Shown piece by piece: positions 1 through 41,375 of a stretch of DNA of 41,375 nucleotides. Positions within the stretch are counted from its first letter, which is position 1, and the number at the start of each line of letters is the position of its first letter. Position numbers and translations under genes: made by a program. This stretch comes from an uncultured bacterium (lineage in GTDB: Bacteria > Patescibacteriota > Minisyncoccia > Phycocordibacterales > GWA1-40-21). The stretch covers positions 1 to 41,375 of the forward strand of contig CAIKXY010000008.1 in assembly GCA_903831595.1 (NCBI GenBank). Reading direction: 5' to 3'. The notes beneath the pieces were generated by a model. It had not been told where the DNA came from. It saw only the letters and a list, made by a program, of their open reading frames with translations, and made no database searches.

Positions 1-217
1 AATCTATCCCCGAGGCTCCACCTCGGGGAGTTTTTAACTCTTTTAATCTTGCAAAAATTTCTTCTCTTTTTTCTGGCGCTAATTTTTTGGAATCTTTTAA
101 CTCACCAAACTGTTTTGTATTGAATTTCACTGGCATTTTAAAAGCACAAACAGCAACAGGGCCAGCAAGAGGCCCTCTGCCAACTTCATCAATACCAATT
201 ATATATTTAATTGCCAT
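1..217 (-). CDS. rnhB: Ribonuclease HII, N-terminal part (runs off the left edge)
   Basis: The reading frame starting at 217 encodes a protein beginning MAIKYIIGIDEVGRGPLAGP, the first catalytic motif of RNase HII (the DE pair binds metal), followed by the family's DSKKL motif near residue 44. The enzyme nicks RNA of RNA-DNA hybrids and single ribonucleotides left in DNA. Only about 72 residues lie in the window; the other catalytic aspartates would be to the left. Oddity: at the window edge the frame passes through a GC-rich palindrome (7-29) encoding PRGGASG where relatives usually have a plain helix/strand junction. No Shine-Dalgarno sequence precedes the ATG. Confidence 0.9.
   Translation of the reverse strand, partial: MAIKYIIGIDEVGRGPLAGPVAVCAFKMPVKFNTKQFGELKDSKKLAPEKREEIFARLKELKTPRGGASGID
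7..29. repeat. GC-rich palindrome inside the rnhB frame
   Basis: A perfect 9-bp stem (TCCCCGAGG / CCTCGGGGA) with a 5-nt loop, followed on the plus strand by GTTTTT. It looks like the intrinsic terminators elsewhere in this window but lies within an open coding frame. It may be an inserted palindrome, or a terminator for a plus-strand gene to the left. Confidence 0.5.
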
Positions 218-245
218 AAATAATATTATATAGTATTTCAATAGA

Positions 246-275
246 AAAAGTGCAAACATCTCTGCTTGCACTTTT
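246..275 (-). terminator. Intrinsic terminator after the 135-aa orphan gene
   Basis: Perfect 10-bp stem (AAAAGTGCAA / TTGCACTTTT) with a 10-nt loop, just past the stop codon at 277. On the minus strand it ends in a run of five T. Confidence 0.7.
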
Positions 276-276
276 A

Positions 277-684
277 TTACTTACAGTTTGGAGAGTCTGG
301 CGAAAAGCTTTCCCTTTTCTTTGCAAAAGCTTCCGCCCCTCCATTTATAACATAATGCATTATCAGCTTTTCAAAATTCTTGTCTTTAATGAAATCGCCA
401 TCACAATAATTATTTTCTACTCTTGTGCAGTGTCTGTTTACTGGGCATAAAAATGCTTCGGCAATTTGCCTCCCGTTTCTTGTCGTTAAAAAAAATTCAA
501 TTTCATATCGATCAGCATCATCTATTAACACTCCTCTATTTTTGAAATAGCGATGAAGCAGATATGTTGGATTTTCAAACAAACCAATTTCATTGCAGTT
601 GCATTCCGACATTGTTTTTGTCCTATTGTTTGGGCACAAAAACACACACACCAAATGGTGAATGTTTTTAGAAAGATTTGGCAT
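277..684 (-). CDS. Small orphan protein, cysteine-rich, unknown function
   Basis: I do not recognise this 135-residue protein. It has no membrane segment. Two Cys-containing patches (residues about 28-30, ECNC, and about 80-86, CPVNRHC) plus CPNN near residue 17 could bind metal, but no known finger is matched. The start is well supported: AGGAGG lies 5 nt before the ATG, a strong ribosome binding site that most neighbouring housekeeping genes lack. It has its own promoter (736-765) and terminator (246-275), so it is a self-contained unit. Base composition is richer in G+C than dnaE next to it. Similar SD-led orphan genes occur at 6663, 6999 and 28557. Confidence 0.7.
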   Translation of the reverse strand: MPNLSKNIHHLVCVFLCPNNRTKTMSECNCNEIGLFENPTYLLHRYFKNRGVLIDDADRYEIEFFLTTRNGRQIAEAFLCPVNRHCTRVENNYCDGDFIKDKNFEKLIMHYVINGGAEAFAKKRESFSPDSPNCK

Positions 685-735
685 AATTGCCTCCTGTAGA
701 ATTATATTGTATTACGAAACAACAACCTATAAAAA

Positions 736-765
736 ATCTTACTATATAAGATACACTAATGTCAA
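736..765 (-). promoter_or_regulatory. Promoter of the 277-684 gene
   Basis: On the minus strand TTGACA (760-765), an 18-nt spacer and TAAGAT (736-741). The transcript would have a leader of about 45 nt ending in AGGAGG. The orphan gene at 28557 has the same hexamers with a 17-nt spacer. Confidence 0.6.
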
Positions 766-787
766 CGAGTTATATTTTCAAAAATTT

Positions 788-796
788 TGTTATACT
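788..796 (+). promoter_or_regulatory. Extended -10 promoter of dnaE
   Basis: TGTTATACT is an extended -10 element (TGn plus TATACT) ending 13 nt before the dnaE ATG, so the leader would be only about 7 nt. No convincing -35 and no ribosome binding site are present. Confidence 0.55.
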
Positions 797-809
797 ATAA
801 ACAATATAA

Positions 810-3800
810 ATGAGTAAATTTATTCACTTACATACGCATAGCCACTATAGTTTATTGAATGCCCTTCCACAATTGAAGGAGCTTGTTCACACAACAAAAG
901 AACTTGGTATGTCAGCGCTCGCACTTACTGATGCTGGTAACATGTACGGCACAATTGAATTTTATCAAACTTGTAAAAAGAACGGCATCAAACCAATAAT
1001 TGGCGTGGATTTTTATGTCGCAGCAAGAACAAGAAATGACAAACAAGGCGGAATAGATAATCGCAGAACTCGTCTCGTGCTTTTGGCAAAAAATGAAGCG
1101 GGTTATAAAAATCTTATCAAACTCGTCACCGATTCTTATTTTGAAGGATTTTATTATAAGCCAAGAATTGACCGTGAACTTATAGAAAAATATTCAAGCG
1201 ATTTGATTTGCATTATGCCACATTTTTCTGGAGAAACTTCTTATTCATTAAAAAATGGCGACATAGAAAAAGCAAAAGAAATAATAAAGTGGTATAAAAA
1301 AGTTTTTGGAGATAATTTTTTTCTTGAAATTACTCATCACCCAGAAATCGAAGGCCAGATTGAGCTAAAAGAAAAAATTATTAAAATCGCAAAAGATACT
1401 GACACTGAGCTTGTTGCAGGACATGATGTTTATTATTTAAAACCCGAAGATAAAGTTGCTCGAGATACACTCGTACAGGTCAATTCTCATTCAGATTTTT
1501 CTGACAGAGAACAGAAAGAAAGTTCGGATGATTTTTCATTGATTTCATCGGAAAAGGCAGAGGAATATTTTAAAGATACACCTCGCGCGTTGGAAAATAC
1601 ACTTAGAATTGCCGACATGTGTAATGTGGAAATTAAACTTGGAAAAGAAGCGTGGGTTTTTCCGGATTTTGTTGTTGAAAGTGGTTTGTCGCACGATGAG
1701 GAATTAAAACGACTTACTTATCTTGGTATAGAAAAAAGAGGCCTTACAAAATCAAAAGAAGTTGTGGATAGAATTGAATACGAACTCAATATAATTGCCG
1801 ACAAAAAATATTCAAAATATTTTCTTGTTGTATCAGACTTGCTAAGATTTTCCGCAGAAAATGGAATCTATACAAATATTAGAGGTTCTGTCGCTGGCTC
1901 AATCGTCACCTATCTTACAGGCATTACAAAAGTAAATCCGCTTGAATATAAATTGCCGTTTGAAAGATTTTTAAACCCTGAGAGACCTTCAGCACCAGAT
2001 ATTGATATGGATTTTGCCGACGACAGACGAGATGACGTTATCAATTACACAAGACAAAAATATGGAAAAGATAACGTCGCACAAATAGGAACTTTTGGAA
2101 CAATGATGGCTCGTGGCTCTGTTCGAGATGTTGCAAGAGCAATGGGCTTTCCTCTTCCGCTCGCAGATAAAATTGCCAAATTAATTCCGCTCGGAGCTCA
2201 AGGTTTTCCAATGACAATAAAAAGAGCAATAAAAGAAGTACCTGAACTCAAAGAAATGTATGACAGCAATAAAGATACAAAAACAATTATTGATATGGCA
2301 GAAAAAATTGAAGGTTGTGCAAGACACATTTCTGTCCACGCTGCTGGAGTTGTGATAGCACCTACTCCACTTATAAATTATGTTCCACTTCAATATGACC
2401 CAAAAGGTGAAGGAAAAATTATTACTCAATATGATATGCATGCTGTCGGAGAAGATGGTGTCGGACTTTTAAAATTTGATTTTCTTGGAATTAAAAATCT
2501 TTCTATTCTTGCTGATGCCGTTCACCGTGTAAAATTGATTGAAGGAAAAGATATTGATATTGAGGCTATCCCAATTGATGACAAGCTCACATATGAGCTT
2601 TTGGCAAAAGGCGAAACAACGGGACTTTTCCAGTTGAACGGACAAGGAATGACAAAATATTTGAAAGATTTGAAACCAACAAATATTCACGATATTAACG
2701 CTATGGTTGCTCTTTATCGCCCTGGCCCTCTTGAATCAATTCCTGAATATATTGAAAGAAAACACAATCCACAAAAAATTAAATATCTTGACCCAAGACT
2801 CAAAGATATTCTCGACCAATCTTATGGAGTTATTACATATCAAGACGATGTCATGCTTACCGCTATAAAACTTGCTGGATATTCTTGGCTTGAAGCTGAC
2901 AAACTTAGAAAAGCTATGGGAAAGAAAATTCCTAAAGACATGGAAGAGCAAAAAGAAAAACTTTTGAAAGGTTTCGTCAAAAATGGACTTACAGAAAAGA
3001 AAGCACAAACTTTGTGGAAACTTATTGAACCATTTGCTGCTTACGGATTTAACAAAGCACACGCAGCAAGCTACGGACGCGTCGCATATCAAACTGCATA
3101 TATGAAAGCAAATTTTCCCGCTATTTATATGTCTGCAGTGCTCACGGCAGATTCTGGAGATGTAGAAAAAATTGGCGAGTTCATGGCTGATTGTCGAAAA
3201 ATGGGAATTCCAGTTTTACCCCCATCGATAAATGAAAGTTATAGCGATTTCACCGTCGTAAAAACAAAAGGAGCTTCTGTGCATTCTACTGGAGATGACA
3301 GAGATAAAATTCGTTTTGGACTTACAACAATAAAAAACTTTGGAGAAGAAATTTCCCATGTGATAATCAGCGAAAGAAAGAAAAATGGTAAATTCACTTC
3401 CCTTTCAAATTTCTTGGAAAGAATTGTCGATAGAAACTTAAACAAAAGATCGCTTGAACCGCTTATTAAAACTGGTGCTCTTGATGAATTTGCCGACCGC
3501 GGTGTAATGCTTGCAAACTCTGAAAGTCTTTTGAAATATAATAAAGAGGTCAGTAAGAAAAATCAAAATCAAGATTCTCTTTTTGGAATGTTTGATGGTA
3601 CCACTACCGAAATAGACGAAAAACCTTACGAAGCATTCACCCTTGAACCAGCACCTGTCGCAACAATGAAAGACAAACTTGCTTGGGAAAAAGAATTGCT
3701 CGGGCTTTATATTTCTGGCCACCCACTTGATAGATATAGAAATATTTTAGAAAAAGCAAAAATAAATATTAAAAGAATTAAAGAGGAAACAGAATCTGTA

Positions 3801-4061
3801 AAAAAAGAAATTGATGGTGGAAAACCAATCGGTGGAATTATTGAAGAAGTTCGTGAAATTATGACAAAAAATAATGAGCCTATGGCATTTATAAAAATCG
3901 CCGATTTTACTGGCTCAATTGACGCCGTAGTATTCCCAAAAACTTATGCGCAATATAAAACCGCAATTGTGGTGGACAAGTGTATCGCCGCAATTTGCAA
4001 AGTGTCAGAAAGAAACGGAGAGATAAGCTTGATAATTGATAGGTTGAAGGTTTTAGAATAA
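810..4061 (+). CDS. dnaE: DNA polymerase III subunit alpha
   Basis: Replicative DNA polymerase catalytic subunit, family C. The 1083 residues carry an N-terminal PHP domain (HLHTHSHYS from residue 7), the palm with PDIDMDF (catalytic Asp397 and Asp399) and the third catalytic Asp in KFDFLG (about residue 557), fingers and helix-hairpin-helix regions, and a C-terminal OB fold (about residues 1005-1080, GSIDAVVFP). Length is slightly below the usual 1150-1180. The start fits the family and lies about 7 nt behind a predicted transcription start, so the mRNA is nearly leaderless. The S51-like gene follows 7 nt after the stop and is probably co-transcribed. Confidence 0.97.
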   Translation: MSKFIHLHTHSHYSLLNALPQLKELVHTTKELGMSALALTDAGNMYGTIEFYQTCKKNGIKPIIGVDFYVAARTRNDKQGGIDNRRTRLVLLAKNEAGYKNLIKLVTDSYFEGFYYKPRIDRELIEKYSSDLICIMPHFSGETSYSLKNGDIEKAKEIIKWYKKVFGDNFFLEITHHPEIEGQIELKEKIIKIAKDTDTELVAGHDVYYLKPEDKVARDTLVQVNSHSDFSDREQKESSDDFSLISSEKAEEYFKDTPRALENTLRIADMCNVEIKLGKEAWVFPDFVVESGLSHDEELKRLTYLGIEKRGLTKSKEVVDRIEYELNIIADKKYSKYFLVVSDLLRFSAENGIYTNIRGSVAGSIVTYLTGITKVNPLEYKLPFERFLNPERPSAPDIDMDFADDRRDDVINYTRQKYGKDNVAQIGTFGTMMARGSVRDVARAMGFPLPLADKIAKLIPLGAQGFPMTIKRAIKEVPELKEMYDSNKDTKTIIDMAEKIEGCARHISVHAAGVVIAPTPLINYVPLQYDPKGEGKIITQYDMHAVGEDGVGLLKFDFLGIKNLSILADAVHRVKLIEGKDIDIEAIPIDDKLTYELLAKGETTGLFQLNGQGMTKYLKDLKPTNIHDINAMVALYRPGPLESIPEYIERKHNPQKIKYLDPRLKDILDQSYGVITYQDDVMLTAIKLAGYSWLEADKLRKAMGKKIPKDMEEQKEKLLKGFVKNGLTEKKAQTLWKLIEPFAAYGFNKAHAASYGRVAYQTAYMKANFPAIYMSAVLTADSGDVEKIGEFMADCRKMGIPVLPPSINESYSDFTVVKTKGASVHSTGDDRDKIRFGLTTIKNFGEEISHVIISERKKNGKFTSLSNFLERIVDRNLNKRSLEPLIKTGALDEFADRGVMLANSESLLKYNKEVSKKNQNQDSLFGMFDGTTTEIDEKPYEAFTLEPAPVATMKDKLAWEKELLGLYISGHPLDRYRNILEKAKINIKRIKEETESVKKEIDGGKPIGGIIEEVREIMTKNNEPMAFIKIADFTGSIDAVVFPKTYAQYKTAIVVDKCIAAICKVSERNGEISLIIDRLKVLE

Positions 4062-4068
4062 TTATTAT

Positions 4069-4623
4069 ATGGAAACAAAATTTATATTACATGGAGGTAA
4101 TGCAAGTCATGAAAATGCCGAGAACGATTTATTTTTTAAGGAAATTTTAAAAAATACTTCAGAAAATCCTAAAATATTATTGGTCTGTTTTTCAAAACGT
4201 GACAATGAAGCTTCAGAAAGTGCAATAAAAGACAAAAAACAATTCGAAAAAAATAAGGGTAATAAAAATCCCTACTTTGAATTAGCAGATGAAAATAATT
4301 TTGCTGAACAAATTAAGAAATCTGACATTATTTATCTACGTGGTGGAAAAACATCAAAATTACTTGCAACACTAAATAAATATTCGAGTCTAAAAGAATT
4401 ACTAACTGGCAAGATAGTCGCTGGTGAATCCGCAGGAGCTTATGTTTTATCAAAATGTTTTTATAGTAAGAGTGAAAAAGGCCTATTTAACGGTTTAGGT
4501 TTTGTCCCCGTAAAAACAATATGTCATTATATTGGAGAAAATGCAGAAAAATTAGATGACTGTTCAAAAAACATAGAAAAATTACTACTAAAGGATTATC
4601 AATATAAAGTTTTCCTAATTTAA
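4069..4623 (+). CDS. Peptidase S51 / dipeptidase E-like hydrolase
   Basis: This 184-residue protein has the class I glutamine amidotransferase-like fold of S51 peptidases: a YLRGGKTSKLL strand-turn near residue 90 and the nucleophile elbow VAGESAGAY with Ser121. His153 (ICHYIG) may be the catalytic histidine. The family includes Asp-specific dipeptidase PepE and cyanophycinase. It is shorter than PepE (about 229 residues) and stops soon after the His, so the C-terminal strands are missing or replaced. It lies 7 nt behind dnaE with no ribosome binding site. Substrate unknown. Confidence 0.75.
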   Translation: METKFILHGGNASHENAENDLFFKEILKNTSENPKILLVCFSKRDNEASESAIKDKKQFEKNKGNKNPYFELADENNFAEQIKKSDIIYLRGGKTSKLLATLNKYSSLKELLTGKIVAGESAGAYVLSKCFYSKSEKGLFNGLGFVPVKTICHYIGENAEKLDDCSKNIEKLLLKDYQYKVFLI

Positions 4624-4641
4624 TTTAAATACTTGAAAAAC

Positions 4642-4672
4642 AGCCAATTTGACTTCCCTATACCAATTGGCT
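4642..4672 (+). other. Hairpin between the S51-like gene and the T-box
   Basis: Perfect 8-bp stem (AGCCAATT / AATTGGCT) with a 15-nt loop, followed by an AT-rich tail. It could be a weak terminator of the upstream genes or a first stem of the thrS leader; the sequence does not decide. Confidence 0.45.
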
Positions 4673-4676
4673 ATTA

Positions 4677-4830
4677 TTATAGATGAAGAAATTGTTGTGG
4701 CCACCAACCACACTTAGAAACAATTTCTGCTATAAAAGAGTCTTTCTTTAGAAAGAGAATTCGGGTGGAACCGCGGTTAGAATCGCCCCGATAAAAAACG
4801 ATATTTCGTTTTTTATCGGGGCTATTTTAT
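4677..4830 (+). promoter_or_regulatory. T-box riboswitch in the thrS leader
   Basis: The T-box core GGGTGGAACCGCGG is at 4763-4776. Before it are a compact Stem I-like hairpin (TTATAG/CTATAA at 4677-4682 and 4730-4735, then a 10-bp helix 4687-4696 with 4719-4728, an asymmetric bulge ACTTAGA, and GTGG/CCAC) and a Stem III-like hairpin (TCTTTC/GAAAGA, 4741-4756). TCGGG (4761-4765) can pair with CCCGA (4787-4791) to form the antiterminator. The same CCCGA is part of the terminator stem at 4785-4822, so the two are mutually exclusive. T-boxes sense uncharged tRNA; a threonine specifier is expected. ACU in the bulge or ACC in the apical loop are candidates, unresolved. Stem I is unusually short. 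Confidence 0.88.
4785..4830 (+). terminator. T-box-controlled intrinsic terminator
   Basis: Perfect 16-bp stem (4785-4800 with 4807-4822), 6-nt loop, then TATTTTATT. Its 5' strand overlaps the antiterminator partner CCCGA at 4787-4791. Confidence 0.9.
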
Positions 4831-4880
4831 TAGATTAATTCAGCCTAAAACATTTATTAAATGTTCGGCGAACCAAACAA

Positions 4881-6620
4881 ATGGAAAACGAAAAATTAAT
4901 GAGGATAAGACACTCTCTCGCCCACCTACTCGGTGCAGCGGTAAAAGAATTATATCCGGATACAAAGATTGCAACAGGCCCTGCAATTGATAATGGTTTT
5001 TATTATGACTTTGATTTTAAGGCGCCTATTACAGACAAAAACCTTGGAAAGATTGAACAGAAAATGCGAGAACTTACAAAAAAAGTAAAATCTTTTGACA
5101 GAGCAGAAATTTCAAACAAAGATGCAGAAAAACTTTTCAAAGGTAATCCATACAAACTAGAACTAATAAAAGAATATACAAAAGACGGACAAATTCTCAC
5201 GACATACACTTCAGGAGATTTTGTTGACCTTTGTGCTGGTCCTCACGTTGAAAGTATGGATGAAATAAAAAATGCTGCATTCAAGCTAGAAAGAATCGCC
5301 GGTGCATATTGGAAAGGAGATGAAAAAAACAAAATGCTTACAAGAGTCTATGGATTAGCTTTTGAGTCAAAAGATGCCCTTCTCGCCCACGAAAAACAAC
5401 AAGAAGAAGCGCGAAAAAGAGATCACAGAAAACTTGGGAAAGAATTAAAATTATTTACTATTTCAGATCTTATTGGTGCTGGACTTCCACTATTACAACC
5501 AAAAGGAATGATAATTAGAAAAGAAATTGAAGATTATCTTTGGAGTTTACATTCAAGCAAGGGGTATGACAGAGTTTGGACGCCACACATAACAAAGAAA
5601 AGTCTTTATGAAACTTCCGGACACGCATCAAAATTTGGAAAAGAATTATTTACTGTTAAAGGCGGAGATGAAGAATTTTTCATAAAGCCAATGAACTGCC
5701 CACACCATATGCAGATATTCTGCGATAACCAATTTTCTTATAGAGATATGCCGGTAAGATATTTTGAACCAGCAACAGTTTATAGATATGAAAAAGCGGG
5801 ACAACTTTCTGGACTCACAAGAGTTCGTGCAATTACCCAAGACGATGGACACTTATTTTGCAGAGTTAGTCAAATATCCGAAGAAGTTGGCACAATAGTA
5901 AAAATCATCAAGGAATTTTATACAACAATGAATATGATGAATGGCTATTGGGTAAGATTTTCTGTTCGAGGAGATGATAAAAGTATGTATTTGGGTAGTG
6001 ATGAAGTTTGGGAAAAAGCAGAGAACGCATTAGAAAAAGCTGCCAAGGAAAATAAATTAAATTATACTAGAATCGAGGGTGAAGCTGCATTCTATGGTCC
6101 AAAATTAGACTTTATGTTTAAAGATGCAATAGGTAGAGAATGGCAACTCGCAACAATACAATGTGATTTTAATTTACCGGAAAGATTTGACTTATCTTTT
6201 GTAAATGAAAAAGGTGCAGATGAAAGGCCGGTAGTTATACATAGGGCAATATCAGGGTCACTTGAGAGATTTATGGGTGTCATGATTGAACATTATGCTG
6301 GCGCCTTCCCTCTCTGGCTTGCACCAGTCCAAATAAAAATTGTTCCTATTAGAGAAAATCATAATGAACACGCAGAAAAAGTTGCACAGGAGCTTAGAGA
6401 TGCAGGTTTTAGGGTAGATTGTGATACAAGCGAAGGAAATATGGGTGGAAAAGTCCGTGATGCAAAAAATAATAAAGTTCCTTATACAATAATTATTGGA
6501 GATAAAGATATTGAAGCTAAAAAAATATCAGTTGAGTCCAGAGACAAAGGACAGCTCGGACAAATGGATTTGAAAGAGTTTATTAAAAAAACTGTGAAGG
6601 AAAAAGAAGATAAAAAATAA
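4881..6620 (+). CDS. thrS: Threonine-tRNA ligase, TGS-less
   Basis: Charges tRNA-Thr. The 579 residues start directly in the editing domain (HSLAH near residue 12, an HxxxH pair, and a later CAGPH). The class II catalytic core follows, with the zinc-ligand motif MNCPHHM near residue 272 and motif 3 SGSLERFMG, then the anticodon-binding domain at the C terminus. The N-terminal TGS domain of typical 640-residue enzymes is absent; the ATG at 4861 is out of frame, so this is not a wrong start. Control is by the T-box upstream. No Shine-Dalgarno precedes the ATG, but a short palindrome (AACATTTATTAAATGTT) lies just before it. tRNA-Thr(TGT) is at 17393-17465. Confidence 0.97.
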   Translation: MENEKLMRIRHSLAHLLGAAVKELYPDTKIATGPAIDNGFYYDFDFKAPITDKNLGKIEQKMRELTKKVKSFDRAEISNKDAEKLFKGNPYKLELIKEYTKDGQILTTYTSGDFVDLCAGPHVESMDEIKNAAFKLERIAGAYWKGDEKNKMLTRVYGLAFESKDALLAHEKQQEEARKRDHRKLGKELKLFTISDLIGAGLPLLQPKGMIIRKEIEDYLWSLHSSKGYDRVWTPHITKKSLYETSGHASKFGKELFTVKGGDEEFFIKPMNCPHHMQIFCDNQFSYRDMPVRYFEPATVYRYEKAGQLSGLTRVRAITQDDGHLFCRVSQISEEVGTIVKIIKEFYTTMNMMNGYWVRFSVRGDDKSMYLGSDEVWEKAENALEKAAKENKLNYTRIEGEAAFYGPKLDFMFKDAIGREWQLATIQCDFNLPERFDLSFVNEKGADERPVVIHRAISGSLERFMGVMIEHYAGAFPLWLAPVQIKIVPIRENHNEHAEKVAQELRDAGFRVDCDTSEGNMGGKVRDAKNNKVPYTIIIGDKDIEAKKISVESRDKGQLGQMDLKEFIKKTVKEKEDKK

Positions 6621-6628
6621 AGTAAAAT

Positions 6629-6659
6629 AAAAACCGCTCGTGCCCTTGAGCGGTTTTTT
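6629..6659 (+). terminator. Bidirectional terminator after thrS
   Basis: Perfect 11-bp stem (AAAAACCGCTC / GAGCGGTTTTT) with an 8-nt loop between the convergent thrS and 6663 genes. T runs follow on both strands. Confidence 0.85.
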
Positions 6660-6662
6660 GTT

Positions 6663-6986
6663 TTAATCGACAGGATATCTTTCCTCCATCTCTGCCCTGA
6701 CCCATATCTCTTCCGGTGTTAATTTATCAATATCACCGGGAATGAAGAAACCGCTAATTTCATATCCATTTTCATCTTTCGCACTCAACTTGAACTTTAC
6801 CCAGATCGGTTGGCCATACATTCCCCTCGCTACAGACATGTAGGTGATGGAATACCACTGGCGACTCACCACATGGTAGTAGCCAATCCTAACAGGTCGC
6901 CAAGCAAACTTCTTGACTGTTTTGAACTCTCTTTCAATTTTGTCGTTGGGTCGCCAGAATATAGGAATATTTTTTATCTCAATCAT
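6663..6986 (-). CDS. Small orphan protein, unknown function
   Basis: 107 residues, not recognised. It is rich in aromatic and basic residues in the first half (YYHVVSRQWYSITYMSV) and acidic near the C terminus; no signal peptide or membrane segment is visible. The start is fixed by AAAGGAGG 4 nt before the ATG. The gene sits 12 nt behind the 6999-7229 gene, so the two form an operon. Its G+C content is clearly above that of thrS or the sortase on either side, which together with the strong ribosome binding site suggests recent acquisition. Confidence 0.65.
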   Translation of the reverse strand: MIEIKNIPIFWRPNDKIEREFKTVKKFAWRPVRIGYYHVVSRQWYSITYMSVARGMYGQPIWVKFKLSAKDENGYEISGFFIPGDIDKLTPEEIWVRAEMEERYPVD

Positions 6987-6998
6987 ATTTCCTCCTTT

Positions 6999-7229
6999 TT
7001 ACTGTTTTCTGCTTTCCATCGCTATTTGCAAAATTATTTCCGGTGTCAGACCAAGGCCAAAGCTTATTGGCTTGCCACTTTGAGAAGCTTGAATGACTTC
7101 ATCATCCGCATGAGGGACAAGAATAAGAGTATATTCTCGTCCAGTGTTACGCTCAAAAACACAGAGAGCATCATTCAGCTTTATCAAAGCTTGATTCACA
7201 TTTGGATCTAAGTGATAGTTAGTGGCCAT
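6999..7229 (-). CDS. Small orphan protein, unknown function
   Basis: 76 residues beginning MATNYHLDPN. I chose this ATG rather than an upstream in-frame one because AAAGGAGG lies 6 nt before it. The middle (TLILVPHADDEVIQA) resembles a strand-turn-helix unit but no family can be named; no membrane segment. First gene of a two-gene unit with 6663-6986, expressed from the promoter at 7265-7293. Confidence 0.65.
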   Translation of the reverse strand: MATNYHLDPNVNQALIKLNDALCVFERNTGREYTLILVPHADDEVIQASQSGKPISFGLGLTPEIILQIAMESRKQ

Positions 7230-7264
7230 TTGTTGCCTCCTTTGGAACATTACAATCTAAAATA

Positions 7265-7293
7265 ATACTAGTAGAAACTTCAGAAAAATGCAA
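7265..7293 (-). promoter_or_regulatory. Promoter of the 6999-6663 orphan operon
   Basis: On the minus strand TTGCAT (7288-7293), 17-nt spacer, TAGTAT (7265-7270). The -35 hexamer overlaps the edge of the sortase terminator, so the units are packed end to end. Confidence 0.5.
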
Positions 7294-7323
7294 GGGCGGC
7301 GAGGCAAAGCCTCGCCGCCCTTG
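7291..7323 (-). terminator. Terminator after the sortase gene
   Basis: Perfect 15-bp GC-rich stem (CAAGGGCGGCGAGGC and its complement) with loop AAA; on the minus strand the stem is followed by CATTTTTC. The same 15-mer forms the stem at 20705-20747. Confidence 0.85.
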
Positions 7324-7330
7324 TATTTAT

Positions 7331-7966
7331 TTAATTTTGTAGAGCTTTTTTAGAAACAAACACCGATTCCACTACATACCTATCAGTTTTTGCACCAAAA
7401 TTATTACATGTAGAAATAGTTAGCATTTCACTTTTTGTATTGAACTCAACCAAAGCTTTATCAGCACCAACCATTTTTAGCGATGTCACTTTATAATCAT
7501 ATTCGTATTTATGTGAATACACCTGAATCAAATCTCCAGCTTTTAGATTTTTAATTCCATTAAAAGTTTTGAATGCTTGATTATTCACTATCGGTATTCC
7601 TGTGTTATGTCCAAAAATAAAAATATTTCCACTTCCACCCAAAAGTCCTGAGCCAGGATATCTCACAGCACCTTTCAAAAGATATTCATCAAGTATTTTT
7701 TCACTTGTAGTAGCAGGATTATAAACTTGCGCATTCACACCAATAACAGGAATTTTTATACTTAGTGGAAGTTCACCGTTTCTATTGGCAGCCACTTCTG
7801 CTACAGGTTCTCTGCCAATAGTAGATTTTAAAGCTTCTGGCACAAGATTGAACAAGTATAAAGAAGAGAAAGTTATTACAAGTATGATAAAAAGGTAAAT
7901 TAAAAATAAGCCCTTATTTTTCATAATAATATCTTTTGCGCTCAATTTATTTTCTTTATTCTCCAT
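7331..7966 (-). CDS. Sortase (membrane-anchored transpeptidase)
   Basis: Cysteine transpeptidase that attaches surface proteins or cleaves sorting signals outside the membrane. One N-terminal membrane segment (residues about 19-40), then the sortase beta barrel with the triad visible: His120 (FGHNTG), Cys187 (LTISTC) and Arg196 (TDRYVV). Length 211 residues fits small sortases (class D/E-like; subclass not certain). It is divergent from the surface-protein gene at 8048, with which it shares an interlocked promoter region. No LPXTG-type substrate is visible in the window. Confidence 0.9.
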   Translation of the reverse strand: MENKENKLSAKDIIMKNKGLFLIYLFIILVITFSSLYLFNLVPEALKSTIGREPVAEVAANRNGELPLSIKIPVIGVNAQVYNPATTSEKILDEYLLKGAVRYPGSGLLGGSGNIFIFGHNTGIPIVNNQAFKTFNGIKNLKAGDLIQVYSHKYEYDYKVTSLKMVGADKALVEFNTKSEMLTISTCNNFGAKTDRYVVESVFVSKKALQN

Positions 7967-7979
7967 ATATTTGAGTTTA

Positions 7980-8007
7980 ATAATATCAACTTGACATTAA
8001 AAGTCAA
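7980..8007 (-). promoter_or_regulatory. Sortase promoter, overlapping the divergent one
   Basis: On the minus strand TTGACT (8002-8007), 16-nt spacer, extended -10 TGATATTAT (hexamer 7980-7985). It interlocks with the plus-strand promoter at 7991-8019. The leader to the sortase ATG would be about 7 nt. Confidence 0.6.
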
Positions 8008-8019
8008 GCGGTGTATAAT
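7991..8019 (+). promoter_or_regulatory. Consensus promoter of the surface-protein gene
   Basis: Perfect sigma-70-type consensus: TTGACA (7991-7996), 17-nt spacer, TATAAT (8014-8019). The leader to the ATG at 8048 would be about 22 nt. Confidence 0.8.
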
Positions 8020-8047
8020 ATCTATTCATTAATTAATTATAATAAAC

Positions 8048-9043
8048 ATGAATAACGAGCCAGATAAACAAACATTTTGGGATAAAATCAAAGATAATTT
8101 TGGAACAGCCCTTTTATCTGCTGGTATTATTATTGCTGCCTTTTTGATAATCTGGATTCCTTTCAAGGTTATTCCGTCTCTTTTTAGTAGTGGGTCAAAC
8201 TATGTTGCTACTACCCTTTCATCAATCGTAATACCAAACGAAGCAACTTCAACAACACCGGCGACTACAAACAAAAAAATTGTAACAAATTCAAACGTAA
8301 CTACAAACTCTGCGCCGGTTTATACTGCCCCAGAATATTATGGCAAAGCAGACTTAGAAATTTCTCTAATTGGAACAGGTATTATTGATCCAGCATCAAA
8401 ACAATTTATGTCAACTAATTATGCTGGATTCAATGATGAAATTGCTATAAAATTTCAAGTAAAAAATATTGGAACAAATATTACTGGGCCATGGAAACTT
8501 AGGATTAATACTCCTTCAAGAACAACCCCATATTATGATTCAAATTATCAGCAATCAATAAGACCGGGCGATAGAATTGTTTATACTACCACTTTTGATA
8601 GTCCGGTAAATATAGGAGTCAATACTGCTTATATCACAGTTGATCCATTGAGTATTATTGATGAGAATTCAAAAAATAATAATCAACTTATTGTTCCAAT
8701 AGATATTGAGGGGACATCATACACATATAATAATAATTACAATTATGGAACATATACTGCATCGAACTTTCCTTATGGCACAACATATACTTGGACAAAT
8801 ATAACCGCAAACTGTTACGCAAACCCACAAACAACCTATCAAGGAAGCCCTATAACATGGATGGTTTCAGCATCTGGAGGAAACGGCTATTTTACATATT
8901 ATTGGACTGGATCTGATCAATTATATTCAACAAATAGTACAGTGACTCAATCATATTATTCCTCAGGACAAAAAGTTGCTAACGTGACAGTAACTTCAAA
9001 TGGTGTCTCTGTGACAAAACAGTGTACTGCATATATATACTAA
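8048..9043 (+). CDS. Surface-exposed CARDB/PKD-like protein
   Basis: 331 residues. A membrane segment spans about residues 20-39, then a Ser/Thr/Asn-rich linker (about 60-98). A CARDB-like beta domain follows (about 100-222, with FQVKNIGTN, SIRPGD and IDENSKNNN, typical of these adhesion-type domains), then a Tyr/Asn-rich spacer and a C-terminal Ig/PKD-like domain (about 253-331, GGNGYFTYYW). Two cysteines at its ends could form a disulfide. It is probably displayed outside the cell, anchored at its N terminus. No LPXTG motif is present despite the divergent sortase neighbour, so a substrate relation is unproven. The exact ligand or role is unknown. Confidence 0.75.
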   Translation: MNNEPDKQTFWDKIKDNFGTALLSAGIIIAAFLIIWIPFKVIPSLFSSGSNYVATTLSSIVIPNEATSTTPATTNKKIVTNSNVTTNSAPVYTAPEYYGKADLEISLIGTGIIDPASKQFMSTNYAGFNDEIAIKFQVKNIGTNITGPWKLRINTPSRTTPYYDSNYQQSIRPGDRIVYTTTFDSPVNIGVNTAYITVDPLSIIDENSKNNNQLIVPIDIEGTSYTYNNNYNYGTYTASNFPYGTTYTWTNITANCYANPQTTYQGSPITWMVSASGGNGYFTYYWTGSDQLYSTNSTVTQSYYSSGQKVANVTVTSNGVSVTKQCTAYIY

Positions 9044-9057
9044 ATAAACGAAAAACA

Positions 9058-9090
9058 CAAAAGGGCGGCCGCTTCGCGGCCGCCCTTTTG
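9058..9090. terminator. Bidirectional terminator between convergent genes
   Basis: Perfect 15-bp stem (CAAAAGGGCGGCCGC and its complement), loop TTC, with T/A runs on both sides; it serves the 8048 gene and gyrB. Confidence 0.9.
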
Positions 9091-9105
9091 TATTACTTTA
9101 GTCTA

Positions 9106-11190
9106 TTAAATATCAATATTTGCCAATCTTGCATTTGACTGTATGAAAGCTTTTCTTGAAGGAACATCAGTTCCCATAAGCATATCAAAAATTTTGTCTG
9201 CTTCTTGTGCGTCATCAATAGAAACTCTCTTCATCATTCTTCGAGAAGGATCCATTGTTGTTTCCCAAAGTTCTTCAGCGTTCATTTCTCCCAAACCTTT
9301 ATATCTTTGAACAGCAACTTTTGGTCCTTTTTTTGTTTCAGCTTCTTCAACATTTTCCTCAACAGCAACTTCAACAGATTCTGCTTCTTCTACTTCAGTG
9401 TCAGAAATTTTTGCTTTTTTAAAGTATGCAGTTTTTTCTTCTTCAGAATAAAAATAGTGAACTTCTTTTCCAATCTTCACTTTATAAAGTGGTGGCTGAG
9501 CGATACAAATGTGTCCACCGACAATAAGCGGTTTAAAATATCTATAAAACAGAGTTAGTAATAGAGTTCGGATGTGTGCTCCGTCGACATCGGCATCAGT
9601 CGCAATAATTATTTTGTGGTATCTTAATTTTTCAATATCAAATGTATCGCCTATCGCAGCACCGAGTGCAACAACAAGATTTTTTATTTGTTCTGAATCT
9701 AGCATCTTATCAAGTCTTGCTCTTTCAACATTCAAAATTTTTCCTCGAAGTGGAAGTATTGCTTGTATTTTTCTGTCTCTTCCCATTTTTGCTGTACCTC
9801 CTGCAGAATCTCCCTCCACAATAATAAGCTCGGATTCGGAAGCATCTTTACTCTGACAATCTGCAAGCTTACCAGGCAATGTCATACCTTCAAGTGCCCC
9901 TTTTCGCAATATAGAATCCTTTGCTGCCTTGGCTGCTTTTCGGGCCTTTAGGGCCAAAATTACCTTAGAAACAATGGCTCTGGCATCATCTGGGTTCTCC
10001 TCGAGAAACGCGTTAAAAGCCTCACCAAAGACCTCTTCTACCGCGCCTCTAGCCTCTACGGAACCGAGCTTTGCTTTAGTCTGTCCTTCAAACTGTATTT
10101 CACGTAATTTTACAGAAACAACTGCTGTTAAACCTTCCAGTGCATCATCACCGGTAAAATTGTCTTCACTGTCTTTTGTAAGATTATTTTTCTTTGCATA
10201 ATTATTTAGCGAACGAGTAAGTGATGCCTTGAAACCTGTGACATGTGTTCCGCCTTCTGGGTTTTCAATATTATTTGCAAAAGCTAAAATTCTAGAAGAA
10301 ATATCGTCAACATATTGCAAAGAAATTTCTACAGATTCAACACCTGTCGCTTTTTTCTCAACATAAAAAACATTTTTATGAATTGGCTTTTGAAATTGAT
10401 TATAAAATTTTACAAGTGACAAAAGTCCACCCTCAAAACAAAATGATTGTGATGGAGCTTCTATTTCATATTCTGAAAAATAAAATATTTCTTTATCAGC
10501 AAATTTTTCTTTAACTTCTCTTGCATCAATAGCTGTGATTCTCAAACCTTTTACAAGATATGCTTGCTGTCTCATGTGAGAAACAACTCGATTGAAATCA
10601 AAAGTAATTCCCTCTTTAAATATTTCTGCATCTGGCTCAAAATTTACAACCGTTCCGTGATTTGTTGTTTTTCCTATTTTTTTAACAGCAGCTTTTACTT
10701 TTCCTTTTGAATATTCTTGCATGTAAGCAAAGCCGTCTTTGTGCACAATAACTTTCATGTAAATTGAAAGTGCGTTTACGACAGAAGCTCCGACTCCGTG
10801 AAGTCCTCCTGATGCTTTGTATCCTGTGTCTTCTCCACCAAATTTTCCACCGGCGTGAAGAACAGTCATGATTGTTTCAAGTGCAGAAACTTTCGTTTGT
10901 TTATGAATATCTACTGGAATACCTCGGCCGTTGTCTGTAATTCTTACGCGATTTCCTGGAAGTAAAACAACTTCAATATGATCACAAAAACCGTTCATCG
11001 CTTCGTCACGAGAATTGTCAAAAATCTCAGTTATAAGATGGTGTAAACCATCGGGGCCTGTTGTCCCAATATACATACCTGGACGTCTTCTGACGGGCTC
11101 TAGACCCTCAAGAACTTGAATGGAACTAGCATCATAATGACTCTCTTTTTTGATTTCTTTCTCTGTTTTTTTATCGTTAGTTTTTGCCAT
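9106..11190 (-). CDS. gyrB: DNA gyrase / type IIA topoisomerase subunit B
   Basis: ATPase subunit that powers DNA strand passage. GHKL ATP-binding motifs are intact near the N terminus (EIFDNSRDEAM, DNGRGIPVD, GGLHGVGASVVNALS), followed by the transducer and TOPRIM domain (EGDSAGG from Glu459; DADVDGAHIRT near residue 530) and the C-terminal QRYKGLGEMN motif. A Glu/Val-rich insert (about residues 590-620) sits just before that motif. 694 residues is slightly longer than Gram-positive GyrB. GyrB is preferred over ParE on overall similarity; gyrA is not in the window. Single-gene unit. Confidence 0.93.
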   Translation of the reverse strand: MAKTNDKKTEKEIKKESHYDASSIQVLEGLEPVRRRPGMYIGTTGPDGLHHLITEIFDNSRDEAMNGFCDHIEVVLLPGNRVRITDNGRGIPVDIHKQTKVSALETIMTVLHAGGKFGGEDTGYKASGGLHGVGASVVNALSIYMKVIVHKDGFAYMQEYSKGKVKAAVKKIGKTTNHGTVVNFEPDAEIFKEGITFDFNRVVSHMRQQAYLVKGLRITAIDAREVKEKFADKEIFYFSEYEIEAPSQSFCFEGGLLSLVKFYNQFQKPIHKNVFYVEKKATGVESVEISLQYVDDISSRILAFANNIENPEGGTHVTGFKASLTRSLNNYAKKNNLTKDSEDNFTGDDALEGLTAVVSVKLREIQFEGQTKAKLGSVEARGAVEEVFGEAFNAFLEENPDDARAIVSKVILALKARKAAKAAKDSILRKGALEGMTLPGKLADCQSKDASESELIIVEGDSAGGTAKMGRDRKIQAILPLRGKILNVERARLDKMLDSEQIKNLVVALGAAIGDTFDIEKLRYHKIIIATDADVDGAHIRTLLLTLFYRYFKPLIVGGHICIAQPPLYKVKIGKEVHYFYSEEEKTAYFKKAKISDTEVEEAESVEVAVEENVEEAETKKGPKVAVQRYKGLGEMNAEELWETTMDPSRRMMKRVSIDDAQEADKIFDMLMGTDVPSRKAFIQSNARLANIDI

Positions 11191-11223
11191 AAATTAAAAT
11201 AGCATATCGCTTTTTATATCAGA

Positions 11224-11232
11224 ATTATAGCA
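11224..11232 (-). promoter_or_regulatory. Extended -10 promoter of gyrB
   Basis: TGCTATAAT on the minus strand, about 33 nt before the ATG. A second, weaker extended -10 (TGCTATTTT, 11196-11204) lies only 5 nt before the ATG. Confidence 0.6.
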
Positions 11233-11264
11233 AATTTGGAGTATAAAAGGAAGACAAAATTAAC

Positions 11265-11834
11265 CTATTTATCAACAAAAATAGCTAGTTTTTTCCACCC
11301 TTTTTTAAAATTATCTAATTCCACAAAAAGAGCCTCCCCGCCCTGCTCATTTGGAGCTTCAGGATCATTGTAATAAAAACCTTTTATAATATTACCATTT
11401 TTTTCATAACCAATAATTACTATCCCGTGATGCCTATCTTTTTCTGTAAAATATTTATAAATTGAAACAATAGAAGGTATTCCTTCATCTAATTTTGCAA
11501 CGATTTTTTCAATTCCCTTTTCTAAAAAAATATCTGCCTTTTTACTATCATTCATTTCGCCGTTTTTTATATCAACATCAACCGTTTTAAATTCCTGAGC
11601 ATAAGCAAATATTTCATGATTCCTCAATAGTCGTACCACTCCATCATGCTTCCAAAATTTTCCATCATATGCACCAATATATGTTCCCTCTTTTATCCAA
11701 TCGTCAGCCAACATTTTTTTATCGCCAAAATATTCTGCAACCATTTTTGCACACACAATTAAACAAGAATGTGCTTGCCATTCTGTATCTTTGACATCAG
11801 TTCTTTGAGAATAATATGGGATTTTAAGTTTCAT
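11265..11834 (-). CDS. C39-like cysteine peptidase family protein
   Basis: 189 residues with the layout of peptidase C39-like proteins: N-terminal IPYYSQ, a cysteine helix (HSCLIVCAKMVAEYF; Cys24 or Cys28 as nucleophile), a His pair in DRHHGIVIIGYE (His135/136) and YYNDPEAPN (Asn156/Asp157). No signal peptide or membrane segment, so it appears cytoplasmic. It follows pheT by 11 nt and should be co-transcribed with pheS-pheT; pheT itself carries a different papain-like peptidase domain. Substrate unknown. Confidence 0.7.
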   Translation of the reverse strand: MKLKIPYYSQRTDVKDTEWQAHSCLIVCAKMVAEYFGDKKMLADDWIKEGTYIGAYDGKFWKHDGVVRLLRNHEIFAYAQEFKTVDVDIKNGEMNDSKKADIFLEKGIEKIVAKLDEGIPSIVSIYKYFTEKDRHHGIVIIGYEKNGNIIKGFYYNDPEAPNEQGGEALFVELDNFKKGWKKLAIFVDK

Positions 11835-11845
11835 ACTAAAATTTA

Positions 11846-14215
11846 TTACCTGACCTGCCAGCCAGTCTTTTTATTCATTTTTTCAGTAATTTTAGTCATT
11901 ATTGCGTTCACTTCATCATCGGTTAATGTCCGTTCATATGACTGAAATATCAAACGATAGGCATAAGAAACTTTCTTTGCTCCATCTGGAAATGCTTTTG
12001 TGAAAACATCAAATAGTCGGCTTTTTATAACAAGCTCACCAACTTCTTTTTCTATGATTGAAAAGACCTCTTCTGACTTTGTACCTTCTGGAGTAAACAC
12101 GGCAATGTCACGAATCATAAATGGATATTGCGAAATCTTTTTGTATTTTTTATTTTTGTCCCCTACTTCCGACATAACATATTCTGTCGCTTCTGGCAAC
12201 TTTTCTAAAATTTTTACAAAATTAAATTCGGCGATGGTTTCATCTTTTGTTGCAATTTTCATTTGGACAAGATCAACATTTAATTTTTCAGAAAGAATCT
12301 TAATTGTTGCATCCAAAACTTCTTTTTCTTTTGGTTTTTTCAAACCTAGTGGATTTTTGACACCTATAACAAAATTGCTCTCTTCACCACTTTTTTTAAA
12401 TACATGACCAAATTCAAATATTTTTATTTGTGGCATATCAACAAGCTCGGAATATCTTGCATTAAATCCCAAACAATTTTTTAATCCATCAGAAAGATTG
12501 GTTCTCAAAAACTTTCTTTCAGGAGACAACGGATTTATTAATTCTACTTCACCTTTATCAGTAAAAGAATAATTTATTACTTCAGAATATCCTTCTTCAT
12601 AAAGAATTCTTCTAATTTTTTCTTTATAAGCAAAGCCTTTTTCTATTTTAACTTCAACATTATTTTTAGGAATAGAAATATCTTTGATTTTATCATAACC
12701 ATAAACTCTACCGATTTCTTCTGCTAAATCTTCTTTGATTCTCAAATCGAGTCTTTCATCTGGAACTGTAATAACAAATCTTTCTTCATTATCACACATT
12801 CTTCTGTATCCTACTGTATTTTTAAATCTCTCACTTTTATCTAGATCCTCAATTACTACTTTATTAAAAAGCATTGTTGCATGTATCACTTTTCCATTAC
12901 CGAGATATAAACCACAGTGATCAACTCCCTCAGGTACTTTTGTACCAGTTAAAAAATCTAAAGACTCATAAAAAATATGACCAACACCTGCATTTGCATA
13001 TATTACATCTCCCGCAATTAAATCTTTTTCTTCAATTTTTTTACCAAATACATATTGATCAACTGATATTCTAGGAATCTGAACACCGCCCTGCGTAAAA
13101 AGATAACTTACAAAACCTGAACAATCAAACATTTTTGGTGCATCATAAGATATACTAGCGCCAAGTTTATATGGTGTTCCAACTAAGGTTTGCGCAATTT
13201 TTAAAACTTCATCTATAGGTTTAACTTTCTTCCATTCAAAACCAAATCTATCAAATATTTTTTCTATATCTGAATCTTTAATTTCAACACCAATTATTGA
13301 ACTGGCTTCCTTTGCAGAAATGCCAAGTTTAAATTTATTTGGTTTTTTAGGATAATTATCTATTACCTCGCCAACTTTTGTATCCTTTGTTCCTGCGATT
13401 TCAACAATAAGTTTTGTAAGGATATCCATTGCTTCACCTGCGATTTCAGATGAAAAATCATTTTCGTATCGCTTTGAAGCATCTGTTTGAATTTTTAATC
13501 TTTGAGAAGTCTTTCTTATTTGGACAGCATCAAAACTTGCTGATTCAAGAATTATATTCTTTGTGCCGATTTCAAGCTCTGCAAAATTGCCACCTTTAAT
13601 ACCTGCAATTGCCAAAGGATTTTCTCCATCTGTAATAAGCAAGACGTTTTCATCAAGTTCAACGTCTTTTTTATCAAGAGTAATTATTCTCTGCCCTTTT
13701 TGCGCATTTTTTACAACAATTTCATTTCCAATTTTATCAGAATCAAAAGCGTGCATTGGTTGACCGATTTCAAGCATAATAAAATTCGTGGCATCAACAA
13801 TATTATTTATTGAGCGTTGGCCAAGTGTCTCTAATTTATCAGCTAACCATTTTGGCGCTGGCCCAACTTTAATGTTTTCAACTACCCTACCGATATATCT
13901 TTTACACAACTTTCCATCATCAATTTTTACAGAAAGTTTTTTTGAAGTTTTTGAAACAGAAAAATCTTTAAATTCTCTAGAGTATAAATTTGATTTAATA
14001 CCAGCCAAAACTGAAACCTCGCGAGCAATACCTCTGTGACATAAACAGCTATGATTTAGATTTGGTGTAGTCTTTGCATCCATTACTATATCAGACCCAA
14101 ATTTTTCTAGACCTTCAACCTCCATTGAGTGCATAGTCAAAAGCTCAGAAATTTTTTCTGGTTTTGGCGCTTTGCCTTTAAAATATTCATTTAGCCAATT
14201 ATATGAGACTTTCAT
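11846..14215 (-). CDS. pheT: Phenylalanine-tRNA ligase beta subunit with inserted NlpC/P60 domain
   Basis: Beta subunit of the alpha2-beta2 enzyme that charges tRNA-Phe. The 789 residues lack the N-terminal EMAPII-like tRNA-binding domain: the chain goes from MEVEGLEKFG straight to TTPNLNHSCLCHRGIAREV. The B3/B4 editing domain follows (LEIGQPMHAFDSD near 155). The B5 domain starts at about 295 (KFKLGISAKEASSIIGVEI) and is interrupted after FGFEWKK (about 330) by about 145 residues of NlpC/P60 peptidase. It then resumes at ERFVITVPDERLDLR (about 478) and IGRVYGYDKI. The catalytic-like core and C-terminal anticodon-binding (FDX-ACB) domain (about 695-789) complete the chain. Removing the insert leaves about 645 residues, normal for a short PheT. 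Start 4 nt behind the SemiSWEET gene. Confidence 0.93.
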   Translation of the reverse strand: MKVSYNWLNEYFKGKAPKPEKISELLTMHSMEVEGLEKFGSDIVMDAKTTPNLNHSCLCHRGIAREVSVLAGIKSNLYSREFKDFSVSKTSKKLSVKIDDGKLCKRYIGRVVENIKVGPAPKWLADKLETLGQRSINNIVDATNFIMLEIGQPMHAFDSDKIGNEIVVKNAQKGQRIITLDKKDVELDENVLLITDGENPLAIAGIKGGNFAELEIGTKNIILESASFDAVQIRKTSQRLKIQTDASKRYENDFSSEIAGEAMDILTKLIVEIAGTKDTKVGEVIDNYPKKPNKFKLGISAKEASSIIGVEIKDSDIEKIFDRFGFEWKKVKPIDEVLKIAQTLVGTPYKLGASISYDAPKMFDCSGFVSYLFTQGGVQIPRISVDQYVFGKKIEEKDLIAGDVIYANAGVGHIFYESLDFLTGTKVPEGVDHCGLYLGNGKVIHATMLFNKVVIEDLDKSERFKNTVGYRRMCDNEERFVITVPDERLDLRIKEDLAEEIGRVYGYDKIKDISIPKNNVEVKIEKGFAYKEKIRRILYEEGYSEVINYSFTDKGEVELINPLSPERKFLRTNLSDGLKNCLGFNARYSELVDMPQIKIFEFGHVFKKSGEESNFVIGVKNPLGLKKPKEKEVLDATIKILSEKLNVDLVQMKIATKDETIAEFNFVKILEKLPEATEYVMSEVGDKNKKYKKISQYPFMIRDIAVFTPEGTKSEEVFSIIEKEVGELVIKSRLFDVFTKAFPDGAKKVSYAYRLIFQSYERTLTDDEVNAIMTKITEKMNKKTGWQVR
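12785..13225 (-). other. NlpC/P60 (C40) peptidase domain inserted in PheT B5
   Basis: Residues about 331-477 of PheT. Visible marks of C40 peptidases: IAQTLVGTPYKLGA, the nucleophile DCSGFVSYLF (Cys365, codon 13121-13123), PRISVDQY, DLIAGDVIYA, then VDHCGLYLGNGKVIHA with His433 and a third polar residue His445. The catalytic Cys-His-His set looks complete. Both flanks are ordinary B5 sequence and the frame is open throughout. Known C40 enzymes cut peptidoglycan stem peptides or act on amides; a role inside a cytoplasmic synthetase is not predicted by the family. Confidence 0.92.
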
Positions 14216-14218
14216 GGA

Positions 14219-14500
14219 TTAATTATTTTTACGATATATATAAATCTGATACAGAATAACACCAGTGGTTATTATTCCTAAACCCTGGCCTAAATAAACC
14301 ACTGCGTCATTTACAAGGATTCCATGTAATGTCCAAAAAACATATGTGATAAAAGAAAGAATATAAAAAGTATTTGAAATACCTTTAGTAGATTTCCTTT
14401 CATAATTTTTTTTCATTTGATCTGGAAAACCAATAACCTTTATCAATATGGTCAGTACTGTTGTAATTATTCCAATAATAACAATTAATTCTACTTTCAT
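14219..14500 (-). CDS. SemiSWEET/PQ-loop-like membrane transporter
   Basis: 93 residues with three membrane segments (about 4-22, 43-62, 67-86) in the single three-helix-bundle form of SemiSWEET proteins. The family-like loop GFPDQMKKNYERKSTKGIS follows helix 1, and a W-LHG turn (WTLHGILVNDA) closes helix 2. SemiSWEETs dimerise to move small sugars; the substrate here is not known. It sits between pheS (4 nt) and pheT (3 nt), an unusual place for a transporter, and must share their transcript. Confidence 0.75.
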   Translation of the reverse strand: MKVELIVIIGIITTVLTILIKVIGFPDQMKKNYERKSTKGISNTFYILSFITYVFWTLHGILVNDAVVYLGQGLGIITTGVILYQIYIYRKNN

Positions 14501-14504
14501 AATT

Positions 14505-15269
14505 TTAAAATTGATTAACTAATCTTAAATCACCAGAGTAAAAGAGTCTGATGTCATCTATTCCGTATTTCAACATTGCTAATCTTTCCACTGACCCACC
14601 GAAAGCAAAGCCCTTCCAGTCGTTTGGATTTATTCCAACATTACTTAAAACTTTTGGATGGACTACGCCAGCACCAAGTATTTCTATCCAACCAGAACCC
14701 TTACAGATAGGGCAGCCCGCTTCTCCGCCCTTACATTTGAAACAAGAAATATCTATTTCTGCACCTGGCTCAACAAAGGGAAAATAACTTGGTCTAAATC
14801 TTACATCAACATTTTTTTCAAAAAATTTATCAAAGAAAATATTTAGAACGGATTTTAAAGTGACTAAAGAAGCCTCTTTGTCTACATATAATCCTTCAAA
14901 CTGTTGAAATTGCATTTCGTGAGTAGCATCTGTTGCTTCTTTTCTATATGTTTTTCCTGGGCAAATAATTCTAAATGGTAGCTTTTTATTTTCTTCCATA
15001 TAATGAACTTGCATCGCGCTTGTTTGTGTGCGCATAAGCTGTCTTTTAACACCGGGAAAATCCTTATTTGGCTTTATCCAAAAAGTATCTTGCATATCTC
15101 TTGCAGGATGATCTTTTGGTGTATTAAGTGCATCAAAATTATAATATTCAGTTTCAAGCTCAGGTCCATCAGTAAGAGCAAAACCCATTTCAAAAAATAT
15201 CCTGTTTATATCATCAATAACACGAGTAATTGGATTTACATGGGCGACTTTTTTATCTAAATCTGTCAT
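14505..15269 (-). CDS. pheS: Phenylalanine-tRNA ligase alpha subunit, short form
   Basis: Catalytic alpha subunit. 254 residues cover only the class II catalytic domain: motif 2 region FRIICPGKTYRKEATDATH, MQFQQFEGLYVD, and motif 3 FAFGGSVERLAMLKYGI. The N-terminal coiled-coil domain that binds tRNA in typical 330-350 residue PheS is missing. A zinc-ribbon-like loop with four Cys (CFKC...CPIC, about residues 180-195) precedes the Phe-pocket strand GAGVVHP. The ATG lies 7 nt after a TATAAT, so the mRNA is likely leaderless, which also argues against a longer N terminus. Confidence 0.95.
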   Translation of the reverse strand: MTDLDKKVAHVNPITRVIDDINRIFFEMGFALTDGPELETEYYNFDALNTPKDHPARDMQDTFWIKPNKDFPGVKRQLMRTQTSAMQVHYMEENKKLPFRIICPGKTYRKEATDATHEMQFQQFEGLYVDKEASLVTLKSVLNIFFDKFFEKNVDVRFRPSYFPFVEPGAEIDISCFKCKGGEAGCPICKGSGWIEILGAGVVHPKVLSNVGINPNDWKGFAFGGSVERLAMLKYGIDDIRLFYSGDLRLVNQF

Positions 15270-15276
15270 GTGAATA

Positions 15277-15282
15277 ATTATA
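15277..15282 (-). promoter_or_regulatory. -10 element of pheS, leaderless
   Basis: TATAAT on the minus strand, 7 nt before the ATG, so transcription would begin at or next to the start codon. Confidence 0.65.
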
Positions 15283-15345
15283 CAGAAAATTGGGAAAAGT
15301 GAAAGATAATTTTTGTTTATGGTACTTTTCTAAAAACAAAAAAAA

Positions 15346-15354
15346 TGCTATATT
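15346..15354 (+). promoter_or_regulatory. Extended -10 promoter of the 15361 glycosyltransferase
   Basis: TGCTATATT (extended -10) ends 6 nt before the ATG, predicting a leaderless mRNA. It is divergent from the pheS promoter about 65 bp away. Confidence 0.65.
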
Positions 15355-15360
15355 GTATTC

Positions 15361-16590
15361 ATGATTTCGAATTATATTATCTACGTTTTTTTGTTTTGCT
15401 CATTATATTTTGAAGTTTTTTTACTGCTTACATATATTGAAAAAAGGAAATCAATAAAAACAGAATATCTGGAGAAAAAAAATGAATACTGGCCAACAGT
15501 GGACATTGTCGTGCCATGTTTTAATGAAAGCAAGACTATCATTGCAACGATAAATTCTATCTTAAGTTTGGACTATCCAAAAGACAGATTTAAAATAATG
15601 GTAATTGATGATGGAAGTACTGATGATTCGTTAAAAACACTAGAATTTTTTAAAGGAAACCCACAGGTTGAAATACATCACAAAGAAAATGGTGGTAAAT
15701 TTACCGCATTAAATTTTGCGATAGAAAATAGTAAAGCAGATCTTTTCGGTTGTCTTGATGCGGATTCATTTGTTGATAAAAACGCTTTAAAAAATATGCT
15801 TCCCTATTTTGAAAACCCAAAAATAATGGCTGTTGTACCATCTATTAAGGTTCATGATCCAGAAAATACTTTACAAAAAATCCAACAGGTAGAGTACAGC
15901 TGGGGTATTTTTGTTAGAAAACTACTTACCTATTTAAATGCATTGCACGTTACCCCTGGACCATTCACCATCTTCCGTACAAAGGTTTTTGAAAAAGTTG
16001 GAATATATAAGCACGCACACCAAACAGAAGATTTAGAAATGGCTTTACGTTTACAAAAACATCATTACAAGATTGCAAATAGCCATAGATCTATCATTTA
16101 TACAGTAACGCCAAAAACAATTAAGACTCTGTATAAGCAGAGACGAAGATGGTCTTATGGTTTTTTGAAAAATGCTATTGATTACAAATTTATGTTTTTC
16201 AAAAAAGAATATGGCAACCTCGGTTTCTTTGTCATGCCACTTGCTGTCATATCAATTTTTTCAGCCATTTATCTTGCAATTAATTTTTTGATATCAAATG
16301 CAAGTATGATATGGGAACAAATCATGAAAATAAAAATGGTTGGTGCTTCATTTGGTAAAATACACCTCGATTGGTTTTATATAAATACAAATTTTGTTCA
16401 TATTATTGCATTATTTACCGTTATAGGAACTATAGTGTTAGTATTTTTATCTGTCAGGCTTGCTGAAGGAAAGTTTAAATTTAAACCAAACCTATTGTAT
16501 TTCTTGCTTATTTATCCTCTTATCGCGCCTCTTTGGCTTTTCGGTGCAGTATTTAATACAATATTCTCAAAAACAATAACATGGAGATAG
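15361..16590 (+). CDS. Membrane-bound processive family 2 glycosyltransferase
   Basis: 409 residues. One N-terminal membrane segment (about 3-23), a cytoplasmic GT-A domain, and three C-terminal membrane segments. All processive GT2 marks are present: IDDGSTDDS near residue 81, the DxD CLDADSF, the acceptor motif TED (HQTEDLEMAL) and QRRRWSYG. These enzymes (cellulose, hyaluronan and poly-N-acetylglucosamine synthase type) extend a polysaccharide and export it; the sugar is not decidable. The next gene overlaps its end by 10 nt. Confidence 0.88.
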   Translation: MISNYIIYVFLFCSLYFEVFLLLTYIEKRKSIKTEYLEKKNEYWPTVDIVVPCFNESKTIIATINSILSLDYPKDRFKIMVIDDGSTDDSLKTLEFFKGNPQVEIHHKENGGKFTALNFAIENSKADLFGCLDADSFVDKNALKNMLPYFENPKIMAVVPSIKVHDPENTLQKIQQVEYSWGIFVRKLLTYLNALHVTPGPFTIFRTKVFEKVGIYKHAHQTEDLEMALRLQKHHYKIANSHRSIIYTVTPKTIKTLYKQRRRWSYGFLKNAIDYKFMFFKKEYGNLGFFVMPLAVISIFSAIYLAINFLISNASMIWEQIMKIKMVGASFGKIHLDWFYINTNFVHIIALFTVIGTIVLVFLSVRLAEGKFKFKPNLLYFLLIYPLIAPLWLFGAVFNTIFSKTITWR

Positions 16591-17282
16591 AAAATAAAAG
16601 AGAAAGAACTGATTGGTTAAAATATTTTTACGCTTTCGTAATTACCGCAGTTATTTTTGGTACAGCCATATACATAAGCAATTATTTTGGTAATCAAAAA
16701 ATGAATCAGCTCAAAGCTACCGAAGACAAAATATCATTAGATATTCTCTCTTCGGAAACCCAATTTTCACTACTAGCGGAATCATCATGTAAAAATATTG
16801 GGGACAACACCCTATCGATGGAAGTTGGCCAACTTGGTGAGAAGCTTTTATATATGGAACAGAAAGTCGGGGCAAAAGATTTAGATTTCCAAAATCTTAA
16901 AACGTATTATTCCCTACTTGAAATAAAGGATTATTTGTTGATGAAAAAAATCAGTCAAAAGTGTAATGATAAAACAGCTTTTATTCTTTATTTTTATTCA
17001 AATCAATCATGCAATGACTGTCAAAATCAGGGATTTGTGCTTACCAAACTCCATGAACTTTACCCTCAGATAAGAATCTATTCTTTTGATTTTGACTATA
17101 ATATTCCTACAATTGAGACCTTAAAATCGATTTACAGTATCAAAAATGAACTACCAGCACTGTACATTAATGGCAAAGTAACATATGGCCTAAAAACACT
17201 TGATCAAATTAAAAAACTCATTCCTGAAACAAAAATTTGGGATAAAGAAGCTGCAGCGACTAGTACGGCAGAAACAAATTAA
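16581..17282 (+). CDS. Membrane-anchored thioredoxin-fold protein
   Basis: 233 residues. One membrane segment (about 14-34), a helical region, then a thioredoxin-like domain (about 130-222): FILYFYSNQSCNDC with Cys144 and Cys147 as a CxxC pair, a second strand RIYSFDFDYN, and a candidate cis-Pro in ELPALYING. The domain would face outside the cell and may act in disulfide chemistry. The two further cysteines (70 and 128) lie before the fold. The gene overlaps the glycosyltransferase by 10 nt, so translation is probably coupled. Its stop is immediately followed by the palindromic element at 17283. Confidence 0.65.
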   Translation: MEIENKRERTDWLKYFYAFVITAVIFGTAIYISNYFGNQKMNQLKATEDKISLDILSSETQFSLLAESSCKNIGDNTLSMEVGQLGEKLLYMEQKVGAKDLDFQNLKTYYSLLEIKDYLLMKKISQKCNDKTAFILYFYSNQSCNDCQNQGFVLTKLHELYPQIRIYSFDFDYNIPTIETLKSIYSIKNELPALYINGKVTYGLKTLDQIKKLIPETKIWDKEAAATSTAETN

Positions 17283-17379
17283 CACCTCCCGGATTTGGCG
17301 ATGACATCGCCAGGTACTTTTCCATCTCATCCGCTAATGGCGTATTCGATACGGAAAAGTCTTTCAAATCTGGGACGTG
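17283..17379. repeat. Palindromic element next to tRNA-Thr, sharing the tRNA 3' end
   Basis: The ends (CACCTCCCGGATTTG at 17283-17297 and CAAATCTGGGACGTG at 17365-17379) pair with two mismatches. Inside are GGCGAT/ATCGCC (17297-17311), ACTTTTCC/GGAAAAGT, and GTATTCGATAC. The left end also matches the tRNA-Thr 3' end at 17396-17410 in 14 of 15 bases as a direct repeat 113 bp away. This looks like a small mobile or attachment-site remnant, or a structured RNA. Confidence 0.6.
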
Positions 17380-17392
17380 AGTCAAGAAGTTG

Positions 17393-17465
17393 AGCCACCT
17401 CCCAGATTTGAACTGGGGACCTTCGCTTTACAAAAGCGCTGCTCTACCAACTGAGCTAAGGTGGC
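17393..17465 (-). tRNA. tRNA-Thr (anticodon TGT)
   Basis: A 73-nt cloverleaf on the minus strand. The acceptor GCCACCT pairs with AGGTGGC; D arm GCTC/GAGC with AGTTGGTA; anticodon loop TTTGTAA giving TGT (reads ACA); T arm CCCAG/CTGGG with loop TTCAAAT. Discriminator is T; CCA is not encoded. The outermost anticodon-stem pair is G-A. This is a likely ligand of the thrS T-box. Confidence 0.95.
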
Positions 17466-17509
17466 ATTCTAACCAATATAATCTAGCAAAAAAATAGAGA
17501 AAATACAAA

Positions 17510-17893
17510 TTATCTAACAGGATTTTTTGTATTCAAAGATTCTTTATATTCTGAAACTTTTTTGAGGAAAAATGATACTGAATTTTTTGTAACATGACTT
17601 GGCTTTTGTGGAGATAAGAAGAAAGCGGGCTGTTTACTATCAAATCTTCTCTTCAAGTAAATACTTTCTCTTTTTATAAATTCTGCAATCAAAACTGATA
17701 ATTTGTGAAAATTTTTGAATTTTATTTTAGAAAATATTTTTCTTCCATGGTGAACAATCTTGTGACAATTTTTGTCATTTTCGCAAACAATATTAGAAAT
17801 CACTTCATGGTGTTTGAATGAAATATTAAAATACTTCATCAAAATCATGACACCTAAGAAAAATAAGGAAATGTAGAACAAAGTTATCGCCAT
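17510..17893 (-). CDS. Small membrane-anchored basic protein, unknown
   Basis: 127 residues, not recognised. A hydrophobic N-terminal segment (about 2-20) is followed by a basic, His- and Lys-rich region (KNCHKIVHHGRKIF) and a Lys/Ser-rich tail. It may be membrane-tethered with the tail inside. It has its own extended -10 promoter (17909-17917) and no ribosome binding site. Base composition resembles the neighbours. Confidence 0.55.
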   Translation of the reverse strand: MAITLFYISLFFLGVMILMKYFNISFKHHEVISNIVCENDKNCHKIVHHGRKIFSKIKFKNFHKLSVLIAEFIKRESIYLKRRFDSKQPAFFLSPQKPSHVTKNSVSFFLKKVSEYKESLNTKNPVR

Positions 17894-17908
17894 AAAATTA
17901 TATATCTA

Positions 17909-17917
17909 ATTATAGCA
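17909..17917 (-). promoter_or_regulatory. Extended -10 promoter of the 17510-17893 gene
   Basis: TGCTATAAT on the minus strand, 15 nt before the ATG; the leader would be about 8 nt. Confidence 0.6.
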
Positions 17918-17948
17918 CAAAATAGGCCAGAAAAACTGGTTAAATAGG

Positions 17949-18536
17949 CTATTTTGCAGTGCTAAATCTGACAAATCGAGCAATTTCTATCTTTTCACCA
18001 AACTTTTGGATAGCATTCTGAATAAGAGTATTTATTGTGATGCTTGGATCTTTAATGAAATCTTGCTCAATTAATATTTTTTCTTTAAAGAATGCGTCGA
18101 GCTTCCCTGCCAATATCTTTTCTCTCATAGCTTCTGGTTTATCTTTAACTTCATCAATAAATGCATCAGAGACTTTTGCTTTTTCTTCTGCTGAAACATC
18201 ATCTTTTTTCACGTACAAAGGATTTGTAGCAGCAATCTGCATAGCTATATCATAAGCTAGTCTTTGAAAATCTTCGTGTTTAGAAACGAAATCTGACTCA
18301 CTGCAAAGCTCAACAAGCACTCCGACTGTTCCAACACCATGGACATAGGAAACAATCCTGCTTGATTTCAAAGTCCTTTCAGCCTTTTTTGCCGCTGTCT
18401 CTGCTCCTTTTTTCTGAAGATAAACCATAGCTTTGCTCATATCTCCTTTTGCGTCTTCAAGAGCTTTTTTACATTGCATTATTGAAATGCCTGTTTTTTC
18501 TCTAAGTTCCTTAACCAATTCCATTGATATTTCCAT
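17949..18536 (-). CDS. tsf: Elongation factor Ts
   Basis: Guanine nucleotide exchange factor of EF-Tu. The N-terminal UBA-like module is clear (VKELREKTGISIMQCKKALE), followed by the core with CSESDFVSKHEDFQRLAYDIAMQIAA. 195 residues is the short bacterial form with one core repeat. It ends with the usual IEKFGEKIEIARF-type strand. An in-frame ATG four codons inside (18524) would also fit as start. It follows rpsB by 62 nt, the conserved rpsB-tsf order. Confidence 0.95.
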   Translation of the reverse strand: MEISMELVKELREKTGISIMQCKKALEDAKGDMSKAMVYLQKKGAETAAKKAERTLKSSRIVSYVHGVGTVGVLVELCSESDFVSKHEDFQRLAYDIAMQIAATNPLYVKKDDVSAEEKAKVSDAFIDEVKDKPEAMREKILAGKLDAFFKEKILIEQDFIKDPSITINTLIQNAIQKFGEKIEIARFVRFSTAK

Positions 18537-18598
18537 AATAAAAAATAAATTATTTTAATAATATTTAATTAAAATTCTTTCCAAAATATCGGAAAAAA

Positions 18599-19309
18599 TT
18601 AAGCTTTAGCTATTTTACCAGCTTTATATGATTTTACTATTTCTGCAATAAAGAATGCAATACTTGAAACAGATGCATCATTTGCAATTATAGGAAAATC
18701 GATATTTTTTATATTACAATCTGTATTTGCTAGAGCAATTACTGGAATTCCAAATTTACCAGCTTCTGCGACTGCGATAAATTCTTTCTTTGGGTCAATT
18801 ACAAATAATGCTTTTGGAGCTTCTTTCATGCTTACGATTCCTGAAAACATTGCATCAAGATTTGCTATTTCTCTATCAATAAGTAGTCTTTCTTTTTTTG
18901 TGTATTTCAAAAGTTCACCTTTTTCTTTTTGTTTTTGTAAATCTTCAAATTTTGCAATTCTCTTTTTAATTTCTGGGAAATTTGTGATAGCACCCCCTAT
19001 CCATCTTCCATCTACATAAGGCATATTGATAGATTCGGCACCAATTTTTAGAGCAGTTTTAGCTTCACTTTTTCCACCTACGAATAGAATCTGTTTACCT
19101 AATTTTGCGATACCGGATACAAATTCTTCTGCTTTCTCAAGCTGTGCAAGTGTTTTTTCAAGGTCAATTATTTCAATTTTATTCTTTGTACCAAAAATAT
19201 ATGGAGTTGTAGAAGCGTCTCTTCTTGATTTTTGATAACCAAAATGTGCCCCTGCTTTGAACATGGCATCAATTCTATCGTTTGTTTTTATTTTCTTTTC
19301 TTCTGTCAT
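18599..19309 (-). CDS. rpsB: 30S ribosomal protein S2
   Basis: Small-subunit protein S2. The start MTEEKKIK is chosen over an in-frame ATG at 19348 because the extended -10 TGATAGTAT (19320-19328) lies between them and AGAHFGYQKSRR then sits near residue 20, as usual. Family marks: FVGGKSEAK, PYVDGRWIGGAITNF, LFVIDPKKE, and PVIALANTDCN. 236 residues is normal. First gene of the rpsB-tsf unit, with a predicted leader of only 3-4 nt. Confidence 0.95.
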   Translation of the reverse strand: MTEEKKIKTNDRIDAMFKAGAHFGYQKSRRDASTTPYIFGTKNKIEIIDLEKTLAQLEKAEEFVSGIAKLGKQILFVGGKSEAKTALKIGAESINMPYVDGRWIGGAITNFPEIKKRIAKFEDLQKQKEKGELLKYTKKERLLIDREIANLDAMFSGIVSMKEAPKALFVIDPKKEFIAVAEAGKFGIPVIALANTDCNIKNIDFPIIANDASVSSIAFFIAEIVKSYKAGKIAKA

Positions 19310-19319
19310 ATGGTAAAGC

Positions 19320-19328
19320 ATACTATCA
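19320..19328 (-). promoter_or_regulatory. Extended -10 promoter of rpsB
   Basis: TGATAGTAT on the minus strand, ending 10 nt before the chosen ATG. It decides the rpsB start. Confidence 0.6.
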
Positions 19329-19362
19329 GAAAAGGGGCCGATTAGCAACCCTTTTTTGCTCT

Positions 19363-20364
19363 TTATTCATCGTCTTCCGCGGAATCCCCAGACTGTGGTT
19401 TACAATCATTCTTTACTACATAATCAACAATATCTACCATTCCATCTCCGGCTAAAATATTCTCAATGTTGTACCAAGAGTGTTTTACTCTATGGTCTGT
19501 AACTCTGTCCTGTAAAATGTTATATGTTCTTATTTTTTCTGATCTGTCAGCTGTTCCAATTTGTTCTTTTCTTTCAAGCGCAAACTTTTTCGCATCTTCT
19601 TCATTCTTTTGCATTTCAAGCTTAGCAATAAGAATCGACATTGCTCTTTCTCTATTTTTTAGTTGGCTTCTTTCTGCTGTTGAACGTACATCAATACCGG
19701 ATGGTTTGTGAACAATTCTTACAGCTGTTTCAACTTTGTTAACGTTTTGTCCTCCAGCACCACCAGAACGAGAAGTTTCTATAAGCAAATCTGAAGGCTT
19801 AATTTCAATCTTTGATTTCTTTCTTATAGGCAAAATTGCAATCGAAGCCGTAGAAGTATGAACTCTTCCAGATTTTTCTGTTTCAGGGACTCTCTGAACT
19901 CGATGTACGCCTGTCTCAAATCTCAATTCTTTGTAGACTTCTTTCCCTTTTATTTCAATTGAAATATCTTTGTAACCACCAAGTGTGGTTTTTGATTCAT
20001 CTACAATATAAAATTGCCATCCTTTTAATTCTGAAACTCTTTTATAAATTCGTAAAAGATCCGCAACAAAAATAGCTGCTTCTTCACCACCGACTCCAGC
20101 ACGAATTTCCATGATAACTTCATTGGGAAATTTTTCTGCATCCTCTTCCACAGCAGTAATACTTTTCATTTGGGCCAATAGATTTTCCTTTTGAGAAACA
20201 ATATTTTTTATTTCTTCCTCGGCTAGAGAAAACATGGCTGGATCTTTCTCTGCCATTTTTTTTATTGACTCTTCCTCATTTTCCAAACGAATATACTCTT
20301 CGGCTAAAAAAGTCGTTTTTTTATTTTTTCTGAACTCTTCAATTAATTCTTGGTTTGGATTCAT
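19363..20364 (-). CDS. prfA: Peptide chain release factor 1
   Basis: Terminates translation at UAA and UAG. 333 residues. The GGQ loop is present ([17 protein letters not shown]), preceded by the codon-recognition domain ([19 protein letters not shown], with PET at the tripeptide-anticodon position typical of RF1, where RF2 has SPF). The N terminus is shortened relative to the usual 360 residues. TATAAT lies 6 nt before the ATG, so the mRNA is probably leaderless. Confidence 0.95.
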
Positions 20365-20370
20365 ATAATG

Positions 20371-20376
20371 ATTATA
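20371..20376 (-). promoter_or_regulatory. -10 element of prfA, leaderless
   Basis: TATAAT on the minus strand, 6 nt before the ATG. Confidence 0.6.
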
Positions 20377-20396
20377 TATTTAAATAGGCAAAAATA

Positions 20397-20424
20397 AAAC
20401 CGCACTTTGAAAGCACGGCTTTAT
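20397..20424 (-). terminator. Imperfect terminator after rpmE
   Basis: An interrupted stem (AAA, CCG and CTT pairing with AAG, CGG and TTT) followed on the minus strand by TTTTATTTTTG. It is weak but well placed between rpmE and prfA. Confidence 0.3.
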
Positions 20425-20433
20425 TTAAAATAG

Positions 20434-20676
20434 TTATTTTGCTGATTTAGCTTTTTTTGTTGCTGCTTTTGTGGCGCCAGCTGCCTTTCTTGCTTTGAAT
20501 TTTTCAACCCTTCCAGCAGTATCTAGAACTTTTTCATTCCCAGTGTAAAATGGGTGACAATTACCACAGATTTCAACGTTTATTGTTTCCTTTGTAGAAC
20601 CAAAATTATAAGTAGCCCCGCATACACATGTGGTCTTTGCTTTATCGAAATATTTTGGATGTATATCTTTTTTCAT
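20434..20676 (-). CDS. rpmE: 50S ribosomal protein L31
   Basis: 80 residues. Starts [10 protein letters not shown] as in the family. The zinc-binding form is intact: CVCG near residue 17 and [10 protein letters not shown] near 37, four cysteines. A Lys/Ala-rich tail of about 20 residues extends beyond the core and could contact rRNA. An extended -10 (20685-20693) ends 8 nt before the ATG, so the leader is 1-2 nt. Confidence 0.95.
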
Positions 20677-20684
20677 AGATTGTT

Positions 20685-20693
20685 ATATTATCA
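20685..20693 (-). promoter_or_regulatory. Extended -10 promoter of rpmE
   Basis: TGATAATAT on the minus strand, 8 nt before the ATG. Confidence 0.55.
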
Positions 20694-20704
20694 GAATTTT
20701 ATGA

Positions 20705-20747
20705 AAAAGCAAGGGCGGCGAGGCTATGCCTCGCCGCCCTTGCTTTT
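20705..20747 (-). terminator. Terminator after the lytic transglycosylase gene
   Basis: Perfect 20-bp stem with loop TAT and flanking A/T runs, readable in both directions. Its core CAAGGGCGGCGAGGC is identical to that at 7291-7305. Confidence 0.9.
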
Positions 20748-20753
20748 ATATTT

Positions 20754-22127
20754 CTACAAACTCAAAGTAGCAATATCTTTTTCAAATTGTAATGCTCTAG
20801 TCAAAACTGAAGCCCCATAGCCATATCTCATTGAGGAGGAAAGCTTTGAACCAGCCAAACTCAATCCTCCATAATATTTTGCGGCTGAACATGACCAAAT
20901 ATCGTTTCTTTTTGTAAAGGCAGTTTTACATCTCGTCTGATTATCTTTTAGAAGTACAGCTGAAGCAGTAAACGCAGCTAAATTTTCAAATGGTGATGGA
21001 TACATCACTCCAATAATATTTGAAACCCTTTGTGTAATACCAGCCCAAGTAATCGGCATAAATTGTGCTGGACCAATGGCTCCACCATAGTTACCATCAC
21101 GACAAATTGCACAAGAGACCGGTGAAATATCTGGATTCAAACCGAGATTGCTCATGATTTGCAAATAAGTAGATTTTTGTGTATCAGACATCACAGTTTT
21201 TCCAGCAACACAAGATGATGCTTGATTGTAAGTGCATTTACCAATATTTTTTCCAATCGTACTATCAACTGCAGATTCCTGAAAAAGTACGGCAAGAACC
21301 AAAGCTGAACTCACACCTATAGTACTTTCATAAGGTTGAATAATTTTTAATGCATCACCAAATGAAATCTCTTCTCCGCCTGCTGTTCTATAAAGCTTAT
21401 TCCTAATTTGATTTTTTAATTTTTCTTTTTCGGCAATCATTTTTTGATATTCTGCTTCTTTATTTTTTGTAATAGAAAGTAGTGTCTGCTTTTCAGTTTT
21501 TAGACCAACGGTAGCAGCTTTGGCTTGTTCTTGCTCGTATTTTAATTTGGCCTCTTGTGCTTGTTTTGTTTCTAAATCTTTCTTTTCTGTTTCTGAAGTC
21601 TTTTTTACACCATTTAATTCATCAATAAGTTCTTTTAGCTTACCATTTATTGTTGCATAGTTGTCTGTGTCAATAAAAAAACTAGATAGACTTTGTTTTG
21701 ATAAAAGTACATTTATTATTGTAGAGTCATCCATAGCATAATCATCGCGCAACATCTTTGCTATAGATTTTTTTATGTTCTCCATTCTATCTGAAAGTTG
21801 CCCTATATATTTTGTCTTTACAACAATATTGTCTCCGAGTTGTTTGATTTTTGCGTTCTTTGCTTTTATCTCAAGCTGTATTTTTGTAATTTTGTAGTTT
21901 AAATCACTTATCGCCGACTGAAGATCGGAGGAAGATTTTTTTGTACTTGAATACTGGCTATTCAATACAGCCAAATCTGCGTCACATTGAGCCGAAATTG
22001 CTTGTAATTCTTGATCACTTTTCCCATCTATATTTGAATCACAAGTAACAGCCACTACTATTAGCGGGCATAGAAACAAAAAAATGCTAAACAACGCTGA
22101 AAATTTGTTTTTATAATAACTCACCAC
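20754..22127 (-). CDS. Secreted coiled-coil lytic transglycosylase-like protein
   Basis: 457 residues. A signal peptide-like N terminus (about 8-27) is followed by a long coiled coil (about 35-245) like the PcsB/CwlO regulatory coils that link hydrolases to division machinery. The C-terminal SLT-like domain has VLFQES with the putative catalytic Glu284, GGAIGPAQFMPITW, and a final KYYGG motif; extra cysteines suggest disulfides. It should cleave peptidoglycan outside the membrane. The start is GTG, with a second GTG next to it; no ATG fits. A TATAGT lies 8 nt upstream. Confidence 0.85.
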   Translation of the reverse strand: MVSYYKNKFSALFSIFLFLCPLIVVAVTCDSNIDGKSDQELQAISAQCDADLAVLNSQYSSTKKSSSDLQSAISDLNYKITKIQLEIKAKNAKIKQLGDNIVVKTKYIGQLSDRMENIKKSIAKMLRDDYAMDDSTIINVLLSKQSLSSFFIDTDNYATINGKLKELIDELNGVKKTSETEKKDLETKQAQEAKLKYEQEQAKAATVGLKTEKQTLLSITKNKEAEYQKMIAEKEKLKNQIRNKLYRTAGGEEISFGDALKIIQPYESTIGVSSALVLAVLFQESAVDSTIGKNIGKCTYNQASSCVAGKTVMSDTQKSTYLQIMSNLGLNPDISPVSCAICRDGNYGGAIGPAQFMPITWAGITQRVSNIIGVMYPSPFENLAAFTASAVLLKDNQTRCKTAFTKRNDIWSCSAAKYYGGLSLAGSKLSSSMRYGYGASVLTRALQFEKDIATLSL

Positions 22128-22135
22128 TATATTTT

Positions 22136-22141
22136 ACTATA
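22136..22141 (-). promoter_or_regulatory. -10 element before the transglycosylase GTG
   Basis: TATAGT on the minus strand, 8 nt before the first GTG; no extended TG, so only tentative. Confidence 0.35.
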
Positions 22142-22167
22142 TTTAGTGAATAAAAAATAGAGAAACA

Positions 22168-22197
22168 AAAATGGCCTCCGCTAGAGGAAACCATTTT
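22168..22197 (-). terminator. Terminator after the 22210 gene
   Basis: Stem AAAATGG/CCATTTT with an inner CCTC/GAGG pairing, followed on the minus strand by TTTTTGTTTC. Confidence 0.6.
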
Positions 22198-22209
22198 ATA
22201 TTTAATTAT

Positions 22210-23049
22210 TTATTTTCTATTTTTACTATCGATAATTTTTTTAGTAATAAAATTATCGATATCTTCAGAATTATAATGTAAATAACCAACTGGACCGGGC
22301 AAACTATGTATGCTATCACGAATTGATATAAGCACTTTCATAATTTTTTTTACATCTTTATCATCCTTACAAACATCAAACCATTTATCAAGAATTTGTA
22401 ATGAATTTATCGGTGGCATTAATGTTAAGCCTTCTTTAAATGCATCAACGTATAAATCAAAAAAAACTGAAAAATCTGATGGTGTTGAACATAAACTATA
22501 CCATTTTTTATATGCTCCATCTAAAATTTCACATTTCTTATCATCAAGTTTTTCTAAAATATACTGTTCCGAATCATCCAATTGTTCTGTGCTATTTAGA
22601 TGCTCATAATTTTTATTAATTTCGTCAATAATTCTTTTAATTTCTGTTATTGAATTAATTGATAAAATTTCATTTTTACACTTAATTAAACTTTCATTAT
22701 ATCTTTCCACAAAATTAATAAATTTTTCGATATTTTTTCTATTATTTTCTATATTGTCTCTTTTCTTATTGTAATCATATTTTGTGTTATCATCCAAGGC
22801 TTTGTCATGTAAAACATCTTTTGCACTCATTTTATTTACATTAAATATTATTTCTTCAAGTGAACGATAATTGTTCATATTTATAGCATCATCTATTGCT
22901 TCTTTAAAAGCGGACATTGCTTCTTTTTTTACAAAACCTTCCACTTTTCCTTTTTTATTTTTGACATTGACAAATTCACCTCTTTTTTCAATAGGCAAAT
23001 CAGAAACCTTTTCAAAGTCTGGATTTGCTGGATTAAATTTTTCCTTCAT
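22210..23049 (-). CDS. Helical cytoplasmic protein of unknown function behind a poly-G promoter
   Basis: I do not recognise this 279-residue protein. It has no signal peptide or membrane segment; it is highly charged and mostly helical, with likely coiled-coil stretches (about residues 85-125 and 130-160). An N-terminal segment (VKNKKGKVEGFVKKEA) may be a small beta unit. There is no clear domain or catalytic motif. What stands out is its promoter: a -35/-10 pair separated by a spacer holding ten consecutive G on the coding strand, the layout of phase-variable promoters. It stands alone between the rplY terminator and its own. Confidence 0.6.
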   Translation of the reverse strand: MKEKFNPANPDFEKVSDLPIEKRGEFVNVKNKKGKVEGFVKKEAMSAFKEAIDDAINMNNYRSLEEIIFNVNKMSAKDVLHDKALDDNTKYDYNKKRDNIENNRKNIEKFINFVERYNESLIKCKNEILSINSITEIKRIIDEINKNYEHLNSTEQLDDSEQYILEKLDDKKCEILDGAYKKWYSLCSTPSDFSVFFDLYVDAFKEGLTLMPPINSLQILDKWFDVCKDDKDVKKIMKVLISIRDSIHSLPGPVGYLHYNSEDIDNFITKKIIDSKNRK

Positions 23050-23083
23050 TTTTTATATATTAATTAATAAATCTAATACTAAT

Positions 23084-23113
23084 ATTTTACCCCCCCCCCA
23101 GAAAATATGTCAA
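23084..23113 (-). promoter_or_regulatory. Promoter with G10 tract in the spacer (putative phase-variable)
   Basis: On the minus strand TTGACA (23108-23113), an 18-nt spacer made of eight mixed bases and ten G (23090-23099), then TAAAAT (23084-23089). The ATG at 23049 would lie about 28 nt behind transcription start. Loss of one G would give the 17-nt optimum; gain would weaken it. Confidence 0.6.
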
Positions 23114-23118
23114 TGTAA

Positions 23119-23159
23119 AATTAAAGGCGGGTTTTGCTTCGCAAAACCCGCCTTTAATT
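23119..23159 (-). terminator. Terminator after rplY
   Basis: Perfect 19-bp stem with loop TTC directly behind the rplY stop; a T run follows on the minus strand and leads straight into the -35 of the poly-G promoter. Confidence 0.9.
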
Positions 23160-23160
23160 A

Positions 23161-23859
23161 TTATTTTCCTGCCTTCGCGTCTTTCTTCTCATCTTTCTTC
23201 GGAGCGGCATCTGCTGCTGGAGCTTCAGCACCTTCCTCACCTTCTTTAGCTTCTTTACCTTTCTTTGCAACTTCGATTGTTGAAAGATCAACTGGAGCTA
23301 CTTCTACAACTTCTTCTTTTGGTTCATATACTGAGGCAACAACATCATCTGCTTTAACTTTCAAAGTAACTCCTTCCGGTAACTTAATACCAGATGCTGT
23401 GACAACACTATCAAATGTCGCAAGACTTGAAATATCAACTTCGAGTTTGTGTGGCAAATCTTTTGGTAAAGCTTCAATTTTAATTTCGTGCATAACTTTT
23501 ACCAAAATACCTCCAAGATCCTTTACGGCTGGAGCTACTCCAATAAATTCAAGTGGAATAGAAATTTCAAGTTTCTTTCCTTTTTCAATAGCATAAAAGT
23601 CTGCGTGTCTTGGCTTGTCCGTGACAGGGTCCAAATCTACTTCGTGAATAAGCACGTCAACATCAATTCCCTGTCCATCAAGGTGCAAAATTGTTGACTC
23701 CCCAGCTTCTTTTAATGTCTTTTCGAAAATTGCGAATGGAAGTTTGATTGGAGTTGAGGCTTCTTTTTTACCATAAAAAACAGCTGGTATTTGCCCTGCT
23801 TTTCTTATTTCTCCCAAACTTTCCTTAACATCTCTTTTTTCAACTTTTAATGTAATCAT
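23161..23859 (-). CDS. rplY: 50S ribosomal protein L25 (CTC form)
   Basis: Binds 5S rRNA. 232 residues: N-terminal L25 domain (GEIRKAGQIPAVFYGKK, residues about 15-31, and VDLDPVTDKPRHADFYAI) and the C-terminal TL5/CTC domain (EFIGVAPAVKDLGGILV, LPHKLEVDISSL). A low-complexity tail rich in Ala, Glu and Lys covers about the last 40 residues. It has an unusually long predicted leader (about 130 nt) for this window. Confidence 0.93.
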   Translation of the reverse strand: MITLKVEKRDVKESLGEIRKAGQIPAVFYGKKEASTPIKLPFAIFEKTLKEAGESTILHLDGQGIDVDVLIHEVDLDPVTDKPRHADFYAIEKGKKLEISIPLEFIGVAPAVKDLGGILVKVMHEIKIEALPKDLPHKLEVDISSLATFDSVVTASGIKLPEGVTLKVKADDVVASVYEPKEEVVEVAPVDLSTIEVAKKGKEAKEGEEGAEAPAADAAPKKDEKKDAKAGK

Positions 23860-23901
23860 ATAATAATGAGAAAATTTTGACTGACTTTAATGTTATTGTT
23901 T

Positions 23902-23976
23902 TTATATACTTTTACTTCTAAATATTAGCCATATTTCTATAAAAAACACCGGCCCCAAAAGCACTCTCAATAACAT
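23902..23976 (-). CDS. Possible 24-aa hydrophobic leader peptide upstream of rplY
   Basis: An ATG frame of 24 codons within the rplY leader encodes a peptide with a hydrophobic centre (VLLGPVFFIEIWLIF). No ribosome binding site is seen, and its reality is uncertain; it is listed because it fills the only long housekeeping leader here. Confidence 0.2.
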   Translation of the reverse strand: MLLRVLLGPVFFIEIWLIFRSKSI

Positions 23977-23998
23977 CAGCAAAAACTTAATCGCGTCA

Positions 23999-24026
23999 AT
24001 TATACATAAATTTAGCAATTAATCAA
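23999..24026 (-). promoter_or_regulatory. Promoter of rplY
   Basis: On the minus strand TTGATT (24021-24026), 16-nt spacer, TATAAT (23999-24004). It implies a leader of about 130 nt before rplY. Confidence 0.55.
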
Positions 24027-24060
24027 GAAATAAATAATAAAGTTTATTTATAAAAAAATA

Positions 24061-25068
24061 CTATTTCAACTTACTATACTCTCCAGTACGCGCCAAACTA
24101 TTTATCTTTGCAGCAGCAAGAAGTAGCTCTTGTGAAGCAGAAATATCAGATGGATTTTTTGCCCAACTCAAAAGAGCTTTGTTTTGTATTGCTCGTCCAT
24201 AAGAAAATGTGAGCGGCCATGGCAATGGTTCATATTTATGCATTTCATTCAAATTTTCTGTTGCTTCATCATCACCCTGTCCTCCCGATAGAAAAACGAT
24301 ACCTCCTATTTCTTTTGGTACATGTTCTGTTAAACATTTTATTGTCATCTTAGCGACATCATCTGCCTTTGATTGCACTTCGGCTTCTTTTCCAGAAATA
24401 ACCATACTGGTCTTCAAAATTATTCCGGGAATAAAAATATTTTTCTCGAGAAGTTTTTTAAATATGATATCAAGATTTTTTGTTGTAATTTTAAAACATT
24501 GTTCTATTGTATGATCACCATCTATTAATATTTCCGGCTCAACAATAGGTACGATACCTGCACTCTGACATTCATATGCATACTCCGCAAAGATTTCTGC
24601 ATTTGCTTCCATACAGGATTCACTAGGTGTCTCGTTGCTTATGTTGTATATAGCTCGCCACTTAGCAAATGTAGCACCCATTTCTTTATATTCTTGTAAA
24701 CGCTCAACTAAACCCACAAGCCCATCGGTAATTTTATCTCCAATATGTGGTGGAAAGTCTTTAGTCCCCATATCTACTTTTATACCAATGTCTATATTTT
24801 TTTCTTGCAAAACTGATACAAAACTTTTTCCATCTAAAGTTTTTTGGCGCATTGTTTCATCAAAAAGAATATAGCCGGAAATATACTTTTCAATATTTGG
24901 CGCTGTCACAAGTAATTCGCGGTATGCTCTACGATTTTCTTCTGATGAAACAACTCCAATTTTTTCAAAACGCTTATTACATGTTGGTATACTTTCGTCT
25001 ATGGCAAGAATACCTTTTGGAGATGTCATCAGTCGTGATATTGTTTCTGTCAGAATTTTTGTTTCCAT
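24061..25068 (-). CDS. Class I fructose-bisphosphate aldolase
   Basis: Schiff-base aldolase interconverting fructose 1,6-bisphosphate with two triose phosphates. 335 residues of the eukaryote-type class I family: GILAIDES near residue 19, the KVDMGTKDF region, GATFAKWRAIY, VPIVEPEIL, and the Schiff-base lysine in PGIILKTSM, followed by GGIVFLSGGQGDDEA. The C terminus ends near a conserved Tyr (GEYSKLK), as in family members whose C-terminal Tyr joins catalysis. It lies downstream of rpiB and the Rpe-like gene, fitting glycolysis/pentose phosphate metabolism. Confidence 0.93.
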   Translation of the reverse strand: METKILTETISRLMTSPKGILAIDESIPTCNKRFEKIGVVSSEENRRAYRELLVTAPNIEKYISGYILFDETMRQKTLDGKSFVSVLQEKNIDIGIKVDMGTKDFPPHIGDKITDGLVGLVERLQEYKEMGATFAKWRAIYNISNETPSESCMEANAEIFAEYAYECQSAGIVPIVEPEILIDGDHTIEQCFKITTKNLDIIFKKLLEKNIFIPGIILKTSMVISGKEAEVQSKADDVAKMTIKCLTEHVPKEIGGIVFLSGGQGDDEATENLNEMHKYEPLPWPLTFSYGRAIQNKALLSWAKNPSDISASQELLLAAAKINSLARTGEYSKLK

Positions 25069-25109
25069 AATTATGATTTTTTTATAAAACTGGATCTTTT
25101 AACTTAAAA

Positions 25110-25829
25110 CTATCTTATTTCCATTTCTTTTATCGCCTCTTTTATATCTTCACTCTCAAAAATAGCCGAGCCGGAAATAAGTTTATTTACACCTGCTTTT
25201 ATCAGTGCTTTATTGTTATCAAAATTTACCCCGCCATCAATACTAATAATAATGTTTTTATATTTTTTTCTAAAAGTTTTTATTTTTTTGATTACCTCTT
25301 CATCAAACTCCTGCCCTTGATATCCTATTTTTTTTATTCCCATGAACTGAACAAAATCTATCAAAATCTTGCCCTCTTTGTCTGCTTTCAAAAATTCATC
25401 TAGAACTTCGTTTGAAGTATCAATATTTATAGCAAGACCTATTTCGATACCAGCGACCGAATCTGCTAAATATCCGTATTCTTTTCGAAGTTTTTTTACT
25501 AAATCCAAAATTTTTGGGCTTGATTCATAATGTAAAACAATTGCCTTTGCTCCTGCTTTTATCCATTTTTCAACTTCTATTTCCGGACTTTCAATCATTA
25601 AATCTGCCTCAAAATCCATATCTTGCCAGAATGGGAAACCTTCATCTTCCCCAACGATTTTTTCAAAATCATTTTCAGTGTCGCCAGCATATGGCCAACA
25701 CTTTGAAGACACAAATTTTCCATCACAAACATCTATTTGTACTAAAGATGTTAGCCCACGAACAATAGACATTTTTTCTTTCAAATCTTCGTATGAGATT
25801 GGAATGATAGCTGGAAGTACTTCGGCCAT
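25110..25829 (-). CDS. Ribulose-phosphate 3-epimerase-like TIM barrel
   Basis: 239 residues with the Rpe barrel layout: LPAIIPISYEDL at the N terminus, QIDVCDGKFV (strand 2), LHYES, DFVQFMGIKKIGYQGQEF (in place of the MTVNPGFGGQ loop), SIDGGVN and a phosphate-binding GSAIF. However, two of the four metal ligands of classical Rpe differ: His of HxDxMD is Gln31 (QID) and His of the VHLM motif is Asp76 (ADLM). Asp33 and the late Asp are kept. It follows rpiB by 8 nt, which supports a role in pentose phosphate interconversion, but catalysis or substrate may differ. Confidence 0.75.
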   Translation of the reverse strand: MAEVLPAIIPISYEDLKEKMSIVRGLTSLVQIDVCDGKFVSSKCWPYAGDTENDFEKIVGEDEGFPFWQDMDFEADLMIESPEIEVEKWIKAGAKAIVLHYESSPKILDLVKKLRKEYGYLADSVAGIEIGLAINIDTSNEVLDEFLKADKEGKILIDFVQFMGIKKIGYQGQEFDEEVIKKIKTFRKKYKNIIISIDGGVNFDNNKALIKAGVNKLISGSAIFESEDIKEAIKEMEIR

Positions 25830-25837
25830 ATTATTAA

Positions 25838-26362
25838 TTATTTAAAATCAAAATTGTTTTTAACCTCACGAGAAATTTTTTCGATTTTTTTAATTCTGCG
25901 AATGTGTCTTTCCTTATAAGTAAATTGGACTGAGAGCCATTCCTTTACTGCCTTTTTTGCCTGCCCAATATTTAAAAATCTTGCCCCTAAAGAAAGAACG
26001 TTTGAATCATTATGTTCTCTAGATAATTTAATTATGTCGTCCTTTGGAAAAAGACCTGGCTTACCGTAGAAAACTACAGCTCGAACATTTGGATATCTGT
26101 TTGCAACAATTGCTTCACCCTGCCCCGATGCACCAAGAATAATTCCGCAATTATTGTCTGGGTTTAAAGCAACAGCTTTAGCAACTGGAGAAACAAAGTC
26201 TGGATAATCATCTTCTTTTTCGTATTTAAAAGCACCACAATCAACGACTTCATATCCGAGAGTTTTTACAAAAGGAATAAGTTTTTCTTTCAATTCAAAA
26301 CCGGCATGATCAGTGCCTATATAGATTTTTGGTTTATGACTAATTACGCCAAGATTGTTCAT
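25838..26362 (-). CDS. rpiB: Ribose-5-phosphate isomerase B, Glu-type
   Basis: Interconverts ribose 5-phosphate and ribulose 5-phosphate. 174 residues: IGTDHAGFELKEKL near residue 15, then GIILGASGQGEAIVANRYP. The catalytic Cys of the E. coli enzyme (CGTGIG) is absent; instead Glu83 in GxGE matches the mycobacterial type, where Glu is the base. The following VRAVVFYG and LSREHNDSNVLSLGARF motifs are normal. A basic C-terminal extension of about 25 residues is present. An extended -10 lies 6 nt before the ATG. First gene of an operon with the Rpe-like gene. Confidence 0.9.
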   Translation of the reverse strand: MNNLGVISHKPKIYIGTDHAGFELKEKLIPFVKTLGYEVVDCGAFKYEKEDDYPDFVSPVAKAVALNPDNNCGIILGASGQGEAIVANRYPNVRAVVFYGKPGLFPKDDIIKLSREHNDSNVLSLGARFLNIGQAKKAVKEWLSVQFTYKERHIRRIKKIEKISREVKNNFDFK

Positions 26363-26368
26363 GATTAT

Positions 26369-26377
26369 ATTATATCA
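26369..26377 (-). promoter_or_regulatory. Extended -10 promoter of rpiB, leaderless
   Basis: TGATATAAT on the minus strand, ending 6 nt before the ATG. Confidence 0.7.
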
Positions 26378-26388
26378 CTAATTATAAT

Positions 26389-26862
26389 CTAAAGTATAAG
26401 CAAACCTCCAAAAAATATAATCAGTAATAAAAAAAATAGCTTAAACAATTTCTGATACAATACACCCTTGTTGTTTTTTATGTTTAAAAAAGTATAAATT
26501 ATCATTAAAATAACAAATAAGTAAAAGTAGATATGGGCTAATAATGGGTCAAACCTTGCAGTTAACAAACCAATAGAGTTCATAACAAACAAATTACCTG
26601 TAGTATTCGTGAACCACCCGAGAGTATCCCAATATTTAATATTTTCTGTGTGATATCCAATTTTTGAATAAGCTAAACTGGAAACATAAAGTAAAGGAAT
26701 TGCTAATACTAATTGGTACATAATGGCAATCGAAAATTGACTTGGGTTAAGCGTAATAATAAGAGATAATACTAAAAATAATGAGCCCATCATGTAGCTA
26801 TTTATAGTCACTTTGTTTGCTGACTTTTGTGGATTAGTCTTAAAGAAAAATTCTTCGTTCAT
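26389..26862 (-). CDS. Polytopic membrane protein, unknown
   Basis: 157 residues with about five hydrophobic segments (about 22-40, 45-63, 83-100, 107-126, 138-156) and a polar N terminus. No motif is recognised. It lies 33 nt behind gatB and may be transcribed with it. Base composition is like the neighbours. Confidence 0.6.
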   Translation of the reverse strand: MNEEFFFKTNPQKSANKVTINSYMMGSLFLVLSLIITLNPSQFSIAIMYQLVLAIPLLYVSSLAYSKIGYHTENIKYWDTLGWFTNTTGNLFVMNSIGLLTARFDPLLAHIYFYLFVILMIIYTFLNIKNNKGVLYQKLFKLFFLLLIIFFGGLLIL

Positions 26863-26895
26863 ATTTTTATATATATTATTTAATAACTTTACTCT

Positions 26896-28314
26896 CTATA
26901 AAAGTGACAACAAAACTTTTTTAATAATCTGAGGATTTGAAGAGCCTTTTGTGACTTTCATTATTTGTCCTACAAAAAACATAAGCGCAGCCTCTTTTCC
27001 AGCTTTATAATCAGCTACAACTTTTGGATTTTCAGCAACAAGTTTTTTAGCGATTTCTATTATAGCGCCTTCATCATTTTTCTGTATCAAACCTTCCTTG
27101 TTTGCCACTTCTTCAGGGTCAATATTTTCTTTTAATAATCTTTCCACTAAATCTTTTGCAACCCTTGAAGAAATTTTCCCTTCAGAAGCCATTGAAATAA
27201 TTATTGCAAATTTTTCTGGTGCAGGATATTTTAGCGTTGAATCCTTTGACATAAAACCAACCATATCAGAAGAGACATAATTTGATGCGAGTTTAATCAA
27301 ATCTTTATTTTCTTTAAAGCCCGCGATTACTTTTTCAAAAAAGTTTCCGAGTTCAATATTATTTACAAACGAATCAGCATCTTGTTCTTTGATTCCAAGT
27401 TTTTTGACATATTTTTCTCTTCTCTCCCAAGGAAGTTCTGGAAGTTCTTTTTTCAACTCCTTCAAATCAAAAACTTCTGAAACCATCATCTTTGGCAAAT
27501 CTGGGTCTGGAAAATAGCGATAATCATGAGATTCCTCTTTAACTCTCTGTGAATAAGTTTTTTGTTTGGCTTCATCCCAACCTCGAGTTTCCTGAATTAC
27601 TTTTTCTCCTTTTTCTAGCGCATCAATCTGCCTTTCAATTTCATAAGCAACAGCTCTTTCAACAGTTCTAAAAGAATTTAAGTTTTTAATTTCCACCTTT
27701 GTCCCAAATTTATCAGTTGGAGACACAGAGATATTCGCCTCAACTCTCATTTCACCTTTTTCCATATTTGCATCCCCCGCTCCCATATATTGTAAAAGCA
27801 ACTGCAATTCTTTTGCAAAATCCGCGGCCTGCTTGCCAGAATGAATTACCGGCTCAGTAACAAGCTCCATAAGTGGCACACCCGAGCGATTAAAATCAAC
27901 TAAAGAAAAATTGCCGGCATCATGAGTGGAAGCCCCTGTATCTTCTTCAAGATGGATTCTTGTTAGCTCAACCCCTTTTAAATTTCCACCTATAACCAAA
28001 GGATATTTGTATTGGCTTATCTGATAACCTTTTGGAATATCTGGATAGAAATAATTTTTCCTATCCCATTCTGTAAAATCCGCGATTTTTGAATTACACG
28101 CAAGACCAATTTTCAAAACATGCTTAACTGCTTCTTTATTTATTACTGGCAAAGTTCCTGGCTGTGCAGTACAAATCGAACAAATATTTGAGTTTGGTTT
28201 TTCTTCATCTGGGTCATTCTTACAAGAACAAAACATCTTTGTTTTTGTTTTGAGTTCAGCATGGATTTCAAGACCTATTGTTGCCTGATATTTATTTTTA
28301 TTATTTTCTGCCAT
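26896..28314 (-). CDS. gatB: Asp/Glu-tRNA amidotransferase subunit B
   Basis: tRNA-binding and kinase subunit of GatCAB, which converts Glu-tRNA-Gln (or Asp-tRNA-Asn) to the amidated form. 472 residues with the family signature: IGLEIHAELKTKTKMFC near residue 14, cysteines CSCK...CSICTAQPG (zinc), DRKNYFYPDIPKGYQISQ, EEDTGAST, DFNRSGVPLMELVTEP, and the YqeY-like tail (about 330-472). gatA and gatC are outside the window. The ATG is only 8 nt from a palindromic repeat (28323-28388), so its promoter is either in or beyond that element. Confidence 0.96.
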   Translation of the reverse strand: MAENNKNKYQATIGLEIHAELKTKTKMFCSCKNDPDEEKPNSNICSICTAQPGTLPVINKEAVKHVLKIGLACNSKIADFTEWDRKNYFYPDIPKGYQISQYKYPLVIGGNLKGVELTRIHLEEDTGASTHDAGNFSLVDFNRSGVPLMELVTEPVIHSGKQAADFAKELQLLLQYMGAGDANMEKGEMRVEANISVSPTDKFGTKVEIKNLNSFRTVERAVAYEIERQIDALEKGEKVIQETRGWDEAKQKTYSQRVKEESHDYRYFPDPDLPKMMVSEVFDLKELKKELPELPWERREKYVKKLGIKEQDADSFVNNIELGNFFEKVIAGFKENKDLIKLASNYVSSDMVGFMSKDSTLKYPAPEKFAIIISMASEGKISSRVAKDLVERLLKENIDPEEVANKEGLIQKNDEGAIIEIAKKLVAENPKVVADYKAGKEAALMFFVGQIMKVTKGSSNPQIIKKVLLSLL

Positions 28315-28322
28315 TTCTTTGT

Positions 28323-28388
28323 GTCATTCCCGCGAAGGCGGGAATCTAGGTTAATTCTATACTGGATTCCCGCCTTCGCGGGAATGAC
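28323..28388. repeat. Palindromic intergenic repeat upstream of gatB
   Basis: A perfect 24-bp inverted repeat (28323-28346 with 28365-28388) around an 18-nt centre. Each arm itself holds TTCCCGC/GCGGGAA. Translated in one frame it gives the FPRRRES / IPAFAGMT peptides, a hallmark of a widespread non-autonomous GTCATTCCCGC repeat that is often mis-annotated as protein. High GC contrasts with the flanks. Confidence 0.85.
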
Positions 28389-28464
28389 AATACAAAAATA
28401 CAAAATAAATAATAGCATAGAAAATAGCGAAATAAAAGATAGATTTTTAGCCGTATTTTATTGC

Positions 28465-28493
28465 TTGACAATATAGATATAATTATGTAAGAT
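28465..28493 (+). promoter_or_regulatory. Promoter of the 28557 orphan gene
   Basis: TTGACA (28465-28470), 17-nt spacer, TAAGAT (28488-28493); leader about 57 nt ending in a strong ribosome binding site. Confidence 0.6.
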
Positions 28494-28556
28494 ATTAATT
28501 AAGTGTTATGAAGATTTTATATTATAAATAAAATCTCATTAAAAAGGAGGCGGTGT

Positions 28557-28787
28557 ATGAATAAAATAATTTCTCGGTGGTCCCGGTGGTCAGCGGGGGT
28601 AATGTTTGTTGTATTGTTACCAGGGTCTTTGATGTGTTTTATTGTTAAAGAGACAATCATAAACACGTTGGGTAGACCGCACAATACAGTAGACATCCTA
28701 TTGGCAGTTGACCTAGCGTTAGTAAGTTCAATAATACCGGCTATTTGGATCATAGAAGTATATAAGAAAATCAAAAACAGAAAATAG
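28557..28787 (+). CDS. Small orphan two-helix membrane protein
   Basis: 76 residues, not recognised. Two membrane segments (about 11-31 and 46-67) with a basic start (ISRWSRWS) and a basic end (YKKIKNRK), so both ends probably face inside. The start is fixed by AAAGGAGG 7 nt upstream. It has its own promoter and terminator, like the other SD-led small orphans at 277, 6663 and 6999. G+C is above that of gatB and obg. Confidence 0.7.
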   Translation: MNKIISRWSRWSAGVMFVVLLPGSLMCFIVKETIINTLGRPHNTVDILLAVDLALVSSIIPAIWIIEVYKKIKNRK

Positions 28788-28802
28788 AGTCTTTGACTCT
28801 CG

Positions 28803-28830
28803 GAGCAACTTCACAAGAAGTTACTCTTTT
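28803..28830 (+). terminator. Terminator after the 28557 gene
   Basis: Stem GAG-c-AACTTC / GAAGTT-a-CTC with a 4-nt loop, followed by TTTTACTTT. It reaches the convergent obg stop codon. Confidence 0.65.
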
Positions 28831-29803
28831 ACTTTATTGTCCTAAAAATTTTAATCAAATTGTCTTTTAATGCTTTAATTGATTCATCATCAAGTACTGT
28901 CGCTGACAAAACATTTGGATTTAATTTTGAAACTTTTTTAATCGCTTTTTCTAAAGTTTTTTCATCAACCAAGTCATTTTTTGTAAGAATTACTATTTCT
29001 TTTTTATTGGTAAGCTCAACACTGTATTCTTTGAGTTCATTTCTGATCACTTTGTACGATTTCACCAAATCCTCATTTTCAAGCGACAAACAATGAAGTA
29101 AGGTTTTTGTTCTTTTTATATGTCTCAAAAATTTGTGTCCAAGCCCCTTTCCTTCTGAAGCACCCTCAATAAGCCCAGGAATGTCTGCCAAGATGTAGCC
29201 GTGCATATCTCCGAGTGATGGTTCAAGTGTTGTAAATTGATAAGCACCAATTTTTGATTTTGAATTTGTGAGCACATTTATCAAGCTAGATTTTCCAGCA
29301 TTTGGAAGACCAATAAGCCCTGCATCAGCAACAAGTTCGAGCTCAATATAAAAATCTGCTTGTTCTGGATTTTTTCCATCCGTTTGTTCTTCGGGGGCAC
29401 GATTTACCGCATTTTTAAAATATTCATTTCCCAAGCCTCCCTTTCCACCATTTAAAATTTTTACAAGTTTTTCATCTTCAATAAGATTAAATACTTCTCT
29501 TGTTTCAAGATTTGTAACGACAGAACCAATTGGCAAATCAATAACTAAATCTGCACCATTTTTTCCGTGCATGCTTTTTTTCATTCCCGCCTCACCTTTT
29601 TCTGCAACAAATTCTTTTGTATTTTTATATCTTGCAAGTATAGAAATATCACGAATAGCGCGCAAATATACGTCGCCACCTTTCCCCCCATTTCCACCGG
29701 CAGGACCAGCTCGGTCTATACCCTTTTCGTGTCTCCAGCGTACAACGCCGTCGCCACCACGTCCTGCAGATATGTGTATTTTTAGTTCATCTATAAAGGC
29801 CAT
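28829..29803 (-). CDS. obg: GTPase Obg
   Basis: Ribosome-assembly GTPase. 324 residues: glycine-rich Obg fold at the N terminus (GRGGDGVVRWRHEKG, GPAGGNGGKGGDVYL), then the G domain with G1 GLPNAGKSSLIN (about residue 165), G3 DIPGLIEGASEGKGLG, and G4 TKNDLVD. No C-terminal OCT domain, as in many short forms. The promoter has a consensus -35 and its -10 ends 6 nt before the ATG, so a leaderless mRNA is expected. Confidence 0.96.
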   Translation of the reverse strand: MAFIDELKIHISAGRGGDGVVRWRHEKGIDRAGPAGGNGGKGGDVYLRAIRDISILARYKNTKEFVAEKGEAGMKKSMHGKNGADLVIDLPIGSVVTNLETREVFNLIEDEKLVKILNGGKGGLGNEYFKNAVNRAPEEQTDGKNPEQADFYIELELVADAGLIGLPNAGKSSLINVLTNSKSKIGAYQFTTLEPSLGDMHGYILADIPGLIEGASEGKGLGHKFLRHIKRTKTLLHCLSLENEDLVKSYKVIRNELKEYSVELTNKKEIVILTKNDLVDEKTLEKAIKKVSKLNPNVLSATVLDDESIKALKDNLIKIFRTIK

Positions 29804-29809
29804 AAAGCT

Positions 29810-29838
29810 AGTTTATGTTTAAAATGCTTCAATGTCAA
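29810..29838 (-). promoter_or_regulatory. Full promoter of obg, leaderless
   Basis: On the minus strand TTGACA (29833-29838), exactly 17 nt, TAAACT (29810-29815), then 6 nt to the ATG. It is the clearest complete promoter that places transcription start at a start codon. Confidence 0.75.
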
Positions 29839-29841
29839 AGA

Positions 29842-30756
29842 TTAATTTGATTTTGAAGCTTCTGAAATAGCTAATTGAGCAAGTTTAATCGCTCCTGCTT
29901 CGGATTTAGTAACCGCCATAAATCTTTGGTTATGACAAAAAATAGCATCGGAAACTCCTGATATCTTTGCAAATTCTTCTCCATTTTTTCCGGCCCAGCT
30001 TTCAGGAAATAACATTCTGTTTTTGAATTTGAAACCATTTAAACTTACCGCTTTAACATGCCAATCTTTATTTTCAGGAATTTGTTCAATAACAAAAAGT
30101 GGTTCTGGAAACGCATTCAAAACTTTTTTCCAAGAATATGTATTGTCTAAAACAATAATTTTTTTATCAGCGGTATTATTATAAATATTTATAATTTTTT
30201 CTTTACCCAAAACACAATCAGTCGCTTTTTTAATTTCTCTTTTTAAGATTTTAATTGCTTCTTTTACAGCTTCTTCAAAACATTTTGTAGGATTTAGTTT
30301 ATTTTCAATCCAACTTTGATTTAAGTCAAATAAATAATCTGAAACACAAAACGGCATAATGTTTTCAAAAAGAGGTCTGCAAATTTCAATACCATTGTCT
30401 TCCGCATCTATCGTTTGGATTATTTTTGTTTCAATTTTATTTGCGACCTCTAGAGAGCCAGTGATTTTTTCTCCATATTCTTTCCAAACAAGACCAGCGG
30501 TAGCATATAAAATACCATTTGCTCTTTTTTCATTCCAACCTTCTTGGTGATGGTCAAACTTATTTTCTTTTGGATTATACACTCTTCCAACGTCTAAAAT
30601 ATAATCCATTTTCTTAATAATTTTTTCATCTCTTGTTCTAAAAATCTTTAGTGGTTTCTTTAAATATAACGACAAAATCGCTACAGCAAAAACATCATCT
30701 GCATGAAAATTCCCATTATGGACAGCGACTTTTATTTTATTTTTTAGAAATAGCAT
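29842..30756 (-). CDS. MYG1 family (DHH-type) predicted exonuclease
   Basis: 304 residues of the MYG1/UPF0160 family: VAVHNGNFHADDVFAVAIL (residues about 10-28, metal-binding His and Asp pair), YILDVGRVYNPKENKFDHHQ (the DHH-like motif), a later IDAEDNGIE, and the C-terminal FPESWAGK and FCHNQRFMAV. Human MYG1 is reported as a 3'-5' RNA exonuclease; activity in bacteria is inferred. It overlaps the upstream membrane-protein gene by 20 nt, so translation is coupled. Confidence 0.88.
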   Translation of the reverse strand: MLFLKNKIKVAVHNGNFHADDVFAVAILSLYLKKPLKIFRTRDEKIIKKMDYILDVGRVYNPKENKFDHHQEGWNEKRANGILYATAGLVWKEYGEKITGSLEVANKIETKIIQTIDAEDNGIEICRPLFENIMPFCVSDYLFDLNQSWIENKLNPTKCFEEAVKEAIKILKREIKKATDCVLGKEKIINIYNNTADKKIIVLDNTYSWKKVLNAFPEPLFVIEQIPENKDWHVKAVSLNGFKFKNRMLFPESWAGKNGEEFAKISGVSDAIFCHNQRFMAVTKSEAGAIKLAQLAISEASKSN

Positions 30757-31153
30757 TTTTTATTTCTTCTACGTCTTTTGAAATCTGGTGAATTTTAGCT
30801 CTCATTGTTCGAATCTCGTCTTCCTCTTTATCTACTTCAGCTTCTGTTTTGTCTGTCATTTTCTTTTCATTTTTTAAGCCAGAAATAATAACCCTTTCTC
30901 CAATAAAATTGGAAACAAAAAGGCCGGTCATTAGCAATATTATTGAAGTCCAAACAATTGTGACTGGCTCATAAAAAAACCAACCCCAAAAGCCTCCTTT
31001 TACCATTAAAAGGTCTCCAGTATGCCAAACCCCCCTCCAAAACAGCACGGTGGCCATTCCTCCAATAAAAGCGTACGCAATGGATCTATGGCTTAACTTC
31101 ATCCTTACTTTATCTTCTAGTTTATCAAAAAATCTTACAATTCCTTTAATCAT
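30737..31153 (-). CDS. Membrane protein with coiled-coil tail, unknown
   Basis: 138 residues. Two to three hydrophobic segments (about 25-43, 57-85) follow an amphipathic basic N terminus (FFDKLEDKVRMKLSHRS); a charged coiled-coil tail covers about 90-138 (DKTEAEVDKEEDEIRTMRAK). No family recognised with certainty. It is co-transcribed with MYG1 (20-nt overlap) from a promoter at 31185. Confidence 0.6.
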   Translation of the reverse strand: MIKGIVRFFDKLEDKVRMKLSHRSIAYAFIGGMATVLFWRGVWHTGDLLMVKGGFWGWFFYEPVTIVWTSIILLMTGLFVSNFIGERVIISGLKNEKKMTDKTEAEVDKEEDEIRTMRAKIHQISKDVEEIKNAISKK

Positions 31154-31184
31154 GACTAAATAAAATTTAATTATTAATAACTGT

Positions 31185-31190
31185 ATTATA
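31185..31190 (-). promoter_or_regulatory. -10 element of the membrane protein-MYG1 unit
   Basis: TATAAT on the minus strand, about 31 nt before the ATG; -35 weak. Confidence 0.5.
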
Positions 31191-31208
31191 CACGAAAAAT
31201 TGAATAAA

Positions 31209-31230
31209 AAAACGGCTTTAGAGCAGTTTT
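31209..31230 (-). terminator. Terminator at the end of the secA-Nudix operon
   Basis: Imperfect stem AAAAC-g-GC / GC-a-GTTTT with a 6-nt loop, then a T7 run on the minus strand. It overlaps the last bases of the Nudix stop codon. Confidence 0.45.
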
Positions 31231-31694
31231 TATATTTCTTTCACCTCAATTATTTCTTTTTCAAGCACAGCATCGGCTTCGCCAAATAAAAACTTTCCTT
31301 TAAATTTTTTTCCTTTCAAAAATAATGGTATCCAGTAAATATCATCTGGCCACATTTCTTTAAATGGAATTTCATCAATACAAAACCACTGTGGTTTCAT
31401 TTCTTCGCTTTCTGTTGGAACACCATCAAAATCATTTGATTTAAAAATATGTGTTTCTAATATTTCTGGATTACCTTTAAATTCAAATTCAATAATTGCA
31501 ACCTTGTCCAAGTTTTTTAATTTTATACCAGCTTCTTCAAACATTTCTCTTTTTGCAGCATCCTCTATTTTTTCCCCAGGAGAAACCTTGCCTCCAAATC
31601 CATTCCATCTACCAACTCCAAAGCCACGCTTTTTCATACCAAGCAAGACTTTTGGATGTTGATGAATTATACAAAGTGTTAATAGTTTTTTCAT
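31230..31694 (-). CDS. MTH1-like Nudix hydrolase (predicted oxidised dNTP diphosphatase)
   Basis: 154 residues. The Nudix box is complete (residues 35-57, ending REMFEEAGI). The surrounding sequence is strikingly like human MTH1/NUDT1: LLGMKKRGFGVGRWNGFGGK near residue 17 and IPFKEMWPDDIYWIPL near 109. The residues MTH1 uses to read the oxidised base are kept: Asn31 (Asn33 in MTH1) and Trp115-Pro-Asp117-Asp118 (Trp117, Asp119, Asp120). It should hydrolyse 8-oxo-dGTP or 2-hydroxy-dATP to monophosphates. The ATG overlaps the upstream stop as ATGA, so translation is coupled to the deoxyribonucleotide N-glycosidase-like gene. Confidence 0.9.
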   Translation of the reverse strand: MKKLLTLCIIHQHPKVLLGMKKRGFGVGRWNGFGGKVSPGEKIEDAAKREMFEEAGIKLKNLDKVAIIEFEFKGNPEILETHIFKSNDFDGVPTESEEMKPQWFCIDEIPFKEMWPDDIYWIPLFLKGKKFKGKFLFGEADAVLEKEIIEVKEI

Positions 31695-32071
31695 ATTTTA
31701 TTATAAAAATCCTCAAGACCCATCTTAATATCATCAGTCTTTTCATATTCAATAATAATATCTGCAATTCCAATTACTGTCTCTTTAGCAAGAGTTCCTT
31801 TTTTCATGATTACAATAATTTTCTTTTTAAGAGCATAGGCCATACCTGCCTCTATAAGCCTACCGGTTGGTTTATACGTTATATCAATTAGCAATACATC
31901 AGATTTTTTAATTTCCTCTTCTGCCCTTATCATTAACTCTTTTGGATCTTCAATTCTACCCTCATCCATTGCAAAACAATAATCTTCAAATCCAGTAGAT
32001 TTAATTATCGAGCGTAATTTTTCTATATTTTCTTTGTTATCACCAAAAGGCGCAGTTATAAATATTCTCAT
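31691..32071 (-). CDS. Nucleoside 2-deoxyribosyltransferase / DNPH1-like protein
   Basis: 126 residues of the Nuc_deoxyrib_tr fold: start IFITAPFG, then SDVLLIDITYKPTGRLIEAG with Glu74 as the probable nucleophile, followed by MAYALKKKIIVIMKK. Length matches the dNMP N-hydrolase DNPH1/RCL better than classical transferases. Such enzymes release a base from a deoxyribonucleoside or its 5'-monophosphate. I chose the ATG at 32071; an in-frame GTG at 32086 would overlap the previous gene. Lies between the ParB-like and MTH1-like genes. Confidence 0.72.
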   Translation of the reverse strand: MRIFITAPFGDNKENIEKLRSIIKSTGFEDYCFAMDEGRIEDPKELMIRAEEEIKKSDVLLIDITYKPTGRLIEAGMAYALKKKIIVIMKKGTLAKETVIGIADIIIEYEKTDDIKMGLEDFYNKI

Positions 32072-32075
32072 AATT

Positions 32076-32477
32076 TTATTTTCCACAACAATTTTTATAT
32101 TTCTTTAACATATCTGCAGATATAATTTTTGCTTTGATTATTTTTTCTTTCGATTGAAACGCTTTTACTAGACGGTGAACACCATCAATAATCAACCATT
32201 TGTCATTTTTGTTTAATAATAAAATTGGAAATTTCAGGTCCGCTTCTTCAACTCTTTTTTGATGACCTGCACTCCCATCTATTTTATTAATTACATCCCA
32301 AGGTGTAAGATTCCAATCATCAGTCCCATCTTTTGCCCAAAACGGTATATCAAAATTCCATATCAATTCATTGATAGCAAAATCAACAATAGGCAAATCC
32401 AACTCTCGCAATTTTACAGTGTCACAATAAATCTCATAACCTGCATCAGTAAGAATTTTAGGTCTTTTATTTACCAT
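32076..32477 (-). CDS. ParB/sulfiredoxin-fold domain protein
   Basis: 133 residues starting MVNKRPKILTDAGY. The C-terminal part (about 82-125) has the ParB-N/Srx look: FPILLLNKNDKWLIIDGVHR with an xDGxHR motif, then a helix and AKIISADML. The N-terminal half is Trp/Asp-rich and unassigned. It is too small for chromosome partition ParB. The ATG lies inside the end of secA (11-nt overlap), and the next gene starts 4 nt after the stop. Function unknown; ParB-N folds can bind nucleotides, which would suit the two neighbours. Confidence 0.6.
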   Translation of the reverse strand: MVNKRPKILTDAGYEIYCDTVKLRELDLPIVDFAINELIWNFDIPFWAKDGTDDWNLTPWDVINKIDGSAGHQKRVEEADLKFPILLLNKNDKWLIIDGVHRLVKAFQSKEKIIKAKIISADMLKKYKNCCGK

Positions 32478-34935
32478 GACATTTTTTATATTTTTTTCCA
32501 GAACCACAAGGGCAAGGGTCATTTCTACCAACTTCGTTTTTATCTTTTATTTGAACTGGAGAATTGTCTGACTTCCCTTCAGCGCCAGCCATTTTCATTC
32601 CTTTTTGTGTTTCTTTCAATTTTTCTTCTTCAGCAACAAAAGCCCCAGCGCCAATGTGTGGTAATAGACTGATTACTTGAGCGTTTATGGCTCCTTGCAT
32701 TTCTTTAAACAGACTTAGACCTTCTCTTTTATATTCAACAAGTGGATCTCTTTGTCCGTACGAACGTAGATTTACTGAACCGCGAAGATAATCCATCATT
32801 TCAAGATGATCAACCCAAAACATATCAATGGACTGAAGCATTATTATTCTTGCAATTCTGTAAAATTCTTCCTCACCTAAAATTTTAATTTTATCAGCAA
32901 TAATTTTTTGAGAGTTTTCATCAACAGCTATTTCTGCCAATTTTTCCTTCACAATATCAAGCCCGCCCGTAAGAATTTTTCTACGTCTTTCATAAACGGT
33001 AATTCTTTGAAAATTCAAAACGTCATCATATTCCAAAACATGTTTTCTTGCATCAAAATTAAAGCCTTCTATTTTTGTTTGCGCATTTTCTAATGATTTT
33101 GTAATAAGTGAATTTTCAATTGGTTGGTCTTCTGGAATGCCGAAACGATTCATCATTTTTTTTACGGTATCATTTGCAAAAATTCTCATCAAAGAATCTT
33201 CAAGCGAAACTAGAAAACGAGTTTCTCCAGGGTCGCCCTGTCTTGCTGATCTTCCTCGAAGTTGATTATCAATTCTCCTTGCATCATGTCTTTCAGTACC
33301 AAAAACAGCCAAACCTCCGAGTGATTTTATTTTTTCATATTCATCTTTATCAAAAACAACTCCACCAAGTTTAATATCAACCCCTCTACCTGCCATGTTT
33401 GTAGCCACTGTGACTGCGCCGAATTTTCCGGCTTGAGCCACAATCTCTCCTTCCTTTTCGTGATTTTTTGCATTCAAAATATTGTGAGGGACTCCTTCTC
33501 TTTTTAAAAATTCTGATAGAACTTCATTTTTCTCAATTGAAACCGTACCGATAAGCACTGGCTGTCCAGCTTTATTCTTTTCTTTAACCATTTTAGCAAG
33601 CGCTTTGAACTTTCCTTGTTCAGTTTGGAAAATCAAATCGTTGTTGTCTGTTCTTGCGCTTGGTTTATTTGTCGGAACTGGAATTGTATCCATATGATAT
33701 ACCTTGAAAAACTCTTCACTTGATGTAAGAGCGGTCCCTGTCATACCAGATAGCTTTGCGTACATTCTGAAATAATTTTGATATGTAATAGACGCATAAG
33801 TTCTGGACTCCTTTTGAATTTTCACACCCTCTTTTGATTCAATTGCTTGATGTAAGCCCTCAGACCATCTTCTTCCAGGTTGAAGTCTACCGGTAAATTC
33901 ATCAACGATAATTATTTCACCATCTTTCACAACATAATCCTTATTTATTTCATACAAGGCTTTTGCGCGAGTGGCAGTTTCAAGATGATGGACATACCTG
34001 ATGCCACCTTCGGTATAAATATTTTCAACACCGAGAGATTTTTCGGCTTTATTAATTCCAGCATCAGTAAGTTGAATTGCTTTATGTTTTTCATCAACTG
34101 TATAATCGACATCTTTTACAAAATCGCGAACAATTTTTGTAAAAACATCATAAAGACTTCCGGAATCTTGTGCTGGTGCAGAAATAATAAGTGGTGTTCT
34201 TGCTTCATCAATTAAAATTGAGTCGACTTCATCCACAACCGCAAAGTTGTATCCTCTTTGTCTAAGATTTTTTACATCATATTCAATATTGTCTCTCAAA
34301 TAATCAAAACCATATTCGTTATTTGTTCCATAAGTGATGTCCGCCTTATATGCTTCTGGTCTTGTGCATGGTTTTAAAAATTCATAAACAACTTTAAATG
34401 AACCGAGCTCATCTCTCTCTTTATCTTTTTCAACATGTGTTGGGTCGTAAAGATATGAAGCTTCATGATTTAAAATACCAACAGACAGACCAAGTGCATT
34501 ATGAATTTGCCCCATCCAAACAGCGTCTCTTCTTGATAGATAATCATTGACCGTGACAATATGCACTCCCTTTCCAGTAAGTGCATTTAAATATGCTGGC
34601 AAAGTTGCTGCAAGAGTTTTTCCTTCTCCTGTTTTCATTTCAGCAATATTTCCCCTGTGTAAAATAATTCCGCCAATAAGTTGAACGTCAAAAGGTCTAT
34701 GGCCAAGGGTTTTCTTTGAAGCTTCACGGACTAGCGCATATGCTTCTGGTAAGATTGAGTCCAGTGTTTCCCCTTTTCCGAGTCGAGATTTAAACTCTTC
34801 TGTTTTAGCCCTCATTTGCTCATCAGAAAATTTTGAATAGACATCCTCAAAAGAGCCTATTTGCTTTACAATTGGCTCTAATTCTTTAATTATTTTTGTG
34901 TGTCTATCTCCAAAAATTTTGTTCAAAAATGACAT
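32467..34935 (-). CDS. secA: Preprotein translocase ATPase SecA
   Basis: Motor that drives proteins through SecYEG. 822 residues: Walker A MKTGEGKTLAA, DEAD-type AVVDEVDSILIDEAR, the preprotein cross-linking region, second RecA fold with ATNMAGRGVDIKLGG and QLRGRSARQGDPG, helical scaffold and wing, a linker, and the zinc-binding SEC-C end (NDPCPCGSGKKYKKCHGK). The start MSFLNKIFGD is chosen because the extended -10 TGCTATTAT ends 7 nt before it and overlaps the in-frame ATG three codons upstream. Three genes follow with overlaps or 4-nt spacing. Confidence 0.97.
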   Translation of the reverse strand: MSFLNKIFGDRHTKIIKELEPIVKQIGSFEDVYSKFSDEQMRAKTEEFKSRLGKGETLDSILPEAYALVREASKKTLGHRPFDVQLIGGIILHRGNIAEMKTGEGKTLAATLPAYLNALTGKGVHIVTVNDYLSRRDAVWMGQIHNALGLSVGILNHEASYLYDPTHVEKDKERDELGSFKVVYEFLKPCTRPEAYKADITYGTNNEYGFDYLRDNIEYDVKNLRQRGYNFAVVDEVDSILIDEARTPLIISAPAQDSGSLYDVFTKIVRDFVKDVDYTVDEKHKAIQLTDAGINKAEKSLGVENIYTEGGIRYVHHLETATRAKALYEINKDYVVKDGEIIIVDEFTGRLQPGRRWSEGLHQAIESKEGVKIQKESRTYASITYQNYFRMYAKLSGMTGTALTSSEEFFKVYHMDTIPVPTNKPSARTDNNDLIFQTEQGKFKALAKMVKEKNKAGQPVLIGTVSIEKNEVLSEFLKREGVPHNILNAKNHEKEGEIVAQAGKFGAVTVATNMAGRGVDIKLGGVVFDKDEYEKIKSLGGLAVFGTERHDARRIDNQLRGRSARQGDPGETRFLVSLEDSLMRIFANDTVKKMMNRFGIPEDQPIENSLITKSLENAQTKIEGFNFDARKHVLEYDDVLNFQRITVYERRRKILTGGLDIVKEKLAEIAVDENSQKIIADKIKILGEEEFYRIARIIMLQSIDMFWVDHLEMMDYLRGSVNLRSYGQRDPLVEYKREGLSLFKEMQGAINAQVISLLPHIGAGAFVAEEEKLKETQKGMKMAGAEGKSDNSPVQIKDKNEVGRNDPCPCGSGKKYKKCHGK

Positions 34936-34942
34936 AAAATAC

Positions 34943-34951
34943 ATAATAGCA
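34943..34951 (-). promoter_or_regulatory. Extended -10 promoter of secA, leaderless
   Basis: TGCTATTAT on the minus strand; its hexamer (34943-34948) ends 7 nt before the chosen ATG, and it begins just behind the upstream terminator. Confidence 0.7.
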
Positions 34952-34965
34952 TAAAATTCAGCATA

Positions 34966-34994
34966 AAAAAGACCGCCTAAGTGGCGGCCTTTTT
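34966..34994 (-). terminator. Terminator after the Lys-rich peptide gene
   Basis: Stem of 11 pairs with one mismatch (AAAAAG-a-CCGCC / GGCGG-c-CTTTTT), 5-nt loop, T run on the minus strand leading into the secA -10. Confidence 0.8.
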
Positions 34995-35006
34995 AATAAA
35001 GTAGTC

Positions 35007-35087
35007 TTATCTCTTCTTTCCTTTCTTAGCTTTTTTTGCTGTTTTTTTTGATTTTTTTGCTTTTCTAGCTTTCTTTTTTGCTGCCAT
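35007..35087 (-). CDS. 26-residue Lys/Ala-rich basic peptide
   Basis: A short frame, MAAKKKARKAKKSKKTAKKA followed by KKGKKR, with about half its residues Lys or Arg. It resembles histone H1 tails or short nucleic-acid-binding peptides of small genomes. It stands alone with a terminator 13 nt after the stop (34966-34994), which supports it being expressed. No ribosome binding site; an A/T-rich possible -10 (CATAAA) lies just before the ATG. Low sequence complexity means that chance cannot be fully excluded. Confidence 0.6.
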   Translation of the reverse strand: MAAKKKARKAKKSKKTAKKAKKGKKR

Positions 35088-35156
35088 ATTTTTTATGTTT
35101 CGAATCTGAGTCTATTTAAAATCTAAGCGCAAGATATTAAACAATAAATTTGCTTG

Positions 35157-35270
35157 ACTGCTCAAATAACTAAATTTTGGCTGCAAATAATTCATTCCTC
35201 CTCAGCGTATCTCGATATGCTTTGTCGGACTTCAATATTTTCGCTCAAAATTTAGTTATTTGAAATAGTC
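35157..35270. repeat. Inverted-repeat element in the secA-murB interval
   Basis: Perfect 17-bp arms (35163-35179 and 35246-35262) separated by 66 nt, extended outward by GACT/AGTC after short bulges. The centre holds an AGCGTAT/ATATGCT hairpin (one G-T pair). It has the size and shape of a small non-autonomous element or a structured RNA. No open frame is seen. Confidence 0.6.
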
Positions 35271-35442
35271 ATTAGATTTTCAATAGTCTCTTGGAGAAAA
35301 TTATAATATATTCGAAATAATTATCACGTTTATAAATAGTAGTTTATCGACACAAGTATTATGATACTTAAACCTACTGCTACTTGTAATTTTACAACTA
35401 TTCTCAATTAATACAATAGATTTTCATGTGTTGATAACTTTT
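35271..35442. other. AT-rich gap with a weak two-stem hairpin
   Basis: Rest of the only gene-free stretch over 300 bases (35088-35442). AGTAGTTTA (35338-35346) can pair with TAAACCTACT (35369-35378) with one bulge, around an inner AAGTAT/ATACTT. I see no gene here; the hairpin lies about 65 bp past the murB stop and may be its terminator or part of a transcript. Confidence 0.3.
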
Positions 35443-36459
35443 TTAATAAATATTTTCCACTTCCCTTTCAATTTTAATTTTTATTTTCTCATAAACTTTT
35501 CTCTCAATCATTTTTGCAAAATTATTTATCTCAGAAAATTTTGCTCCACCATAATTTATAACCACAAGAGATTGTTTTTCATAAAGCCCAACTTGACCGA
35601 CTCGCAAACCTTTCATTTCACATATCTTATCAATCACGAAGCCAAGTGGAATTTTAACTAATCCTTTTCCCGCACTGTATTTTGGTAAGTTTGGATATTT
35701 TTTTAACAATTTTTGATATTTTACCTTTGTAATAATGGGATTTTTGAAAAAAGAGCCAGCAGTTCCTAGTTTTTCCCAGTCTGGTAATTTATTTTTTCTT
35801 ATTTTTTTAATTGTTTTAATAACTTCCCCTATAGTTGGTGTTTTTCTCACCAAAAAATATTCTTTTAAAGCCGAGTACTTTAGATTTGGTTTGAAAGAAT
35901 TATTTAATTTTAAAAATACTTTTGTAATTATTAAATTTTTATTTTTTCTAAAAATACTTTCCCTATATCCAAATTTACAATCATTATTATTAAATTTACA
36001 TTGTTTTAAATTTCTTGTATCTATTCCTTCAACTGAATAAATATAATCTTTTAGTTCAACTCCGTATGCACCAATATTCTGTACTACTCCGGCACCAACA
36101 GTTCCGGGGATATTCCAAAGATTTTCAATACCTGACAAATTATTATTAACTAAAAAATTAATCAGATTATCTATATATTCACCCGAGCCAGCAGAAATGA
36201 TTGAATGATTTTTACCTTTTAATTCTATTTTTTTACCACTTATAAAGTTTCTAATAACTAATCCGTTAAAATTTTTATCACTTAATAAGAGATTTGATCC
36301 ATTACCTATTACAAAAAATTTTAACCTTTTTTCTTTTGCAAATTTTATTGCTTCTCTTAATTCATCCTCATTTTTAACTTTACAAAAAAACCGTGCGTTT
36401 CCGCCGGTTCTGAAAGTGTTAAAATCAGAAAGCTTAATTTTATTTTTTATTATTTTCAC
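35443..36459 (-). CDS. murB: UDP-N-acetylenolpyruvoylglucosamine reductase
   Basis: FAD-dependent second step of peptidoglycan precursor synthesis. 338 residues: NTFRTGGNARFF near residue 14, FAD-binding VIGNGSNLLLSD, GIENLWNIPGTVGAGVVQNIGAYG, YRESIFR, AGSFFKNP (catalytic Ser region), and the late VGLYEKQSLVVINYGGAKFSEI. The only fitting start is GTG at 36459, which lies inside an arm of the palindromic element 36453-36529; there is no ATG nearby. Very AT-rich, Lys/Asn-rich codon use. Confidence 0.95.
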   Translation of the reverse strand: MKIIKNKIKLSDFNTFRTGGNARFFCKVKNEDELREAIKFAKEKRLKFFVIGNGSNLLLSDKNFNGLVIRNFISGKKIELKGKNHSIISAGSGEYIDNLINFLVNNNLSGIENLWNIPGTVGAGVVQNIGAYGVELKDYIYSVEGIDTRNLKQCKFNNNDCKFGYRESIFRKNKNLIITKVFLKLNNSFKPNLKYSALKEYFLVRKTPTIGEVIKTIKKIRKNKLPDWEKLGTAGSFFKNPIITKVKYQKLLKKYPNLPKYSAGKGLVKIPLGFVIDKICEMKGLRVGQVGLYEKQSLVVINYGGAKFSEINNFAKMIERKVYEKIKIKIEREVENIY

Positions 36460-36529
36460 TTATAGCCGGCGAGGTTCAACTCCAAAGAAATGTCTTTAAA
36501 TGAGTGCAATCGCCGGCTATAAGTGAAAA
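36453..36529. repeat. Palindromic element overlapping the murB start
   Basis: Perfect 20-bp inverted repeat (36453-36472 with 36510-36529) around 37 nt that contain a small AAAGA/TCTTT hairpin. The arm contains GCCGGC and TATAAG next to the murB GTG, so the element may supply promoter or start signals. Confidence 0.75.
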
Positions 36530-36589
36530 CAATGAACTTTTAATATTATATCAAATACAATAATTAATAAGCAAATCGCACCAACACAA

Positions 36590-36607
36590 AACTCCCTTTC
36601 GGGAGTT
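36590..36607 (-). terminator. Terminator after the O-antigen-ligase-like gene
   Basis: Perfect 7-bp stem AACTCCC/GGGAGTT with a tetraloop (GAAA on the minus strand), followed by TTGTGTT. It lies 90 nt after the stop. Confidence 0.55.
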
Positions 36608-36696
36608 ATGTGAAGACATTTTTCTGTAAGTGCTGAACTCTTGCTACTAGCACTCAACTTCCCATATTCTAGCACAAAGAAATACTTAATCAAGTT

Positions 36697-38811
36697 CTAT
36701 TTTAGACTTCCATTCCAAATTCCTTTGATTATATCTTCTCCTTGTGTTTTAAAACCTGGAGCTAAATTAATAGCTTTATTAATCTGGGCAACCGCAGAAT
36801 ATTTATCACCCTTTTGGATATATTCTTCAGCTAATATTAGATATGCACGAATCACGTTTTCGTTTGTTACCTCTGAAGTCCCAATCAGTTGTTTTGCTAA
36901 TGTTTCGTTGCCATTGATTATTAACGATGAAGCATAGCTCATTTTTGCATCTGTATAATTTGGTACCAAGTCGTATGCTTTTTTGCTTATTTCTAGAGCC
37001 TTTCCTTTCTGCCCAAGATATGAATAACATTTTGCAAGTTCAAACATCATAGTTAGCTTATTTGGAGAAAGTTCTAAAGCTTTTTGTAAATATGGAAGAG
37101 CTAGCTGATATTGATTAATATTATCTAAAAACACACCGAGGAAGAATTGATATCTTGCATCATAGGGGGTTTGCTTCACCTGCTCTTGCATTTGAGTATA
37201 GGCAAGAACAACAAAACCTTGTTTTAACTTTTCATCAAGGCCCTGTGAAGATGCAATTTGTGGAACTATACTGATTATTTGTTCTCTTGCTTCTGAATTA
37301 CCAAAAGTATTTGCTTCAAATATCTTTTTAAAATAATCTAAAGAAGCTTGTGGTGACTGATTTACTACCTGCATTGCGTTTATTAGATTAAGATTTACAT
37401 TTATTGGTACAATATTGCAACACCAAAGCATTGCACCAAAAACAACTACAAGAATTGGGGCAACAACATAATTTGCAGTATCACTTGAAATTTTTCTTTG
37501 ATCTATCGATTCTCCCTGAGTGTCTCTAAAATACAAATAAGCCAAAATTATATAGAAGAAAATGTAGCTAACAAGATTGTCAAAAACAAAGAGATTTTGT
37601 GCAAAGTAAGCTGCAAGTAAACCAACTATCAAACCAATTTCTGTAGTGCCAAAAATATTTTTCTTTTTCCAAATAACAAAAATAGCAGCAACAAATATAG
37701 ATAGATAAGCAATGAGACCGAGTAACCCACCAGCGACCAAAACATCAAGTGGTGTGTTATGTGCGCGGTCAAACCACTGCTCCTGATTATACATTCGGAC
37801 ATCATAATATTTATTAAATATATTATTGAACCCATCTTGCCCCCAACCAAGTATTGGTCTTTCTGCAACGCCCTTTAAAGCCATGGGCCAAACATATTGT
37901 CTCGCCTGCCCTGAACCTGAGACACTGTTCCAAGAAATTTCTGAAAGTCTGCTTAGTGTTGGATTATTTTTTACAAATTGAGTATTTTTTGTGGCAATAA
38001 ATAATCCGACAATTACCACAATAATTAATAGTAAACCAATTGCTGATTTCTTTATAACTTTATGTTTTTTCTCAAAAATAGCGATTATTATTGATGTTAT
38101 CACTAAGCCGCCAAGCAAGCCGAGAATGACACCCCTTGTTGACGTCCTCCAAATACCAAAGAAACAAATAGCCGCTGCTACAACATATATGTATGTAAGC
38201 CAATTAGTAAAAATCGCTTTCCAAAGTTTGGGGTGATTTTCATTTTTTACAATTACATCTTTGTACAAAAGTACCAAAGCAAAGAAAAAATTAAATAAAA
38301 AATAGACTGCAACATAGATTGGATTTCCAAGAGTTACAGAAACCCTATCCGCATGGGATTTTATCCACTCACTTAATACAGGAATAATCATCAATATACT
38401 TGCAATTAATGATGACCGTAAGAACCATGACCACATTTTTTCTGTTTTCATTACCGAAGTAAAAACAAACAGATACATAGTTAGGTGTAAAAGAGTTATA
38501 AACCCATCCATTCTTTCAAAATTACTCCAGAGAGCCTTAGTTGGATTAACTGCAAAAATATCTGCACCGGCCATTATAATTACGAAGGCACCAACAGCAA
38601 CTGCAAGCCAAGAAAATTTTGGTCTATATTTAGCATCGATGAAAGCCAAATATGCCCAAAGTGCAAAAATTATTTCTACAATTATTCTAAAAGCAAAATT
38701 TTTTCCTGTTATATAAGGGAAAAACATATTGTTTGCGACGAAGAAAGGTATAAGAAGAACTGCCCAAAGGCCAGTTATTATTATCCATTTTATAATATTA
38801 TTTTTATCCAT
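36697..38811 (-). CDS. O-antigen ligase/polymerase (Wzy-type) with TPR tail
   Basis: 704 residues. About eleven to twelve membrane segments over residues 8-460, with the Wzy_C periplasmic loop features SGSGQARQYVWPMALKGV, ILGWGQDGF and AHNTPLDVLVAGGLLGLIAY, as in WaaL/Wzy-type enzymes that join or polymerise lipid-linked glycans outside the membrane. A C-terminal region (about 560-700) has TPR-like helical repeats (LPYLQKALELSPN, ALEISKKAYDLVPN, AVAQINKAINLAPG), likely extracytoplasmic. It is divergent from the flippase, fitting a surface polysaccharide locus. Confidence 0.85.
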   Translation of the reverse strand: MDKNNIIKWIIITGLWAVLLIPFFVANNMFFPYITGKNFAFRIIVEIIFALWAYLAFIDAKYRPKFSWLAVAVGAFVIIMAGADIFAVNPTKALWSNFERMDGFITLLHLTMYLFVFTSVMKTEKMWSWFLRSSLIASILMIIPVLSEWIKSHADRVSVTLGNPIYVAVYFLFNFFFALVLLYKDVIVKNENHPKLWKAIFTNWLTYIYVVAAAICFFGIWRTSTRGVILGLLGGLVITSIIIAIFEKKHKVIKKSAIGLLLIIVVIVGLFIATKNTQFVKNNPTLSRLSEISWNSVSGSGQARQYVWPMALKGVAERPILGWGQDGFNNIFNKYYDVRMYNQEQWFDRAHNTPLDVLVAGGLLGLIAYLSIFVAAIFVIWKKKNIFGTTEIGLIVGLLAAYFAQNLFVFDNLVSYIFFYIILAYLYFRDTQGESIDQRKISSDTANYVVAPILVVVFGAMLWCCNIVPINVNLNLINAMQVVNQSPQASLDYFKKIFEANTFGNSEAREQIISIVPQIASSQGLDEKLKQGFVVLAYTQMQEQVKQTPYDARYQFFLGVFLDNINQYQLALPYLQKALELSPNKLTMMFELAKCYSYLGQKGKALEISKKAYDLVPNYTDAKMSYASSLIINGNETLAKQLIGTSEVTNENVIRAYLILAEEYIQKGDKYSAVAQINKAINLAPGFKTQGEDIIKGIWNGSLK

Positions 38812-38926
38812 ACTATTGTCTGTTCTAGAGATATGGCTTTAAGAATTTATAAGACCTTTCTCTAAAAAACTTATTTTTGTTAATTGATAAATATTTCGAC
38901 TTGCTTTGTGATTTTTATATTTGGAA

Positions 38927-38935
38927 TTATAGCAT
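38927..38935 (-). promoter_or_regulatory. Extended -10 promoter of the ligase gene
   Basis: TGCTATAAT on the minus strand, implying an approximately 110-nt leader for the gene starting at 38811. Confidence 0.5.
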
Positions 38936-38987
38936 AAAAAAACTTTCAAAAATAATTTGGATATGGGTTTTATTTTATGTCAAAAAA

Positions 38988-38996
38988 TGCTAGCAT
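38988..38996 (+). promoter_or_regulatory. Possible extended -10 of the flippase gene
   Basis: TGCTAGCAT ends 21 nt before the ATG at 39018; the leader would be about 14 nt. Confidence 0.4.
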
Positions 38997-39017
38997 TTTA
39001 ATATAAACAAAATTTAT

Positions 39018-40310
39018 ATGTATATATTTTCTTGGAATTATATAAAGGAAAAGTGGGCACATGCTGGCTTTCAAAAGTATTTCCAAAATACTGGGTGGAT
39101 GTTTGCATCAAGAGTTTTGTGTATGGCCATATCATTCATAACCACAGTATTTGTTGCGAGACGGTTAGGACCAAGTAATTTTGGACAACTCAGCTATGCA
39201 GTGAGTTATGTAGGTATTTTTTCTATACTATCAACATTAGGAATAGATAATATATTGTATAGGGATTTAATAAATAATCCGGAGAATAAAAATAAACTTT
39301 TAGGATCAGCTTTTATAATTAAATTATTTGCGGGAATTATCACAACAATTATTGTTATAATTTCAACTTTTCTTTGGAAGCAGAGCGATGTATCAAAATT
39401 ACTTATTTTGATTTTATCAGGAACATTTATATTTAATGCTTTTCAAATAATTAGTTATGAATTTCAGGCCAGAGTTAAATCAAAGTACCCTTCAATTATT
39501 ATATTTGCAGTCACAGTTATACTTAATTTATTAAAAATATTAGTTATAATTAGTAAAAAGGGAGTTATTTATCTAGCACTTATATTACTATTAGAATCAA
39601 TTCTGTATGCATTTTTTTATTGGTTTGCATATAAAAAGAAAATTGAAAAAAATATTTTTAAATGGGAATTTGATAAAAATATTATGTTTACAATATTAAA
39701 AGATTCTTGGCCACTAATATTCACTAGCGCCTTCTCATTACTATACGCAAGACTTGACCAGGTACTAATTAAATACTTAATAGATGCAAAAAGTGTTGGA
39801 ATATATAGCTCGGCCGTTACAATAGCTGAGGTTTGGTATTTTATACCTACAATTATAATGTCCTCTGTTTTTCCAGCCATGATAAATGCTAAAAAATTTT
39901 CTACTGATATATATTACAAAAGGATAAGAAAACTACTACTATTTTTATTTATATTATCAATTGGAGTTGCGGTAGTTACAACTATTTTCGCACCATTGAT
40001 AATAAAAATTATATATGGTAACGCATTTCTCAATGGCACAATGATATTAAAAATCTACGTCTGGGCAAATATAGGAATATTCATAGGAAGTGTTGTGGGA
40101 AATTATTTGATAGCTGAAAATAAAAAATTTCAGCTGGCTTTTATAAACTTTGTTCCAATGGTAATTAATGTGATACTAAATATAATATTTATACCAAAAT
40201 ATGGGATAGTTGGTTCTGCTTACGCAACTCTTATTTCATACATACTTGGGCCACTATCTGTTCTACTTTTTAAAGAACCAAGAAAAGTTTTTTTAAATAT
40301 CTGTATGTAA
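39018..40310 (+). CDS. Polysaccharide flippase (Wzx/MOP family)
   Basis: 430 residues with about twelve membrane segments and the family's opening pattern (GWMFASRVLCMAISFITTVF, then ARRLGPSNFGQLSYA). Wzx proteins turn lipid-linked oligosaccharides across the membrane. Mid-protein SWPLIFTSAFSLLYARLDQV and YSSAVTIAEVWYFIPTII are typical of the second half. It heads a plus-strand run with two glycosyltransferases (spacing 9 nt, then an ATGA overlap), so it is part of a glycan-export locus. Confidence 0.88.
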   Translation: MYIFSWNYIKEKWAHAGFQKYFQNTGWMFASRVLCMAISFITTVFVARRLGPSNFGQLSYAVSYVGIFSILSTLGIDNILYRDLINNPENKNKLLGSAFIIKLFAGIITTIIVIISTFLWKQSDVSKLLILILSGTFIFNAFQIISYEFQARVKSKYPSIIIFAVTVILNLLKILVIISKKGVIYLALILLLESILYAFFYWFAYKKKIEKNIFKWEFDKNIMFTILKDSWPLIFTSAFSLLYARLDQVLIKYLIDAKSVGIYSSAVTIAEVWYFIPTIIMSSVFPAMINAKKFSTDIYYKRIRKLLLFLFILSIGVAVVTTIFAPLIIKIIYGNAFLNGTMILKIYVWANIGIFIGSVVGNYLIAENKKFQLAFINFVPMVINVILNIIFIPKYGIVGSAYATLISYILGPLSVLLFKEPRKVFLNICM

Positions 40311-40319
40311 ATTAAAATA

Positions 40320-41261
40320 ATGAATGAATATAATAAACCAATATTAAGTATATGTATACCAACATATAACAGAGTAAATAGTCTTAAAGAGACTATTCTT
40401 TCTATCATAAAGCAAGAAAGATTCAGAAAAACTGATGATGTTGAAATAATAATTTCTGATAATTGTTCTGATGATAATACTGCGACTGTGGTTAATGATT
40501 ATACAAAAATTTATGGTAATAAAATAAGATATTATAAAAATAAATATAATATTTTTGACTTAAATTTTCAACAAGCACTATCATATGGCGAAGGAGTATT
40601 TCTTAAATTAAACAATGACACATTAAAACATCGTGATGGATCATTGGACAAAATAATTGAAATAATTAACAAAGAGAAAGCGGGAGATAATCTCTTGTTC
40701 TTTTTAAATGGAGAAAAAGGACTTACCAACACAACCTTATGTAATAACATTGATTCTTTTGTAAAAAAAGTATCATTTTTTTCAACGTGGATAGGCGCAT
40801 TCGGTATATGGAAAAATGATTTTGTTAATTTGAAAAGTTTTAGTAGACGATCAGACTTAAAACTAATTCAGGTTGATGTGTTGTTTAGATTAATAAATTT
40901 GGGGAGAAAAGTGCTTGTAATTAATGATAAATTATTTGATACTATTCCTCCTGGGAAAAAAGGCGGATATGATTTGCTAACAGTATTTTTGGATAATTAT
41001 ATTTTTCTATTAACCGAACAATTAGGTATTGGTGCCCTTTCAAAAAAAACATTTAAACAGGAGAAGAGAAAACTGTTACTAAAATATTTAGCACCTGCCC
41101 TTGTTTACACAAAATTATGGCCTGGATTGAATTGTTTTGAAGTGAAAAATAAATATAGCAGAATATTTAATCATTACAAAAAAGATATTGTGACATTATT
41201 TTTGTTTTATATTTATTATTATTTATTAATTCCATATTTATTTATTAAAATACAAAAATGA
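40320..41261 (+). CDS. Family 2 glycosyltransferase
   Basis: 313 residues. GT-A start LSICIPTYNRVNSLKETILS, then EIIISDNCSDDN (nucleotide-binding Asp). The usual DxD is only loosely matched by LNNDTLKHRD (about residue 100), so the metal site is atypical. A C-terminal hydrophobic stretch (about 285-310, FLFYIYYYLLIPYLFI) may attach it to the membrane. Sugar unknown. The stop overlaps the next ATG (ATGA). Very AT-rich compared with the housekeeping genes. Confidence 0.82.
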   Translation: MNEYNKPILSICIPTYNRVNSLKETILSIIKQERFRKTDDVEIIISDNCSDDNTATVVNDYTKIYGNKIRYYKNKYNIFDLNFQQALSYGEGVFLKLNNDTLKHRDGSLDKIIEIINKEKAGDNLLFFLNGEKGLTNTTLCNNIDSFVKKVSFFSTWIGAFGIWKNDFVNLKSFSRRSDLKLIQVDVLFRLINLGRKVLVINDKLFDTIPPGKKGGYDLLTVFLDNYIFLLTEQLGIGALSKKTFKQEKRKLLLKYLAPALVYTKLWPGLNCFEVKNKYSRIFNHYKKDIVTLFLFYIYYYLLIPYLFIKIQK

Positions 41262-41375
41262 AATTCAACGTCATCACAGTCACATATGGAGAAAGGTTTA
41301 AATTTCTTAGACAAGTCTTAGATGCAACTGTTTCTGATGCTAATGTAGATAAGATAATACTTGTTGATAATGACT
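41258..41375 (+). CDS. Family 2 glycosyltransferase, N-terminal fragment (runs off the right edge)
   Basis: 39 codons are visible: a beta strand FNVITVTYGER, a helix, and DKIILVDND at the edge, which is the first strand-helix-strand of a GT-A fold. It overlaps the previous gene by four bases (ATGA). The rest is outside the window. Confidence 0.75.
   Translation, partial: MKFNVITVTYGERFKFLRQVLDATVSDANVDKIILVDND

Follow-up and report, generated by a model that had tools for sequence, protein, structure and literature searches.

An NlpC/P60 cysteine peptidase domain within the B5 domain of phenylalanyl-tRNA synthetase in Patescibacteria

The beta subunit of phenylalanyl-tRNA synthetase (PheT) encoded in a 41,375-nucleotide stretch of DNA from an uncultured patescibacterium (contig CAIKXY010000008.1, hereafter the window) carries a complete NlpC/P60 (C40) cysteine peptidase domain inside its B5 domain. 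We consider it probable, at roughly 0.6, that this PheT carries an autonomous cytoplasmic cysteine hydrolase that acts on a peptide or amide substrate and works with a C39-like protein. B5-C40 looks like a genuine enzyme of the cytoplasm and no accident, because its triad is intact, a cell usually has no other NlpC/P60 enzyme and the unit outlives PheT.

Anatomy of the embedded domain

The window PheT scores 442 bits against the NCBIfam pheT_bact model (cut-off 403), and Pfam matches all of B3_4, NLPC_P60, B5, CLM and FDX-ACB in it (Table 1). With bacterial PheRS beta subunits in general it shares the B3/4, B5, CLM and FDX-ACB domains, the editing residues and an operon with pheS, but it differs from them by a 143-residue enzyme within B5 and by a shorter N-terminus, the usual N-terminal tRNA-binding domain being absent. 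The accompanying PheS is also short, corresponding approximately to the class II core alone, and a gene for a 93-aa SemiSWEET/PQ-loop-like membrane protein (MtN3_slv; 14219-14500, − strand) lies between pheS and pheT in this 726-kb genome.

Table 1. Features of the pheT locus, in window coordinates
Feature	Position	Strand	Basis and remarks
gyrB	9106..11190	−	by eye from sequence; downstream neighbour, conserved with or without insert
C39-like cysteine peptidase, 189 aa	11265..11834	−	Pfam PF13529; next gene after pheT
pheT, phenylalanyl-tRNA synthetase beta subunit with embedded C40	11846..14215	−	single 789-aa frame; TIGR00472 above cut-off
Split B5, C-terminal half, residues 475-507	12695..12793	−	Pfam PF03484 best stretch
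Insert, residues 332-474 (143 aa)	12794..13222	−	alignment with insertless PheTs; restricted to insert-bearing PheTs
NlpC/P60 (C40) domain, residues 346-472	12800..13180	−	Pfam PF00877, fold model, Foldseek
His445, third triad residue	12881..12883	−	His in 79/85, D/E/N/Q in 6/85 units
His433, predicted catalytic base	12917..12919	−	invariant in 85/85 units
Cys365, predicted catalytic nucleophile	13121..13123	−	invariant in 85/85 units
Split B5, N-terminal half, residues 293-331	13223..13339	−	alignment; model secondary structure E-H-H-E
B3/4 editing domain, residues 104-275	13391..13906	−	Pfam PF03483; editing residues intact
pheS, alpha subunit, 254 aa	14505..15269	−	Pfam PF01409; upstream of pheT, same direction

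A first, sequence-only reading of the window had located extra residues at a beta turn of B5, in the interval 12785-13225 (residues 331-477), and assigned them a full C40 triad. Alignment with insertless relatives bears out the position, the insert occupying the turn of the B5 hairpin between FEWKK and DNEERFVITVP, so that the interval was right to within a few residues; Cys365, His433 and His445 likewise stand, with their codons where that reading implied, and the third triad residue is polar in 85/85 units. The NLPC_P60 match scores 66 bits (cut-off 23; E 3.4e-18), and in an AlphaFold2 model the insert adopts a papain-like alpha+beta fold with pLDDT of ~89-97; the model of full PheT has good local and poor inter-domain confidence (pTM 0.66). 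Foldseek matches the insert fold to 7cfl_A (E 9e-11, target TM 0.86), and a PDB search returns the peptidoglycan endopeptidases 7cfl, MepS and YkfC (3h41) as its closest solved relatives. Pfam and PDB searches identify NlpC/P60 only, with none of the known editing folds (YbaK, AlaX, CP1 or D-aminoacyl deacylase types) in the insert.

Several other origins or identities were considered and set aside. Pfam finds no Hint domain, and the catalytic Cys is 33 residues into the insert, which argues against an intein. Dozens of distinct genomes from different studies, the complete chromosome CP011215.1 among them, carry the fusion as a single open frame, which contradicts an assembly chimera. Relatives of the insert on phage or viral contigs are just ~23-38% identical, none of them close, which speaks against a phage origin of the fusion, and PADLOC gives no match for C40 as part of a defence system. 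A search of 5.39 million open-access papers yielded no description of NlpC/P60 in PheT or in another synthetase, in line with the first reading, which knew of no characterised case.

Distribution of fused and free B5-C40

The same insert was found at the same point in 16 of 59 relatives searched. Across the 247 genomes of the order, a survey with a B5-C40 profile detects the unit in 63: 48 have a full-length fused PheT, one has a frame truncated where its contig ends and 15 have a standalone gene, one genome having both. In a genome scan built on a 5-row alignment, named carriers are found among the Yonath-, Campbell-, Zambryski-, Nomura-, Lloyd- and Vogelbacteria, in addition to the complete chromosome mentioned above. 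Phylum-wide, B5-C40 is matched in 26/381 genomes, in some weakly, and another class contains a second set of fusions, in which PheTs of 929-970 aa carry C40 at the same B5 turn.

Gain and loss of the insert could be mapped across relatives, as the sequence-only reading had proposed. In a PheT tree calculated without the insert, the fusions of the order form one group of 62 rows, within which nine insertless PheTs are nested, and the second set stands apart. The simplest reading of the tree is a single gain in the order and several losses, including some in the window's own genus (G004, L019); in L019 the insert is lost precisely and PheT is still full-length. The second-class fusions may reflect an independent gain, a transfer or an older state shared by both. 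The B5-C40 unit is missing from the majority of the order's genomes and is thus dispensable, a point that weighs against the favoured hydrolase reading.

Standalone B5-C40 genes, such as that at L041 4564-5241, encode proteins of 207-257 aa with B5-like flanks on either side of C40 and no visible signal peptide. They occur in 14-15 genomes within the order; six genomes outside it have them at full or almost full length. A model of a standalone protein (pLDDT 95.9) has the order E-H-H-E, then C40, then E-H, as in the PheT model; its best 50 Foldseek matches are C40 structures only, so that the assignment of the flanks to B5 rests on alignment and on the order of secondary structure elements. 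Seven standalones (G263, G620, G483, G544, G596, G537 and G576) abut a gene for a monomeric, mitochondrial-type PheS-FDXACB, which has replaced PheS/PheT, with gyrB close by in most of the seven, like the usual pheST locus; in a tree of the units, the standalones beside monomeric PheRS are scattered among the fused forms of the order, in two or more places. Two genomes (G519, G554) combine an insertless PheT with a B5-C40 unit elsewhere. Another group of standalones, the S clade, is present within the order (G004, G042, G024, G499) and outside it (G074, G338, G350, G335, G444, G302), and five of these six extra-order genomes, which show an FDX-ACB match only, probably have a monomeric PheRS.

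The surroundings of the free genes vary. Two S-type loci from two families (L135, L138) adjoin dcd or other dNTP genes (dCTP deaminase/thymidylate synthase/DHFR-type; names assigned by eye), and two from one genus (L137, L139) directly follow gyrA (also named by eye); FtsI/MraY-like genes are found close to a further two standalone units, which are related. Monomeric mitochondrial-type PheRS itself (PheS core plus FDX-ACB, ~380-430 aa; for example L041 5241-6392 and L145 1142-2338) is found in ~48/247 genomes of the order and often occupies the old pheST-gyrB locus. A shorter and differently arranged 146-aa C40 protein without B5 flanks is encoded beside a PheS-like gene in G522 (L155, 593-1030).

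To judge from these sequences, the functional and evolutionary unit is B5 with C40 inside, and it has left PheT more than once; the retention of B5 together with C40 suggests that both parts matter. B5 is reportedly uninvolved in aminoacylation, yet DNA-binding (PMC10880493).

The embedded domain is under purifying selection. Cys365 and His433 do not vary, and in close pairs the insert has a dN/dS of 0.04-0.17, a range matching that of the remaining PheT; purifying selection and decay of the triad in relatives had both been named as points to check, and no decay was found across the 85 units. NlpC/P60 domains other than the insert are not found in 31/34 fused genomes, and the family is absent altogether in 25/30 insertless ones. 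One possibility raised at the outset was a selfish insertion; such an in-frame addition to a tolerant surface loop, whether selfish or neutral, would fit the patchy distribution, the permissive hairpin at the insertion site and the full-length PheT left by the precise loss in L019; it is nonetheless extremely unlikely, given a triad invariant across deep divergence, the purifying selection on the insert and the persistence of the unit as a free gene once PheT is gone, and no self-propagating element was seen.

The C39-like neighbour and a possible link to PheRS

The gene that follows pheT in the window encodes a protein of the Peptidase_C39_2 type in which Gln10, Cys24 and His136 are invariant. 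Like other members of that family it is a papain-like Cys-His enzyme, but in its subgroup no signal peptide is visible and the gene lies beside that for PheT-C40. Among the order's loci with sufficient flanking sequence, a C39-like gene lies downstream of pheT in 37/51 fused loci versus 0/31 insertless loci, usually within ~120 bp and frequently overlapping, and the gene order is pheS-pheT-gyrB in the absence of the insert and mostly pheS-pheT(C40)-C39-gyrB in its presence. Genome-wide, 34 of the 36 strong C39-like matches belong to unit-bearing genomes; of the two exceptions, G030 has a contig end where pheT is expected and G526 is real. In the latter (L200, 6378-8808), an insertless PheT of 630 aa is followed by a C39-like gene, the sole clear C39 without a C40 unit. 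With phylogeny allowed for, the C40-C39 link is not significant, two to three of five independent pairs agreeing with it and none opposing it, and C39 is absent beside group-2 fusions and S-type standalones in the loci checked. A link to gyrase was also considered; gyrB is adjacent regardless of the insert, and its presence is therefore background synteny.

The location of the domain within PheRS raised the early suggestion of an added editing module, hydrolysing mischarged tRNA or aminoacyl adducts. Cys-His enzymes are able to cleave esters, and some units lie beside genes for monomeric PheRS, which is too small for a B3/4 domain. However, the B3/4 editing residues (equivalents of E. coli H265, G318, E334, T354 and A356) are retained about equally in PheTs with and without the insert, so that editing is unsupported and compensation for a lost editing site can be rejected; moreover, 40/48 genomes matching monomeric PheRS have no B5-C40 or C40 unit, and units are also present away from PheRS genes. 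The editing proposal accordingly fared poorly, and we regard it as improbable. A regulatory protease, also suggested by the first reading, is conceivable.

A different coupling to PheRS, in which the hydrolase releases phenylalanine from peptides close to the synthetase or acts as a sensor or regulator of PheRS activity, with the C39-like protein helping, is made possible by the fusions and by the seven neighbours of monomeric PheRS. The fusion to PheT is found in two classes, and the seven standalones adjoin monomeric PheRS where no PheT fusion was found; by staying beside pheS, they could have a PheRS-specific job after all. Small, host-dependent genomes such as these probably belong to amino-acid auxotrophs. 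There is also a precedent in Mycoplasma penetrans, whose MetRS carries an aminotransferase domain capable of providing the synthetase with methionine (PMC7694997). Against such a role, other units lie beside gyrA, dcd/thyA-type or FtsI/MraY-type genes, in genomes whose PheRS is ordinary or monomeric, and the unit is absent from many relatives whose PheRS is the same. We judge it quite unlikely, and continue to favour an autonomous cytoplasmic hydrolase carried by PheT.

Substrate pocket and proposed role

The insert shares its fold and a Cys-His-polar triad, and probably most of the S1 pocket, with the C40 endopeptidases Acd24020 (7cfl, a C. difficile autolysin), MepS, CwlO and YkfC; whereas those are secreted, lipoproteins or, in the case of YkfC, SH3b-linked, the insert sits in the B5 domain of PheT, and Pfam detects no SH3b domain in the window protein. 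The gamma-D-Glu (S1) pocket of YkfC includes Tyr226, Asp237 and Ser239 (PMC2954226), and Asp256 and the SH3b domain serve the free N-terminal L-Ala. Equivalents of Tyr226 and Ser239 are nearly always retained in the units and that of Asp237 mostly, but unlike YkfC the insert has neither Asp256 nor a conserved Trp228: the Asp256 position is Ile383 in the window and carries an acidic residue in none of the counted units. In one subclade, represented by L160, L161, L162, L078, L080 and L081 and by the standalones L077, L079, L150, L151 and L154, Asp237 is replaced by Ser, mostly together with an Arg255 to Ser change and the dipeptide N-P preceding the conserved Ser, and the catalytic Cys and His are kept, suggesting a changed substrate. 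Because Tyr226 and Ser239 are kept, Trp228 and Asp256 are not and a subclade is remodelled, the pocket pattern suggests an amide- or peptide-bond hydrolase with altered specificity.

A special case of this reading, whose probability overlaps with that of the whole, is the cytoplasmic recycling of murein peptides by YkfC-like cleavage after gamma-D-Glu. The closest solved relatives are peptidoglycan hydrolases, several of the YkfC pocket residues are retained, and the two standalones near FtsI/MraY-like genes are consistent with it; recycling of the YkfC type also exists in another host-bound, murein-poor bacterium (PMC9928106). On the other hand, the loss of Trp228 and Asp256, the subclade in which Ser replaces both Asp237 and Arg255 and, together with these changes, Pro replaces Ala229, and the missing SH3b domain all count against it. 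In addition, 18/52 unit-bearing genomes have no recognisable MurC, several of them rated ~100% complete, so that turnover of the cell's own murein cannot be the general job. Overall, murein recycling seems unlikely.

In the mechanism that we propose, the insert would be a functional papain-like NlpC/P60 cysteine hydrolase acting in the cytoplasm as part of B5-C40, with Cys365, His433 and His445 attacking an amide or peptide bond, presumably of a small peptide or a protein. B5-C40 would share a pathway with the C39-like peptidase of the next gene, and PheT would serve as host and scaffold, B5 perhaps contributing a scaffold or nucleic-acid-binding function; aminoacylation and the B3/4 editing site would be unchanged, the hydrolase being unnecessary for either. 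The most likely job for such an enzyme, which we put forward tentatively, may be to salvage or turn over peptides that are imported or of the cell-wall type. More speculatively, B5-C40 and the C39-like protein might form a two-enzyme hydrolase system of the patescibacterial cytoplasm that has not been described before. It would have arisen within PheRS and still be functionally tied to it, for example through release of Phe from imported peptides beside the synthetase or control of translation by proteolysis, B5 being an arm that binds nucleic acid or a partner; this is conceivable but rather doubtful.

Synthetases with an embedded enzyme domain are known as a kind. The CP1 editing domains of Ile/Val/LeuRS, the INS domain of ProRS and the aminotransferase domain of M. 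penetrans MetRS are likewise additions to a synthetase; to our knowledge none of them is a papain-like peptidase, and in contrast to them the added domain described here, together with the host subdomain B5, repeatedly becomes a gene of its own. A peptidase domain is thus surprising, and its history unusual.

In summary, a papain-like peptidase with a conserved triad, often without another family member in the same cell, is an unexpected component of an essential translation enzyme. The poorly understood B5 domain gains a test case from a unit, B5 plus C40, that evolution has repeatedly excised and kept, and the C40 and C39-like proteins constitute a testable enzyme pair in ultra-small bacteria whose metabolism is mostly obscure. 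The case also cautions that the annotation of a housekeeping gene can conceal extra enzymes.

What the first reader, a model, noticed from the sequence alone, without database searches (positions are those of the whole stretch)
23084..23113. Ten-G tract inside a promoter spacer: candidate phase-variable switch
Seen: TTGACA, 18 nt of which ten are consecutive G, then TAAAAT, 28 nt before an unknown gene's leader ends. A G10 run is exceptional in such AT-rich DNA. Known: in Neisseria, poly-G/C tracts between -35 and -10 (for example porA) vary in length by slipped-strand pairing and turn expression up or down. Inference: the 279-residue protein may be switched in this way, with 17 nt (G9) as the strongest state.
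Basis: partly seen in the sequence, partly recalled or inferred. Interest (0 to 1): 0.75.

Follow-up and report, generated by a model that had tools for sequence, protein, structure and literature searches.

The report
Likely slippage-switched poly-G gene promoter
A run of ten Gs sits between the two contact points of a gene's promoter in a tiny uncultured Patescibacteria-type bacterium, and because the same design recurs across its order in front of surface, orphan and hypermutation genes, it is probably a random on/off dial driven by DNA slippage, although no length change has yet been observed at this site.

Summary
In detail: on the minus strand TTGACA - TATTTTCT - G10 - TAAAAT (23113-23084), 34 nt before the ATG of a 279-aa orphan gene. 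G10 is far beyond chance in this genome. It is not a one-off. The same promoter and leader occur four times in the genome with different G-tracts (G10, G7, two interrupted), and recur in congeners with G8-G10. Across the order, G-tract-spacer promoters outnumber reversed controls 40 to 5 (first scan, G7TAAAAT: 34 to 2) and precede pilin-like, signal-peptide, orphan and retroelement reverse-transcriptase genes. The four tracts of 8 or more Gs in this genome all lie at phase-variation-type sites: this promoter, two diversity-generating retroelements (DGRs) and one large surface-protein gene. No MutS gene was found in this genome or its family members tested. Best reading: a transcriptional phase-variation switch working like neisserial fetA/porA. 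Length change and expression effect were not testable here. The claim that G9 (17 nt) is strongest is unsupported. Off-target but more novel: in the order, 20 of 21 DGR Avd genes divergent from their reverse transcriptase start with a slippage-prone repeat (poly-C or CT; CA and GA elsewhere in the phylum), usually out of frame with the upstream ATG.

The parts
23108..23113 (-). -35 hexamer TTGACA
   Evidence: identical in two other copies in the genome, TTGACT in the fourth
23100..23107 (-). conserved spacer head TATTTTCT
   Evidence: identical in all four own-genome copies and in G003:C58
23090..23099 (-). G10 homopolymer, proposed slippage switch
23084..23089 (-). -10 hexamer TAAAAT directly abutting the tract
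23050..23083 (-). conserved AT-rich leader (TTTATTAATTAAT...) shared with the other copies; the 12-mer TTTATTAATTAA occurs only here in the window
22210..23049 (-). 279-aa orphan ORF driven by the promoter; no family match above cut-off; low-confidence single-sequence model is almost all helical
22168..22197 (-). terminator-like hairpin closing the one-gene unit
23119..23159 (-). 19-bp perfect hairpin ending the upstream rplY (L25) gene; probably insulates the promoter
23161..23859 (-). rplY (bL25) gene; in several relatives it is followed directly by the peptidoglycan-hydrolase-like gene, without the 279-aa unit

Best explanation
This is a transcriptional phase-variation promoter. RNA polymerase contacts TTGACA and TAAAAT; the G10 tract fills the spacer right up to the -10. 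Replication slippage adds or removes Gs, changing the spacer by one base at a time (G8 = 16, G9 = 17, G10 = 18 nt) and with it promoter strength, so that cells of one clone express the 279-aa protein at different levels. SHOWN: the tract, its promoter context, its recurrence with other tract lengths in paralogous and order-wide promoters, the failure to find MutS. INFERRED: actual length change in the population, effect on transcription, and which length is strongest (16-17 nt likelier than 18).
For: Four promoter copies in this genome share TTGACA/TTGACT-TATTTTCT and the leader but differ in tract: G10 (18-nt spacer), G7C (16), GGGGGAAG (16), GTTGGGGC (16). Congeners and family members carry it with G8, G9, G10. 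GGGGGGGTAAAAT: 34 matches in 26 of 397 genomes of the order versus 2 for the reversed control. TTG-N(11-17)-G7-TANNNT: 40 matches in 28 of 148 genomes versus 5 control, with varied -10 hexamers, G7-G12 and spacers 15-21. In the set 23 of 33 placed tracts have a TTG-type -35 at 13-20 nt versus about 14% expected. Downstream genes include pilin-like, signal-peptide, hydrophilic orphan and DGR reverse-transcriptase genes. All four tracts of 8 or more Gs in this genome are at switch-type sites. MutS_V was not found in the own genome or 7 other family genomes, but was found in another family of the order and in 11 of 14 controls. Precedents: poly-C in the fetA spacer, and porA (PMC5320596); homopolymers of 8 or more predominantly variable in N. 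meningitidis reads (PMC5084427).
Against: No reads or same-species genomes, so no length variation was seen at this tract. Two of the four own copies have interrupted tracts that would slip little. In one ortholog pair (G106/G023) G9 versus AAG7 keep the same 17-nt spacer, i.e. substitution rather than length change. The 279-aa product has no recognisable surface or secretion feature.
Confidence: 0.72

Rival explanations
1. The G-rich spacer is a fixed recognition or structural element of a lineage-specific promoter (for a regulator or a particular RNA polymerase holoenzyme); long pure runs are by-products and expression is not switched.
For: G-richness is kept in own copies whose run is interrupted (GGGGGAAG, GTTGGGGC), all with 16-nt spacers; a 5' leader is conserved too, suggesting a small regulon.
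Against: Order-wide the -35, spacer head and -10 all vary while the pure run of G7-G12 stays; in DGRs the tract unit itself changes (C, CT, CA, GA) at the same site, which a protein-binding site would not do.
Confidence: 0.2
2. Former switch: the tract was hypermutable in the ancestor, but here it is a relic driving a constitutive orphan gene inserted after rplY.
For: Interrupted paralog tracts look like locked promoters; the full-length gene is absent from 97 relatives and the unit is a local insertion.
Against: The window tract is the longest pure run in the genome (tied) and uninterrupted, so slippage should continue, more so if MutS is truly absent.
Confidence: 0.06
3. Chance or assembly artefact (for instance poly-G read ends).
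For: The genome is a draft in 15 contigs, and homopolymer lengths in assemblies can be off by one.
Against: Flanks on both sides are conserved in independent loci and genomes; enrichment over reversed controls.
Confidence: 0.02

Closest known systems
Neisseria fetA (frpB) and porA promoters with poly-C/poly-G spacer tracts (Carson 2000 and van der Ende 1995, as cited in PMC5320596)
   Same: Homopolymeric G/C run between -35 and -10, length in the hypermutable range, near-consensus hexamers
   Different: Unrelated phylum; tract abuts the -10; no length variation or expression data yet; product is an orphan, probably helical protein, not a known outer-membrane porin or receptor
Campylobacter and Neisseria intragenic poly-G/C contingency genes (PMC8355987, PMC5320596)
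   Same: The own-genome G8 in a 1510-codon surface-type open frame and the poly-C at the Avd start are frame-type tracts of this sort
   Different: Here one class of tract is used for promoters, coding starts and DGR modules in a genome under 1 Mb with no MutS found
Diversity-generating retroelements of Patescibacteria (DGR clade 2, PMC8144416)
   Same: RT plus bAvd plus TR/VR-like stretches are present in this genome
   Different: A slippage repeat between the divergent avd and RT is not mentioned in that paper's main text nor in any paper found

Membership tests
Spacer-tract phase-variable promoter (fetA/porA type) | G/C homopolymer between recognisable -35 and -10 hexamers | tested here: met
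   TTGACA - 18 nt including G10 - TAAAAT
Spacer-tract phase-variable promoter (fetA/porA type) | Tract at or above the length at which homopolymers are predominantly variable (8 or more in N. meningitidis, PMC5084427) | tested here: met
   G10
Spacer-tract phase-variable promoter (fetA/porA type) | Tract length differs between copies or strains with otherwise conserved flanks | tested here: inconclusive
   Paralogous and congeneric copies range G7-G10, but same-species strains are not held; one ortholog pair keeps spacer length
Spacer-tract phase-variable promoter (fetA/porA type) | Mixed lengths within a population | not testable with these tools
   no reads available
Spacer-tract phase-variable promoter (fetA/porA type) | Expression depends on tract length | not testable with these tools
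   needs reporter or RNA data
Spacer-tract phase-variable promoter (fetA/porA type) | Controls a surface-exposed or variable product | tested here: inconclusive
   Window product: no family, no clear export feature; other members of the class do precede pilin-like and signal-peptide proteins

The most novel reading that the evidence does not exclude
Patescibacteria with minimal genomes run a lineage-wide phase-variation system in which slippage-prone repeats (G/C runs, CT, CA, GA) switch not only surface and orphan genes through promoter spacers but also the diversity-generating retroelement itself: the repeat at the start of avd (and in some genomes in the RT promoter) toggles targeted hypermutation on and off.
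Probability: 0.6. Interest if true: 0.87.

Novelty: new variant of a known kind. Interest (0 to 1): 0.72.

Why it matters
No paper found in the searched library describes phase variation in Patescibacteria (Candidate Phyla Radiation). A genome-encoded switch in front of orphan, pilin-like and DGR genes would give these hard-to-culture, probably host-dependent bacteria a way to vary their host-facing proteins, and it makes testable, from existing metagenome reads, whether their hypermutation machinery is kept mostly off and stochastically released.

Tried and rejected
Exact search of the own genome with the -35 placed 4 nt from the tract found nothing because the gap was wrong. Viral contigs: the promoter core gave no match; the wider pattern gave a phage family with an invariant G7 in several contigs and other unrelated hits; no viral relative of the 279-aa protein; distant RTs only. 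A scan of GTDB contigs for the promoter gave Patescibacteria plus scattered other phyla, probably partly chance. Structure and fold search of the 279-aa protein: mean pLDDT 66, no match with E below 0.001. A common N-terminal motif (K[FY]xP..E..KAEDM..EQK) in several products was tested; it also occurs in one own-genome gene without a G-tract promoter, so it is not diagnostic. My first quick reading that the second C10 avd is in frame was wrong; the script shows it out of frame with its ATG. Artefact and chance were considered and rejected on conservation and reversed controls.

Full report
OBSERVATION. The minus strand of the window reads TTGACA TATTTTCT GGGGGGGGGG TAAAAT at 23113-23084, then 34 nt of AT-rich leader and the ATG of a 279-aa ORF at 23049. 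It is the top promoter-like site of the region. The window holds no other run of 8 or more G or C. The genome (726 kb, 15 contigs) holds four such runs: G10 here, G10 at C10:37320, G9 at C10:50124, G8 at C2:65192. Exact G-run counts derived are 38, 4, 1, 1, 2 for G6 to G10, so the long runs exceed the geometric decline by orders of magnitude.

LOCAL ANATOMY. Upstream, rplY (bL25) ends in a 19-bp perfect hairpin (23119-23159); downstream, the 279-aa ORF is followed by a terminator-like hairpin (22168-22197). In several relatives, e.g. G004, G001 and G007, rplY is followed directly by the 457-aa hydrolase-like gene, so promoter, ORF and terminator form a one-gene unit that I saw only in this genome. 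The protein has no full-length relative in 97 other genomes of the order, in phages or in viral contigs. It matches no Pfam, NCBIfam or PHROG family above cut-off. A single-sequence model is almost all helical, low confidence, without a significant fold match.

A PROMOTER FAMILY. A weak protein hit on contig C5 led to a second copy of the promoter: TTGACATATTTTCTGGGGGGGCTACAAT, with the ATG 64 nt downstream of the -35 start. Pattern and profile searches found four copies in the genome, all with the same leader and the ATG 64-66 nt downstream of the -35 start: C8 (window) G10, spacer 18; C5:10134 G7C, spacer 16; C5:113 GGGGGAAG, spacer 16; C2:108945 GTTGGGGC, spacer 16. Related promoters occur in congeneric G003 (four: G9, G10, G9, G9) and G001 (G8), in same-family G009 (G8), and in G026 of another family (G10).

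ORDER-WIDE CLASS. GGGGGGGTAAAAT has 34 matches in 26 of 397 genomes of the order versus 2 for the reversed control. A freer pattern, TTG-N(11-17)-G7-TANNNT, has 40 matches in 28 of 148 genomes versus 5 control; -10s include TAGAAT, TATACT, TAATAT, TAAAAT and TATAAT, tracts run from G7 to G12 and spacers from 15 to 21. So the constant feature is the run, not a fixed sequence around it. Downstream genes include type IV pilin-like proteins (FTLIELLVV), signal-peptide proteins, short hydrophilic orphans and DGR reverse transcriptases (classes assigned by eye). An ortholog pair in one genus (G106/G023) has identical flanks with G9 versus AAG7 and the same 17-nt spacer, consistent with selection on spacing.

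OTHER TRACTS IN THE SAME GENOME. C2:65192 G8 lies in frame within a 1510-codon open frame with an N-terminal hydrophobic segment; the other two frames stop almost at once. C10:37320 and C10:50124 lie between a bAvd gene (PF22296) and a divergent reverse transcriptase. By inspection of the translations, each module has a TR-like stretch matching the end of a nearby target ORF, i.e. both look like diversity-generating retroelements. On the avd strand the tract encodes PPP just before the first helix. In the assembled sequence the upstream ATG is out of frame with avd in both (C10 where 9 or 12 is needed; C9 where 10 is needed; the second also has a TTG downstream of the tract).

DGR REPEATS BEYOND THIS GENOME. 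In loci drawn from a PF22296 search of 197 genomes of the order, plus some loci fetched for their tracts, 20 of 21 avd genes divergent from an adjacent RT carry a simple repeat at this exact place: C8-C12 or (CT)9-15. Of 19 bAvd-like genes with no RT in the fetched stretch, 16 have none. In a phylum sample 11 of 16 divergent pairs have one, including (CA)14, (TC)9 and (GA)10; one of the 11 is this genome's own copy. Of 25 repeat-bearing avds, 24 have an ATG within 75 nt upstream that reads into the repeat; it is in frame in 4 and out of frame in 20. Two congeneric, closely similar avds carry (CT)12 and (CT)10 with conserved flanks. Changing unit with constant position is the mark of selection for instability rather than for a binding site (inference). 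In G011 and G008 the same tract (G12) also abuts TAAAAT in front of the RT, i.e. it is a promoter tract of the window's type on one strand and a coding tract on the other. Caveats: loci were found by a motif script (GGW end of Avd; RT motifs), are not independent of phylogeny, and include some chosen because they had tracts.

MECHANISM. Shown: sequence, recurrence, tract differences among copies, failure to find MutS_V in the own genome and 7 further family members (found in another family of the order and in 11 of 14 control genomes; draft genomes can miss a gene). Inferred: slippage changes the spacer and so transcription, as for fetA and porA (PMC5320596); homopolymers of 8 or more are predominantly variable in meningococcal reads (PMC5084427). 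Not shown: any length change here, any expression effect.

NOVELTY. It works like a fetA/porA spacer switch; membership in that kind rests on two tested and met features, two inconclusive and two untestable ones. I found no paper on phase variation in Patescibacteria or on repeats in DGR avd genes, but subscription journals and preprints are mostly not in that library.

Noticed in passing
G000 C10:37320-37329 and C10:50124-50132 (L012 4321-4330, 17125-17133); L167, L168, L192-L222, L256-L300: Simple repeats (poly-C, CT, CA, GA) at the start of DGR avd genes divergent from RT: 20 of 21 in the order sample, 11 of 16 in the phylum sample; usually out of frame with the upstream ATG. Candidate on/off switch of targeted hypermutation.
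   Followed up: partly
G000 C3:11498-11831 (L203): A third avd, 95% identical in DNA to the C10:50 kb copy over 362 nt; the contig ends inside its C/G tract, as if the assembly broke there.
   Followed up: partly
G000 C2:65192-65199 (L013): G8 in the early part of a 1510-codon surface-protein-like open frame; a one-base slip would truncate it at once.
   Followed up: partly
window 22168-23113 versus L144, L145, L147: The orphan gene with promoter and terminator is a lineage-specific insertion between rplY and a peptidoglycan-hydrolase-like gene.
   Followed up: partly
L065 2631-3194, L019, L073, L133, L137, L245: Short N-terminal motif (YxP..E...AED.MT.EQK) shared by otherwise unrelated hydrophilic orphan proteins, several under G-tract promoters; could be a sorting signal.
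   Followed up: partly
window 22960-22976 and 23104-23120: 17-nt imperfect inverted repeat between the -35 region and the start of the 279-aa coding region; possibly chance.
   Followed up: no
L100 (Dethiobacter MAG contig JAGXSR010000119.1): TTGACATATTTTCT-G9-TAAAAT, identical to the window core except for tract length, in a MAG labelled as another phylum; mis-binned contig or coincidence.
   Followed up: no
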